From contig JAJUFH010000005.1 of assembly GCA_029266035.1 (NCBI GenBank), positions 62,001 to 126,000 of the forward strand: a stretch of DNA of 64,000 nucleotides, written 5' to 3'. The notes beneath the pieces were generated by a model that saw only the letters and a program-made list of their open reading frames with translations, searched no databases and had not been told where the DNA came from. This document shows positions 1 to 64,000 of the stretch, piece after piece (position 1 is the stretch's first letter; every line of letters begins with the position of its first letter). Source of the DNA: Sinomicrobium sp. (GTDB taxonomy: Bacteria; Bacteroidota; Bacteroidia; Flavobacteriales; Flavobacteriaceae). Position numbers and translations under genes: made by a program.

Positions 1-1
1 A

Positions 2-322
2 CAAAAGGTTAAAGAAGGTGAGCTGTTACTAAAAAAGCTCCAGGCCGGAGATACGCTCCTATTACTGGATGAAAACGGCAAGGCATACCACTCTGTAGGG
101 TTTTCAGATTTACTGCAAAAGAAAATGAATGCCGGCACCAAACAACTGGTGTTTGCCATAGGAGGTCCCTACGGTTTTTCCGATGCTGTTTATTCGAAAG
201 CTCAGGGAAAAGTATCCTTGTCGCCTATGACCTTCTCCCATCAAATGGTACGACTGTTCTTTACCGAACAATTGTATCGAGCTTTTACTATACTGAACAA
301 CGAGCCCTATCACCATCAATAA
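2..322 (+). CDS. rlmH: 23S rRNA (pseudouridine-1915-N3)-methyltransferase RlmH, C-terminal part (5' truncated by window edge)
   Basis: Frame open from the window start; ...[13 protein letters not shown]...[35 protein letters not shown] is typical of RlmH/YbeA (SPOUT). Confidence 0.93.
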
Positions 323-348
323 GTACTAAGCCTCTAAAAAAACATAAT

Positions 349-921
349 ATGAAACTGGTTTTTGCCACTCACAACCTCAATAAACTAAGAGAAGTACAAT
401 TGCTGTTCCCCTCCGATATCACACTGTTGAGTCTTACCGATATCGGCTGTAGTGAAGATATTCCTGAAACCGCCGATACCATTGAAGGCAATGCCCGTCA
501 GAAAGCCAATTATGTAAAGGAAAAATATGGCTACGACTGTTTTGCCGACGACACCGGTCTTGAAGTCGACGCTCTTAACGGCGCCCCCGGAGTGTATTCC
601 GCTCGCTATGCCGGAGAAGAAAAAAATGCCGAAGCCAATATGGAAAAACTGCTTTCTGAATTAGAGCGAAAAGAAAGTAGAACAGCCCAATTTAAAACTG
701 TAATTGCATTGTGTACAGATAAATACACTCACGTATTTGAAGGTGTGGTCAAAGGATGTATTACGACAAAAAAACAGGGAGACAGAGGTTTTGGTTACGA
801 TCCCATATTTCTTCCAGACGGATATACAGAAACCTTTGCTCAGCTTCCATTGGAAATAAAAAACCAAATCGGACATAGAGGAAAAGCCATCAAACTTCTC
901 TTAGATTTTTTAAAAGACTAA
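349..921 (+). CDS. rdgB: Non-canonical purine NTP pyrophosphatase (RdgB/HAM1 family)
   Basis: [56 protein letters not shown] motifs. Confidence 0.95.
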
Positions 922-970
922 TATGAAAAAGTAAGCTTACTTACATAAAACTATATTACTCATCGCATCC

Positions 971-1900
971 TCAAAACGTACCAACAACACCTATGGTACC
1001 CGCTCCGACATTAAAGTTCCAAGATATCTTATTTTTTCGATGTCCATAAGATGCTGCATATCTAGAATCTAGGTAGTGATCTATGGCTTCTACGGTCGCC
1101 ACACTGATCGCCAGGCTCAACACTACATCGGAAAGCCAGTGTGCTCCTTCCCACAAACGAGAGACAGGAGGAATAAGTCCCACAGTATAAATTCCGGCCT
1201 TCGCCCAGGGATTATTTACCAATTTAGCTAAAGCATAGGCATTGGTAAACGATAAAATAGTATGTCCGGAAGGGAAAGAGTGATAGTCTGAAGTATCGGG
1301 AAAAGGATCGAAAGTAGCCTTTGATTTTCCCGTTCTCGGTCTCGCTCTCCCTACTGCCAGCTTACTTATTTGCTGTAACAATCCTGCTGTACTGGCCGAA
1401 GAGATAAGCAGCACTCCTACTCTCCTCCACTTCTCACTCTTGGTAAAGAGTCCGGTGAGGTATACCGCTCCCGTAAGCATATAATTGTTTTGAGGGCTCC
1501 CGTAATACCAGCCGTAATCTCTGATCACTCCCGGTATATCATCGGCTTGATTCATAAAGAATTTACTAGTCCCCTGATCGGCCAAGAATACCAATCCCGT
1601 ACCTGCCATTACTCCGCCAAAAACCAGCCAATCGTCACCTTTCCAGTGAAAAGGTCTACTGTACGCATATCCCATACCTCCAAAAATACTCGCGCCGTCG
1701 TACTTAAACATTTGCCAAAGTGTCTGTTTACTGACGGTATCGCGATCAAACAGAGTTTCCGATTCCTGAGCATAACTTTTCACTTCACTGACCAACAGTA
1801 AAATAACCATCACAATTCTTAAAAAAGACGCCTTTTGGTTTATCATAACTTGCATTTTTATTGTGCTGTGGAGAAAAGCTGCAATATACAATAAAGCCAA
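971..1900 (-). CDS. PAP2 superfamily membrane phosphatase
   Basis: KLAVGRARPR...SFPSGHT...SRLWEGAHWLSDVV matches the PAP2 motif triad; the start is probably internal. Confidence 0.85.
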   Translation of the reverse strand: MALLYIAAFLHSTIKMQVMINQKASFLRIVMVILLLVSEVKSYAQESETLFDRDTVSKQTLWQMFKYDGASIFGGMGYAYSRPFHWKGDDWLVFGGVMAGTGLVFLADQGTSKFFMNQADDIPGVIRDYGWYYGSPQNNYMLTGAVYLTGLFTKSEKWRRVGVLLISSASTAGLLQQISKLAVGRARPRTGKSKATFDPFPDTSDYHSFPSGHTILSFTNAYALAKLVNNPWAKAGIYTVGLIPPVSRLWEGAHWLSDVVLSLAISVATVEAIDHYLDSRYAASYGHRKNKISWNFNVGAGTIGVVGTF

Positions 1901-2044
1901 ATACGCTGTGACAAAGTAGGTAAAAACCTGTATTTGAAGTTAGTCATTTCTCCGATCCGTACGGTTGAATTCAATTATTAGCACAAAAAAACAGTCATTA
2001 AACGCGAATAAAGAGTACCTTTGCCCCCTATTTTAATTTTATTT

Positions 2045-3769
2045 ATGAACAAATTTGAACAATTAGGACTTGGTGAAGAGCTTTTAAGCGCTATAGAAGA
2101 CATGGGGTTTGAAACACCCTCGGAAGTACAAGAAAAAGCTATTCCCATCCTGCTTGCCAACGATACCGACATGGTAGCACTGGCACAAACCGGAACCGGA
2201 AAAACGGCAGCATTCGGTTTTCCGCTAATCCAGAAGATCGATTCCGGCGACAAGACCACTCAAGGTCTGATTTTATCTCCTACCAGAGAATTATGCCTGC
2301 AGATTACAAACGAACTTAAAAACTACGCCAAGTATGTAAAAGGACTTCGTGTAGTAGCTATATACGGCGGTGCCAGTATTACCGAACAAGCTAAGGAAGT
2401 AAAACGAGGAGCACAGATTATTGTAGCCACTCCAGGACGAATGCAGGATATGATAAACCGCAATATGGTAAACATAAGCCATATCGACTACTGCATATTG
2501 GACGAAGCGGATGAAATGTTGAATATGGGATTTTACGAAGACATCTCTTCTATACTCTCTCACACTCCGTCTGAAAAAAACACCTGGTTGTTTTCGGCTA
2601 CTATGCCTAGAGAAGTCGCTTCAATTGCTAAAAAGTTTATGTCGCATCCCGAAGAGATCACTGTAGGTACCAAAAACTCGGGGACAGATACCGTACAACA
2701 CGAGTACTACTTGGTAAATGGTCGCGATCGATATCTCGCTCTAAAGCGTCTTGCCGATGCGAACCCAGATATATTTTCGGTGGTGTTCTGTCGCACTAAA
2801 AGAGACACTCAAAGCGTGGCCGAAAAGCTGATAGAGGACGGATACAATGCCGCTGCACTACACGGAGACCTGAGTCAGAACCAGCGGGATATGGTTATGA
2901 AATCTTTCCGCAACCGACAAATACAAATGCTGGTTGCTACCGATGTAGCTGCGAGAGGGATTGATGTAGACGATATCACCCACGTCATCAACTACCAGCT
3001 ACCCGATGAGGTAGAAACCTACAACCACCGTAGTGGACGAACCGGACGGGCAGGTAAATCGGGAATTTCTATGGTGATCTTGGCAAAAAGTGAACTTCGC
3101 AAGATCAAAGCCATAGAAAAGATTATCAAAAAGCAATTTGATGCCAAGAAAGTTCCGGGTAGCATGGAAATCTGTGAAATACAGCTCTATCACCTGGCCA
3201 ATAAGATTAAAAACACGGAGATCAACGAAGAAGTAAACCACTATCTTCCCGCCATAAACGATGTGCTCAGGGATATAGATCGGGATGAACTCATCAAAAA
3301 GATGGTATCTGTAGAATTTGGAAGGTTTTTCAATTACTACAAAAATGCCAAAGACCTCAATGTCAATGCCGGCAGTCAAAGAGAGAGAAACCAAGGCGCT
3401 GCCGATATTCCTCAAGAGGGAAGCGTGCGTTACTTTATCAATATAGGAGAACGCGACGGCTACGACTGGAGGACTTTGAAAGACTTTTTGAGGGCTAATG
3501 TAGAAGAACTAGGACGTGACGATATTTACAGGGTTGACGTCAAGGATAGTTTTTCATTCTTCAATACAGATGCGGCATTTACCGACATCATACTGGGCAT
3601 CTTTACCGACTTTAAAATGGACGGACGTTTTGTCAACATCGAGATTTCTCAAAATCCCGGTGGTGGCGGAGGTCGTAGAAACCGCGGTAGGAATAGAGGA
3701 AAATCCTTCTCTTCAGATCGGGGAGGTTTTGGAAAAAAAGGAAAAAAAGGAAAAAACCGAAAATGGTAA
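2045..3769 (+). CDS. DEAD/DEAH-box ATP-dependent RNA helicase (DeaD/CsdA-like, DbpA-like RNA-binding C-terminus, RG/GK-rich tail)
   Basis: AQTGTGKTAAF, DEAD, SAT, HRSGRTGRAG motifs; probable start MNKFEQLGL at 2045 inside the 2021 ORF. Confidence 0.95.
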   Translation: MNKFEQLGLGEELLSAIEDMGFETPSEVQEKAIPILLANDTDMVALAQTGTGKTAAFGFPLIQKIDSGDKTTQGLILSPTRELCLQITNELKNYAKYVKGLRVVAIYGGASITEQAKEVKRGAQIIVATPGRMQDMINRNMVNISHIDYCILDEADEMLNMGFYEDISSILSHTPSEKNTWLFSATMPREVASIAKKFMSHPEEITVGTKNSGTDTVQHEYYLVNGRDRYLALKRLADANPDIFSVVFCRTKRDTQSVAEKLIEDGYNAAALHGDLSQNQRDMVMKSFRNRQIQMLVATDVAARGIDVDDITHVINYQLPDEVETYNHRSGRTGRAGKSGISMVILAKSELRKIKAIEKIIKKQFDAKKVPGSMEICEIQLYHLANKIKNTEINEEVNHYLPAINDVLRDIDRDELIKKMVSVEFGRFFNYYKNAKDLNVNAGSQRERNQGAADIPQEGSVRYFINIGERDGYDWRTLKDFLRANVEELGRDDIYRVDVKDSFSFFNTDAAFTDIILGIFTDFKMDGRFVNIEISQNPGGGGGRRNRGRNRGKSFSSDRGGFGKKGKKGKNRKW

Positions 3770-4049
3770 ATTGTCAGAAGTAAATTATTTCTTATCTTTC
3801 CGTAAAATGGTAAAATTAGCAGGGCTGTACTGCAGTTCTGCCAGATAGAATAGCAACAGCCGTATACCGTATAATTTATGGTTTACGGCTGTTAATTGTA
3901 TATTAAAAAAGTACAGGATTATCCGCTTATTTGATTTTGGTTTAGTATTTTTAGCCCGGGACAAATCCCGGTAATTTGGGCGCTCGGGCAAAGAATAATC
4001 CGTAAAAGATTGTCTTAATACGCCCTGCCCCGGAAAAATAAATTGATCT

Positions 4050-4817
4050 GTGAATAAGACCATTTCTTTCATTATAGCCTTGTTATGCACTGTCTATTGC
4101 TTTTCGCAGCAAAGTGAGAACCTGCACGGAGTAGTATTCAACACCAGTACCGATGCTCCCTTAGACAATGTACACGTAGTAAACCTCAATCAGGTAAATG
4201 GAACGGTTACCGACAACAATGGAGTTTTTGATATTGCTGCCAGCGTAAACGATACGCTGTATTTTTCTTTTCTAGGATTTAAATCCATCAAGATAAGGGT
4301 TACCAACGACATGCTAAAATTTGGCAATACCCGTGTCGGACTTACAGAATTGGCCTATGCCCTTGAAGAAGTAGTGGTGAGACCATATAGACTTACGGGT
4401 TATTTGGAAATAGACGCTAAAAATATTCCGATCAACACAGCCGGACGCTATAGTATTTCAGGATTGCCCACAGGTTACGAAGCTGGTGATGCCAATCCGG
4501 GAGCCATATCAAAAGTACTAGGAGCACTCTTCAATCCAGTCGATTTTCTCAACAATATGTTTGGGAAGAAAGCCAAGGAGATGCGAAAACTGAGAAAAAT
4601 TAAGGAAGATGATGAAATAAGGAATCTACTAGCTTCAAAATTCGATCGCGAAACTCTATCGGAATTGCTGCAGCTAGAGCGTGTAGATATCGATGAGATA
4701 TTGAGAAACTGCAATTACTCCAAAGACTTTATCCGCATGGCCAACGACCTTCAGATTCTCGATGCCATACACGACTGTTACGAAGAGTACAAAGTGCTAA
4801 ACCGTGTCAAAGAATAA
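4050..4817 (+). CDS. Carboxypeptidase-like regulatory domain-containing protein (secreted)
   Basis: Signal peptide, then LHGVVFNTSTDAPLDNVHVVNLNQVNGTVTDNNGVFDIAA (CarboxypepD_reg-like); GTG start. Confidence 0.8.
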   Translation: MNKTISFIIALLCTVYCFSQQSENLHGVVFNTSTDAPLDNVHVVNLNQVNGTVTDNNGVFDIAASVNDTLYFSFLGFKSIKIRVTNDMLKFGNTRVGLTELAYALEEVVVRPYRLTGYLEIDAKNIPINTAGRYSISGLPTGYEAGDANPGAISKVLGALFNPVDFLNNMFGKKAKEMRKLRKIKEDDEIRNLLASKFDRETLSELLQLERVDIDEILRNCNYSKDFIRMANDLQILDAIHDCYEEYKVLNRVKE

Positions 4818-4859
4818 GGAAATTTCTAAATGGCACAGAGCGCTATTTAAAATGAGATA

Positions 4860-5516
4860 TTAGGCTTCTTGATAGTATCTCTTCAAGACGTAATCTATAC
4901 TGCGAATTGATTTTTTTGACCAGTCGATATACTTCTCGGTCTTTTCCTCCTCAGATAAACCCCACTGAATATCGCTGCGTCTCAAACGAGAACTCAAACT
5001 GTGTAGAATAATAGCAGCCGAAACAGAGATATTCAAACTCTCGGTAAATCCCTGCATCGGAATTTTGAGATAGCCATCAGCCTCGCTGAGGATCTCTTGC
5101 GAAAGTCCGTCGCGCTCCGTACCGAAAAACAAGGCCGACTTCCTGCTTACATCAAAATCTTCCACATAACAGTCGTCGTCGTGAGGCGTCGTAGCAATAA
5201 TAGCATAACCTTCTGCCCTCAAGCTATCCATACACTCCCGGGCACTTTGATAAGTGTATACATCCACCCATTTCTGGGCTCCCATAGCAATATTCTTATC
5301 GAGCTTTTTTCTAAAGCGCTTTTCTATGATGTGGATGTCCTGTATCCCGAAAACATCACAACTGCGAATTACCGCACTGGTGTTATGCATCTGGAATATA
5401 TCTTCTACTGCCACGGTAAAATGTCTAGTCCTACGCGACAATATATCTCTGAATTTTGCCTTTCGCTCTTCTGTTAAAAAACCTTCCAAGTATTCCAATA
5501 ACGCTAAATCTGCCAT
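4860..5516 (-). CDS. trmH: TrmH-like tRNA/rRNA 2'-O-methyltransferase (SpoU family)
   Basis: HNTSAVIRSCDVFGIQDIHIIE ... ALFFGTERDGLS...IPMQGFTESLNISVSAAI SPOUT motifs. Confidence 0.88.
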   Translation of the reverse strand: MADLALLEYLEGFLTEERKAKFRDILSRRTRHFTVAVEDIFQMHNTSAVIRSCDVFGIQDIHIIEKRFRKKLDKNIAMGAQKWVDVYTYQSARECMDSLRAEGYAIIATTPHDDDCYVEDFDVSRKSALFFGTERDGLSQEILSEADGYLKIPMQGFTESLNISVSAAIILHSLSSRLRRSDIQWGLSEEEKTEKYIDWSKKSIRSIDYVLKRYYQEA

Positions 5517-5588
5517 TGGTGCTTAATCTATTTCAATCAGTATTAAATCGAGTTCTTTAATTTTGGAAAAATCCTTATTGCGATAAAA

Positions 5589-5756
5589 TCAATCTTCATT
5601 TTCTCTTATGGCAATTTGATATTCCAAACCGTCAATTTTTCTTTTTAACTTTCCGTAATGTTTGGCCAAATTCCCCATTCCCTTCTTCTTTTTAAGCCTA
5701 TCAGCAAGAATCTCATTTACCTTTTCGGAGTTATTTTTAGTGATTACTACCGTCAT
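5589..5756 (-). CDS. Small hypothetical protein
   Basis: MTVVITKNNSEKVNEILADRLKKKKGMGNLAKHYGKLKRKIDGLEYQIAIRENED; plausible internal start of the 70-aa ORF. Confidence 0.5.
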   Translation of the reverse strand: MTVVITKNNSEKVNEILADRLKKKKGMGNLAKHYGKLKRKIDGLEYQIAIRENED

Positions 5757-5998
5757 CTTTACACTGTTTAAAATTGAGAATACAAAAATTAGGTCTACCA
5801 TAACTTCTCCAAAATTCAGTTCATCATAGGGAAGTTCAAAGGTGCATTAAGATATTCATACATCAAATTTACCATTTTTTTTTAAACATCTTCTTATCCG
5901 ACAATACCATAGGTCTATTCAAGGCGAAAATGCAACTATACATACAGTGCTTTTTTATATTTTTATACGGCGAAGTTTATTTTTAATTCACAAAAATA

Positions 5999-6694
5999 AT
6001 GAAACCCAAAAAAATAGTGGTCCTCACCGGTGCCGGTATCAGTGCAGAAAGTGGAATCAGTACTTTTCGGGACGCCAATGGCTTATGGGAAGGGCATGAT
6101 ATCACAGAGGTAGCCTCTCCTGAGGGGTTCCGAAGAAATCCTGCGCTGGTATTGGATTTTTACAACCAGAGAAGACAACAATTACTACAAGTATCCCCCA
6201 ATCAGGCACATCACGATCTCGCGGCGCTCGAAAAGGATTTTGAAGTGAGTATCATCACCCAAAATGTAGACGACCTTCACGAAAGAGCTGGTAGCAAACG
6301 CGTTGTACACCTTCACGGCGAACTCCTCAAAGCGAGAAGTACGTTTGACGAAGCATTGGTGTACGACTGGAAAAAAGACATACAGCTCGGAGATTTCTGT
6401 GAACACCTACATCAATTGCGTCCGCATATCGTATGGTTTGGAGAAGATGTGCCAATGATGCCGGTTGCCATTACCGAAATCTCTCAAGCAGATATCGTTA
6501 TGATTATAGGAACCTCTATGCAGGTTTATCCCGCTGCCGGACTTATCGGCTATGCTCCTGAAGACATCCCTATTTACTTTATCGACCCCAAGCCCAATAT
6601 AGATTCACGAGCTATTCCCAATCTGGTGGTAATTCCGGAAAAGGCTACGGTAGGTGTCCCCCAGGCCATAGCCCATCTCAAATCGTCCTTATGA
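5999..6694 (+). CDS. Sir2-family NAD-dependent deacylase (sirtuin)
   Basis: GAGISAESGISTFRDANGLW, TQNVDDLHERAGS, HLHGE, RPHIVWFGE, GTSMQVYPAAGL. Confidence 0.92.
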   Translation: MKPKKIVVLTGAGISAESGISTFRDANGLWEGHDITEVASPEGFRRNPALVLDFYNQRRQQLLQVSPNQAHHDLAALEKDFEVSIITQNVDDLHERAGSKRVVHLHGELLKARSTFDEALVYDWKKDIQLGDFCEHLHQLRPHIVWFGEDVPMMPVAITEISQADIVMIIGTSMQVYPAAGLIGYAPEDIPIYFIDPKPNIDSRAIPNLVVIPEKATVGVPQAIAHLKSSL

Positions 6695-7260
6695 AAAATT
6701 CCATTTACGACAAGCTCACCTATGTCAATGCGCTCAGGAAAAACAGGAAAAAACTCTCCGACGAAGTACTGACCGCTCCTTCTCTCTTTCCCGAATTGCT
6801 GGAAGCCTGTTTTTCAGGAGATCCTCAATACACCTCCAAAGCCGCATGGGTATTAGAACTTGTATGTATTCGAGAACCGGAATGGATACTCCCGCATCTC
6901 GATACTTTTATTACCGGATTGCGTTCTCTTAAGGAAGACGGCGCTAAACGCTCCTGCGGTAAAATATGCGAGTTGCTGTGCGACCATTATTTTAGCGGTA
7001 CGGCCAACAAAACAAAAGACCAACTTACAGATCAACAACTTAAAAAACTTGCAGAAGTGTGTTTTGACTGGCTTATAAGTGACGAAAAAGTAGCGCTTAA
7101 GGCTTATGCCATGCACTGCCTTTTTTTACTAGGTTCGGTCATACCGTGGATACATCCTCAGCTCTGTTCTGTATTAGAAGATGGTTATCCCTACCACACT
7201 GCCGCATATCAATCGAGGGCTAAAAAAATCCTTAAAAAATGCACAAAAACTTCCAAATAA
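6691..7260 (+). CDS. Hypothetical helical (HEAT-like) protein
   Basis: 190-aa ORF overlapping the sir2 stop by 4 bp; repeated helical pattern; family not recognised with certainty. Confidence 0.65.
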   Translation: MKNSIYDKLTYVNALRKNRKKLSDEVLTAPSLFPELLEACFSGDPQYTSKAAWVLELVCIREPEWILPHLDTFITGLRSLKEDGAKRSCGKICELLCDHYFSGTANKTKDQLTDQQLKKLAEVCFDWLISDEKVALKAYAMHCLFLLGSVIPWIHPQLCSVLEDGYPYHTAAYQSRAKKILKKCTKTSK

Positions 7261-7375
7261 GAGAATATGCTCATACAAAGACAGGACAAATAGCTCGATT
7301 TTCTTTAAATTCGCAGGGTTGTCCTCTCTAAAGGATTCACTTACATACAATACAAACACAAAAAACAGTAATAGC

Positions 7376-8554
7376 ATGTCAAAAAAAGTAGTCATCGTAT
7401 CGGCGGTTCGAACTCCCATCGGTAGCTTTCTTGGAGGGCTTTCAAGCATTCCGGCTCCGAAACTGGGTGCCTTGGCCATAAAAGGCGCCATGGAAAAAAT
7501 AAATCTCGACCCTAAATCGGTCGATGAAGTACTTATGGGAAATGTTGTTCAGGCGGGTAACGGACAGGCTCCGGCCAGGCAAGCAGCCCTTTTTGCCGGT
7601 ATTCCAGATCATATTCCTTGTACTACAGTAAACAAAGTTTGTGCTAGCGGTATGAAAGCTGTCATGCAGGCAGCGCAAGCTATTGCTCTTGGCGATGCAG
7701 AGATCGTCATTGCAGGAGGTATGGAAAATATGAGCTCTATTCCACATTACGTGCACATGAGAAAAGGCACCAAATTTGGCCCGGCTACCTTGGAAGACGG
7801 TATGCAGAAAGACGGACTTACCGACGCCTACGACCACAATGCTATGGGTGTATGCGGGGACCTTTGTGCAGCGGAATACGGTTTTTCGAGAGAAGATCAA
7901 GACAACTTTGCCATAGAGTCGTACCAAAGATCAGCAGCGGCGTGGAAGGAAGGAAAATTTAAAGATGAAGTGATTCCGGTGGAAGTACCCCAACGCAAAG
8001 GAGATCCGATTGTGATCAGTGAAGACGAAGAGTATAAAAATGTATTCTTAGAAAAGATTCCATCACTTCGACCCGCATTTACCAAAGACGGCACTGTAAC
8101 TGCCGCCAACGCTTCTACCATCAACGACGGAGCAGCTGCCTTGGTGTTGATGAGCGAAGAAAAAGCACAACAACTCAATCTCACCCCTCTTGCCGTGGTA
8201 AGAGGATATGCCGATGCTGCACAAGATCCGAAATGGTTTACCACAGCTCCTGCAAAGGCTCTTCCAAAAGCCCTTGACAAGGCAGGGGTTAAATTAGAAG
8301 AGGTAGATTACTTTGAATTCAACGAGGCTTTTTCAGTGGTAGGTCTTGCCAATACCAAAATACTCGGACTAAGCGCAGATCAAGTCAATGTAAACGGAGG
8401 AGCTGTATCGCTGGGACATCCGCTGGGATGTTCCGGAGCGAGGATATTGGTCACCCTTATCAACGTGCTTAAACAAAATAACGCAAAAATCGGCGCTGCT
8501 GCCATTTGCAATGGCGGTGGAGGTGCTTCGGCCTTCGTAGTAGAAAGACCTTAA
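7376..8554 (+). CDS. Acetyl-CoA C-acetyltransferase (thiolase)
   Basis: MSKKVVIVSAVRTPIGSFLGG; NKVCASGMKA; NVNGGAVSLGHPLGCSGAR; CNGGGGASA; start refined to 7376. Confidence 0.95.
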   Translation: MSKKVVIVSAVRTPIGSFLGGLSSIPAPKLGALAIKGAMEKINLDPKSVDEVLMGNVVQAGNGQAPARQAALFAGIPDHIPCTTVNKVCASGMKAVMQAAQAIALGDAEIVIAGGMENMSSIPHYVHMRKGTKFGPATLEDGMQKDGLTDAYDHNAMGVCGDLCAAEYGFSREDQDNFAIESYQRSAAAWKEGKFKDEVIPVEVPQRKGDPIVISEDEEYKNVFLEKIPSLRPAFTKDGTVTAANASTINDGAAALVLMSEEKAQQLNLTPLAVVRGYADAAQDPKWFTTAPAKALPKALDKAGVKLEEVDYFEFNEAFSVVGLANTKILGLSADQVNVNGGAVSLGHPLGCSGARILVTLINVLKQNNAKIGAAAICNGGGGASAFVVERP

Positions 8555-8590
8555 ACCAAGAATATTCGGAATTTAAACCGATTTTTTTAT

Positions 8591-9340
8591 ATGCATTACG
8601 GAATTTGTAACCTCAGTGTCGTTCCCCTTCGATCTACTTCATCAGACAGTGCAGAACTCTGTTCGCAAGTGCTGTACGGAGAGCACTTTAAGGTACTCGA
8701 AAAACAAAAATACCGGAGCAAAATCCGGCTTGCATACGACGGCTACGAAGGCTGGATAGACAACAAACAATACCTGCTTATTGAAGAGTCGGTCTATACC
8801 GCTATCGACAAACAAACTCCCTCACTCTGTGCCGATATGGTAGAGTTTATCACCGATCACAACGAACAGCTTATGCCGGTTCCCATTGGGGCTCATGTTG
8901 GCAACGCTTCTTTCCTCTCCCACAGCTATGACGGGAGAATACAGCAGGAAGATAAAAACAAGCAAAAGCTCGTCCCCACCGCCTATCTCTTTCTCAATGC
9001 CCCTCACTATCACGGTGGCAGAACCCCATTCGGTATCGATGCGGCCGGACTGGCACAAATGGTGTACAAACTAAACGGTTACCAACTAAAACGTGAAGCC
9101 GCCCTACAGGCTACCCAAGGTGAACCCCTGAGTTTTATAGAAGAATCCGAACCCGGAGATCTGGCCTTTTTTGACGACGACGAAGGCAATATCGTACACA
9201 CGGGAATCATTATGCAAGATAATTATATCATACACACCGATGGCAAAGTCCGCATAGACCGTATAGACCACACCGGAATCTTTAACGTAGACACCCGAAG
9301 ACATACACATAAATTGAGAGTGATAAAAAAAATTGTGTGA
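8591..9340 (+). CDS. SH3 + NlpC/P60-fold (C40) protein, probable pseudoenzyme
   Basis: SH3-like N-terminus, then FGIDAAGLAQMVYKLNGY (canonical GIDCSG), PGDLAFFDDDEGNIVHTGIIM. Confidence 0.85.
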   Translation: MHYGICNLSVVPLRSTSSDSAELCSQVLYGEHFKVLEKQKYRSKIRLAYDGYEGWIDNKQYLLIEESVYTAIDKQTPSLCADMVEFITDHNEQLMPVPIGAHVGNASFLSHSYDGRIQQEDKNKQKLVPTAYLFLNAPHYHGGRTPFGIDAAGLAQMVYKLNGYQLKREAALQATQGEPLSFIEESEPGDLAFFDDDEGNIVHTGIIMQDNYIIHTDGKVRIDRIDHTGIFNVDTRRHTHKLRVIKKIV

Positions 9341-9365
9341 GGGAGGTTTTGCTGGATAACTCGTT

Positions 9366-9411
9366 ATGACGAGGAGACTTGGAGATGGGGAGACGAGGAG
9401 ACGAGGAGAAA
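9366..9411. repeat. Low-complexity gacgaggagacttggaga intergenic repeat
   Basis: gttatgacgaggagacttggagatggggagacgaggagacgaggagaa; related words on the other strand near 25.36, 25.65 and 27.18 kb. Confidence 0.6.
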
Positions 9412-9456
9412 ATCCCTAACAACTAACAAACTACGAACTAATCAACCACAAGAAAT

Positions 9457-9495
9457 CGTCATGGCGAGGAGCGCAAAGCGACGTGACCATCTCGT
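9457..9495. repeat. Dispersed intergenic repeat/palindrome (CGTCATGGCGAGGAGCGCAAAGCGACGTGACCATCTC)
   Basis: Resembles the widespread GCGAGGAGCG-AAGCGACG-type bacterial intergenic repeat; ATGG/CCAT ends and CGCaaaGCG core. Confidence 0.5.
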
Positions 9496-9650
9496 CGGGT
9501 TGAAAGCCGAGCTCAATCTTTATAGGTTAGCTGCCCTTTCAGGGCTTTGTTCGCATTGTGTACCTTTACTCAATGTACTGCATTAGGCTAAAGTGAGTTG
9601 CCCTTACAGGGTGTGTTATCGTTACAACCCAAAACTCCCTATAATTACTT

Positions 9651-11342
9651 TTACCTTATCAACTTCTTATACTTAATACGTTTAGGAGTCACATCGGTAC
9701 CGAGTCGCTTGCGTTTGTTCTCTTCGTAGTCGGAGAAGCCTCCTTCAAAGAAATACACTTCTGAGTTGCCTTCAAAAGCGAGAATGTGGGTACATATACG
9801 ATCTAAGAACCAGCGATCGTGTGAGATGACTACGGCACATCCCGCAAAATTTTCCAAGCCTTCTTCAAGCGCTCTAAGGGTGTTTACATCCAGATCGTTG
9901 GTGGGCTCGTCAAGTAGCAACACGTTTCCCTCTTCTTTGAGGGTCATCGCCAGGTGTAGCCTGTTGCGTTCTCCACCAGACAGGGTAGATACCTTTTTGT
10001 TTTGTTCACTTCCAGAAAAATTAAAACGACTGAGATAGGCTCGCGAGTTTACCTGCTTCCCTCCCATCATCACCAATTCCTGTCCGTCGGAAAAATTTTC
10101 CCATATCGACTTTTCAGGATCTATATCGGCATGACGCTGGTCCACATAAGCAATTTTTACGGTCTCCCCTACTTCAAACTGTCCTTTATCGGGGGTTTCT
10201 TCGCCCATGATCATTTTAAAGATAGTGGTCTTACCCGCTCCGTTCGGACCGATAATCCCCACAATACCGGCCTGTGGCAATTTAAAATTGAGATCGTCAT
10301 ACAGCAATTTTTCACCAAAAGCCTTGGCTACCCCTTTGGCTTCGATAACATTGGTACCCAATCGGGGGCCGTTAGGAATATAAATCTCCAGCTTTTCATC
10401 CAGCTGCTTTTGATCTTCGTTGAGTAATTTGTCGTAGTTGTTCAGACGTGCTTTTTGTTTGGCCTGACGTCCCTTTGGCGCCATACGCACCCATTCCAAC
10501 TCTCGTTCGAGTGTTTTTTGCCTTTTTGAAGCCTGTTTTTGTTCCTGAGCGAGTCGTTTCGCCTTTTGATCTAGCCAAGAAGAATAATTCCCTTTCCACG
10601 GTATACCTTCGCCGCGATCTAATTCCAGTATCCATCCGGCCACATTGTCTAAAAAGTAGCGGTCGTGGGTCACGGCTATTACCGTACCGCTGTACTGTTG
10701 AAGGTGCTGTTCCAGCCACAGTACCGACTCCGCGTCGAGGTGGTTGGTAGGTTCGTCGAGCAAGAGTACATCGGGCTGTTGCAACAACAGTCGACAGAGC
10801 GCCACCCTTCGGCGTTCTCCACCGGACAACACCTTTATCGGAGTTTCAGGATCTGGTGTACGCAATGCATCCATAGCAATTTCCAATTTGGTGTCGAGTT
10901 CCCAGGCATTGGTAGCGTCGATTTTGTCCTGCAATTCCGCCTGCCTGTCCATCAACTTCTGCATCTTGTCGGCATCTTCGTATACCTCAGGCAGTCCGAA
11001 CATATCGTTGATTTGGTTGTACTCGTCCAAAACAGCGACTACTTCGGCTACCCCCTCTTTTACGATTTCCAATACGGTTTTGCTCTCGTCCAGTTGCGGC
11101 TCTTGTTCGAGATACCCCACTGAATACCCCGGAGCAAATACTACATCGCCTTGGTAATTTTTCTCTACGCCGGCTATAATCTTCAACAAGGTAGATTTTC
11201 CCGAACCGTTAAGACCTAGTATACCGATCTTAGCTCCGTAGAAAAAACTCAAATAAATATCTTTGAGTACTGTTTTATTAGTACTCTGGTACGTTTTGGA
11301 AACGCCCGACATCGAAAAAATAACCTTTTTATCGTCTGACAT
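9651..11342 (-). CDS. ettA: Energy-dependent translational throttle protein EttA (ABC-F)
   Basis: Two Walker A motifs (GLNGSGKST, GPNGAGKT), two LSGGE signatures, ABC-F linker; 563 aa. Confidence 0.95.
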   Translation of the reverse strand: MSDDKKVIFSMSGVSKTYQSTNKTVLKDIYLSFFYGAKIGILGLNGSGKSTLLKIIAGVEKNYQGDVVFAPGYSVGYLEQEPQLDESKTVLEIVKEGVAEVVAVLDEYNQINDMFGLPEVYEDADKMQKLMDRQAELQDKIDATNAWELDTKLEIAMDALRTPDPETPIKVLSGGERRRVALCRLLLQQPDVLLLDEPTNHLDAESVLWLEQHLQQYSGTVIAVTHDRYFLDNVAGWILELDRGEGIPWKGNYSSWLDQKAKRLAQEQKQASKRQKTLERELEWVRMAPKGRQAKQKARLNNYDKLLNEDQKQLDEKLEIYIPNGPRLGTNVIEAKGVAKAFGEKLLYDDLNFKLPQAGIVGIIGPNGAGKTTIFKMIMGEETPDKGQFEVGETVKIAYVDQRHADIDPEKSIWENFSDGQELVMMGGKQVNSRAYLSRFNFSGSEQNKKVSTLSGGERNRLHLAMTLKEEGNVLLLDEPTNDLDVNTLRALEEGLENFAGCAVVISHDRWFLDRICTHILAFEGNSEVYFFEGGFSDYEENKRKRLGTDVTPKRIKYKKLIR

Positions 11343-11388
11343 TTTGTTGTATTAGTTTGTTCGTTTGTAGCTTTTTAGTCTTAAATAT

Positions 11389-11562
11389 CTAAACCCTCCC
11401 TTTGAGCGCATTAAAAATCCACGACATGGCAAAAAAGCCTATTCCTACTACCGAAAATCCTATGGCGTAATCTTGGTATTTCAACACTCCCAAGAGTACT
11501 AAAGCAGTACCTACGAGGAACATGATAAGGGAGGCCCAGCCAAATATGGTATTTTTATTCAT
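11389..11562 (-). CDS. CAL67264-like small membrane protein
   Basis: MNKNTIFGWASLIMFLVGTALVLLGVLKYQDYAIGFSVVGIGFFAMSWIFNALKGRV; two TM segments. Confidence 0.75.
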   Translation of the reverse strand: MNKNTIFGWASLIMFLVGTALVLLGVLKYQDYAIGFSVVGIGFFAMSWIFNALKGRV

Positions 11563-11664
11563 TCCCATTGTGATCTCTATTAAAAGGGGCAATTTACGGA
11601 ATATCCCCGGAACTTAGAACTTCGGGCTTCTTTTTGTATTTTAGCCTCATGCTAACTGAAAGCT

Positions 11665-13293
11665 ATGGATATCAATTTCAACAAGAACGAAGACCACAAC
11701 AAACTATTGGTCTCTGAATGCCGTAACAGGCTTGCACGTATCAAAAAAGGAGGCGGACAGCAACGTATAGACAAGCTGCATTCTGAAGGGAAAATAACAG
11801 CGAGAGAACGTATCGATTACCTATTAGACAAAAACAGTCAAAGTATAGAAATCGGTGCTTTTGCCGGAGATGGTATGTATGAAGAACACGGCGGTTGCCC
11901 TTCGGGGGGAGTGGTAGTCAAAATTGGATATATTAAAGGCAGGCAGTGTGTAGTAGTGGCCAACGACGCTACAGTAAAGGCTGGTGCCTGGTTTCCCATC
12001 ACCGGAAAAAAGAACCTGAGAGCTCAGGAAATCGCCATGGAAAATAGACTGCCCATCATCTATTTGGTAGACAGTGCCGGAGTATATCTTCCCATGCAAG
12101 ACGAGATTTTTCCCGACAAGGAGCACTTCGGACGTATTTTTAGGAACAACGCTGTGATGAGCAGTATGGGTATCGTACAGATTGCCGCGGTAATGGGTAG
12201 TTGTGTAGCAGGGGGTGCCTACCTTCCTATAATGAGTGATGAGGCACTTATTGTCGATAAAACGGGAAGTATATTTCTGGCGGGGAGCTATCTGGTAAAA
12301 GCTGCCATAGGCGAAAGCATAGACAACGAAAGCTTAGGAGGGGCCACTACGCATTGCGAGATAAGCGGGGTTACCGACTACAAAGCTAAGGACGATAAGG
12401 ATGCCTTGGATAAAATCAAAAATATAATAGATAAAATAGGAGACTATACCAAGGCGGGATTTAATCGTATCACTCCTTCCCTACCTTCCGAAAATCCGGA
12501 AGATATATATGGTATTCTCCCTCGATCGAGAGCCGATCAGTACGATATGAGAGAGATTATAAAACGCCTGGTCGACCGTTCGGAGTTTGAAGAGTACAAG
12601 GCTGGTTATGGCAAAACCCTACTCACTGGTTATGCCCGTATCGACGGCTGGGCTGTAGGCATAGTGGCCAATCAGCGGAAAGTAGTAAAAACCAAAAAGG
12701 GAGAAATGCAGTTCGGAGGAGTGATTTACTCCGACAGTGCCGACAAAGCCACTCGATTTATCGCCAACTGCAATCAGAAAAAGATTCCCCTTATCTTTCT
12801 ACAGGACGTCACCGGTTTTATGGTGGGTAGTAAAAGCGAGCACGGCGGTATCATAAAAGACGGAGCCAAAATGGTCAATGCCGTGAGCAATAGTGTAGTA
12901 CCAAAGTTTACCGTAGTAATAGGCAATTCATACGGAGCCGGAAACTACGCCATGTGCGGAAAGGCCTACGACCCCCGACTTATCTTTGCCTGGCCCAGCG
13001 CCGAACTGGCAGTTATGGGAGGTGCACAGGCAGCAAAAGTATTGCTACAAATAGAAAAAGCCTCCCTGAAGAAAAAGGGAGTGCCTATCACCGAAGAGAG
13101 AGAAGCAGCGATGTTCAACGATATAAAATCTCGCTACGACCAACAGACCTCCCCCTATTATGCCGCAGCGAGATTGTGGACCGATGCTGTGATAGACCCT
13201 GCAGATACCAGAAAATGGATCAGCATGGGAATAGAAGCCGCAGACCATGCTCCTATTGAAAGACCTTATAACCCGGGAGTGATTCAGGTATGA
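11665..13293 (+). CDS. Acyl-CoA carboxylase carboxyltransferase subunit beta (MCC/PCC type)
   Basis: RIDKLHSEGKITARERIDYLLD, GGCPSGGVV, GNSYGAGNYAMCGKAYDPRLIFAWPSAELAVMGG. Confidence 0.94.
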   Translation: MDINFNKNEDHNKLLVSECRNRLARIKKGGGQQRIDKLHSEGKITARERIDYLLDKNSQSIEIGAFAGDGMYEEHGGCPSGGVVVKIGYIKGRQCVVVANDATVKAGAWFPITGKKNLRAQEIAMENRLPIIYLVDSAGVYLPMQDEIFPDKEHFGRIFRNNAVMSSMGIVQIAAVMGSCVAGGAYLPIMSDEALIVDKTGSIFLAGSYLVKAAIGESIDNESLGGATTHCEISGVTDYKAKDDKDALDKIKNIIDKIGDYTKAGFNRITPSLPSENPEDIYGILPRSRADQYDMREIIKRLVDRSEFEEYKAGYGKTLLTGYARIDGWAVGIVANQRKVVKTKKGEMQFGGVIYSDSADKATRFIANCNQKKIPLIFLQDVTGFMVGSKSEHGGIIKDGAKMVNAVSNSVVPKFTVVIGNSYGAGNYAMCGKAYDPRLIFAWPSAELAVMGGAQAAKVLLQIEKASLKKKGVPITEEREAAMFNDIKSRYDQQTSPYYAAARLWTDAVIDPADTRKWISMGIEAADHAPIERPYNPGVIQV

Positions 13294-13347
13294 CAGAAAA
13301 CGGACTTCTCCTTGTAGAATGTCTCTAAAAACAAACCCTTTAACACC

Positions 13348-14985
13348 ATGAAAAAAAATTTCTATCTACTACTGATAAGTATCGGATTTCAAACCGCTAC
13401 AGCTCAACTTTTGCATGAGAAAGATCGCTATACTCGAGGTGATACTCTGAGAGGATCGCTGCGCACAGAGCGCAATTTCGATGTAAGAGCCTATCACCTC
13501 AATATCACGGTAAACCCAGACAAACATTACATCTACGGATACAATCGCATAGTATTTGTCCCTCAGCAAAAACTAAATACCATACAAATTGACCTTTTCG
13601 ACAATTTGCAGGTCGATTCTATTGTTGCCCACGGACAACAACTGACTTATCGTCGGGAGTTTAATGCAGTGTTTATAGATTACCCTAAAGGCTTTGCCAA
13701 CAACAAAAAAGACAGTATTACTTTCTATTATTCCGGACAGCCTGTTACCGCAAAAAGAGCGCCCTGGGACGGTGGCTTCGACTGGAAGACAGACAATAAC
13801 GGAAATCCCTGGATCGCCACTGCGGTACAAGGGCTCGGAGCCAGTGCCTGGTGGCCGAATAAAGACCACCAAAGCGATGAACCAGAAGATGGTATGACTA
13901 TAAAAGTAGCTGTTCCCAACCGACTGATGAATGTTTCCAACGGAAGACTTACTGGCAAAAAAGATCTTGGAAATGGCTATACTCGATGGGACTGGAAAGT
14001 GATAAACCCTATCAACAATTACGACGTGGCACTCAATATAGGCGATTATGCGCATTTTGGAGAAAACTACAAGGGATTGGACATGGATTTCTATGTGTTG
14101 AGTTATAATTTAAACAAAGCAAAAAAACACTTTGAAGAAGTGAAACTCATGATGGACTGCTTTCAGGAAAAGTTCGGGGAGTACCCTTTTAAGGAAGACA
14201 GTTACAAACTGGTAGAAACCGCCCACCTCGGTATGGAACACCAAAGTGCTGTCGCCTATGGAAACCGATATATGGAAGGTTATCTCGGCCGAGATCTCTC
14301 CGGAACGGGGATAGGGACTAAATGGGACTATATCATCGTTCACGAATCCGGACACGAGTGGTTTGGCAACAGCATTACCGCTGCCGATATTGCCGATATG
14401 TGGATACACGAAGGCTTTACGTCATACAGTGAGTCGGTTTATGTAGAATGTCGATGGGGATATGAAGACGGACAGAAATACATCAATGGACTTAGCAGAA
14501 ATGTGAGAAACGACCGTCCTATTATCGGCGATTACGGGGTGAACAAGGAAGGTTCGGGAGATATGTATCCAAAAGGAGCACTTATGCTCAATACCATAAG
14601 ACATATAGTAAACGATGACGAGGCTTGGTGGAAATTGATAAAAGACTACAGTGAGACTTTTAAACACATGATAGTAGATACCGATATGGTGGTCAATTTC
14701 TTTGAACACGAAACCGGTATCGAGCTAAAACCGGTATTCGACCAATACCTCCGCTACAAAGACATTCCCGTTTTAGAACTTAAAACAGAAAACAGTATCA
14801 CCTCTTACCGCTGGGCAGTTGATGTAAACAATTTTAAAATGCCGGTAGATATCACTGTCAAAGACCAAGAGAAAAGGCTTCACCCCACTACTCAATGGCA
14901 GCAATTGGATGAAGCCTTAAATTCTGATGATATAAAAGTGGCTACGGATAAATTCTTTATTGGGGTTGAGGTTGTTGGTTATTAG
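13348..14985 (+). CDS. M1-family metallopeptidase (aminopeptidase N-like)
   Basis: HESGHEWFGNSITAADIADMWIHEGF (HExxH-18-E); signal peptide. Confidence 0.93.
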   Translation: MKKNFYLLLISIGFQTATAQLLHEKDRYTRGDTLRGSLRTERNFDVRAYHLNITVNPDKHYIYGYNRIVFVPQQKLNTIQIDLFDNLQVDSIVAHGQQLTYRREFNAVFIDYPKGFANNKKDSITFYYSGQPVTAKRAPWDGGFDWKTDNNGNPWIATAVQGLGASAWWPNKDHQSDEPEDGMTIKVAVPNRLMNVSNGRLTGKKDLGNGYTRWDWKVINPINNYDVALNIGDYAHFGENYKGLDMDFYVLSYNLNKAKKHFEEVKLMMDCFQEKFGEYPFKEDSYKLVETAHLGMEHQSAVAYGNRYMEGYLGRDLSGTGIGTKWDYIIVHESGHEWFGNSITAADIADMWIHEGFTSYSESVYVECRWGYEDGQKYINGLSRNVRNDRPIIGDYGVNKEGSGDMYPKGALMLNTIRHIVNDDEAWWKLIKDYSETFKHMIVDTDMVVNFFEHETGIELKPVFDQYLRYKDIPVLELKTENSITSYRWAVDVNNFKMPVDITVKDQEKRLHPTTQWQQLDEALNSDDIKVATDKFFIGVEVVGY

Positions 14986-15017
14986 GCTACTAAGTTATTA
15001 GGTTAGTTAGTCAGCAC

Positions 15018-15081
15018 TCAATAACCCAATAACCCAATAACCCAATAACCCAATAACTCATTAACTCAATAACCCCATAAC
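15018..15081. repeat. 8-bp tandem repeat (AATAACCC)n between convergent peptidase genes
   Basis: caataacccaataacccaataacccaataacccaataactcattaactcaataacccc read directly. Confidence 0.85.
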
Positions 15082-17508
15082 TTACTCCCCCTTATTCTTC
15101 ACATATTTCTCCAACCACTGATCTTGTTCCCACAGTACGTGGAGTACAGATTCTAAGGCAGTGTAACCGTGACTTTCCATAGGGAGCATCACCAGTCGTG
15201 CCGGAGCACCAAAACCTTTCAAAGCATTGAAGTAGCGCTCGCTCTGCATGGGGTAAGTTCCCGAATTGTTGTCGGCCACGCCGTGGATCAGCAATAGCGG
15301 AGTTTTCATTTTATCAGCGTGCATAAAAGGCGACATCCCGTTGTATATCTCGGGGGCCTCCCAGTAATTTCTCACTTCACTTTGAAATCCGAAAGGTGTT
15401 AAGGTACGGTTGTATGCCCCACTGCGCGCAATACCCGCAGCAAACAGATTGGAATGCGTGAGCAGGTTGGCTGTCATAAAAGCCCCATACGAATGTCCAC
15501 CCACAGCTACTCGATTACGGTCAATATATCCCAGGGCATCTACGGCGTCTATGGCAGCTTTTGCATTGGCTACCAACTGCTCTCTAAAGGTGTCGTTTGG
15601 CTCTTGGTCGCCCTCACCAATGATAGGGAATGCCGCCTTGTCTAATACTGCATAACCTCTGGTAATCCAGTAAACCGGAGAGCCATAGCTGGGATAAGTA
15701 AACGAATTAGCATTGGCGGTAGTCTGAGCGGCACTGTTTCTGTCTTTGTACTCCCGAGGGTATGCCCAGAGTATCATGGGAAGCTTTTCTTTTTTGTCCA
15801 TGTCGTATCCCGGAGGCAGATAGAGCGTACCACTCAATTCTAGTCCGTCGCCTCGTTTATAACTAATCACTTCCTTATAGGCATCCTTAATACTCTCGAA
15901 AGGGTTTTTGAAATCGGTAACAGGAATGGGAGCTATTCGCTTACGAAGGTTACGTATAAAATAATTGGGATACTCGCTGCTAGATTCTATACGTACGAGC
16001 AACTCGCCTCTTTGGGCGTCTATCAAAGCACTGATTTCCTCCAACTTATCGGTAAAAGCCGATTGATACAATCGGTTTGTCTTGAGATTGGAAAGGTCTA
16101 TTTCGTCCACAAAGGGGAATTGTCCTTTTTCAGAATAGCCATCACCTATAAGATAAGCCTTAGATCCGTCCATCTTTAGCACTCTTACTCCGTATTGGTT
16201 TTCTTCAGTTTGAAATTTACCCGGGTCGCTATAGCGATCTTGGTAATTCCTGTCAGATATTACTCTTCCCTGTTTTCCTGGAGTAGAAGGATTAAAAACA
16301 TAGGTTTTAGTATTCCTGTTTACCCTCCAGGAATCTGTAATCACCGCATAATGGTCGTTGCCCCAGATAATATTAGAAAAGCGATTTACCGTCTTTACGA
16401 GCGATACGGGCTGCCCGCTAAAAGGGGCATCTAGGGTAAATAATTCATCTCTGAAAGGTACTTCCTTAGCCGGATCTCCCCCATCGAGGGCCACTACCCA
16501 AGCAAGAGTAGCAGGTTGGTCGGTGCGCCAGCTGATGTTTCGCTTTCCAGTATGCGTAGCCATAAAGCCCTGTGGTAAATCTTCGATAAGCGGAGTTTCT
16601 TCTATGGTTTTTACCAGAGCTCCTGCCGCGTCGTATACCGCAGTAGTTCTGGGAAAACGACTAAGGGGAACGATATACGAAAACGGGCGTTGTACAGTGA
16701 CTACTTTGACGTACTTTCCGTCTGGAGAAAAACTCAAACTGTTGTACATTGCTTTCTCTTTCCACAGAGTCTGGGTACCGTCCAAGTCCAACTTATACAG
16801 CTCTGAGGTTGCCAATACCTCAAAATTGTATTCGTCATTTTTGTTTTTCAACAAATCTTGATAAGTTCTATTTTGGGCCAATACACCACTACTCACGGTA
16901 ATGGTAGGTCCTTCAGGAACCATCTCTTCTTCGTCTATCAATTGCGGACGCTCTTTGGGCAACATACGCACCAGCATCGACTTCCCGTCTTTAAACCAGC
17001 TGATGGGATTACCCATATTGGCATTTGCTGTAGCATCGGTAAGTCTTTTTGCCGTGGCCGAAGCTATGTCGAGCACCCATATCTCTACACCATTTGCTGC
17101 CGTATGTGTAAATGCCAGTTTTTTCTCGTCGGGAGAAAAGCGGAAATTGGCAAGTCTGGCATTTTCGGGCAAACCCTGTACTTGTTTTGCTTCAGGACCT
17201 TTTATTTTCTTTATCTCTATATTGTTGTAATACCTCGCTCTGCTGGAGATATTGGTCTTCGGATTGATGCGAAGCCCTGCCAAGCGCAATTCGTCTTCGG
17301 AGAGTTCCGCTATGGTTTTAAAACTGTTGCGATACAGCAGCAGCATATTTTCCTTTTTGCTGTCGGTCATTACCGAAGGCGGTCTCTTTATATCGACCAA
17401 GTCGACAATTTCTTTAGGAGGTTTTTGATAGGTCAGGTGTTCTTGTGCTACAACGGGTATCGACAATCCAATACACAAGCTGTAGAGTAAAAGTAATCTG
17501 AATTTCAT
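15082..17508 (-). CDS. S9-family (prolyl-oligopeptidase-like) peptidase, secreted
   Basis: GGHSYGAFMTANLLTHSNLFAAGIARSGAYNRTLTPFGFQ; GVADNNSGTYPMQSERYFNAL; MLPMESHGY. Confidence 0.92.
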   Translation of the reverse strand: MKFRLLLLYSLCIGLSIPVVAQEHLTYQKPPKEIVDLVDIKRPPSVMTDSKKENMLLLYRNSFKTIAELSEDELRLAGLRINPKTNISSRARYYNNIEIKKIKGPEAKQVQGLPENARLANFRFSPDEKKLAFTHTAANGVEIWVLDIASATAKRLTDATANANMGNPISWFKDGKSMLVRMLPKERPQLIDEEEMVPEGPTITVSSGVLAQNRTYQDLLKNKNDEYNFEVLATSELYKLDLDGTQTLWKEKAMYNSLSFSPDGKYVKVVTVQRPFSYIVPLSRFPRTTAVYDAAGALVKTIEETPLIEDLPQGFMATHTGKRNISWRTDQPATLAWVVALDGGDPAKEVPFRDELFTLDAPFSGQPVSLVKTVNRFSNIIWGNDHYAVITDSWRVNRNTKTYVFNPSTPGKQGRVISDRNYQDRYSDPGKFQTEENQYGVRVLKMDGSKAYLIGDGYSEKGQFPFVDEIDLSNLKTNRLYQSAFTDKLEEISALIDAQRGELLVRIESSSEYPNYFIRNLRKRIAPIPVTDFKNPFESIKDAYKEVISYKRGDGLELSGTLYLPPGYDMDKKEKLPMILWAYPREYKDRNSAAQTTANANSFTYPSYGSPVYWITRGYAVLDKAAFPIIGEGDQEPNDTFREQLVANAKAAIDAVDALGYIDRNRVAVGGHSYGAFMTANLLTHSNLFAAGIARSGAYNRTLTPFGFQSEVRNYWEAPEIYNGMSPFMHADKMKTPLLLIHGVADNNSGTYPMQSERYFNALKGFGAPARLVMLPMESHGYTALESVLHVLWEQDQWLEKYVKNKGE

Positions 17509-17540
17509 AAAAATATTTTTTAGGTCAAGGAATAAATATA

Positions 17541-17569
17541 CAAAAGCCGCCGCAAAAAATACGGCGGCT
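17541..17569 (-). terminator. Rho-independent terminator after the susD-like gene
   Basis: AGCCGCCG-tattttttg-CGGCGGCT followed by TTTT on the minus strand. Confidence 0.75.
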
Positions 17570-17598
17570 TAGTAAAAATTAAGCTTAAATTTGTTCCG

Positions 17599-19086
17599 CT
17601 ATAGCGGATTTTGGTCTATCTCTGGGTTGGCGTTAATTTCCTGTATTGGAATGGCCCATTGCCAACGACTATCATTAGCTTCTACTTCCCAAAGATTGTT
17701 GATTACACTTCCTACAGCATTGGTGCCGTTGCGATCAACTTTTCTTCCGAGGCGTTTTAAGTCAAAAAATCGGAAACCTTCTCCCCATAGCTCCATACGT
17801 CTTTGTATGAGAATTTCTTCGTAATAGGCCTCACCAGTAATAGAAAATCCGGAAAAATCTGGATCTCTGGCTTCTACGAGTTCTTCCAATATTGCTTTTG
17901 ATCCAGGTTCATCTCCGTTTTGGTATTTTGCTTCGGCCTCTATCAGATACATTTCTGCAACTCTCATGAAAGGAACATCACCCAAACTAGATGCCGTAGA
18001 TTCAGACAAAAACTTTTGGGAGGTATAGGGAAACTTGCTAAAGTTATCTGGTAGATTCAACTCTTCGTGCTCTCCGGTAGGATCTACCAGTTGTTTTCTG
18101 ACATCACTATCAGGAAAAGCATCATACAAGTTGACATTCATGACCTTTGGAGCTTGTCTAATTTGGGTAGAATTGTAGTTTCTAGACATATAGGCGTGAA
18201 AGTTTCCAAAATAATCAGTTTGATCTTCACGTATGTGTACACCCCACATCCACTCCGGATTGGTATAATCGTTAAAGCCCATTTTGTAATCTTCTACAGA
18301 CATCAAGCTATAGCCTTCTCTCGCCATCGCGGCATACTGTTCAGCTTTCAGGTAATCCTGCTGTACCAATGCCACACGAGCCATCAGTCCGCGAACGTTG
18401 CTTACTGAGAAGTGCGAATTATTGTCTTGGTCTGCATTTTCGAGACGCTTTTCAGCCTCCTCAAGATCGCTCCATATTTGTGCATAAACTTCTTCCACAG
18501 TAGCTCTTGGCTTAGGGTCTCTATCTTCGGGATCGGTCTGAATAAGCACTCCCTGATTGCTGTTATCGCCCCCCATCACATAGCGTTTACCGTAGGTTTG
18601 CACCAATTGAAAATGACCAAAAGCACGATAAGCATAAGCTTCTCCCATCACTTTTTCAAGCAATTCCTGATCACCTTCGGCGTCGCCTCCATTGACGATA
18701 ATCAGGTTGGCATTTTTTATCATAGAATACCAAAAATTCCATGGATAGGCAGTATAGGTAGACGATTCATTATCGGTGTGTAACCAGCGTAGAATATCTC
18801 TAAACCAGCCATTACCTGTAGTTGGAAAAATCAAATCTTCCCCCATAACATCTGCATTGATGATTTGGGCAGTATAACCGTTTTGTCCCTGACTGTCATT
18901 CTGCCTTACATACATATTTCTATGCATACCATTGATGGCGGCATAGAGATTCTCCACTGTAGAGTACACGTCCTCTTCTTTGACAGAATCGGTAGGGTTT
19001 ATATCCAGAAAGTCATCACTACACGAGCCGAGCATCAAACTGCTGAAAAATGCAATATATATAATTTGAAATTTATTTTTTTTCAT
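17599..19086 (-). CDS. RagB/SusD family nutrient-uptake outer membrane lipoprotein
   Basis: MKKNKFQIIYIAFFSSLMLGSCSDDFLDINPTDSV...; AEAYAYRAFGHFQLVQTYG; start refined. Confidence 0.94.
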   Translation of the reverse strand: MKKNKFQIIYIAFFSSLMLGSCSDDFLDINPTDSVKEEDVYSTVENLYAAINGMHRNMYVRQNDSQGQNGYTAQIINADVMGEDLIFPTTGNGWFRDILRWLHTDNESSTYTAYPWNFWYSMIKNANLIIVNGGDAEGDQELLEKVMGEAYAYRAFGHFQLVQTYGKRYVMGGDNSNQGVLIQTDPEDRDPKPRATVEEVYAQIWSDLEEAEKRLENADQDNNSHFSVSNVRGLMARVALVQQDYLKAEQYAAMAREGYSLMSVEDYKMGFNDYTNPEWMWGVHIREDQTDYFGNFHAYMSRNYNSTQIRQAPKVMNVNLYDAFPDSDVRKQLVDPTGEHEELNLPDNFSKFPYTSQKFLSESTASSLGDVPFMRVAEMYLIEAEAKYQNGDEPGSKAILEELVEARDPDFSGFSITGEAYYEEILIQRRMELWGEGFRFFDLKRLGRKVDRNGTNAVGSVINNLWEVEANDSRWQWAIPIQEINANPEIDQNPL

Positions 19087-19102
19087 CTTTCTGATTTTTG
19101 AG

Positions 19103-22100
19103 TTAAAATGCAACATTAAGTCCAAGCGCAAATATTCTCGATGGAGTGTACCTATAGGTAGTTGTTCCATTAAAGGACTGCGCTGGTTCTAATCCCTTTC
19201 TATCCGTAATGGAGAACAAGTTTTCTGCACTGAGATAAACTTTCAGGTTAGAAAGTCCTAAACTCTCTGTAAGGGATTGATCAAAATTATATCCGAGGGT
19301 TGCAGTCTTAAAGGTCAGGTAACTGGCGTCAGAAAGCCATCGTGAAGATTGTGCAGCTGCATCGACGGCATTTTCAGTACTCATAATTGGTACATCGGTT
19401 ATATCACCTGGATTTTGCCAGGCTTTCAACATATCGGTATGCAGTGCATCACCTTCCGGATTAGAAAGCATCAGCATACTGTAATTGCTGTCGTATATCT
19501 TACCTCCGAGCTGATAGGTAAACAGGGCATTAAAATAGAACCTCTTATACGAGAGATCTGTGCTAAAATACCCTATAACATCTGGTATTGCAGATCCGGA
19601 ATAGTCGTATTTGGCATTAGATTGATTTGTCGTAACCTTATTGCCATTGTCCATAACGCGAGTATCGGAATCATCAGCAATATCTGGGTCCTGCAAAAAG
19701 AGTGGAGCTCCATCAGAAGGGTCTACTCCATACCATTGTCTGAGCCAAAAATCGTAGATAGAACGACCTACTTTTAGCTTTTTTGTACCGTTAATAATTT
19801 CGTCTTGAGGCAATTTCAACACCTCGTTATCGTACAGTGAGGCCGACAGTCCGAGATTCCAGTTTACTCTGTTTTCGTCGTTGTCATTTCGAAGAATCTC
19901 AAAATTGAGTAAGAACTCCCATCCGGTATTTTTCATCGTTCCTATATTGGTAAAAATTCCATTACCTGGGTCTCCAGCTGATCCTCTTACCGGAAGTTCA
20001 AAAATCATATCTTTAGTCTTGCGATTAAAATACTCTACAGAACCACTCACTCTATTGTCTAAAATGGCAAATTCTACCCCTACATCAAACTGGTTGTTAG
20101 ACTCCCAAGTAAGCATGGCATTTCCGGTTTGACTATAGTACACTCCCGGTTCGCCTACATTGAAATACGATCCGAGATTGTAGAGGTTAAGATCGGCTTG
20201 CCATCCAGGTTCGGTACCAATACCTCCATCGTTACCCACCTGTCCATAAGAAGTACGAAGTTTTAAGAAATCAAAGACATTGTTGTTGGCCATAAAATCC
20301 TCACGACTAACATTCCACCCCAATCCGGCAGACCAAAAAGTACCGTTATTACGACTATCAGAAAATCGAGAAGTTGCATCATTACGCACAGAAAGCGAGG
20401 CGATATACTTGCTGTCAAAATCGTAATTCAAACGAGAAAACCAAGATTCTTTAGTCAGCTTTCTATTGTAGCTATTATTGCTGGTAGTATTTAAAAAGTT
20501 AGCAAATTCGTATATGCCATCAACCACCTGATCTGTCTTTCTGGCGTATTCGTAATCATAACCGTATTCAAACGATTCGTGACCTACTAATATATCGAAG
20601 TGGTGTCTGTCAAAAGACTTGCTGTATTGTAACAATTGGTTAAAGGTTACACCTGTATACTTGTATTTAGTATGTGCCAAGGCTCCGGTACCGGCTGCAT
20701 CACCAATCACTTTATTTTGGTAATAGCTCCTTTTTTGATTGCGAATATCGTATGTCGCATTGGTGGTAAACACCAGATTTTCAGCCAAGGTAAACTCTGC
20801 AAAAGCTCGAGACATTATACTGTTTACCTCAAAGTATCTTCTGTTTAGCAGGGTTTCCTGTATCACATTCCTCCCTGAACTGGCTCCTGCTCCTCTACCT
20901 CTGGTATCTACACCGTCGTATGCCGGATTTCCGTACAAGTCCATTACCATGTTTCCGTTCTCATCGTAGAGATAGGGAGAGTAAATTGGTCCCATTCCAC
21001 GAGAAAAGTAAAAGGGGTTGATATAGGACGACGAACCTTCGTCTTCGGCCAGATTGCTATGCGAAGAGTTACCGTTGATAGACACTCCGAGTTTCAGCCA
21101 GTCTGTTACCTGTCGATCTGTCGAGACTCTTGCCGTATAACGTTCGAAGTCGGATTTGATGACATATCCCTCTTCGTTGTTGTAAGAGAAAGAGCTGAAG
21201 AAATTCCCTTTTTCGGTGGTATTTCCATAGCTGAGATCGTATTTTTGAACGATACCTGTACGGGTTAGCGGACCTTCCCAATCAAAGTTGTCGTACAGCA
21301 TGGATGCTTCGGGATTTAGTGCCCCATCAATAATTAGCTGATCGTCTGGAACATTGTAAATATTGTTTTGAAGATTTCCGGAGATCAGTTCTGAGGAAGC
21401 ATAAGCGTTTGCTTCTTCAAGTGTTGCATCATCTTCACTCTGAAGATAACCATTCCTCATAGAATTCCAGGTGAGCTTATAGTAATCTTCGGGTCCTACC
21501 CTGTCGTATTGTTTAATACCTCGGGTAACCACTCCCGTATAGGCGTTAAAATTAAAAGTCCCTTTTCCGCCTTTTCCGCCTTTTTTAGAGGTAATCATCA
21601 CTACCCCGTTTGCTGCAGCTGCACCGTATAGTGAGGTTGCAGAAGCGTCTTTCAGCACGTTGATAGAAGCGATATCATTGGGGTTAATATCAGCGAGACT
21701 ACCAGAAAAAATGGCTCCGTCAAGAATGTATAGCGGCTCGTTGGAAAGATTGTAAGAAGAGACTCCTCTCACCCTTACACTGAGACCTTCACCAGGTTGT
21801 CCGGTAGAGGTTGCTACCTGTACCCCAGGAACATTACCATCCAAAGATTTGGCCACGTTGGTAAGCGGTCTGTCTTCTATATGTTCTGTACTAACTACTG
21901 CAGAAGCACCTACCATGGTCTCTTTTTTCTGAGTACCATAAGCCACAACAACAACTTCTTCCAGCTGCTGAGCATCTTCTTTCATAGTTACATCTATTAC
22001 ATCCGAACTTCCTACGGTCATCTCTACCGTTTCCTGCCCGATATAGGTAAATACAAGTACCTGCCCTTCAGTGGCAGCAATGGTATAGTTTCCATCAAAG

Positions 22101-22708
22101 TCGGTTTGAGTCCCCACAGTGGTTCCCTTTACAACCACATTAACTCCAGGCAATGGCAGTCCGTCTTGATCGACCACCGTACCGGAAATTGAGGCTTGAA
22201 TTTCGGCTTGAAGGTCAGAACTTCTGACCGACAAAGAGGGTACAGGCTGAAACAACATCCCATTTCCAGATGTCTTTTCATTCCTTCGGATAAATTCCTC
22301 CATCATCTTAGCCATACTCTCATCCCCGCGAGGATAGAGTACAATTTGATCTTTTACCTTTTTGAAATCTATATCCGTATGTTCAAAAAGCTCTTTTAAA
22401 ACCTCGTCCAGATTTCTTTTTTCCGCAGCAATAGATACCAGTATAGTCTCATCCACCAACAAATTGTTGTAAAAGAAATGGTATTCTGTCTGTTCTTCTA
22501 TGCTGGCAAGTACATCAGAGAGTTTCTGATCTTCTAGTTCAAGTGAAACCACCTGTGCTTTGACATTGGTGGCAAGAAGTTCACCGAGTGTAAAAAACGC
22601 CAATAAGGCATAAATTTTCATGATCCTGACAATTTGGGTTGGAAAGATCTTTCCGGGATATGGGCATACTCCTCCCCCCAACAATTTTAGACAATTGTTT
22701 TTTTTCAT
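19103..22708 (-). CDS. SusC/RagA family TonB-linked outer membrane protein with N-terminal STN domain
   Basis: STN domain (LEDQKLSDVLASIEEQTEYHFFYNN), CarboxypepD_reg-like, VVVAYGTQKKETMVGASAVV plug, beta-barrel to ...IFALGLNVAF. Confidence 0.95.
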   Translation of the reverse strand: MKKNNCLKLLGGGVCPYPGKIFPTQIVRIMKIYALLAFFTLGELLATNVKAQVVSLELEDQKLSDVLASIEEQTEYHFFYNNLLVDETILVSIAAEKRNLDEVLKELFEHTDIDFKKVKDQIVLYPRGDESMAKMMEEFIRRNEKTSGNGMLFQPVPSLSVRSSDLQAEIQASISGTVVDQDGLPLPGVNVVVKGTTVGTQTDFDGNYTIAATEGQVLVFTYIGQETVEMTVGSSDVIDVTMKEDAQQLEEVVVVAYGTQKKETMVGASAVVSTEHIEDRPLTNVAKSLDGNVPGVQVATSTGQPGEGLSVRVRGVSSYNLSNEPLYILDGAIFSGSLADINPNDIASINVLKDASATSLYGAAAANGVVMITSKKGGKGGKGTFNFNAYTGVVTRGIKQYDRVGPEDYYKLTWNSMRNGYLQSEDDATLEEANAYASSELISGNLQNNIYNVPDDQLIIDGALNPEASMLYDNFDWEGPLTRTGIVQKYDLSYGNTTEKGNFFSSFSYNNEEGYVIKSDFERYTARVSTDRQVTDWLKLGVSINGNSSHSNLAEDEGSSSYINPFYFSRGMGPIYSPYLYDENGNMVMDLYGNPAYDGVDTRGRGAGASSGRNVIQETLLNRRYFEVNSIMSRAFAEFTLAENLVFTTNATYDIRNQKRSYYQNKVIGDAAGTGALAHTKYKYTGVTFNQLLQYSKSFDRHHFDILVGHESFEYGYDYEYARKTDQVVDGIYEFANFLNTTSNNSYNRKLTKESWFSRLNYDFDSKYIASLSVRNDATSRFSDSRNNGTFWSAGLGWNVSREDFMANNNVFDFLKLRTSYGQVGNDGGIGTEPGWQADLNLYNLGSYFNVGEPGVYYSQTGNAMLTWESNNQFDVGVEFAILDNRVSGSVEYFNRKTKDMIFELPVRGSAGDPGNGIFTNIGTMKNTGWEFLLNFEILRNDNDENRVNWNLGLSASLYDNEVLKLPQDEIINGTKKLKVGRSIYDFWLRQWYGVDPSDGAPLFLQDPDIADDSDTRVMDNGNKVTTNQSNAKYDYSGSAIPDVIGYFSTDLSYKRFYFNALFTYQLGGKIYDSNYSMLMLSNPEGDALHTDMLKAWQNPGDITDVPIMSTENAVDAAAQSSRWLSDASYLTFKTATLGYNFDQSLTESLGLSNLKVYLSAENLFSITDRKGLEPAQSFNGTTTYRYTPSRIFALGLNVAF

Positions 22709-22810
22709 ACTTTTACGTGATTTTGGCGTCAGACAACGCTGATTTCTACTAATTTACTACCTATGGAGAAGGTGTTGCAGCACCTTCTTCATTTTTTTAA
22801 AAAAATGTTC

Positions 22811-23779
22811 TTATCGTCTGTTTTTGTATAAAATTATTTCACCTCCTTTCTTATCAAAACTTATAGACGACGATATCCGAAACACCCGAAGCACCTCCTC
22901 AACACTGAGGTTGTCAAAGGTTCCGGTAAACAGATTATCGTACAAACTGCTATCGTCAACTCTAAAATGGACATCGTATTTGCGTTCTAAATCTTCAAGT
23001 ACATCTTTAAGCGGAGTTCCCTTAAACACCAGTTTTCCCGATTTCCACGACACTGCCTCTTCTACAGATATATCCCGTATGTCGAGCTGTTTTTCGCTGC
23101 GGTCAAATAATGCCGTTTGCATGGGTTCTAGTATTATCGGCTTCATATTGTTGTTTTCCAGCTTAACACTCCCCTCTACCAAGGTGGTCTTAATCTCGCT
23201 GTCATTGCGATACGAACGCACGTTAAACGAAGTTCCCAACACCCGTACATTCATCTCTCCGGCATATACTACAAAAGGTCTTTGTTCGTCTCGTTTCACT
23301 TCAAAATAAGCCTCTCCTATAAGATGTACTTCTCTAATACTGTCTTGAAATTCTTTGGGGTAGCTCAACTCACTGTCTACATTGAGCTGAACTACGGTGC
23401 CGTCGGGCAAGGTTACCGTCCTACTCACTCCCCTTGGAGTTACAGCTCTTACCAACTGTCCATCACCCCCATCAAAAACATCGAGAGTGTCGGGTTTCAA
23501 CACTCCAAACAATAAAACACCAATCAGTAATACCGCCGCTGCACCAAGAGTTTTCTGTATGTCGGTAGGTTTAAAACGTCTTGTGGCTCGGTTTACCTTT
23601 TGATACGACTTGATAGTATCCAGACTTTTGGAGTTAAATTGTGAAGCACTGTATCGCGCTACAAGCATATTGTAGTGCTCTTGGTTTGCTTCCGATCTCC
23701 GAATCCAGTTTATAACCTCAGACTTTTCTTTACCAAAAAGCTGACCTTTGACAAATCGGATCAGTATCTCGTCATCCAT
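22811..23779 (-). CDS. FecR-family anti-sigma regulator
   Basis: TM segment, TPRGVSRTVTLPDGTVVQLNVDSELSYPKEF...VHLIGEAYFEVKRDEQRPFVV. Confidence 0.93.
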   Translation of the reverse strand: MDDEILIRFVKGQLFGKEKSEVINWIRRSEANQEHYNMLVARYSASQFNSKSLDTIKSYQKVNRATRRFKPTDIQKTLGAAAVLLIGVLLFGVLKPDTLDVFDGGDGQLVRAVTPRGVSRTVTLPDGTVVQLNVDSELSYPKEFQDSIREVHLIGEAYFEVKRDEQRPFVVYAGEMNVRVLGTSFNVRSYRNDSEIKTTLVEGSVKLENNNMKPIILEPMQTALFDRSEKQLDIRDISVEEAVSWKSGKLVFKGTPLKDVLEDLERKYDVHFRVDDSSLYDNLFTGTFDNLSVEEVLRVFRISSSISFDKKGGEIILYKNRR

Positions 23780-23926
23780 TTTTATTGTTTATTTAAACAA
23801 CTGTTAAACCTGTATTAATAAGACGTTAAGAAAAGGGTGTACCCTGAGTTTTTTTTTGATTTTTTTAACTCAAAACACACAACACACTGAATACTAGGTC
23901 TTTTTACAGTAAAATATTTAGTGCAG

Positions 23927-24499
23927 TTATAACAGGCATGAAAGAAATTCACGTAGATGGAGCCTCATATGCTTGAGAGCTTTGGTCATATGGCTCTCCA
24001 CAGTTTTTACGGAAATATTGAGTTCTTCGGCCGTTTGTTTGTAGTTTCGTCCTTCCAGTTTTGTCTTTACGAATACTTTTTTACAGGTTTTGGGAAGTAG
24101 TGCTACGGCATCAGATATTCTTTTTTTCAGCTCTTCTTCCAAAAGTTCAGAAGCTCTTTCGTCTTGAAGGGCTTTGATGCTTATGTATTGTTCTTTCAGT
24201 TTATCTTCATCCTCGATAGAAATCACTTTCAGTGGTTTTCTCAAAACATCCATACATCGATTTTTAACCATCTGATAGAGATATCCTCCTACGTTTCTTT
24301 CTATATTGAGCTTTTTTCTTTTATCCCATAAATTCACAAAAACTCCTTGTACAATTTCTTCCGCTACATAATTGTCCTTGCAATAAGACTTCGCAATGAC
24401 GTAGAGATTGTTGGCATACAAATGATACAAAGTCTCAAAAGCCTTCCTATCGCCTTTACTCACTTTGTATAATAAGTCATTTGTCTCGCTAATGTTCAA
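23927..24499 (-). CDS. ECF RNA polymerase sigma-70 factor (Bacteroidetes type)
   Basis: Region 2 (AFETLYHLYANNLYVIAKSYC...EEIVQGVFVNLWDKR) and region 4 (GRNYKQTAEELNISVKTVESHMTKALKHMR). Confidence 0.93.
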   Translation of the reverse strand: MNISETNDLLYKVSKGDRKAFETLYHLYANNLYVIAKSYCKDNYVAEEIVQGVFVNLWDKRKKLNIERNVGGYLYQMVKNRCMDVLRKPLKVISIEDEDKLKEQYISIKALQDERASELLEEELKKRISDAVALLPKTCKKVFVKTKLEGRNYKQTAEELNISVKTVESHMTKALKHMRLHLREFLSCLL

Positions 24500-24728
24500 T
24501 GTACAATAGTTTTTTATTAATCATAAAATTACAAAAAACTCTGTTTGGCTGGTGTTGTGGAGAAAGCAAAGTTATGAAACTGAATACTTCTTTGAAAACA
24601 CTGCAATAAAACACCTACTGATAAAAGTGTAAAACATTTATCGCTCACCCGCAAAGTAAATTTTGCCTTACAAGATGGCGCTTGCAAACACAAAAGGTTT
24701 TAGATGCAATCATACTTCAAAAACGATT

Positions 24729-24758
24729 TTGTAAAAATAAAAGAAATATTTAAATTTG
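24729..24758 (+). promoter_or_regulatory. Predicted sigma-A-type Bacteroidetes promoter upstream of rplS
   Basis: TTG (24729-24731)-N19-TAAATTTG (24751-24758), matches TTG-N17-23-TAnnTTTG. Confidence 0.7.
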
Positions 24759-24833
24759 CAGCCAATTTCAAATCAACCTCTGGCGAGGGACGTGAATGTT
24801 GGTTCGAATTAATTGTTTATAAACACTTTAAAC

Positions 24834-25184
24834 ATGGAAGATCTTGTAAAGTTTGTACAGGACGAATTTGTAACCCGAAAAGATTTCCCTGAGTTTGCTG
24901 CAGGAGATACTATTACAGTGTACTACGAAATCAAGGAAGGTGAAAAAACACGTACTCAGTTTTTTAGAGGAGTGGTAATTCAGCGAAGAGGGAGCGGAGC
25001 TTCTGAAACCTTTACCATCCGAAAAATGTCTGGTACTATAGGCGTGGAACGTATATTCCCTGTGAATATGCCTGCCTTACAGAAAATTGAGGTAAACAAA
25101 AAAGGTAAAGTACGAAGAGCTCGTATATTCTACTTTAGAAATCTCAGAGGTAAAAAAGCGAGAATCAAGGAAATCAGAAAATAA
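24834..25184 (+). CDS. rplS: 50S ribosomal protein L19
   Basis: MEDLVKFVQDEFV...FPEFAAGDTITVYYEIKEGEKTRTQFFRGVVIQRRGSGASETFTIRKMS... Confidence 0.97.
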   Translation: MEDLVKFVQDEFVTRKDFPEFAAGDTITVYYEIKEGEKTRTQFFRGVVIQRRGSGASETFTIRKMSGTIGVERIFPVNMPALQKIEVNKKGKVRRARIFYFRNLRGKKARIKEIRK

Positions 25185-25210
25185 TTTCCTTTTTAGCTCA
25201 AAAAGACAAA

Positions 25211-25248
25211 AGAGACCGTCTAATTTTTTTTTAAGGCGGTCTTTTTTT
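25211..25248 (+). terminator. Rho-independent terminator after rplS
   Basis: AGACCG (25213-25218) ... CGGTCT (25237-25242) followed by T run. Confidence 0.75.
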
Positions 25249-25352
25249 GTTGGGTTATTGTGAGAGAGCTCAATGTCATTCAGATCGGAGCCATAGCGGA
25301 GTGATGAATCTCCAACCAAGATCAATGAATCTTTAGAAGAACAAGAATTCTA

Positions 25353-25416
25353 CATCTCCAAGTCTCCGCGTCAACAAAACCCTTCCTTCATTTTGTCTTG
25401 ATACAAAACGAAGCAA
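25353..25416. repeat. Direct repeat copy 1 (catctccaagtctcc...ccttcattttgtcttgatacaaaacgaagcaa)
   Basis: Near-identical to 25677-25741; contains inverted repeat TTCATTTTGT/ACAAAACGAA. Confidence 0.85.
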
Positions 25417-25424
25417 AAAATCAA

Positions 25425-25544
25425 GAAGCCTTTAAGGAAATTTCCCCAGCTATCGCGGGGAACCAGCTGAATTCTCGCTCCACGCTACTTTTGCTATCGC
25501 AAACGCGATTCCGCGGGAATTCAGCTTATTTCTGAAAAGGCTTC
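25425..25544. repeat. 120-bp nested inverted-repeat element (MITE-like / structured intergenic repeat)
   Basis: GAAGCCTTT (25425-25433)/AAAGGCTTC (25536-25544) outside; GCTGAATTC (25466-25474)/GAATTCAGC (25517-25525) inside; CCCCagctatcgcGGGG side hairpin. Confidence 0.75.
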
Positions 25545-25676
25545 GAACTTGGGAATAATCGGAATGTCAGCACTTCAAAACGAAAAACAAAAGCACAGAA
25601 AAACGATAAAAACACTACGAACCACCAACTAATCGACTACCTCATGTCTCCTAATCTCCTCACCTCCGCGCCTCTC

Positions 25677-25741
25677 CATCTCCAAGTCTCCGTGCCAACA
25701 CATTCCCTTCCTTCATTTTGTCTTGACACAAAACGAAGCAA
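25677..25741. repeat. Direct repeat copy 2
   Basis: catctccaagtctccgtgccaacacattcccttccttcattttgtcttgacacaaaacgaagcaa; see copy 1. Confidence 0.85.
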
Positions 25742-26007
25742 CACACTTAAAAACAATAGTCTACAAGAAAACAATGGAAAAGGATTTGACGGAAAAACTT
25801 CGTTTGAAATAACAAAAAGTTTGATTAATAACTATCTGACTGCAGACTACAGAAACAATTTCAAAAGGCTATGAATGCTTATTAAGCCAAACAATTCTAG
25901 TATTTAATATTGAATAATTTTCCGAAATAAAACTTAAAACACAAAGTTTTCTTATTATTATAACAGGGCCTTTTCGTTATATTTGTGAAATCAGATTTCC
26001 AGAAAAA

Positions 26008-27042
26008 GTGAGTGTTGAACAATCAAAATATACCGAACTAATTAACGAAATTGGCACTTTGCTACAAAAAGGCAGAGAGCAGGTTGCTCATTCTGTAAAT
26101 ACAATTTTAGTGCAAACATATTGGTTAATCGGCAAACATATTGTTGAGTTTGAACAAGGAGGAAAAGAAAAAGCGGATTATGGCAGTCAACTTTTAGACC
26201 AACTTTCCAAAGACCTTTCGAAGCAATATGGGAAAGGGTTTAGCCGTTCCAATGTATTTCAAATCAGACAGTTTTATTTGCGTTTCTCAAAAATCCAGAC
26301 GCTGTCTGGACAATTTGAAAGCACTAAATACCAATCAAAATTAAGTTGGAGCCACTACATTGAAATCTTAAAAGCAGATAGCGACCTTGAAGTCAGTTTT
26401 TACATCAAACAATCTGAAAAAGAAAATTGGAGCGTTCGAGAACTCAAACGACAAATGAAAAGTATGTTGTTTCATCGTTTGGCTTTGAGCAAAGATAAAA
26501 AAGGAGTTTTGGAACTTTCGGAACAAGGACAGGAAATTCAAAAATCGGAAGACATTTTGAAAGACCCTTACGTATTGGAATTTTTGGACCTTCCCGAAAA
26601 TTTTCAATACCTTGAAGGCGAATTAGAAGAAAAACTGATTTCTAACTTGCAAAATTTCTTATTGGAACTTGGTAAAGGTTTTACGTTTGAAAAACGACAA
26701 TACAGAATATCAATAGGTGGAAAACACTTTTACGTTGATTTGGTTTTCTATCATCGTATTTTGAAATGCTTTGTTCTGATAGACTTGAAACGTGGTGAAG
26801 TAACACATCAAGACGTTGGACAAATGAATTTATATCTCAACTATTTCAGAAAAGAGCAAAACACAGAGGGCGACAATCCACCAATCGGAATTGTTTTAGG
26901 AGCTTCAAAACACAACATTTTAGTAGAATATGCCACCGAAAGTATCGGCAATCAATTGTTCATAAGCAAGTATCAACTTTACTTGCCAGACAAAAAACAG
27001 CTAGAAAACGAACTGAATAAATTGTTAGACGAAAACTATTAA
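26008..27042 (+). CDS. PDDEXK nuclease-domain protein (YhcG/DUF1016 family)
   Basis: TYWLIGKHIVEFEQGGKEKADYGSQLLDQLSKDLSKQYGKGFSRSNVFQIRQFYLRF; C-terminal FYVDLVFYHRILKCFVLIDLKRGEVTHQDVGQMNLYLNYF; GTG start likely. Confidence 0.92.
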   Translation: MSVEQSKYTELINEIGTLLQKGREQVAHSVNTILVQTYWLIGKHIVEFEQGGKEKADYGSQLLDQLSKDLSKQYGKGFSRSNVFQIRQFYLRFSKIQTLSGQFESTKYQSKLSWSHYIEILKADSDLEVSFYIKQSEKENWSVRELKRQMKSMLFHRLALSKDKKGVLELSEQGQEIQKSEDILKDPYVLEFLDLPENFQYLEGELEEKLISNLQNFLLELGKGFTFEKRQYRISIGGKHFYVDLVFYHRILKCFVLIDLKRGEVTHQDVGQMNLYLNYFRKEQNTEGDNPPIGIVLGASKHNILVEYATESIGNQLFISKYQLYLPDKKQLENELNKLLDENY

Positions 27043-27280
27043 AAAACCAGCCCATAACAAGTTAACCGTTGCACAACTCCAATTTTCAGGAAAAGAATCA
27101 TAAAACAGACTTCGTTTAAATCTTTTTAGGAGAGGGTTATTGGGTTAATGAGTGATAACGAATCACCGCGTCTCTTCACCTCTAAATCTCCTCCTCTCCA
27201 ACTAACCAACACCTTTATATCATTCTACCCTTATCGTATTCTCCTTTGTCAATTTGAAAATATTTACTTGCTTTTTTTGA

Positions 27281-29602
<2,322 letters not shown>

Positions 29603-29630
29603 AAAGTATAGCTTGTAGAGCTTTGAGGAA

Positions 29631-29667
29631 GCGACTGCCTGAAAATTTCCGGGCAGTCGTTTTTTTA
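29631..29667 (+). terminator. Rho-independent terminator after icd
   Basis: GACTGCC-N12-GGCAGTC followed by G and T7. Confidence 0.85.
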
Positions 29668-29811
29668 TCATATATTACTGTCACTATAAAAAATGAGGCG
29701 ATATTCCATATATTTTCCTACTTTAGCAATACAACTCGTTGCGGATTATTTCATTGAGGCAAAAGGCCACAATTAAAAACGAGTTTATCACTAAGACATA
29801 AGATTTATACT

Positions 29812-30192
29812 ATGAAAAAAAGTAACCTATCTAATATCGGTCTCGCACTGCTTCGTATCGTTCCCTCTGTATTGCTGATGACACACGGCTTCGGCAAGGT
29901 ACAAATGTTGTTTCAAGGAGGAGAGATACAATTTCCTAATCCCTTAGGCTTGGGTACAATCCCTTCTCTCGTTCTCGCCTCACTGGCCGAATTTATAGCT
30001 CCGATATTTATCATACTCGGCTTTAAGGCAAGATGGGCGTGTATCCCGGTTATTATCACTATGGCCACTGCATTTTTTATCGTTCACGGTAACGATGCAC
30101 TTCAAATCAAAGAATTGGCATTGGCATATCTCACTGTCTTTGCCAGCATCGCACTTTGTGGTCCGGGAAAATTGAGTATAGACGGGAGGTAA
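29812..30192 (+). CDS. DoxX-family membrane protein
   Basis: ALLRIVPSVLLMTHGFGKVQMLF...LASLAEFIAPIFIILGFKARWACIPVIITM. Confidence 0.88.
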   Translation: MKKSNLSNIGLALLRIVPSVLLMTHGFGKVQMLFQGGEIQFPNPLGLGTIPSLVLASLAEFIAPIFIILGFKARWACIPVIITMATAFFIVHGNDALQIKELALAYLTVFASIALCGPGKLSIDGR

Positions 30193-30249
30193 CAAAAGTA
30201 TATCACCGATGAAGAATTACTGGCTTTCCTCACATCTATACAATAGCAA

Positions 30250-31254
30250 TCAATTCATAATTTTCACGAGTAATTCCTTGAGCAGATCAGATTGCGGCAT
30301 ATTGGCGGCTCCTACTCCTTTTCCTTTCATGTCCAGTTCCCGCAATGCCGTTACTGCTGCACTTACTCGCTTCATAGGGTAATTTCTCGCGGCGATTTCA
30401 TATTCTTTTACAAAATAGGGATTGATTCGCAATACCGATGACGCATTTTTAGGTGATTTGTCGCTAAGTCCGTGATACTGCAGCAACTGTGAGAAGAAGT
30501 TAAACAGCAAAGATACCGTAACCACAAAAGGATTGTCTTTAGTGTTCTGTCCGAAATAGTTAATAATTCTCGTCGCCTTGACCACATCGCGCTCCCCTAC
30601 TGCCTTCCGCAATTCGAAGTTGTTGTAGTCTTTGCTTATTCCAATATTTTCTTCTATATGCAAGGGAGTAATCTCCGTATCTTTAGGTAATACCAACTGC
30701 AGCTTGTCCAATTCGTTATTGATCTTTCCGAGATCGGTACCGAGAAATTCTACCAGCATCGACGCTGCCTTAGGGCTTATACTGTAATTCTTACCGGCGA
30801 GTACTCGTCGTATCCAGTCGCCCACCTGGTTTTCATAGAGTTTTTTACTCTCAAACAACACTCCGCTTTTCTTCGCGGCCTTATACAGTTTTTTGCGTTT
30901 GTCTAAGGTTTTATACTTATAGCAAATAACCAATACTGTAGAGGGTTGCGGTTGTTCGGCATATGGAGCGAGATTTTCAATAGTACGGGAGAGCTCCTGA
31001 GCTTCTTTTACAATCACCACCTGTCGCTCTGCCATCATAGGGTATCTCTTAGCCGCTTCTACGATATCCCCAACGCTCACGTCTTTGCCGTACATCACCA
31101 TTTGGTTGAATCCCTTTTCTTCTTCGGCGAGTACGTTGTCTTCTATAAATTCGGCTATTCGATCTATGTAATACGGTTCTTCCCCCATTAAAACATAAAG
31201 TGGTTTTATATTACCGGACTTGATCTCCGATACGATCCGTTTTACCTCTTCCAT
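30250..31254 (-). CDS. holA: DNA polymerase III subunit delta
   Basis: IKSGNIKPLYVLMGEEPYYIDRIAEFIEDNVL; LNNELDKLQL; FELRKAVGERDV. Confidence 0.93.
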   Translation of the reverse strand: MEEVKRIVSEIKSGNIKPLYVLMGEEPYYIDRIAEFIEDNVLAEEEKGFNQMVMYGKDVSVGDIVEAAKRYPMMAERQVVIVKEAQELSRTIENLAPYAEQPQPSTVLVICYKYKTLDKRKKLYKAAKKSGVLFESKKLYENQVGDWIRRVLAGKNYSISPKAASMLVEFLGTDLGKINNELDKLQLVLPKDTEITPLHIEENIGISKDYNNFELRKAVGERDVVKATRIINYFGQNTKDNPFVVTVSLLFNFFSQLLQYHGLSDKSPKNASSVLRINPYFVKEYEIAARNYPMKRVSAAVTALRELDMKGKGVGAANMPQSDLLKELLVKIMN

Positions 31255-31338
31255 ATTTATTGTTTGTTTAATGGTATTATCTTTCGGCTTTAGTTATATT
31301 TTCACCTCCAATTACCGATAACGCCCTATATTTGTCGT

Positions 31339-31785
31339 ATGCAGTCTTTAAATTTTCCACAATACGACTTTCGCTTCAAAAATAGAGAAAATAAAACCTA
31401 TATTTTTGATAGCATCCGTAAAAAATTCGTCCAACTCCAACCAGAAGAATGGGTACGGCAACACGTGGTTCAATTTCTAATCACCGAAAAGAACTACCCT
31501 GTCTCACTGATCAACGTAGAAAGGGAATTGCGGGTAAACGGTTTAAAGAAACGCTACGATGTTGTGGTATACAGTCCACTAGGAGAAATCACCCTTATTG
31601 TAGAATGCAAGGCCCCTTCGGTAGAAATCTCACAGCAGACCTTCGACCAAATAGCCAGATACAATCTCGCACTCAACGGACAATTCCTGATGATAACTAA
31701 CGGAATCCGCCATTATTTTTGCCGAATGGATTACCAACAGGAAAAATATATCTTTTTGCCTGATATTCCCGTTTATAGTCGTTAA
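31339..31785 (+). CDS. HsdR N-terminal-domain (PD-(D/E)XK-like) stand-alone protein
   Basis: LQPEEWVRQHVVQFLI...YPVSLINVERELRVNGLKKRYDVVVYSPLGEITLIVECKAPSV. Confidence 0.88.
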   Translation: MQSLNFPQYDFRFKNRENKTYIFDSIRKKFVQLQPEEWVRQHVVQFLITEKNYPVSLINVERELRVNGLKKRYDVVVYSPLGEITLIVECKAPSVEISQQTFDQIARYNLALNGQFLMITNGIRHYFCRMDYQQEKYIFLPDIPVYSR

Positions 31786-31858
31786 TTTGCAACCTTGACC
31801 GATAAAATTACATACAGACGGCGTGTTCTCTGCTATTTTACATCGCCTAGCCTTAACT

Positions 31859-32860
31859 ATGAAGACCGCTATTGTTATACTCAACTGGAATGGAAGATCG
31901 CTATTGGAAAAATTTATTCCCTCTGTATTACAGCACACTAAAGGGGCCGATATCTATGTGGCCGACAATGCTTCTACCGACGATTCTATCGCCTACTTAA
32001 ACGCCAACCATCCCGAAGTCAAAATTATTCGAAATAAAGAAAACGGCGGATTTGCCAAAGGGTACAACGATGCTCTTCAACAGGTAGATGCCGACATTTA
32101 TTGTCTGCTCAACTCCGATGTAGAAGTGACCCCAAACTGGTTATCTCCCATTTTAGAGATCTTTGAATCCGGAGAAGAGATCGCCATCGTCCAACCTAAA
32201 ATACTGGATTACTACCGCAAAGATATGTTTGAATACGCTGGTGCTGCCGGCGGATTTATAGATATGCTAGGATATCCGTTTTGCAGAGGACGGCTGTTTC
32301 AAACCCTCGAACAAGATCTCGGTCAGTACGACGATAGCTGTGAGATATTCTGGGCAACCGGTGCCGCTATGTTTATAAGAAGTGAAGTGTTTCACGAGTT
32401 GAGCGGATTTGACGAAGACTACTTTGCACATCAAGAAGAAATAGACCTTTGCTGGAGAGCCAAAAACAAAGGATATGTGGTGTTGTATACCGGAAAAAGT
32501 CATATCTATCACATGGGAGGAGCTACCCTGAACAATATGAACCCGAGAAAAACCTTTCTCAACTTTAGGAATTCGCTATTCTCACTCACTAAAAATGCGC
32601 CTGCAATTCGTATTTTCCCCCTTGTTTTGGCACGTTTGTTGTTGGATGGAATTGCGGGTATACGTTTTGTGTTTCAACTAAAGTTCAACCACTGTTGGGC
32701 TATTGTAAAAGCCCATTTTAGTTATTATGCAAATCTGAAAAAAATACTAAAAAAACGAACTAAGAGTAATAAGACGGGGTATTATTACGTTATTAGGTCG
32801 GTAGTTTGGTCGTATTATATTGCCGGTATAAGAGTATACCCGAAATTGTTTAAAGATTAA
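31859..32860 (+). CDS. Glycosyltransferase family 2
   Basis: MKTAIVILNWNGRSLLEKFIPSVL...VADNASTDDSIAYL; LLNSDVEVTPNWL; DEDYFAHQEEIDLCWRAK. Confidence 0.93.
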   Translation: MKTAIVILNWNGRSLLEKFIPSVLQHTKGADIYVADNASTDDSIAYLNANHPEVKIIRNKENGGFAKGYNDALQQVDADIYCLLNSDVEVTPNWLSPILEIFESGEEIAIVQPKILDYYRKDMFEYAGAAGGFIDMLGYPFCRGRLFQTLEQDLGQYDDSCEIFWATGAAMFIRSEVFHELSGFDEDYFAHQEEIDLCWRAKNKGYVVLYTGKSHIYHMGGATLNNMNPRKTFLNFRNSLFSLTKNAPAIRIFPLVLARLLLDGIAGIRFVFQLKFNHCWAIVKAHFSYYANLKKILKKRTKSNKTGYYYVIRSVVWSYYIAGIRVYPKLFKD

Positions 32861-32971
32861 TAAAAACATCTTGAATAATAAGAAGATTTTAATACTTTTG
32901 AGGCGAATTTTAAACCGAATGAACGCAATCACAAAAACAGATCTGCTAAGGCAGGCATAAATTTTAAAAAG

Positions 32972-33811
32972 ATGAAAAAAATAGTATTATTTGGAGCAGG
33001 TATTGCCATTTTCTTTTCTTCGTGCGTATCGCAAAAGAAGTATTCAGAACTAGAGGCAAAACAAAAAGAAACCCAAGACTTGCTGAATTCAGCTACAGTG
33101 AAATTGAATTCTTGTTTGGAGAGTAAATCGAGACTCGAAGCCGACAATCAAAGTTTGAGATCGGAAAAGAACGCACTTATCGACAATATGGGAAATCTGA
33201 CCACCTTGTCTAAAAAAGGTGCTGAAAACCTAGAAAAATCACTGGAAAGTCTAAGAGAAAAAGACATGCGTATTCAGCGTCTTCAAGATGCTATGACCAA
33301 AAAAGACTCTGTAACCCTCGCTTTGGTTACCAGTTTGAAAGGTGTTTTGGGCAACCTCAACGACGAAGACATCGAAATCAGTGTTGAAAAAGGTGTGGTA
33401 TTTGTTTCTATTTCAGACAAACTGTTGTTTAGAAGCGGAAGCTATACGGTAACCGACAGAGCTAAAGAAGTACTCGGAAAAGTGGCTACAGTAGTAAACA
33501 ACAAACCCGATTTTGAGTTTATGGTAGAAGGTCACACCGACAATATGCCTATCAAACGCGCCGGTATAGAAGACAACTGGGATCTCAGTGTACACAGAGC
33601 TACTGCAGTAGTGCGCATATTGCAAAACGAATTTAACGTATCTCCTGAAAGAATGACAGCTGCAGGTAGAAGCTACTACATTCCCGTAGCCGATAACGAC
33701 ACCGCAGCCGGACGCGCTAGAAATAGAAGAACTCGTATCGTTGTACTGCCCAAATTGGATCAGTTTTACGGTATGATTGAAGATACTATGAAAGATATGT
33801 CTAAGAAATAA
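32972..33811 (+). CDS. OmpA-family lipoprotein
   Basis: Lipobox IFFSSCVSQKKYSELE, coiled coil, VEGHTDNMPI...NWDLSVHRATAVVRIL...GRARNRRTRIVV. Confidence 0.94.
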   Translation: MKKIVLFGAGIAIFFSSCVSQKKYSELEAKQKETQDLLNSATVKLNSCLESKSRLEADNQSLRSEKNALIDNMGNLTTLSKKGAENLEKSLESLREKDMRIQRLQDAMTKKDSVTLALVTSLKGVLGNLNDEDIEISVEKGVVFVSISDKLLFRSGSYTVTDRAKEVLGKVATVVNNKPDFEFMVEGHTDNMPIKRAGIEDNWDLSVHRATAVVRILQNEFNVSPERMTAAGRSYYIPVADNDTAAGRARNRRTRIVVLPKLDQFYGMIEDTMKDMSKK

Positions 33812-33838
33812 TTAGACCTTTCTTACAAGGCTTTAGAA

Positions 33839-33872
33839 AAGGGCTGCTCGCATTTGAGCAGCCCTTTTTTTA
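33839..33872 (+). terminator. Rho-independent terminator after ompA-like gene
   Basis: GGGCTGCTC-gcattt-GAGCAGCCC followed by T7. Confidence 0.9.
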
Positions 33873-33920
33873 TGGTAATTAATGACTATCTTTGCTACAA
33901 TATCACAAGTTTAGCTAAGC

Positions 33921-34229
33921 ATGAACAGACTAAAAAAGCGCTGGGGGATCCATTCCAATATACAACTCTTCGTTATCATTGTGGTGTTTGCAATTACAGG
34001 ATCTTCTTCCGCTAAGCTGTCCGGACCTCTACTCGAATTTTTACAGTTAGATCAAGACAGTATGCACAGTGCATTGTACTGGTTACTGCGCCTAGTACTT
34101 ATTTTTCCCATATACCAAGTATTACTCGTGTTATTCGGGTGGCTATTTGGTCAGTTTGCCTTTTTCTGGAATTTTGAAAAGAAAATGCTAAGGCGTATGG
34201 GACTGGGGTTTATATTCGGAAACGAATAA
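33921..34229 (+). CDS. DUF6787-like membrane protein
   Basis: MNRLKKRWGIHSNIQLFVIIVVFAITGSSSAKLSGPLLEFL...FGWLFGQFAFFWNFEKKMLRRMGL. Confidence 0.8.
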   Translation: MNRLKKRWGIHSNIQLFVIIVVFAITGSSSAKLSGPLLEFLQLDQDSMHSALYWLLRLVLIFPIYQVLLVLFGWLFGQFAFFWNFEKKMLRRMGLGFIFGNE

Positions 34230-34243
34230 AACCAAGTCTGTAT

Positions 34244-34645
34244 TCAAGAACAATTTTCGCAGATACCACTCAACAACAAAGACGATTTTTTGACTACAAA
34301 TCCTTTTGGAGTGTGTACCCCCGGGATCTCAGTATCGGGAAGACAATAGGTCTGATCGCAATTATCGCATTTAAAATGCACATGAGCCGCTTTGCCCTCT
34401 TGTAAGGTCAGAGCGTATTTAACTCCGCCACTACCGTCGTTTACCGCGTGGATTATCCCCTTGTCCTCAAAGCTGTTTAAAGTTCGATACACGGTAGATT
34501 TATCAAAGCCCTCTCCCAACTCTTCGCTGATATCGTTATAAGATATGGCGTGACTGCTGTTGAGCAACAACGACAAAATATCGATACGAGTGGTAGTCCG
34601 TTTAAGTCGATTGTTTTTTAAAATATGATCTATTGCTTTTTCCAT
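34244..34645 (-). CDS. Fur-family transcriptional regulator (possibly Zur-like)
   Basis: RTTTRIDILSLLLNSSHAISYNDISEEL...DKSTVYRTLNSFEDKGIIH; HVHFKCDNCDQTYCL and C-terminal CENCS metal-site cysteines. Confidence 0.9.
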   Translation of the reverse strand: MEKAIDHILKNNRLKRTTTRIDILSLLLNSSHAISYNDISEELGEGFDKSTVYRTLNSFEDKGIIHAVNDGSGGVKYALTLQEGKAAHVHFKCDNCDQTYCLPDTEIPGVHTPKGFVVKKSSLLLSGICENCS

Positions 34646-34735
34646 ACGTCAAATCGTCATCATCTGTGTCCGTGTCCATATCCTTCCCTATAAAAAATAT
34701 GCTGTGGAATGGGAGGCGATGGACGAGCCATCCCC

Positions 34736-35176
34736 CTACAGGGCAAAACCGTTGGCATTTTTCAAAATGTAGTTACAGTGGTTTATATCGTTTACATTGA
34801 GCTCCAACACACCGGTAATGGTGACTACCTCGTCGGTCTTAAACTCAGGGGTTTCGGTAAACTTGATTTCAATTACCGATTCCGGTCCGCCACCACCACA
34901 GAAAAAACAAGAAGCCATAGGGTTTTGAGAGAGCATAAATATCCCATCTTCAGGCGACAGGTTTAGAAAATAGCCAGTTACAGAAATCTCTTTGCCCTCC
35001 AATGCTTTTACACTTTGTCCGAAAGTGGGTACCAGAAAATATCCATCGCTATCGTCGAAGTATTTTGAAGCAAACTCAACATCGGTCAGATCGTCCCAAG
35101 TCACTTCTTGCTGTGCCTGTGCGCTACACAAGCCCCACAATAACAATGCTGTACTGTATATTATTTTTTTAATCAT
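34736..35176 (-). CDS. Periplasmic/secreted hypothetical protein of ABC operon
   Basis: Signal peptide MIKKIIYSTALLLWGLCSAQAQQ; EVTWDDLTDVEFASKYF; CFFCGGGGPESVIEI; coupled to the upstream permease gene. Confidence 0.8.
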   Translation of the reverse strand: MIKKIIYSTALLLWGLCSAQAQQEVTWDDLTDVEFASKYFDDSDGYFLVPTFGQSVKALEGKEISVTGYFLNLSPEDGIFMLSQNPMASCFFCGGGGPESVIEIKFTETPEFKTDEVVTITGVLELNVNDINHCNYILKNANGFAL

Positions 35177-36374
35177 CCTCAGATAAAATTTTAGACACAT
35201 TCAGATAAAAGACCGGCACTGCGGCCAATACCGTAGCAAATATCGTCAATATTACGGTAAAAATAAACAAAAACACCTCCTCTTTCATTATGCCTGCACT
35301 CCCTAAAGCATAGCGGTAACTCTCTTCTACATAACTGCCGAGTACGAACATTCCCAGTCTGCTGAAAACAATGCCTGCCAGAAAACCTACAACACCGATT
35401 AGCAGTCCTTCTACCACTACAGCCAACAACAGCTGTCCTCTCGATGCCCCGTAGGTACGCAACAGTGCCATTTCGTATTTTCGTTCCCTCACCGCCTTGT
35501 AGAGATTCACAAAAATGCTGATACCCGATACCAACATAATTACCCCGGCAATAAACGCAATAGCCCTGCTCCCTGCACTCAGCAAAGTGGTAAGCCTTTC
35601 AATCTCGTAATTGGGCAAGGCGGCCTGCATATTGGTGTTGTCGTTTATCATTCGCGGCAAACTTACCATCCCCATAGGATTTTTAAATTTGATAAGCATA
35701 GAGGTAATCTCTCTATCAGCGTCAGCAATTGGCGCTTGCTCGCGATGCTCTTCTCCGTGATCGTGTACCATCCACACACTTTGTAAATCACAAATAATCA
35801 ACTGGTCTGCCACTGTATTAGTGGGCTTAAGTATCCCCACTACAGTAAAAGGATGGTGGTCGTGATGTTCCGCACTCTTGTCCATCAGTCCGTGTGAGCC
35901 CGAGAAAGTACTGCCTACTTCCAGCTGCAACCGTTCTGCGGCAAGAGCACCTACCACTACTTCAAGAGGTTTCTCCCATACACGTCCTTCCCAGATCTCT
36001 GCATGGTATAACTCCAAGAACGGCTTTTCGGTACCCAATATGCGATAGCCTTTGTAATTGTCGCCATAAGAAACCGGTATCCCTTGCTTTACCAGCGGAT
36101 TTCGCACTATCTTTTTAGCTTTGGCAAAATTGATATTCCCGGTAGGGACATCTACGTGCAATACAGACGACAATACCAGTTGCAACGGGCTCCCCTTAGC
36201 TCCCATCACCATATCGATTCCTCTGATATTACCAGCCAGCTTGTTGTCTAGCTGTCGGGTTACCTGAAACATCAGCGAAATAAGGCCAATACTCAACAAC
36301 ATCAATACAATGCTAAGCAATGTGCTCAGCGGATTGGACAAGGCGTTTTTTATACCTAACTTATATATGTTCAT
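35169..36374 (-). CDS. ABC transporter permease (FtsX/MacB-type)
   Basis: Four TM segments, MacB-like periplasmic domain, VRERKYEMALLRTYGASRGQLLL; His-rich loops (EHHDHH, VHDHGEEH). Confidence 0.9.
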   Translation of the reverse strand: MNIYKLGIKNALSNPLSTLLSIVLMLLSIGLISLMFQVTRQLDNKLAGNIRGIDMVMGAKGSPLQLVLSSVLHVDVPTGNINFAKAKKIVRNPLVKQGIPVSYGDNYKGYRILGTEKPFLELYHAEIWEGRVWEKPLEVVVGALAAERLQLEVGSTFSGSHGLMDKSAEHHDHHPFTVVGILKPTNTVADQLIICDLQSVWMVHDHGEEHREQAPIADADREITSMLIKFKNPMGMVSLPRMINDNTNMQAALPNYEIERLTTLLSAGSRAIAFIAGVIMLVSGISIFVNLYKAVRERKYEMALLRTYGASRGQLLLAVVVEGLLIGVVGFLAGIVFSRLGMFVLGSYVEESYRYALGSAGIMKEEVFLFIFTVILTIFATVLAAVPVFYLNVSKILSEDD

Positions 36375-36997
36375 AATCGGATACTATTGGAAAATTGAGA
36401 AGATAAACGACTATCGTGGGTAATTACCAGCAGGCTTGCTCCGGTTTGTTCGGCCTGCTCTCTCAGCAAATTGATCACTGCACTACAGTTCTTGTCGTCC
36501 AAACTAGAGGTAGGCTCATCTGCCAGAATAAGATCGGGCTTGTTTACCAAGGCTGCTGCGATAGAAACCCGCTGTTTCTGTCCCTCGCTTAAATTTGCCC
36601 CATAAGCACTCGCCTTATCGCCTATATTGAGTCGTTCCAGTATTTCCATGACGCCTTTGCGATCTTGTCCCACCCCGGAAAGATGTTGTATCAACAGTAG
36701 GTTCTCCACTACCGTAAGTGCTTTTACCAACCTAGATTTTTGAAACACTATGCCTATGTGTTGTCCCCTAAACTGGTCCAGTTTCCGCTGCGACAGTGTA
36801 CTTATATCTGTCTCCCCTATTTGTATCTTCCCCTTTTGCGGACGAAGCAAGCCCGCCAAAAGGTGGAGAAAAGTGGTTTTCCCTACCCCCGACTCCCCTA
36901 AAATAAGGAGATAGCCGTGTTTGTCTATTGCTATATCGGGAAAGTCAAAGCTGTGTTGGTCGTCATATCCAAAACGGAGACCAGTGGTTTTTATCAT
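36371..36997 (-). CDS. ABC transporter ATP-binding protein
   Basis: GESGVGKTTFLHLLAGLL; NLSEGQKQRVSIAAALVNKPDLILADEPTSSLD. Confidence 0.93.
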   Translation of the reverse strand: MIKTTGLRFGYDDQHSFDFPDIAIDKHGYLLILGESGVGKTTFLHLLAGLLRPQKGKIQIGETDISTLSQRKLDQFRGQHIGIVFQKSRLVKALTVVENLLLIQHLSGVGQDRKGVMEILERLNIGDKASAYGANLSEGQKQRVSIAAALVNKPDLILADEPTSSLDDKNCSAVINLLREQAEQTGASLLVITHDSRLSSQFSNSIRL

Positions 36998-37024
36998 AGT
37001 AGTACAAGGGTTTTATAACTGTCA

Positions 37025-37054
37025 CAAAGGTATAAAAGACTTTCTTTAATGCAA
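37025..37054 (-). promoter_or_regulatory. Predicted sigma-A-type promoter of ABC/Fur operon
   Basis: Minus strand TTG (37054-37052)-N19-TACCTTTG (37032-37025). Confidence 0.7.
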
Positions 37055-37066
37055 TTTTGTTGCATT
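37048..37066. promoter_or_regulatory. Predicted operator: AATGCAA-TTTTG-TTGCATT palindrome
   Basis: Perfect 7-bp arms, 5-bp centre; overlaps the -33 element of the promoter above. Confidence 0.6.
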
Positions 37067-37139
37067 TAAATTTTAGTTAATTATATTCGCACACTGCGGT
37101 ACACGAACTCAGGCAAGCCGTACTTTATACACCCAACAC

Positions 37140-37466
37140 TTATTTATCCAGCTCATCTGTAGTATCTACCTCTATCACTTCCGGGGCTTCTTTTTTGATC
37201 ACATAAACATAGAGCCAAGTTAAGGTAAAAGTCGGCACTACATCAAATCCCGGTGCCAATTCTTCTACCAGTGACACCACTGCAGCAATTTTACCGGTTT
37301 GTCCTTTGTACATTCTAGCTATTAGCCAGGCCGAAACTGGGGCCCATATCACATCGGTAAACTCTCCGACACCTGGGATTGCAAAAGACAGATATCCAAG
37401 GGCATCGAACAGTAAACCGAGAAGCAATTTTTTGTATTTTCCACTCATATTTTCGAGTTTTGTCAT
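37140..37466 (-). CDS. Small hypothetical membrane protein
   Basis: KLLLGLLFDALGYLSFAIPGVGEFTDVIWAPVSAWLIARMYKG... Confidence 0.75.
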   Translation of the reverse strand: MTKLENMSGKYKKLLLGLLFDALGYLSFAIPGVGEFTDVIWAPVSAWLIARMYKGQTGKIAAVVSLVEELAPGFDVVPTFTLTWLYVYVIKKEAPEVIEVDTTDELDK

Positions 37467-37482
37467 ATCGACAACGATATGT

Positions 37483-38079
37483 TTAAGAAAGATCCGATCC
37501 GATAAGGCGGAGAAACTCTGTTCTCGTCTCTACCTTTTCAAAAACACCTCTAAAGCCCGAGGTGGTGGTCACCGAATTCTGTTTCTGTACTCCTCTCATC
37601 ATCATACACATATGGCAAGCTTCGATCACTACGGCAACTCCCTGTGGTTTTAATGTTGAATTGATACATTCCAGTATGTCGTGAGTGAGTCTTTCTTGAA
37701 CTTGCAAACGCCTGGAAAACACATCTACCACCCTCGGAATCTTGCTCAAGCCTACAATCTGTCCGTTCGGAATATAAGCCACGTGTGCCTTGCCGAAAAA
37801 AGGAAGCATATGATGTTCACAAAGCGAATAAACCTCTATATCTTTTACCACCACCATATCGTTATAGCCTTCGCGAAAGGTAGCAGCTTTCAATATCTCT
37901 TGCGGATTCTGTTGATACCCTTGGGTGAGAAACTGCATGGCTTTGGCTGCCCGCTCCGGAGTTTTGAGAAGTCCTTCCCGTGTGGGGTCTTCTCCCAAAT
38001 CTGAAATTATGGTTTGATAACGTTGCTTTATCTCATCGGTCACCTCGAGGTTGTATTCCTCAAATTTTCTGTATCCCAT
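37483..38079 (-). CDS. folE: GTP cyclohydrolase I
   Basis: [75 protein letters not shown]. Confidence 0.96.
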
Positions 38080-38312
38080 ATATTGTTTATTGTATTGTAT
38101 CTAATATTATTCTTCGCCAAATCCACACCCAACGCTACAGACCAATCCACTTGATTACATCTGTGCCTTCCCTGCCGACCGACTTATTCCAGCGTTGTTT
38201 TAAGTCCGTTTTAAAGGTAATAATAAAAATTCACATCCCATTTTGTTTACAACTCCCATATAAAAGTTATTTTTGAACTTTCACGCTCTAAAAAGCGGAA
38301 ACAACTATTGCT

Positions 38313-38969
38313 ATGATAAAAGCTGTAAATATCCACAAATGCTTCGGAGATCTCGAAGTACTCAAGGGAGTTTCTCTCGATATCGCCAAAGGAGAGATCG
38401 TCTCTATAGTAGGTGCTTCTGGAGCGGGAAAAACAACCCTGCTGCAAATTCTCGGCACCCTCGATACCATGAGTAATGCAGACGGAAAACTATTTGTAAA
38501 CGACATAGAAATATCGGGGCTCAACGCGCGCAAGCTCGCTCGATTCCGAAATACACATATAGGTTTTATCTTTCAGTTTCACCAGCTTTTACCCGAGTTT
38601 ACCGCTCTTGAAAACGTTTGTATACCGGCCTTTATTGCCGGAAAAGCACGCAAAGAAACCGAGGCTAGAGCTGTTGAGCTCCTCGATTTTTTAAATCTCT
38701 CTCACCGCAAAAACCACAAGCCCAAAGCTTTATCGGGAGGCGAACAGCAACGCGTAGCCGTGGCGAGAGCTTTGATTAACAAACCCGACATTATCTTTGC
38801 CGACGAACCCAGTGGTAATTTGGACTCCGAATCGGCAGAAGCCCTTCATCAACTCTTTTTTAAACTTCGCGACGAATTCGAACAAACCTTCGTAATCGTC
38901 ACCCACAACGAGGAATTAGCCGATATGGCCGACCGAAAACTCGTGATGGTTGACGGCAATATCATTTAG
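38313..38969 (+). CDS. ABC transporter ATP-binding protein (LolD-like)
   Basis: [51 protein letters not shown]. Confidence 0.92.
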
Positions 38970-39045
38970 GAAAAATCATTTTGGCACGCTCATTGATACA
39001 CTGCTAATAACTGCCCCGTTATTTCTTAATTTAAAAAGTGAAGCT

Positions 39046-40218
39046 ATGAGACGAATAATGATGACAATCGCGGTTATAGTCCTGAGCCTGAGCCCAGCTT
39101 TGGTGTCGGCCTCGGCTCCCGGATCCGCTAGGTATAACGATTCCTTTATATTTGTAGAAGACGGTATTACATTTTCGGTATTTCCAAATGGAGAATTCGA
39201 CTTTTATGTAGACAACAGCCCTCATATAAGTGCCGGTGTAAATCTAGGTAATGTAAACATCAGTTTTAACTCCGGATACAACTACGACGCCTATGTGCAA
39301 TACGACGATTACGGAGCTGTTATTCAGGTATTAAACACTCCTGTTTTTTACGATTATTACGGTCGTGTTTCTCGAATCGGATCGATAAATGTGTATTACG
39401 ATGTCAACAGAGTTGTACGAATAGGTGGTTTGCATGTCTATTACGATGCCTACGGAGCCTTTAGCCGCTTTACAGGTTATATCAATGTGTACAACAGAAC
39501 CTATGTATACAATCCGTTTCACCGTTATTTTGCAAGGCCTATGGCTCAATACTGTATCATAAATACCCGTCCTTACAGAAGGTATTACAACCCTGTGCGA
39601 TACAGCTATTACAAACCTTATCGCAATAATTCAAGACGTGTGTATGCCAGAGTGGGGCGAACTTATCACTACAAAGAAAACAACAGAAGAAGTATATACG
39701 CCAACGACCGTAGGGTAAAAAGACAAGACTATACTTCTTACAGGAGAGAACTCGCCAGCAGAAGCAGTAGAGAAAGTGGTCCGACTACGGTGAGACAAAC
39801 CAGTAACAACAGAAGAAGTTATACTACACCCAATGGCAACAGTGCAAACACTCGTTCTACCTACAGAAACACTGCTGCATCGCGGAGTGTGAGTAATACC
39901 GCTGCAAGAAGAAGTAACAGCGTACAGCGACCAGCTACTAGTACACAGCGGAATACACGTAATAATAGTGTACAAAGATCTACAGCTCCTAGACAGGTAA
40001 AGAGATCTACAGCACCCAGACAGGTACAAAGATCTACAGCTCCTAGACAGGTACAAAGATCTACGGCGCCCAGACAGGTAAGGAGATCTACGGCGCCCAG
40101 ACAGGTAAGGAGATCTACAGCGCCTAGACAAGTGCAAAAGTCTGCCAGAACTACGGTAAAAAGACAGGCGAGTACTCCGAGAAGAGCTTCATCTTCATCG
40201 GTAAGAAGCCGAAGATAG
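39046..40218 (+). CDS. Secreted Tyr/Arg-rich protein with C-terminal 9-aa repeats
   Basis: MRRIMMTIAVIVLSLSPALVSA signal; YDYYGRVSRIGSINVYYD repeats; six RSTAPRQVx repeats. Confidence 0.8.
   Translation: MRRIMMTIAVIVLSLSPALVSASAPGSARYNDSFIFVEDGITFSVFPNGEFDFYVDNSPHISAGVNLGNVNISFNSGYNYDAYVQYDDYGAVIQVLNTPVFYDYYGRVSRIGSINVYYDVNRVVRIGGLHVYYDAYGAFSRFTGYINVYNRTYVYNPFHRYFARPMAQYCIINTRPYRRYYNPVRYSYYKPYRNNSRRVYARVGRTYHYKENNRRSIYANDRRVKRQDYTSYRRELASRSSRESGPTTVRQTSNNRRSYTTPNGNSANTRSTYRNTAASRSVSNTAARRSNSVQRPATSTQRNTRNNSVQRSTAPRQVKRSTAPRQVQRSTAPRQVQRSTAPRQVRRSTAPRQVRRSTAPRQVQKSARTTVKRQASTPRRASSSSVRSRR
39976..40137 (+). repeat. 27-bp in-frame tandem repeat (6 copies) encoding RSTAPRQV[Q/K/R]
   Basis: agatctacagctcctagacaggtacaa units read directly. 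Confidence 0.9.
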
Positions 40219-40240
40219 TTAGTTTTTTAGGTTAAAGATG

Positions 40241-40276
40241 AAAAGTCTGCAGTACTTCGGTCTGCAGGCTTTTTTA
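40241..40276 (+). terminator. Rho-independent terminator
   Basis: AAAGTCTGCAG-tacttcggt-CTGCAGGCTTT + T run. Confidence 0.75.
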
Positions 40277-40286
40277 TTGATTTGTT

Positions 40287-40547
40287 TTACTTTCCGTAGT
40301 GATAACGACAGGCTGCAATCAGGATTTCGCCATTTTCATATTTATAAACCAATCGATGTTCTGAGGTTATCCGTCTCGACCAATAGCCTTGTAAATCTCC
40401 CTTTAATGCCTCGGGTTTCCCTATGCCTTCAAAAGGAGTTCGCATAACGCTTTTAATCAATTCATTAACGCGTTTTACGATTTTTTTGTCAAACTTTTGC
40501 CAATACAAATAGTCTTCCCAAGACGATGTAGACCAAACCAATCTCAT
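40287..40547 (-). CDS. yoeB: Txe/YoeB-family toxin
   Basis: WEDYLYWQKFDKKIVKRVNELIKSVMRTPFEGIGKPEALKGDLQGYWSRRITSEHRLVYKY...CRYHY. Confidence 0.95.
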   Translation of the reverse strand: MRLVWSTSSWEDYLYWQKFDKKIVKRVNELIKSVMRTPFEGIGKPEALKGDLQGYWSRRITSEHRLVYKYENGEILIAACRYHYGK

Positions 40548-40796
40548 CTATTCGATCAAATCCTTTTGAATGCCTTTGCCAGCCTCTAGTTCTTTGATAG
40601 AGTTTAATAGAACATCTCTGTTTGCCCCGGTCAATAAATAAGTGGTTTCTTTTAAAGAATTGTATTCGTCCAATGATATCAATACCAAATCTTTACCGTT
40701 TTTACGTTTGATAACGATATCACTCATATCATTGATTACCTTGTCCAGCCAATGCTTTAGATTGGAACGAAATTCTGTGTAATTCACTGTCTCCAT
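40548..40796 (-). CDS. yefM: Phd/YefM-family antitoxin
   Basis: METVNYTEFRSNLKHWLDKVINDMSDIVIKRKNGKDLVLISLDEYNSLKETTYLL; adjacent to the toxin gene. Confidence 0.94.
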   Translation of the reverse strand: METVNYTEFRSNLKHWLDKVINDMSDIVIKRKNGKDLVLISLDEYNSLKETTYLLTGANRDVLLNSIKELEAGKGIQKDLIE

Positions 40797-40817
40797 AGTA
40801 CAAATATACTAAAAAAA

Positions 40818-40833
40818 GTACTTGATTAAGTAC
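40818..40833. promoter_or_regulatory. Probable YefM/YoeB autoregulatory operator
   Basis: GTACTT-gatt-AAGTAC palindrome ~20 bp upstream of the antitoxin start; TATATTTG -7 box at 40801-40808 (minus strand). Confidence 0.6.
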
Positions 40834-40843
40834 CTTATTTAAT

Positions 40844-42154
40844 CTACCCCTCCCCTCCCAAGACTTCCAACACCAAATTGGCCATACGGTTGGCGAGTGA
40901 TCTTCGGCTGTACTTTTGAATACCGGAGGGAGTCATGATGTATTTTTTGGCGAGGAATCGCTCGTAGCACTTAAAAATTCTGCTTTTTATCAATTCCTTT
41001 TGCTCGTAGGTATAGGTAGGTCCCATTCCGGTTTCTTCCATAATACGGGTCACATCCCATCCTTGTGGACCCACAGCAATAATCGGCCTTTTGGCGTCGA
41101 GGTATTCAAAGAGTTTACCGGGGATGATAGCTCTGGTCTCCGCTTTGTCGATCTCTATAAGCAACAATACCGACGATGCCCTTTGCAGTCGCAGGGCTTC
41201 CGCGTGAGACACATAGCCTTGTAATTGCAAATAAGGTGCTAATCCGTATCCCTTTATCGTCTCAACGACCTCTTCGCTTACCGTACCCGCAAATTTGAGT
41301 ACCACATTGTCGGCAAAATCTTTGTGTTCGGCAATCAATTCAGACAGAGCTTCCCAAACTACCACAGGGTTTCGCTCGGTGAGCAGCGAACCGATATGCG
41401 CTATGGTAAAGGTTTCATCGGGTTCTACCGTTCCGGTATAGGTGCTGTCGTAACCATTGGTAATCACCTCTACAGCCCTGCCCGACTTTTCACGGAATTC
41501 GTCGGCCGTAGTATAACTGGTAGCCACTACCCTGTCGGCCTTCTTCAATACGCCATTTTCAAGAGCTATATGTTTTTTACGAGCATAAGACGACAGTTTT
41601 AGTTTTTGGTGATAGCCTATGGTAGTCCACGGATCGCGAAAATCGGCTATCCACTTTACGCCAGACTGCTGTTGGAGCTTCATTCCGATCAGGTGAAGAC
41701 TGTGAGGCGGACCGGTAGTGATGACTGCTTTTATATTTTCTTTTTTCAAATACGATTTTAGAAACCGTACCGAAGGTTTTACCCAAAGCACTCGGGCATC
41801 AGGAATAAAGACATTCCCCCTCACCCACAACATCAGCTTTTCTGCAAACGACTGTTTTTCACTCCCGATAACCCCCGCGCTGATCTCTTTCGTCTTTTCT
41901 TTGCCCGAGAATCGCGAAGCCAAGGCATAGGGTTCGAAGATTTTACCTTTTACCACCTTAAGATCGGAGGGCACCTCTTTCACGAAACCTTCGTCTACCA
42001 TAGGGTAGGTCGGATTTTCAGGTACGTATACCACCGGCACGACCCCAAAATCGGGCAGGTATTTTACCAGTTTTAACCAGCGTTGCACTCCCGGCCCTCC
42101 TGCAGGAGGCCAGTAGTAGGTAATGATGAGTACTTTTGGTTTCTGATTGTTCAA
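40844..42154 (-). CDS. Glycosyltransferase (GT4-like)
   Basis: PKVLIITYYWPPAGGPGVQRWLKLVKYLPDFGVVPVVY; PGKLFEYLDAKRPIIAVGPQGWD. Confidence 0.9.
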   Translation of the reverse strand: MNNQKPKVLIITYYWPPAGGPGVQRWLKLVKYLPDFGVVPVVYVPENPTYPMVDEGFVKEVPSDLKVVKGKIFEPYALASRFSGKEKTKEISAGVIGSEKQSFAEKLMLWVRGNVFIPDARVLWVKPSVRFLKSYLKKENIKAVITTGPPHSLHLIGMKLQQQSGVKWIADFRDPWTTIGYHQKLKLSSYARKKHIALENGVLKKADRVVATSYTTADEFREKSGRAVEVITNGYDSTYTGTVEPDETFTIAHIGSLLTERNPVVVWEALSELIAEHKDFADNVVLKFAGTVSEEVVETIKGYGLAPYLQLQGYVSHAEALRLQRASSVLLLIEIDKAETRAIIPGKLFEYLDAKRPIIAVGPQGWDVTRIMEETGMGPTYTYEQKELIKSRIFKCYERFLAKKYIMTPSGIQKYSRRSLANRMANLVLEVLGGEG

Positions 42155-42175
42155 AACAGCTGTAATTTCCCCGCT

Positions 42176-44605
42176 CTAGTCTTCCTTTTCTCTCTTTTTA
42201 ATCCCGTATAAGATTCCTCCCGCCAAGGCGAGAAACAGTACTATATTGCCTGCCAAGGCAAACATACTTCCTCTTTTTACCACATCCGGATCGAAACTAA
42301 AAGTGATGGTATGTGTACCTGCCGGAACCTCGAGCGCTCTTAAAGTGTAATTAACTCTAATAAAAGGTACTTCCTCTCCGTCTATGGTTGCCTTCCATCC
42401 GTAGGGATAGTACATCTCTGAGAACACTGCTAGTCCGTCATCTGTATTTTCCGAACGGTATTCCAACTTGTCCGGGCTGTAGCTCACCAATTTTATCGAA
42501 GCTTCAGGACCAACTGTATACGAAGATTCTCCCGATATTACATCTCCAAAAGCCTTGCTGTCGTAAACCGCAGTATTTTTAATTTGCAGTGTATCCAATG
42601 CATTCATTTCGCCGTCGGCATCATCTGCGGCAACTAAGCTTTTTACAAACCAGGCATTTCCTGCAGCCTCTTCGTTTAGTATCGCTTGCTCCTTACCTTC
42701 TTGGTTTTTCTGAATAATATATTTTACATTGAGCATATGGAGCACCTCCATATTATTCTTTGTCATCTGATAGTTAAAGAGCTCCTGTAATCTTCCGGGC
42801 TTTGCCGCATGATATCCTCCAAGAGAATGGTGAAAATAAGAAGTACGGGCTCCGTTGAGTCCTATAGCCGGTTCGAAGACTCTAAAATACGAACTATCCT
42901 TCATAATCTCCTGATCGGCTGCGGTAGCTTGGAAAGGCATATCCATAGCCTTTGCCTGTACAAAATCGTCACTGTTTACATAGCGCTTAGCCACTCCGGC
43001 TAGGTCAATCAACAACAGCGCGGTGAGCCCTGCCACTATATGTATACGTTTTGCCACCCCTTTTAGTCTTACCCACAGCAAAGCCGCCGAAAGCAAAACG
43101 AACAATAAAGATCTGAACAAATCGCTGTTGTACATGGCTTTTCTATCGGCTTTTATCGCATCTACAACCTCACTGCCGTAATACTGCCGATAAGCTTGAT
43201 CGTTTACTCCTACAAAGTCAAAACCTCCCTTTCCTAAAAACAGAAGTACTACCAATCCCAACACTATACCCGAAGCCCATTTCAAGGCTCTTAGCTTTTC
43301 TTCTTTAGACACATTGCCATCCAAAAAACGAGCTACACCCAACACTGCCAATACCGGTACACAGAGCTCTAAAATTACCTGTATAGAAGATACTGCTCTA
43401 AACTTGTTGTACATGGGGAAATAGTCTATCATAAAATCGGTGAGCAATCCGAAATTCTTACCCCACGACAACAATAGAGACATCAGTACTCCTGCAATCA
43501 ACCACTTTTTAGTATTTCCTTTCACCAAAAATATCGCCAGCACAAACAGAAAAAACACTACTGCTCCTATATAAGCCGGACCGGCAACTATGGGTTGGCT
43601 GCCCCAATAAGAAGGCAGGTTGTCGGTAAAATCGAGGGCTTGTACCCTAGGTACTCCACGGCGCACTAAAAACTGGTATGTTTCAGAATCTTCTCCCAGT
43701 TTCTCCCCGTTAGAACCTCCGAAAAGACGGGGTACAAACAAGTTTAGAGTTTCGACTATGCCGTAGCTGTACTCCGTGATATAGGCCTTGTCCAATCCCG
43801 CCGACTGCTGTTTAGGCGAACCGTCCGGATTTACCGTAAGTTCGCTGCTGCCTCGGGTACTCCACTCGGCATATTCGCGAGTAGCCATAAGATTGGTCGC
43901 ATTGGTGAGCACTCCAAGCACTACAGCAGCGAGCAATATACCACAGGTCTTGAAAAATGTGGGAAGCTCCTTTTTTTTCACTGCGTCTATCAGGTATACT
44001 ACTCCCAAAGCGAGTACCAATAGCATCAGGTAATAGGTCATCTGTATGTGATTGGCACTGATTTCCAAAGCCATGGCAAAAGCGGTGAGTAAAAAGCCCG
44101 CTATATATTTCTTTCTAAAAGCCAAAATAATACCCGATAGTACCAAAGGAAAATACCCAATGGCATGAGCCTTGGCATTATGGCCTACACCGAGTATAAC
44201 AATGAGGTAGGTAGAAAACCCAAAAGCCAATGCCCCGAGAAAGGCAAGTTTGTAATCTACCCTCAGCACGAGCATCAAAACGTAAAAGGCTATAAAATAC
44301 AAAAAGAGATAATCGGCCGGCCTGGGCAAAAAGCGTATAAGTCGATCCAGTTTTTTGATATAGTCGTGTGGGTAATTGGCTCCGAGTTGGTAGGTAGGCA
44401 TCCCTCCAAAAGCGCTGTTGGTCCAATATGTTTCTTGTCCGGTATTCCTTTTAAAGTCCCGCTGCTCCTTGGCCATACCGTTAAACTGAACAATATCGCT
44501 CTGAAATATCTTTTTCCCCTGTAGTACGGGCGAAAAATATCCTACAGAGATTACGACAAAAGCAAGGAGTACAAGCAGATGAAGAACTATAGGTTTAATG
44601 CGCAT
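42176..44605 (-). CDS. YfhO-family polytopic membrane protein
   Basis: Multiple TM segments; SDIVQFNGMAKEQRDF; C-terminal YPYGWKATIDGEEVPFIRVNYTLRALEVPAGTHTITFSFDP. Confidence 0.9.
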   Translation of the reverse strand: MRIKPIVLHLLVLLAFVVISVGYFSPVLQGKKIFQSDIVQFNGMAKEQRDFKRNTGQETYWTNSAFGGMPTYQLGANYPHDYIKKLDRLIRFLPRPADYLFLYFIAFYVLMLVLRVDYKLAFLGALAFGFSTYLIVILGVGHNAKAHAIGYFPLVLSGIILAFRKKYIAGFLLTAFAMALEISANHIQMTYYLMLLVLALGVVYLIDAVKKKELPTFFKTCGILLAAVVLGVLTNATNLMATREYAEWSTRGSSELTVNPDGSPKQQSAGLDKAYITEYSYGIVETLNLFVPRLFGGSNGEKLGEDSETYQFLVRRGVPRVQALDFTDNLPSYWGSQPIVAGPAYIGAVVFFLFVLAIFLVKGNTKKWLIAGVLMSLLLSWGKNFGLLTDFMIDYFPMYNKFRAVSSIQVILELCVPVLAVLGVARFLDGNVSKEEKLRALKWASGIVLGLVVLLFLGKGGFDFVGVNDQAYRQYYGSEVVDAIKADRKAMYNSDLFRSLLFVLLSAALLWVRLKGVAKRIHIVAGLTALLLIDLAGVAKRYVNSDDFVQAKAMDMPFQATAADQEIMKDSSYFRVFEPAIGLNGARTSYFHHSLGGYHAAKPGRLQELFNYQMTKNNMEVLHMLNVKYIIQKNQEGKEQAILNEEAAGNAWFVKSLVAADDADGEMNALDTLQIKNTAVYDSKAFGDVISGESSYTVGPEASIKLVSYSPDKLEYRSENTDDGLAVFSEMYYPYGWKATIDGEEVPFIRVNYTLRALEVPAGTHTITFSFDPDVVKRGSMFALAGNIVLFLALAGGILYGIKKREKED

Positions 44606-44624
44606 AAAAAAGATTTGGTTTCAG

Positions 44625-44897
44625 TTAGTCTACTTCTTCAAAATCAATGTATTCTCCTATCTTTTTTCCAGATGTAGGTGCTTTTCGATTGGTTTTATTC
44701 TCAGGCATCTTATCGATTACCACCTCTCCTTCACGCTGTCTGTAGTCTGCCCGAGTATCTCTGCGATATTGCCCTTGATATCTTTCCTGTGCTTTTTGAG
44801 CAGCATAACGCATGAGCACAGGGGCAAAAATCCGGCTCAAAAACCGAATCACATAGTAAACGATAACTATAACAAATATGGTTCTCAGTAACTGCAT
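44625..44897 (-). CDS. DUF4834-like small membrane protein
   Basis: MQLLRTIFVIVIVYYVIRFLSRIFAPVLM...GEYIDFEEVD. Confidence 0.8.
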   Translation of the reverse strand: MQLLRTIFVIVIVYYVIRFLSRIFAPVLMRYAAQKAQERYQGQYRRDTRADYRQREGEVVIDKMPENKTNRKAPTSGKKIGEYIDFEEVD

Positions 44898-45149
44898 TCA
44901 AAACACGATATTGATTCTAGGTCAAAAATACAATTCTATTGCCTTAAAACCCCCTTCAATTTCATAAAAAAATAATAAAATCTATATATTTGGCCCATTA
45001 TCCCGAAGATAATATACAGATCTCTCAAACAGAAAAACTGGTGATGGCATATTATACCATAACCCCAACTATTGACGTTATCACTATCCAGATCTGTAGT
45101 ATTCAACTACAAAGGCGCTAAACTGAGGCAATATTTTGACAAACAACTC

Positions 45150-46199
45150 ATGAGAAACACTTCAATAAAGTACATTTTCACTACAATTTTACTTAGTGTA
45201 GGCTTGACGACACAGGCTCAATACACCGATATTATCAATTCCGATCGTCCCGGCAGGTCTATGAGTGCCTATGCTCCTGGAAACGGAGTATATCAGATAG
45301 AAATCGGCGGTTTTTACGAGCGTAGAGAGCACGACAAACTCAATACCGAAAACAGCCAATTTGGTACCGATTTCGCCTTGAGAGTAGGGATGCTCGAAGA
45401 AAAATTGGAATTGTCGTGGAGGGGTACCTATCTCTGGGATCGGTTTACACAACACGACGGTCAAGATCCACATACATTAAACCAGCACAATTTTTACGAC
45501 AATACCATAGGTGCTAAATACTTGATTTTTGAACCTAAATCCCGCGAACCCAACCTGTACAGCTGGCGGGCAAACCACACTAATTTTGATATTAGAGACC
45601 TGATTCCTGCCGTCTCAGTATATTTGGGAACCAATATCTTTATTGGAGATAACCCTTTTTTTCCTAACGAATCGGGAAGTATTTCGGTCAAGGCAGGAGT
45701 CATTACTCAAAGTCATTTTGCAGGAAGATGGGTGCTTACCACCAACTTTTTTATCGACCGCCTCGGGGGTGATGAAGAACTGTTTAACTATGCGCTTACC
45801 CTTACTCATGCGCTCTACGACGGCCGCTATTCGGTTTTCGTAGAACACCAGGGTTACAGTAGCTCATCGTATAGCGACGGTATCTTTCGCATTGGTGGTG
45901 CGAGACTTATCAACAGCAATATACAAGTAGACCTCTCGGCAGGTATCAATACTAAAAATACCCCTTCAAGAGTGTTTGGAGGAATCGGACTGTCGTACAG
46001 ATTGGACTACCACAAAGACTTTCTTATCCCCCAACCCATACAAGAAGAAGATAAAAATGGTACATTAGACAGCGAAAAGAAGGAGAAGAAAAAGACTTTA
46101 CACCACAAGGCTGGCAAAAAGACAAGAGAAGACAAACGCAAACAAAAAAAGGTGAGGAAGAAGAGAAAGAAGTCCAATCCTTTCGACATCAACTACTAA
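45150..46199 (+). CDS. Outer-membrane transporter-like protein with Lys-rich tail
   Basis: Signal peptide from MRNTSIKYIF; INSDRPGRSMSAYAPGNGVYQIEIGGFYE; beta-barrel pattern; start refined. Confidence 0.78.
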   Translation: MRNTSIKYIFTTILLSVGLTTQAQYTDIINSDRPGRSMSAYAPGNGVYQIEIGGFYERREHDKLNTENSQFGTDFALRVGMLEEKLELSWRGTYLWDRFTQHDGQDPHTLNQHNFYDNTIGAKYLIFEPKSREPNLYSWRANHTNFDIRDLIPAVSVYLGTNIFIGDNPFFPNESGSISVKAGVITQSHFAGRWVLTTNFFIDRLGGDEELFNYALTLTHALYDGRYSVFVEHQGYSSSSYSDGIFRIGGARLINSNIQVDLSAGINTKNTPSRVFGGIGLSYRLDYHKDFLIPQPIQEEDKNGTLDSEKKEKKKTLHHKAGKKTREDKRKQKKVRKKRKKSNPFDINY

Positions 46200-46205
46200 G
46201 CCATC

Positions 46206-47327
46206 ATGATTACAATTAAAGAAGTAAAAAATAAAAAGGATCTAAAAGCCTTTGTAAAATTTCCATTCAGACTTTACAAAAAATCTCCATACTGGGTACC
46301 TCCCCTTATCGACGAGGAAATGGAATCGTTCGACCCCGACAAAAACCCGGCCTATAAAAATGGAGAGGCTCAGCTGTACCTCGCCTATAAAGACGGAGTG
46401 ATCGCAGGACGTATCGCTGTGATAATCAACCACCTTGAAGTTGACGAAATGCAAAAGAGAAAAGTTCGCTTCGGATGGTTTGACGTTATAGACGATGTAG
46501 AAGTAACCGCTGCTCTACTGAAAAAAGCTGAAGAAAAAGGCAAGGAACTCCAACTGGAATACATAGAAGGCCCTGTGGGATTTTCAAATATGGACAAGGC
46601 GGGAATGCTGGTAAGAGGCTTTGACGAAATCAGCAATATGACCACCATTTACAACTATCCGTATTACCCCGAACACTTTAAGCAACTGGGATTCAAAGAA
46701 GGAGCGGCTTGGGTGGAATACCGCATTTACATACCCGATAAAATACCTGAAAAGATAAATAAATTTGCCGATATCATCCTCAAACGTTACAACCTCAAAG
46801 TACTAAAGTTCAAATCGTCTTCCGAATTGATCGCCTATGCCGACGATATGTTTGAACTGATGAACCAGTCGTTTAAGCATTTGCAGTCTTTTATCCCTAT
46901 TCAAAAACCTCAAATCGAACTTTACAAAAAGAAATACCTAAAGTTTATACATCCCGATTTCGTCAAGTTTATCGTAGATGAAAACGGTAAGATGGTCGCA
47001 TTCTCTATCACCATGCCCTCCTTTTCCGAGGCGCTTCAAAAAGCTAACGGACGCCTGTTTCCCTTTGGTTTTATCCATATTCTCAGAGCTCAGAAAAAGA
47101 GCAAAAAAGCTTCGCTATACCTTATCGGTATAGATCCGGCTTTTCAGAACAAGGGGGTTACCTCTATTATTTTTAAAGAGACCACCAAGGTATTTCAGAA
47201 TAGAAATATAGATGTTGTAGAGTGCAATCCCGAATTGGAAGAGAATACCGCCGCGCAACTTATGTGGAAACACTACGAAAAGAACGAACAGCACAAGAGA
47301 AGGGTTACTTGGGTGAAGGATCTTTAG
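46206..47327 (+). CDS. GNAT-like N-acetyltransferase family protein
   Basis: FVKFPFRLYKKSPYWVPPLIDEE; GPVGFSNMDKAGMLV; IGIDPAFQNKGVTSIIF. Confidence 0.8.
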   Translation: MITIKEVKNKKDLKAFVKFPFRLYKKSPYWVPPLIDEEMESFDPDKNPAYKNGEAQLYLAYKDGVIAGRIAVIINHLEVDEMQKRKVRFGWFDVIDDVEVTAALLKKAEEKGKELQLEYIEGPVGFSNMDKAGMLVRGFDEISNMTTIYNYPYYPEHFKQLGFKEGAAWVEYRIYIPDKIPEKINKFADIILKRYNLKVLKFKSSSELIAYADDMFELMNQSFKHLQSFIPIQKPQIELYKKKYLKFIHPDFVKFIVDENGKMVAFSITMPSFSEALQKANGRLFPFGFIHILRAQKKSKKASLYLIGIDPAFQNKGVTSIIFKETTKVFQNRNIDVVECNPELEENTAAQLMWKHYEKNEQHKRRVTWVKDL

Positions 47328-48216
47328 CCTCTTGCTGTTGTTTAATTCTTTCTCCTGCATAGACGTACCCCTGCTCCCACCACGTGGCCATAAGTTTTTT
47401 GTTAAACACCAGTGAATTCTCTGTCAGCTTGGTTGGTGTATAGTACAGGTTTAGCTTCACATTCTTGTTTATGGCCGATAATTTGCCTTCTACTATATCG
47501 TGAAACTCCACTTGATCGAGTAGAAAACCAAAGAGACTCACCATAAGGGAAAATGGGTTTTTACCCAATACCTTGTTGTACTCCATATTTTCAGCTTCCA
47601 GAATAATAGCATCTACCTCAGTGGCTCCTCGCTTTATAGCCTCCCGTATGGGGACCACACACCCAAGACCGCCATCAGCGTATTCAAAACCTTCCTTTTT
47701 GGCCAAAGACATAAAGGGTATATAATTACAAGATATCCATATCCAATCGCAAAAATCTTCGTAACTGCACTCCTTGATCGATTTATACTCCACTCTGTTC
47801 TTAGAGAGATTAGACACGGTGACTATCACTTCCTTGTCTTGTCGCAAACGTTCAAATTCAGCCTTGGTAAAGTTGCGCCTGATATTCTTACGGAGGTTTT
47901 TACTCTCTCCAAAAGTTCTTTTTCCCTTTATAAGCTGCCATATCACATTGAAATAATTGATAGACACATACTCCCGTCCGTCCTTTTTTTTCACTACAAA
48001 AGGATTATTGCTAAATATCTTGCGCTGAGTTACAGAAGTGTAAATGTCGTACACTTTCGGAACATTATTATCAGCCAAATGAGGAATGAGAAGACTTCCG
48101 GTAGAAGTTCCGAGAAACATATCGTATTTTTTATTCTCCTTTTCAAGTAGATATTGAGCTACCCCACCGGCAAAAGCACCCTTACTCCCCCCTCCTGAAA
48201 TTACCAGAGCTTTCAT
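47305..48216 (-). CDS. Patatin-like phospholipase (copy A)
   Basis: MKALVISGGGSKGAFAGGVAQYLLE; GTSTGS; DGG. Confidence 0.92.
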   Translation of the reverse strand: MKALVISGGGSKGAFAGGVAQYLLEKENKKYDMFLGTSTGSLLIPHLADNNVPKVYDIYTSVTQRKIFSNNPFVVKKKDGREYVSINYFNVIWQLIKGKRTFGESKNLRKNIRRNFTKAEFERLRQDKEVIVTVSNLSKNRVEYKSIKECSYEDFCDWIWISCNYIPFMSLAKKEGFEYADGGLGCVVPIREAIKRGATEVDAIILEAENMEYNKVLGKNPFSLMVSLFGFLLDQVEFHDIVEGKLSAINKNVKLNLYYTPTKLTENSLVFNKKLMATWWEQGYVYAGERIKQQQEAKDPSPK

Positions 48217-48330
48217 AGGTTAGTTGTTTAGTTTGTAGTTTATTGTGGTTTATTGTTTGTGGTTTGTGGTCTGAGATTCCTTCCTTCCTCCTTCGGCGGA
48301 CAGGCCTACCGTCGGGATGACAGTGGACAA

Positions 48331-49230
48331 TCACTGTATCTCCGAAGTGCTGTGATTTTTCAAGCGGGCGTAATCATAACCGTTCTGCCACCATTTTGTC
48401 ATTTTATTTCTGTTAAAGATAAGAGAATTTGTGGTTAAGACCGTAGGGGTGTAATAAAAATTAATAATTGCACCCTGATGTGAAGCGACAAACTTCCCGA
48501 TCTTGATATTTTGGTATTCTATACGATCGAGCATATAGTTGAACATGGTAGTCATCAAATCGAAAGCGTTTCGAGAAGGCATTCTGTTCATATAATTTAC
48601 TTCGGTGTGCAATATAATGGCGTCGATTTCTTTGGCTCCTCTCCGTATAGCTTCTTCTATGGGCACCATAGTCGAAAGTCCGCCGTCGGCATACTCACAG
48701 CCATTCTTTCGAACTAGCGTCATAAACGGTATGTAATTACAGGATATCCACACCCATTCACAAAAATCGTCGTATTCAAAATCGTTGATCGACTTGTACT
48801 CCACCTGATTGAGAGAAAGGTTGGACACCGTAATCACAATATCTTTATTCAACTCCGTAAGTCTCTCAAATTCGTCGGGAGTCAGTGTGTTTCTAATCAG
48901 AGATTTCAAATTATAGCTCTCGCCAAAAGTCTTGCTACCCCTCAAAAAATTGTACAACACATTCAAGTGATTGATAGCGATTTGCTGCCCTTGATACTTC
49001 TGTTTTATCCGAAAAGGATTATGACTAAAAATACTCTTTTGGTTTACCGAAGTATACACCTCTTTTATCTTTTCCACCTTCTCCAGGGCGAGATGAGACA
49101 CCAGTAAACTTCCCGTAGAGGTACCGAGATACAATTGGTAGTCTTTCCGCATATCCTCTATCAGATATTGAGCCACACCACCTGCAAAGGCTCCTTTACT
49201 CCCACCTCCTGAAATCACCAGGGCTTTCAT
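48331..49230 (-). CDS. Patatin-like phospholipase (copy B)
   Basis: MKALVISGGGSKGAFAGGVAQYLIE; GTSTGS; DGG; clear paralogue of 47305-48216. Confidence 0.92.
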   Translation of the reverse strand: MKALVISGGGSKGAFAGGVAQYLIEDMRKDYQLYLGTSTGSLLVSHLALEKVEKIKEVYTSVNQKSIFSHNPFRIKQKYQGQQIAINHLNVLYNFLRGSKTFGESYNLKSLIRNTLTPDEFERLTELNKDIVITVSNLSLNQVEYKSINDFEYDDFCEWVWISCNYIPFMTLVRKNGCEYADGGLSTMVPIEEAIRRGAKEIDAIILHTEVNYMNRMPSRNAFDLMTTMFNYMLDRIEYQNIKIGKFVASHQGAIINFYYTPTVLTTNSLIFNRNKMTKWWQNGYDYARLKNHSTSEIQ

Positions 49231-49363
49231 AGATTAGTTTTTTAGTTTTTTAGTTTTTTGGTTCGTAGTTGTTAGTTCTTTTGGTTTAATGGTTTTTAAC
49301 CGGCTCATCGTCAAGACCAGAGATCCCTCGACTATGCTCGGGACAAAATCCTTATCACAAAAT

Positions 49364-51481
49364 TCACTTCAAAACACTTTCTAAATATTTTCTCTCCTTA
49401 GCTTCCAACTGTGGTAAAAGTTCTTCCAATCGATCTTTATACTCTTGTTCCTTCAGCAATTTAACCAAAGTGTTTCTCGAAGTGCTGGCAAAACTCCAGA
49501 CGTGGTGCACACAGGCATTGACTAGGTTTTTCAGTGCAGCATTATCTTTAAACAATCCAATCTGTGAAGCGATGGCAAAAGCATTACGTCTCACTTCAAA
49601 GGCGTAGTTTTCTGAAGTGTACCCCAACAATTCATTCCGCCATCTCGCTTTGGCCTCCTCTCTATTTTCAGCTACATCGGGATAGGTGGGTGTGAGTATA
49701 GCAAGAGCGAGCCAAAGTATTCTCAGGCTCTTATCTCTAAAACCACTCAGCTGTTTTGTCTGGTCTAAATAGCGTGGAGCATCTGCATTAAAATTTCGCC
49801 ACAGGCGAAACAAACTCTGTTCTGCGGTAATATAGCTATGGTCTTGCAACAGACTTTCGTATTCCGACTTCAAGTCCGGAGGAATACGCTCCAAACTCAT
49901 AGCCAGTACCTGCCTGAGATGAAAATCGCCTGATGCAAACAATTTTCTATTCCACGCCACATCTACGGTATCTGCATTTCTCTTAGCAATGATATACTGT
50001 TTTACGGGGTAATACACATCAGCTTCCAACAAGGCGTTTTCCTCTTTTTCAGAAAACTCACCAGCTACCAATCGCATATAGGTATCTACAAACTTGTTTT
50101 TTCTCAAGTCGCTCATTATCTCTTCGGTAGGGAAAATGCTGTCCTGAAGCCATACTTGATAAAAGCCAGTGAGGTCTTTGCCCGAGCTCGCTGCAATCTC
50201 ATCCAAAAAATCGGAGGTCTCTACACTGCTGTAAGCGTGCTTTTGAAGATAATCCTTCACCCCCTTTCTAAATGCAGCATCTCCTGTTATCGCTCTCAAA
50301 CGGTGAAGTGCAAGCGCTCCTTTCTCATAAAAAGTAAGACTGTTGGCCTTGGGATCCATCACCGCTTCTCCCATACCTTCGGCCGACTGTTCTGCAAGCA
50401 TTTCGGCAGAGCGGTACAATTTCCAGTAGTAATAATCGTCTCCCAATAGCTTTCGTTCGGCCAACAGAGCGTAATAAGTAGCAAAACCTTCCTGTAACCA
50501 ATGATGAGTATCACTGCGAGCGGTAACCAGATTGCCAAACCACTGATGAGCCATCTCATGAGCACATACATTGGAGTAGTCCCTATCTTTAAGTCCGATA
50601 GAATCGACCATAAAATTATCTGAAAACAGCGTTAAAGTAGTGTTTTCCATTCCCGCGTGAAGAAAATCACGTACCGGAACCTGTTTGTAGTTTTGCCAAG
50701 GGTATTTTACTCCGATCTCCTCTTCCAGATGATTAAATATAGTTGTACTGTGTTTGTAGGTATATTTTGCCAGCTCTTCATCATCTGGATAAAAATAACA
50801 TTCGAGCGGTACTCCTCCGCGCGATACCGCAGTAGTCTTATGGTAATTTCCTATAGCTATAGCCAATAGATAACTGCTCATAGGACGCTTCATATCATAG
50901 CACCATTTGGTTAAAGTATCATTATCATTAACATCTTTTAACTCACCATTAACCAGAACATTATACCCTTTTAAAAAACATATACACAGATCGTATTCCA
51001 CCTTTTCATTTCTGTCGTCTATAGTAGGTATCCAATGACTGGCATATCGCCCCTGTCCCTGTGTCCACAGCTGTTTTTTTCCGATACCGCTACTGTCGTT
51101 CCATCCAATAAAATACATCGCTTTTTCCGGATTAACCCGATAGGTCAGTTCCAGCTTGTTTTTCGACAAATTCTCAAAACTATCGTTTAACACCAGATAA
51201 CGACCGTTGTAGGTATACTGTGCCGGACTGCCGTTAAGTACCACCTTGTCAAACTTCATATTTCGCGCATCTAAGTATACAGTATCTACTTGTTTGCGCA
51301 ATTGGAAATCATAACTCACGGTTCCTGAAACTTCTCTTTTATACGGATCTATACTAAGTTGAGCCTCGGCTCGGGTAAAATCGACATCGCGGTATTGTTG
51401 TGCTGGTAATTTCAAGATAGAAAAGACCAGAAGCACGCAGTAAAAAAGTTGGTTTTTTAGAGTAGTGGTACACATAAGCAT
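49364..51481 (-). CDS. M1-family metallopeptidase (aminopeptidase)
   Basis: GMENTTLTLFSDNF; HEMAHQWFGNLVTARSDTHHWLQEGFATYYA. Confidence 0.93.
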   Translation of the reverse strand: MLMCTTTLKNQLFYCVLLVFSILKLPAQQYRDVDFTRAEAQLSIDPYKREVSGTVSYDFQLRKQVDTVYLDARNMKFDKVVLNGSPAQYTYNGRYLVLNDSFENLSKNKLELTYRVNPEKAMYFIGWNDSSGIGKKQLWTQGQGRYASHWIPTIDDRNEKVEYDLCICFLKGYNVLVNGELKDVNDNDTLTKWCYDMKRPMSSYLLAIAIGNYHKTTAVSRGGVPLECYFYPDDEELAKYTYKHSTTIFNHLEEEIGVKYPWQNYKQVPVRDFLHAGMENTTLTLFSDNFMVDSIGLKDRDYSNVCAHEMAHQWFGNLVTARSDTHHWLQEGFATYYALLAERKLLGDDYYYWKLYRSAEMLAEQSAEGMGEAVMDPKANSLTFYEKGALALHRLRAITGDAAFRKGVKDYLQKHAYSSVETSDFLDEIAASSGKDLTGFYQVWLQDSIFPTEEIMSDLRKNKFVDTYMRLVAGEFSEKEENALLEADVYYPVKQYIIAKRNADTVDVAWNRKLFASGDFHLRQVLAMSLERIPPDLKSEYESLLQDHSYITAEQSLFRLWRNFNADAPRYLDQTKQLSGFRDKSLRILWLALAILTPTYPDVAENREEAKARWRNELLGYTSENYAFEVRRNAFAIASQIGLFKDNAALKNLVNACVHHVWSFASTSRNTLVKLLKEQEYKDRLEELLPQLEAKERKYLESVLK

Positions 51482-51647
51482 CTAAAATACACATTCGGGA
51501 GCAATTCAAAAATTTTTCCTCGTACAATTAACTCATTTTGGATCAGAAAACGATATGGCTAAGCTGATTTAGGGATTTGTGTACAAAATTATACAAGCCT
51601 GCAATAAAGAGTTTAATTTTAAACAGTTTCTGATTATCTTCGCTCTT

Positions 51648-53753
51648 ATGAGTGCTCAGCTACTACAAACACCTATCGATTATCTGAAGGGAGTGGGTCC
51701 CAGTCGGGCCGATTTGCTTCGAAAAGAGCTAAGCATATACACCTACGGCGATCTTATCCAGCTCTTTCCAAACCGCTATATAGACCGTACCGCTTACTAC
51801 AAAATAAGGCAATTACAAGACAATTCGTCGGAAGTGCAAATTGTAGGCAAGGTCGTACACCTTAAAATGGTAGAACAGAAACGAGGGAAAAGACTGGTAG
51901 CCACCTTCAGAGACGATACAGGAGAGATGGAACTGGTGTGGTTCAGGGGACACAAATGGATAAAGGAAAGTATCAAAATCAATGTGCCCTATGTGATTTT
52001 CGGAAAGTGCAACCGCTATGGAAGTGTATTCTCTATGCCTCATCCGGAAATGGAATTGCTGTCGGAACACGAGCAAAATCTGCGCACCGCCATGCAGCCG
52101 GTATACCCTTCTACCGAAAAACTGGCCAATAAGGGAGTGAGCAATAGGATAATCAGCAAGATAATACAACAGCTGTTTATAGAAACCGGCGGACGCTTTG
52201 CAGAAACGCTGTCGGAACCACTAATACATCAGCTCCAATTGCTATCCAAGCGAGAGGCGATGTTCAATATTCACTTTCCAAAAAGTCAAGAGCTACTAGC
52301 CAAGGCACAGTTTCGACTCAAATTTGAAGAGCTGTTTTTTATTCAACTACAGTTATTGATGCGAAACCTTCTGAACAAACAGAAAATTAAGGGTTTTGTA
52401 TTTGACAGGGTTGGCGAACTTTTTAAGGATTTTTACGACCATCACCTCCCCTTCGATCTCACCGGAGCACAAAAACGGGTAATCCGAGAAATTCGTCACG
52501 ATATGGGAACCGGAGCGCAGATGAATCGTCTCTTGCAGGGCGATGTGGGTTCCGGAAAAACCATCGTCGCGCTGATGTCAATACTCCTCGCCATAGACAA
52601 CGGATTTCAAGCCTGTATAGTAGCACCTACCGAGATTTTGGCTACTCAGCATTTCAATGGAATTTTAGAATTGATTAAACCACTGGGAATAAACATTAAA
52701 CTACTAACGGGTTCAACCAAGACTTCAGAGCGAAAAGAGATACACGAAGCATTAGAAAATGGCAGTCTGCACATCCTTGCCGGTACTCATGCTGTTCTGG
52801 AAGACAAGGTGCGTTTTCACAATCTCGGACTCGCCATTATCGACGAGCAACACCGGTTTGGAGTAGCCCAACGCGCCAAGCTGTGGCATAAAAATACTAC
52901 CCCGCCACATATACTGGTTATGACCGCTACGCCCATACCGCGCACACTGGCTATGAGCCTTTATGGCGATCTCGATATTTCGGTGATCGATGAACTCCCC
53001 CCAGGCCGGAAGCCTATAAAAACCGTACACCGATACGACAGCAATAGGCTTAAAGTATTTGCTTTTATGCGCGAAGAGATAACCAAAGGCAGACAGGTGT
53101 ATGTGGTGTATCCGCTCATTCAGGAGTCGGAGAAAATGGATTATAAAGATCTGATGGACGGCTATGCCAGTATAGAACGAGAATTTCCAAAACCGCAATA
53201 TCAGATTTCTATTGTTCACGGACAGATGAAGGCGGCCGACAAAGATTATGAGATGGAGCGATTTGCCAAGGGTGAAACTCAGATTATGGTAGCTACTACG
53301 GTAATAGAAGTTGGTGTAAACGTGCCCAATGCCTCTGTGATGATTATAGAAAGTGCCGAGCGCTTCGGACTCTCACAACTGCACCAGCTAAGAGGTCGTG
53401 TAGGACGCGGTGCAGAGCAGAGTTATTGTATACTTATGACTGGTCACAAACTCTCAACCGACTCCAAAACCCGACTGGAGACTATGACGCGTACCAACGA
53501 CGGCTTTGAGATAGCCGAAGCCGACCTAAAACTTCGAGGCCCGGGAGATATTATGGGTACCCAGCAAAGCGGAATACTTCACTTAAATATTGCCGATATC
53601 GTAAAAGACAATCAAATCTTAAAACTGGCGAGACAATACGCACAGCAACTGCTCCGCGACGACCCTTCGCTAGCTTCAGAAGAAAACCTTCCCATAAGGC
53701 ATACGTACGCCAAAATCAGCCAAAAGAAAAATATTTGGAATTATATCAGTTAA
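51648..53753 (+). CDS. recG: ATP-dependent DNA helicase RecG
   Basis: GVGPSRADLLRKEL; LLQGDVGSGKTIVAL; DEQHRFGVAQRAKL; MTATPIPRTLAMSLYGDLDISVIDELPPGR; start refined. Confidence 0.96.
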   Translation: MSAQLLQTPIDYLKGVGPSRADLLRKELSIYTYGDLIQLFPNRYIDRTAYYKIRQLQDNSSEVQIVGKVVHLKMVEQKRGKRLVATFRDDTGEMELVWFRGHKWIKESIKINVPYVIFGKCNRYGSVFSMPHPEMELLSEHEQNLRTAMQPVYPSTEKLANKGVSNRIISKIIQQLFIETGGRFAETLSEPLIHQLQLLSKREAMFNIHFPKSQELLAKAQFRLKFEELFFIQLQLLMRNLLNKQKIKGFVFDRVGELFKDFYDHHLPFDLTGAQKRVIREIRHDMGTGAQMNRLLQGDVGSGKTIVALMSILLAIDNGFQACIVAPTEILATQHFNGILELIKPLGINIKLLTGSTKTSERKEIHEALENGSLHILAGTHAVLEDKVRFHNLGLAIIDEQHRFGVAQRAKLWHKNTTPPHILVMTATPIPRTLAMSLYGDLDISVIDELPPGRKPIKTVHRYDSNRLKVFAFMREEITKGRQVYVVYPLIQESEKMDYKDLMDGYASIEREFPKPQYQISIVHGQMKAADKDYEMERFAKGETQIMVATTVIEVGVNVPNASVMIIESAERFGLSQLHQLRGRVGRGAEQSYCILMTGHKLSTDSKTRLETMTRTNDGFEIAEADLKLRGPGDIMGTQQSGILHLNIADIVKDNQILKLARQYAQQLLRDDPSLASEENLPIRHTYAKISQKKNIWNYIS

Positions 53754-53769
53754 AGGAGGAGCAGGACTT

Positions 53770-54570
53770 CTATAACTCAATAAATTCTTTCAGTGTACCA
53801 TTGTCGTTAAACATCATGGCATAAGCTTTTCTTCCGGTTTTTAAATCGGGGGTATACCAGCGAAGCTGTCCACCTCTTATCCGCACCCTAAAGGTATAAT
53901 TCACATCTATTGCCCCGACTTCTTCGGCTTTTTCAACCAGGGTCTGATATACATTGTTAGCGTTGACAAACGAAACTCTACTGAGAGGCACACTACTGCC
54001 CTCTACATCATCACGACGTGTAATAACCACCATCTCAGGCGGTAACCACTTTCCGTTTTTGTAGATATAAGTATCTACCTGATCCGGATGATCCGGATCG
54101 ATTATGCCCAACATAATACGTCCGTCCTCATAATAATAAACAGAATTATAAGCTCTAATCTCCTTACCTTTAAACTTGGGTAGGTTGCGAAGTGCAGTTT
54201 CTGCCGCCTCCAAAGCTTTCTTGTCGGAGGTAAGAGGCAGCTTAGGCTTAGGTTTAGGTTTAGGTTTAGGCTTAGGCTCTGGCTCTGGCTCGGGTTCAGG
54301 AGTAGGACTTTGATCACTTTCCACTTCGGCTATTTCCCGATCGTTGGAAATATCGCTTTCTGTAGGAGTGTCCACCTCCTTTTCCGTGTCGTTTAAAGTG
54401 GACTTCTCCTCTTCCTCTATTGCCTCTTCTTTGGACAATACTAGCTCTTGCTGCTTATTGTCTTCTTCCTGTAGTGTTTCTCTTATCGTTTGTGAAAGCT
54501 GCTCACAAGACCACAACGATCCGAATACCAGACAACAGCACATCCATTTAAACACAGTGTTTACTCTCAT
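53770..54570 (-). CDS. Putative lipoprotein with acidic region and Pro-Lys/Pro-Glu linker
   Basis: Lipobox-like CLVFGSLWSCEQ; PEPEPEPEPKPKPKPKPKPK; conserved-looking C-terminal domain. Confidence 0.75.
   Translation of the reverse strand: MRVNTVFKWMCCCLVFGSLWSCEQLSQTIRETLQEEDNKQQELVLSKEEAIEEEEKSTLNDTEKEVDTPTESDISNDREIAEVESDQSPTPEPEPEPEPKPKPKPKPKPKLPLTSDKKALEAAETALRNLPKFKGKEIRAYNSVYYYEDGRIMLGIIDPDHPDQVDTYIYKNGKWLPPEMVVITRRDDVEGSSVPLSRVSFVNANNVYQTLVEKAEEVGAIDVNYTFRVRIRGGQLRWYTPDLKTGRKAYAMMFNDNGTLKEFIEL
54240..54300. repeat. 6-bp tandem repeat (TTTAGG/CTTAGG/CTCTGG) encoding PK/PE dipeptides
   Basis: cttaggcttaggtttaggtttaggtttaggcttaggctctggctctggctcggg. Confidence 0.85.
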
Positions 54571-55535
54571 AATGCTCCATTCGTTTTTTCGTTTGAAAAT
54601 ACCACCCGATGCGGATCCTCCGGAAGGTAAAAAATATCCCTTTCCCCTACTTCCAGTTTTCCGATTTCGATAAGGGAGACTATTTTTTTAATACTTGTTT
54701 GGTGAACTGTACCCCTTTCATCTTTAAATTCCAAATCGAACTTCACCTCGGGCTGTTCGTTGATATAAGTACCCGTCTGCGAAATATCGAAAACCTTGGC
54801 ACGCGCTTTTAGTCCGAGGAAATATAATTTATCCGAAGCCCTTCCATTTCGCCTAAACACAGACGAACTAATGGCTTTAAATATAAAACCAAACAGCAAA
54901 AACATAGCCGCAGAGGTAATCAACGGATGCTCCCAAGATATAAAACGCCATCCGTAACCCGCACTCTCATTGATATAACAGTAATAATACCACCCAATTA
55001 TACCTAAGGCAAACACCCCCCAAACTACAAACAACCCGTAGTTGATCTTAGTCTTTACTCCTTCCAAAACAACATAAGGGTGTTTTGAATACTCCGGATC
55101 GACTCTTAAAAAAATATGATTCCCCGGCACATAGCGATTGAGTCCGGGTCCGCTGTCGTTGAGCTGCATTTTATACTGTATCTCTTCACCTCTGAGGTTT
55201 CTAAATTCGAGAAGTACTTCCCTCTTCACCATCTCTTTTGCTAAAGATTTCAGCTGCTTTGCCTCCAAGACTTTCGCATCGATCCTCACTCCTTTTTGTA
55301 GCAGGTATTCCACATTTTTACGCGCTACAAACGAATTTTTATAAATCTGAAAAAGTGTGACGAGCAATATACCTCCCCACAACAATAAACTCAGTCCCAG
55401 ATACATCAACGCCGTTTTCCCATCCCTCCCTGCCAAATCTACATTTGTATTTACATTGTAGTAAATAATAGCCGGATGCACAAAGACAAAATAGAGCGTA
55501 AAAGGAATCCAGATATACAAAAAAAGCTTTTTCAT
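54567..55535 (-). CDS. Hypothetical membrane protein (DUF3592-like repeat domains)
   Basis: Five TM segments; two DUF3592-like segments (VRIDAKVLEAKQL..., ARAKVFDISQTGTYINEQPEVKFDLEF). Confidence 0.7.
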   Translation of the reverse strand: MKKLFLYIWIPFTLYFVFVHPAIIYYNVNTNVDLAGRDGKTALMYLGLSLLLWGGILLVTLFQIYKNSFVARKNVEYLLQKGVRIDAKVLEAKQLKSLAKEMVKREVLLEFRNLRGEEIQYKMQLNDSGPGLNRYVPGNHIFLRVDPEYSKHPYVVLEGVKTKINYGLFVVWGVFALGIIGWYYYCYINESAGYGWRFISWEHPLITSAAMFLLFGFIFKAISSSVFRRNGRASDKLYFLGLKARAKVFDISQTGTYINEQPEVKFDLEFKDERGTVHQTSIKKIVSLIEIGKLEVGERDIFYLPEDPHRVVFSNEKTNGAL

Positions 55536-55694
55536 AGCATATTTGTTTTAAGTATTCCAAATACAATAAAACTTTATCACCGCTTTCAGGAATACCCTGT
55601 AAATATATATCAAAAGGGAACTACCGGAAATACCGGATTTCAGGGAGTTCAGATATTTTTTGGGGAGACTTAGGGTAGCGAAAGAACTAATCAA

Positions 55695-57473
55695 CTAATC
55701 AACAATCTGCATTTTCTTCAACAGAAAAGAGGCATTCATATTCTGACAGATTCCCTTTTTAAAGCGGTAGTCGAAATGAAGCTCGTCGTTTGTAATCTCT
55801 GCATCGAAGTAGTAGTTACTCACCTGTGGCAATATCTCGGCTACCTCGCAAAGGCTCAAGTCGTGAGTAGCGATAATACCGGTAGCCCCTAGAGCTACGA
55901 GTTTTTCCACAAACTTACGCGACCCTATGGCTTTGTCTGTACTATTGGTTCCTTTTAGTATCTCGTCCAGCACCACAAAATACCGATGGTCTTCACTTTG
56001 TAGTATATCTACAATATACTTCAGGCGACTCAACTCTGCGAAAAAATAGGATGCCTCATCTGAAAGTGAATCGATCGCACGCATACTGGTAATCAGTTTT
56101 ACCGGCGAGTACAAGCAAGTCTCAGCACATACTGGGAGTCCGGCATTACCCATTATAAGTTGTAGGGATACGGTGCGTAAAAAAGTACTTTTCCCCGCCA
56201 TATTGGCACCGGTAATAATAAAGAAATTGTCGCGTTCAATCGTATAATCATTGCGAACAGCTTTATCGGCAGGAATCAACGGATGCACAGCACCTGTAGT
56301 TCGAAGCACCACCTCGCTTTCCGTGATATCTGGAAATACATAATGCGGGTGATTGAACGCAAAATTCCCCAAACTGTTATATGCATCTACAGCATTAACC
56401 GTATCGAACCACCGCCCTACCTGATTGCGATGAGTCAGTATCCATTGTTCTATACGGTAGCACTGCCGCAGGTCCCACAAAAAAAATCCGTTGCCCAACA
56501 ATGCGATAATGAGATTATTCCTCTGGTCGAAGGCATCAATAGCCCTTACCAGTTGCCGCAGCAATGGGGAAGCATTTTCCCCCGGTGTAGCAATAGGTCT
56601 GCACAGGGTGACCAATTCTTCAGATGAAAAAGTCTCCTTTTCCAACATATCTAAAAGTTGCTGATACCTCGAGAAGAAATCCTGTACCCTTGCTGTATGT
56701 TGAGCAAATTGATTGATTTTCTTTAGTCTAAAACCTGTCACAAACAAACCGGTCATATAATACAACAGTATCCAAGTTCCGGATAGTATCCCGGCAAAAA
56801 ACAATATAATCAACACTATCGATACTATCGAAAAAGCAGTGGGTAGCCAGCGCATAGCAGTTGGTATAAAGGCAGTGTAATTGTCTATCCACCTCTTCAC
56901 CTCCTCTGCCGGAGTCTTAACTTTGAGCATACGAGCAGTGGCGGTAAACTCCTGCCTGAAATCTGTTTTTTCGGCCAATTCTCTTACCGCCTCCTGCCTT
57001 TCCGAAATGCGATGTGTATTATTTGCTGTTAACCACGATGCCAACACTAATTTACCCGATGCCAATCCGGTTCGGTTGAGATACTGAAAAAAAGAACGAG
57101 CCCCGAACAGATCTACATCGTTGCTATAAGGATGTAACGGATCTATAAATTCCGCCCCGTTGGGTAAATCCTTAAAATCACCTTGAAGTACGCTTAATTC
57201 GGTGTGATTTAGTTTTATTAATTCCTCCAGCTTATTCTTCTTCTCTTCAAAACGACTGTTTCTCACCACCAAAAACAGAAACAGCACTATCCCCGTCAAA
57301 GCTACGATTGCCATAATAATCACATCGGGCGATAAGATGTAAACCGATGCGGCCGTCAGTGCAAATACCAGCAATCTCAACACACTGAGGAGTCGCAATC
57401 GCTTTCTTGTATCCCCAAGCTCGGCTTCATATCCCAAAATATTATCTCTATACAGCTTTTCCGGTATGCCCAT
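55695..57473 (-). CDS. Membrane-anchored MutS-family ATPase (MutS-related protein)
   Basis: ITGANMAGKSTFLRTVSLQLIMGNAGLPVCAE; FFAELSRLKYIV; VVLDEILKGTNSTD; ATHDLSL; hydrophobic segments near N-terminus and middle. Confidence 0.88.
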   Translation of the reverse strand: MGIPEKLYRDNILGYEAELGDTRKRLRLLSVLRLLVFALTAASVYILSPDVIIMAIVALTGIVLFLFLVVRNSRFEEKKNKLEELIKLNHTELSVLQGDFKDLPNGAEFIDPLHPYSNDVDLFGARSFFQYLNRTGLASGKLVLASWLTANNTHRISERQEAVRELAEKTDFRQEFTATARMLKVKTPAEEVKRWIDNYTAFIPTAMRWLPTAFSIVSIVLIILFFAGILSGTWILLYYMTGLFVTGFRLKKINQFAQHTARVQDFFSRYQQLLDMLEKETFSSEELVTLCRPIATPGENASPLLRQLVRAIDAFDQRNNLIIALLGNGFFLWDLRQCYRIEQWILTHRNQVGRWFDTVNAVDAYNSLGNFAFNHPHYVFPDITESEVVLRTTGAVHPLIPADKAVRNDYTIERDNFFIITGANMAGKSTFLRTVSLQLIMGNAGLPVCAETCLYSPVKLITSMRAIDSLSDEASYFFAELSRLKYIVDILQSEDHRYFVVLDEILKGTNSTDKAIGSRKFVEKLVALGATGIIATHDLSLCEVAEILPQVSNYYFDAEITNDELHFDYRFKKGICQNMNASFLLKKMQIVD

Positions 57474-57544
57474 AACCCCTATTTTTCTTTTGACGGGCTA
57501 AAATAAATAAAAGTTCCTTTTAAAATTTAAAATTTCCACAGGTA

Positions 57545-57567
57545 GGGACGTTGCAGTGCAACGTCCC
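57545..57567. repeat. REP-like palindrome 1
   Basis: GGGACGTTGCA-G-TGCAACGTCCC, perfect 11-bp arms. Confidence 0.9.
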
Positions 57568-58070
57568 CACAATTCCCACAATCCCAAACAACCCCCAACA
57601 ATCCCCAACAATCCCTCGACAATCCCAAACAACCCCAACAATTCCAACAATCCCAAACAATTCCAACAACCCCCACAATCCCAAACAACCCCCAACAATC
57701 CCCAAAAATTTCCAACAACCTCCACAATCCCAACAATCCCAACAATTCCCAACAACCTCCAACAATCCCCAACAATTCCCAAACAACCCCAAACAATCCC
57801 AAACAACCCCCAACAATCCCCAACAATCCCAAACAATTCCAACAACCCCCACAATCCCCAACAATTCCAAACAATCCCAAACAACCCCCAACAATCCCCA
57901 ACAACCCCAACAATTCCAACAATCCCAAACAATTTCCAACAACCCCCAACAACCCCCACAATTCCCGAAATCCTAACAATCCCCAACACCCCCACAATCC
58001 CCAACAACCCCAACAATTCCAACAATCCCAAACAATTCCAACACCCCCCACACCCCCCACAACCCCCACA
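57568..58070. repeat. ~500-bp degenerate tandem repeat (CAACAATCCC)n, ~9-11 bp units
   Basis: ccccaacaatccccaacaatccctcgacaatcccaaacaacccc... read directly; strongly strand-asymmetric (almost no G on +). Confidence 0.95.
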
Positions 58071-58660
58071 ATTTCCACAGGGCAATGCAATGTTCCAACA
58101 GCAGGAATATCATTTGATTTTCTATCGATAATCAAAATACCATGCAGATGATTGGGCATTATCACAAATGCCCCCAATGTCACAAATGGGAAATGATTGG
58201 GAATGTCTTCCCAATATGCCTCAGCCAATTGTCCCAATTGGTTTAATTGCATTTTAGCATTGACAATTTTCCTAAAATAATGAACCCGATGGCGCGTGCA
58301 GATAGTGATAAAATAGGCACCATTTTCCCCATAGTCATATCCCTTAAGTCGGATGGATATACCTTTGTATTTATTTTTAAATTTAGCAGACATACCATTT
58401 ATTAAATCAAAAATGCATTTTATGCCAATTCAGATTTAATTTAAAAATACAAAAAATTCCTATAAAATAAGAAAGGTTTTTATTCAATTATAAGAGAATA
58501 TAATTTACATCTCATTCCATCATACCATATCACCACTGTAGATATCATCACAAGAATACTGTAAACAAAAACATTATAAACAGCTTTGACAATCGGTTTG
58601 TTTTAGGGGGAATTATTGTAGGATGTTGGGGTTAAGGAGAAGGGATCTCAATAAAAAAAT

Positions 58661-58685
58661 GGGGATGTTGCAGTGCAACATCCCC
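58661..58685. repeat. REP-like palindrome 2
   Basis: GGGGATGTTGCA-G-TGCAACATCCCC, perfect 12-bp arms; compensatory change relative to palindrome 1. Confidence 0.9.
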
Positions 58686-58717
58686 ACAGGGATATGATTA
58701 TTCCTAAAGGAATTTAG

Positions 58718-60316
58718 CTATTTTGTTTCCTCTTTAAACCTCAAGGCTTTTCCGGCTAGTTTTCCGGTGTATTTCCCTTGATCTATGCTCAGTGTTCCAT
58801 TGACAAAAACATAGGGAATTCCGGAGGGGTATTGTTCAGCCTTGACATAGTCGGCATTATCTTTAATTTCTTTGGGATCGAAGAGTACCAAATCGGCATA
58901 GTAGCCTTCTTTTACAAAACCTCTGTCTTTAATTTTAAAGGTTTCTGCTGTTTGTCCACTAGAGCGCTGTATGGCTCTCGAAAGGGATATAACCCCTTTT
59001 TTAATAGCGTATTCGCTCAGCAATTTGGCATAGCTACCAAAGGCTCTTGGGTGACCTCCACCTCCATCAGATCCGGTCATCACCCAGGGCTGTTTCATAA
59101 AGCGGTTTACATCTTCGTCAGACATGCTAAAAGAGTGAACCATAGGGCTCTTTTTTTCCAGTATGCGAACCACTGTTTCTTCCGGAGAGAGTTTCCATTC
59201 CTTTGCTATTTCGGCTATGTTTTTACCGTTTAAGAAATCGTCGGAGGGAATAGACAAATACAAGCCATCGGCTTTACCGGTTCTAATCTTTATAGTTTCT
59301 TTTACCTCTTTTACAATTTGGGCACGGGTATCTGGATCTTTAAAACGATTTCGCATGGCGGAACTTCCTCCATCTCTTGCCCAGCTGGGCACCAGGGCAG
59401 CGCTCAAGCTGGTACGCGATGCCAAATAAGGATACTGATTCGCCGTCACTTTAACACCTCTAGACTGTGCAGCTTCAATAACTTCAATAATCTCCTTACT
59501 CATACCCCACAGCTCAGGACCATCTACTTTGATATGAGAAAAGTGAACAGGTATACCTGCTTTTTCTCCTATCTCAATAACCTCTTCTACAGACTTGCGC
59601 ACTCCAATGTTTTGTGCTCCTTCATCTCGTTGGTGTGTATCGTATATCCCTCCGTATTTGGCCGCTACTTTAGCCAATTCGATCACCTCTTCGGTATTTG
59701 CAAAAAAGGCAGGAGTATAAAAAAGTCCGGTAGACAATCCGAATCCCCCTTCCTGCATAGCTAGGTCGACCAGATTTTTCATGCGTTCCAATTGTTCCGG
59801 AGTCGCCAAAACATCATCATAGCCTACTATTTCCCTACGCAGTGTACTGTGCGGAACAAATGAAGCAGCATTTATCCCGATTCCCTGCTCGTCCCATTTG
59901 TCGAACATAGGTCCTAAAGGCAGGGGTCCGCCTCCATCACTACCTACAAAAACGGTGGTAACCCCTTGAGTAAGGCAGCGCAATACCGCTCGGGTTTTCG
60001 CCTTGCTGCTATTCAGTCGGGCAGTGTGATGTGTATGAGGATCTATAAAACCGGGAGATAAGTACAATCCGCTAGCATCAATTTTTCTGTCAACCGCAAA
60101 CTGATTTTTAAAATCGCCTACAAAGACGATGCGTTCACCCCGCACTCCAACATCGAGCTGTAGCGAATCACCTCCACTTCCGTCGAAAACCCAGGCGTTT
60201 TCAATTAAATAATCGAGCGGCTGATTGTCTTGTGCGCAGAGTTTATTAAACAGTGCGCTACCCACCAATAGACCGGAAAATACAACGGTCTTTCCTAATT
60301 TTTCAAATGATATCAT
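58718..60316 (-). CDS. N-acyl-D-amino-acid deacylase family amidohydrolase
   Basis: NAWVFDGSGGDSLQLDVGVRGERIVFVGD...SPGFIDPHTHH; MTGSDGGGGHPRAFGSYAKLL; ADLVLFDP. Confidence 0.92.
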   Translation of the reverse strand: MISFEKLGKTVVFSGLLVGSALFNKLCAQDNQPLDYLIENAWVFDGSGGDSLQLDVGVRGERIVFVGDFKNQFAVDRKIDASGLYLSPGFIDPHTHHTARLNSSKAKTRAVLRCLTQGVTTVFVGSDGGGPLPLGPMFDKWDEQGIGINAASFVPHSTLRREIVGYDDVLATPEQLERMKNLVDLAMQEGGFGLSTGLFYTPAFFANTEEVIELAKVAAKYGGIYDTHQRDEGAQNIGVRKSVEEVIEIGEKAGIPVHFSHIKVDGPELWGMSKEIIEVIEAAQSRGVKVTANQYPYLASRTSLSAALVPSWARDGGSSAMRNRFKDPDTRAQIVKEVKETIKIRTGKADGLYLSIPSDDFLNGKNIAEIAKEWKLSPEETVVRILEKKSPMVHSFSMSDEDVNRFMKQPWVMTGSDGGGGHPRAFGSYAKLLSEYAIKKGVISLSRAIQRSSGQTAETFKIKDRGFVKEGYYADLVLFDPKEIKDNADYVKAEQYPSGIPYVFVNGTLSIDQGKYTGKLAGKALRFKEETK

Positions 60317-60319
60317 AAT

Positions 60320-60922
60320 TTATGACTTATACTTTAATACTAATGTAAGCGTTCCTCGAGTACCCGGATTTTCAATATCGGATATATAGCCAATGGCATA
60401 GCTGTCTCTGGCCTTCGATTTAAACAAGACCACATCCCCTACTTCTAGTTTAGTCAACCGTCCTCCCGGCCCTTGCAGCAAAGGGTCGTGACTGTCGTTG
60501 TACACTGTATTATTACGACTCACATTAAAAAGTTCTTTTAAAGTCTCCAATGAATTTACACCGTCGAATACCGTTTTAGCATCCTTCTGATCCAATTTGA
60601 TAAAAGTTCCGTCATTTCTTTGTTTCCATGCAGACACCTTGGCGAGCAAAGATTTTGAGAATGCTCTCAGTCCGGCATCGTTGGTAGGAACCATCAGGTT
60701 TGCTCCGGTACTCTTGCCGTGCAGATAGATAAAATCGATATCCCAACTATAGTAATAGCCCTCTACACCGGTGTATACCGCTTCTTTGTTTAAAGACACA
60801 TAACCTTCCGGCACGGTGCGCTGTGCACCCAACTGATATTCCTTCTGTTTAAGAGGAGTATCTTGAGCCATTAATACCCCTGAAGAAATTAATAAAAATA
60901 AAAATACAAGCTGTTTCATCAT
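60320..60922 (-). CDS. Secreted hypothetical protein
   Basis: Signal peptide MMKQLVFLFLLISSGVLMAQ; 3 bp from the deacylase start, same strand. Confidence 0.78.
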   Translation of the reverse strand: MMKQLVFLFLLISSGVLMAQDTPLKQKEYQLGAQRTVPEGYVSLNKEAVYTGVEGYYYSWDIDFIYLHGKSTGANLMVPTNDAGLRAFSKSLLAKVSAWKQRNDGTFIKLDQKDAKTVFDGVNSLETLKELFNVSRNNTVYNDSHDPLLQGPGGRLTKLEVGDVVLFKSKARDSYAIGYISDIENPGTRGTLTLVLKYKS

Positions 60923-61185
60923 TTTAAGTCGATTGATTAAAAAGCAGACACCCCCATTCTCAGTAAGAAATATCTACTACTACACAAATATATAAATCTC
61001 AGCCCCACAAACAGGCACTTAAATGTTAGATTTAGTAGAATTCGGAAAGTATATTTCTTAAGAACAAGTTATTAGTTTGTTAAAATTATCAGTTAAAAGG
61101 CCACACAATGCTTACAGCGGCTTTTCTCTAATTTGAAACACTCATTTCATCGATTAAAAATGCTTTTATTTACTACTTTTGCGAG

Positions 61186-61554
61186 GTGATACGAACGCTT
61201 AAAATTACAGGGATTATTTTTCTGTCTGCTATTTGCAGTCTGGCATTAGCCGGTAAGGAGACTATGAGCTCTCAGTTTACAGACCCTGTATATCAGCATG
61301 ACGGGGAGCGCTATTCTGAGGTTAACCTCAGAGATATTCCCTATTGTAATATCAATGCAAAAAATTCAAAATCGGCGCGAAATACTTCTTCTGTCAATTC
61401 AAAATATAAAAATTTTGGCGGACTTTCAGTTATATCTTTTATAGAAGGAAATAGCATTAGAGCTATTTTCAAACAAAGCCGGAATTTATCGATTTGCTTT
61501 ACGTATTTAGATCGAAAATCTGATATTATATTTCCCTTTCACAATTTTTGGTAA
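61186..61554 (+). CDS. Hypothetical secreted protein
   Basis: GTG start, signal-like MIRTLKITGIIFLSAICSLALAG; TACTTTTG -7-like box at 61174-61181. Confidence 0.45.
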   Translation: MIRTLKITGIIFLSAICSLALAGKETMSSQFTDPVYQHDGERYSEVNLRDIPYCNINAKNSKSARNTSSVNSKYKNFGGLSVISFIEGNSIRAIFKQSRNLSICFTYLDRKSDIIFPFHNFW

Positions 61555-61795
61555 CTGTTTAGATCGGCTGTAAATTTAGGCTTATCACTCAAAGAAGAGA
61601 ACAGTGATATCTACATTTTGTATCGATACCATTAGACTTCTTTATTCCTATATCTACGGCGTAATCCACTGTGCTTACCCTTTAGCTTTGTATGGTATTC
61701 AGATCCCATCCATAAGCACACAGCGACTTTTACCACATATAAAAATTTCATTTTACAGGCACAAGGCCTTATTTAACAATTAGGTTGACATCAAT

Positions 61796-62443
61796 ATGGA
61801 ACTACTGGAAATAATCTTGGATTTTATCATACATATCGACAAATATTTAATATGGATTATCGACGAATACGGAATATGGATATATCTCATTCTCTTTCTA
61901 ATTATTTTTGTGGAAACCGGTTTGGTAGTGATGCCTTTTCTGCCGGGCGATTCTCTTTTATTTACCGCCGGAATGCTCTGTGCTACCGGTAGTATGAATG
62001 TGGTATACCTCGCTATTTTACTGTTTGTCGCTGCTGTTTTGGGCGACAACGTGAATTATAGAATAGGACATTATCTCGGACTAAAAGTGTTTAACAAAGA
62101 GTCTAGAATATTTAATGAAAAGCACCTGATAAAAACCAGGGCGTTCTTTGATAAATACGGTGGTAGTACGCTTATCATAGCGCGGTTTGTTCCATTTATA
62201 CGAACCTATGCCCCATTTGTTGCCGGCGCTTCCTCTATGGATAAAAAGCGTTTTATGCTATACAACCTCGCAGGAGGAGCCTTGTGGATAGTATCACTGC
62301 TCTTACTGGGATACTTTTTCGGAAATCTGCCCATCGTACAAGAAAATTACAGTATTGTACTGCTGCTGATTTGTGTGATATCTATGGCTCCTTTATTTAT
62401 TAAATTTATCACCAATCTCTTTAAGAAAAAACAGGAACAATAA
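61796..62443 (+). CDS. DedA-family membrane protein (VTT/SNARE-associated)
   Basis: FVETGLVVMPFLPGDSLLFTAGML; GDNVNYRIGHYLGLKVF; ARFVPFIRTYAPFVAGASSMDKKRF. Confidence 0.94.
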   Translation: MELLEIILDFIIHIDKYLIWIIDEYGIWIYLILFLIIFVETGLVVMPFLPGDSLLFTAGMLCATGSMNVVYLAILLFVAAVLGDNVNYRIGHYLGLKVFNKESRIFNEKHLIKTRAFFDKYGGSTLIIARFVPFIRTYAPFVAGASSMDKKRFMLYNLAGGALWIVSLLLLGYFFGNLPIVQENYSIVLLLICVISMAPLFIKFITNLFKKKQEQ

Positions 62444-62459
62444 ACCCGTAAAATACGCC

Positions 62460-62997
62460 GTATAAGTATTTACGTTTACGCCATAAGTAGTTCCGGTTGT
62501 CGTATAGGTGATTATGTTTGCCGTATAAGTAATTAGGTTTGCCGTATAGGTAATTAGGTTTACCGCATAGGTAATTACGTTTACCGCATAAGTAATAAGG
62601 TTTACCGCATAGGTAATTACGTTTACTGCATAAGTAATAAGGTTTACCGCATAGGTAATTACGTTTACTGCATAAGTAATTACGTTTACCGTATAGGTTA
62701 CTACGTTTGCCGTATACGTATTTATGTTTGTCGTATAGGTTATTACGTTTGCCGTATAGGTTAATACGTTTGTCGTATAAGTAATTAGGTTTGCCGTATA
62801 GGTTATTACGTTTGTCGTATAAGTAATTAGGTTTGCCGTATAGGTTATTACGTTTGTCGTATAGGTAATTACGTTTGCCGTATAGGTTATTACGTTTGTC
62901 GTATAGGCAATTACGTTTACTGCATAAGTAATTAGGTTTACCGTATAGGTAATTATGTTTGCCGTATACGTAAACCGGTTCGGCGTAAACGTAATCA
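62460..62997. repeat. 21-bp tandem repeat array (~25 copies; consensus GTTTRCCGYATARGTAATTAN)
   Basis: gtttgccgtataggttattac / gtttaccgcataagtaataag units read directly; partial 42-bp higher-order period. Confidence 0.95.
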
Positions 62998-63065
62998 CTT
63001 AAATGGTTAAAATCGAGTTTTAAGGCTACTAGCAGCACTTTCCCTTAAAGTTCAAATTGCAATTC

Positions 63066-63994
63066 GTTGTGAATTGCTTTCAGAAATTTGTAGTTTTACA
63101 GGGATTCGTTCCAACAAAATCAGAAGGAATACAACCAAGCGACAGGTTGTGAATTGCTTTCAGAAATTTGTAGTTTTACAGGGATTCGTTCCAACAATGG
63201 CTTGATACTATCCTCGGTTTCCTTAGTTGTGAATTGCTTTCAGAAATTTGTAGTTTTACAGGGATTCGTTCCAACATCCATCTTCCATGTTTCTTTGGGT
63301 GGGTAGTTGTGAATTGCTTTCAGAAATTTGTAGTTTTACAGGGATTCGTTCCAACCGTTAGAATCCTCAGATACCCAGGCTTTAGTTGTGAATTGCTTTC
63401 AAAAATTTGTAGATTTACAGGGATTCGTTCCAACTAACATAATTTCCGTTTGCGTCCTGATACCGTTGTGAATTGCTTTCAAAAATTTGTAGATTTACAG
63501 GGATTCGTTCCAACGGAATAGGGTCAATTACCTTTCAAGCGCTAGTTGTGAATTGCTTTCAAAAATTTGTAGATTTACAGGGATTCGTTCCAACAAAGAC
63601 TGGGTAAATGAAAGTTAACGGAGTGTTGTGAATTGCTTTCAAAAATTTGTAGATTTACAGGGATTCGTTCCAACATTAATAACTGTTCGTCGTTGTACGA
63701 TCCTGTTGTGAATTGCTTTCAAAAATTTGTAGATTTACAGGGATTCGTTCCAACCTTTAATATTTTATAATGCCCATTTGGGTAGTTGTGAATTGCTTTC
63801 AAAAATTTGTAGATTTACAGGGATTCGTTCCAACAGGAGTAGTACAAGCAATGCGCACAATGGCGTTGTGAATTGCTTTCAAAAATTTGTAGATTTACAG
63901 GGATTCGTTCCAACTGGCGGGTTGGCGGGTTGAAATCAGTTTTTGTTGTGAATTGCTTTCAAAAATTTGTAGATTTACAGGGATTCGTTCCAAC
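63066..63994 (+). CRISPR. CRISPR array, 12 repeats visible (50 nt), 11 complete spacers (29-30 nt), continues past the window; probably type II-C
   Basis: GTTGTGAATTGCTTTCAAAAATTTGTAGATTTACAGGGATTCGTTCCAAC at 63066, 63146, 63226, 63306, 63385, 63465, 63545, 63625, 63705, 63785, 63865, 63945; type and strand inferred from repeat form. Confidence 0.97.
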
Positions 63995-64000
63995 TTTTAA

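Follow-up and report, generated by a model that had tools for sequence, protein, structure and literature searches.

The 64,000 nt stretch of DNA analysed here (the window, bases 62001-126000 of contig C6) contains part of a CRISPR array, and the initial annotation had proposed that each of its repeats contains a promoter. This raises the question whether every guide RNA of such an array can be transcribed from a start site of its own, and whether an arrangement of this kind is shared by related arrays.

The array occupies 63066 to 63994 on the plus strand, with 12 repeats of 50 nt (GTTGTGAATTGCTTTCAAAAATTTGTAGATTTACAGGGATTCGTTCCAAC) and spacers of 29-30 nt, giving a period of 79-80. It extends to the end of contig C6, which holds 37 repeats, and contig C37 starts with 48 further copies of the same repeat; from this identity we infer that the two contigs are joined inside one array. 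On C37 the repeats are followed by a terminator-like hairpin, cas2, cas1, a REP-type transposase gene and cas9 (1421 aa), with the cas genes on the strand opposite to the array and pointing at it. The proteins match Cas9 (TIGR01865), type II Cas1 (TIGR03639) and Cas2 (TIGR01573), and an anti-repeat upstream of cas9 pairs with repeat positions 2-27. With a tracrRNA, with cas9, cas1 and cas2 only, and with neither csn2 nor cas4, the locus is of type II-C. A gene for a REP-associated tyrosine transposase was seen at 5198-5821 of locus L004, one such gene lying between cas9 and cas1, and the window ORF at 57498-58393 starts, judged by eye, like such a transposase and then turns into a low-complexity tandem repeat. 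Rfam returned no match in 55000-64000. Since the array runs towards its newest end at cas2, from which it is separated by the terminator-like hairpin, the window holds the oldest spacers. The upstream flank considered by the initial annotation (63001-63065) therefore belongs to the old end and not to a leader.

The motif was described as TTG (repeat positions 2-4) followed after 21 nt by TAGATTTA (positions 26-33), which differs from TTG-N17-23-TAnnTTTG in the last base only, and this description holds. TTG-N21-TAnnTTTA is present in all 12 window repeats, and TAnnTTTA is kept in 84 of 85 repeat copies across the assembly; the final base is A where the consensus has G, and all other box bases match. 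Window repeats 1-4 carry the substitutions A18G and A29T, the latter hitting a free n of the box, which then reads TAGTTTTA. The TTG of repeat 1, proposed as the -33 element, lies at 63067-63069 (plus strand) and has its equivalent in every repeat. The putative -7 box follows on the same strand as TAGTTTTA at 63091-63098 in repeat 1 and at 63171-63178, 63251-63258 and 63331-63338 in repeats 2-4, and as TAGATTTA at 63410-63417 in repeat 5 and in the 8 nt from 63490, 63570, 63650, 63730, 63810, 63890 and 63970 in repeats 6-12. Since such boxes are placed at -12 to -5 (PMC9723704), the start is predicted at repeat position 38, which is 63103 (plus strand) in repeat 1; this would leave 13 nt of repeat in a transcript. 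The chance of finding the motif in this repeat is 6.9% when positions 17-50 are shuffled and 10.7% when the whole repeat is shuffled, and a TTG and box pair occurs anywhere in the shuffled repeat with a chance of 5.0%. Thus, with 5-11% of shuffles matching equally well, the motif in this single repeat alone is not significant.

Related repeats were collected by a Cas9 search in 400 genomes of the family of the window and 395 genomes of its phylum. For 120 loci the arrays were taken and the repeats oriented, 20 loci of the phylum lying outside this sample, and TAnnTTTG was scored with up to one mismatch at 17-23 nt from TTG. The box was found in 46 of 51 distinct long repeats (44-50 nt), about 8-fold above shuffled controls (mean 5.5, maximum 13, with positions 17 onward shuffled), so that the promoter element is conserved in the repeats of relatives; dinucleotide shuffles gave an expectation of 7.2. 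The initial annotation had named a lack of enrichment in related repeats as grounds for giving up its proposal, and the proposal withstood this check. When repeats were counted by clusters of 80% identity, 17.5 of 22 contained the box compared to 2.25 after shuffling. A count that did not presuppose the consensus gave the same word: TANNTTT was the commonest of the 1,024 words of the form xxNNxxx in that stretch (38 of 51 long repeats), followed by GTNNTTT (23 of 51). The two bases denoted nn are highly varied among long repeats. In a plain alignment of all long repeats the box does not appear as conserved columns, because its spacing from TTG varies. Only six mutations in the box were seen among 1,243 inner repeat copies, four of them at the two free positions, and these are too few events to decide.

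The suggestion that this arrangement may be general holds for the repeats of 44-50 nt; in 36-nt Bacteroidota repeats the box was not clearly enriched (6 of 25 distinct repeats, shuffled 2.3, shuffle maximum 8). The 36-nt repeats of loci L095-L173 (for example GTTGTGGTTTGATTAAAGATTAGAAAACACGATATT) have no internal box. Several 36-nt repeats end in TAnnTT (TACATT, TAGATT), about 19 nt past a second TTG at 9-11, and such ends could be part of a promoter that extends into the spacer.

For comparison with other phyla, GTDB genomes were scanned with an alignment headed by a Cas9 segment of the Geobacillus type, which yielded 80 loci, nearly all of them non-Bacteroidota. Loci of Balneolaceae and Ignavibacteria were excluded from this set, since they recur in the phylum sample. 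Repeats were oriented by their start, with the exception of four GTCATA repeats, which were recognized by TATGAC at the opposite end. TAnnTTTG was not enriched in the non-Bacteroidota II-C repeats (2 of 36 orientable repeats, shuffled 4.1), whereas 21 of these 36 end in TATAAT with up to one mismatch (shuffled 2.1), an end that was found in none of the 51 long Bacteroidota repeats.

No spacer precedes the first repeat of a II-C array, and no crRNA contains the 3' half of this repeat. In 30 of 42 complete long-repeat arrays its 5' end has decayed. The lost stretch measures 1-19 nt in 29 of these 30 repeats and 27 nt in one, while the box begins at 22-26; in 29 of the 30 arrays decay thus ends before it reaches the box (p = 1.5e-6, assuming endpoints uniform over 1-33, the range that detection should cover). 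Among the 27 decayed repeats whose consensus has the box, the T, A, T, T, T and the last base are intact in all but one, and two other decayed first repeats are changed at a free box position only. The -33 TTG behaves differently: it is missing at 17-23 nt ahead of the box from most of these decayed, box-retaining repeats and thus seems dispensable, which fits the observation that F. johnsoniae shows no motif at -33 (PMC7366714). Since II-C repeats of other phyla also begin with GTTG, the TTG is uninformative as a promoter element. Feussner et al. 2025 reported that mutations of the II-C extra repeat are concentrated within its first 15 nt and reasoned that the promoter needs to be kept (PMC12080349); their view predicts that decay stops before the box, as seen here.

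Pairing with the tracrRNA was considered as a cause of box conservation and ruled out: the anti-repeat pairs with repeat positions 2-27 only, so the duplex cannot account for conservation of the remaining box. Of 83 tracrRNAs from these loci, 60 have a box no more than 28 nt ahead of the anti-repeat. Its last base is G in 38 and A in 17 of the 60 (shuffled 2.8 and 10.0), and thus A may be used while G is preferred. In many tracrRNA loci (for example L004 10240-10281) a promoter-like box was observed from a few to about 20 nt ahead of the anti-repeat. The tracrRNA start may in this way limit the repeat duplex to a point just short of the repeat's own box. Upstream of genes, TTG with TAnnTTTG occurred 12 times in sense and three times in antisense orientation, the excess expected of a promoter; tracrRNA regions opposite cas9 were left out of this count, and an earlier count that included them was probably distorted. 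The form with final A was hardly enriched there (seven sense, three antisense, 5.0 shuffled), which counts against the promoter reading, as does the systematic use of a final A instead of the consensus G in most long Flavobacteriaceae repeats.

The final A would be accounted for if the conserved middle were a palindrome or hairpin (TA-n4-TA and flanks) with a role in RNA folding or in integration by Cas1-Cas2, and resembled a -7 box only by coincidence. TAnnTTTA is indeed a small palindrome, 20 of 46 repeats have a complementary first flanking pair (11.1 expected), and forms with TAnnTTAG retain a shifted palindrome; the palindrome is perhaps the reason for the final A, which the promoter consensus does not explain. 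However, complementarity of the pairs further out is not clearly above expectation, and RNAalifold on 30 repeats gave only a weak terminal palindrome and no helix at the box. A palindrome also does not explain why the TT of the presumed loop is fixed or why there are TTTG forms that are not palindromic (L198, L199, L208, L210), and the box is kept in the oldest repeat, distant from the integration end. We therefore regard the palindrome as an improbable sole cause, although both constraints may act together.

The upstream flank supplies the material for another explanation, in which a promoter outside the array drives transcription and the RNA matures with tracrRNA and RNase III, as it does in type II-A. 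The initial annotation had stated that 63001-63065 is free of TAnnTTTG, which is correct for these 65 bases. Directly before them, a 21-nt tandem repeat of about 500 nt (62501-62998, plus strand, open in more than one frame) contains 13 perfect TAnnTTTG boxes on the strand of the array at 62513-62961, 105-553 nt upstream of it. These boxes count against transcription from the repeats only, and they could provide such an outside promoter; yet they are copies of one chance event, and an outside promoter explains neither the enrichment of the box in unrelated loci nor the retained 3' half of decayed first repeats, so that we consider this source of transcription very unlikely. A chance match in an A+T-rich repeat, conceivable for this repeat alone at 5-11%, is even harder to believe given 46 of 51 related repeats against 5.5 expected and other phyla at or below expectation.

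The flank may also pair with the first repeat. In the window, a candidate hairpin spans 63041-63104 (plus strand) with arms in 63041-63065 (GCAATTC) and 63071-63104 (GAATTGC) and the loop GTTGT; it is weak (-17.8 kcal/mol, z -1.98, 5 of 200 shuffles equally good, longest exact match p 0.11). In other arrays with an intact first repeat the flank can bear an inverted copy of the 5' end of the repeat (CAAACCACAAC). Inverted matches with p < 0.01 were found in 9 of 33 arrays with intact and in none of 39 with decayed first repeat (Fisher 4.5e-4), one of the nine, L194, having another repeat type. Within 36-nt arrays of the Flavobacteriaceae type the ratio is 9 of 10 to 0 of 7 (Fisher 4.1e-4), with a match of only 7 nt in one of the nine (L157). 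Some of the hairpin flanks are similar to each other, and the cases in both comparisons are thus not all independent. Hairpins were seen in L191, L100, L149, L146, L168, L173, L095 and L158; the folding energies go down to -43 kcal/mol (z -8.9), and the stems of L191 and L100 run past the repeat through unrelated but matching sequences. In other CRISPR types, leader-repeat hairpins block extraneous crRNA, and by analogy the hairpin of flank and first repeat may do the same. In earlier II-C work, the extra repeat was not reported to form a hairpin with its flank (PMC12080349).

Taken together, the enrichment in long repeats, the contrast with other phyla and the retention of the box in decayed first repeats make a promoter embedded in the repeat very likely; each repeat would be recognized by the primary sigma factor of the host, with TAnnTTTA at positions 26-33 as the -7 box. 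RNA polymerase would then start near position 38 of each repeat and proceed from the old end (window 63066) towards the new end. The primary transcript would consist of about 13 nt of repeat, a 30-nt spacer and the next repeat, the 5' part of which would pair with the tracrRNA before trimming. We favour, with less confidence, the view that the promoters of II-C repeats have been rebuilt for the host's primary sigma factor, as a TATAAT-like 3' end in 36-nt repeats of other phyla and as an internal TAnnTTT(A/G) in the 44-50 nt repeats of Bacteroidota, where the extra length would place the start inside the repeat instead of the spacer.

If this is true, a single CRISPR repeat acts as promoter, integration site and guide-RNA handle together, and the promoter portion of the repeat changes with the host sigma factor once a system becomes established in a new phylum. 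This would suggest why II-C arrays of Bacteroidota have long repeats, and such arrays would be predicted to be weakly expressed in sigma-70 hosts if no other promoter is added. For users of Bacteroidota Cas9 systems it would show where crRNAs should begin. The conservation observed suggests that every guide RNA has a small promoter of its own.

The idea itself is not new: repeat promoters in II-C systems and a TTG-based proposal for Flavobacterium are already known. One promoter per repeat was established in C. jejuni (Dugar 2013, PMC3656092) and is given as the rule for II-C (PMC12080349; PMC13187072). Hoikkala et al. 2021 proposed a Flavobacterium repeat promoter on the basis of a TTG that precedes each spacer by 33 bp, with eight F. 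columnare reads (PMC8092290), and a paper on F. psychrophilum followed this proposal (PMC10309648). The authors of a Riemerella study, using a general predictor, found no promoter in the repeats (PMC5006608); the published P. intermedia repeat, when reversed, contains TTG-N19-TATCTTTG (PMC5608340). A literature search covering few subscription papers returned no report of a -7 box in these repeats or of the contrast between phyla, and no mapped start site for a long-repeat array was found in the accessible literature.

The window repeats resemble the promoters of the Bacteroidota primary sigma factor (TAnnTTTG; PMC9723704, PMC7366714) in TAnnTTT and in a plausibly spaced TTG, but have A instead of G as last base, and their start is a predicted one. 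As in Feussner 2025 (PMC12080349), the first 15 nt or so of the oldest repeat decay; here, the decay boundary was compared with the box in long repeats, and a flank hairpin was found in related 36-nt arrays. The II-C arrays of F. columnare and F. psychrophilum come from the same bacterial family, run towards the variable end and have a proposed repeat-encoded promoter, for which the accessible parts of those reports name TTG alone and describe no -7 box in the repeat. With the II-C systems of Campylobacter jejuni (PMC3656092) and Neisseria, the window array would share a promoter in each repeat, a crRNA made of spacer and next repeat, and transcription towards the newest end. In these two systems, the -10 box lies in the 3' part of 36-nt repeats and transcripts start in the spacer, whereas the window array has a box of the Bacteroidota -7 type within a 50-nt repeat and a start predicted inside the repeat.
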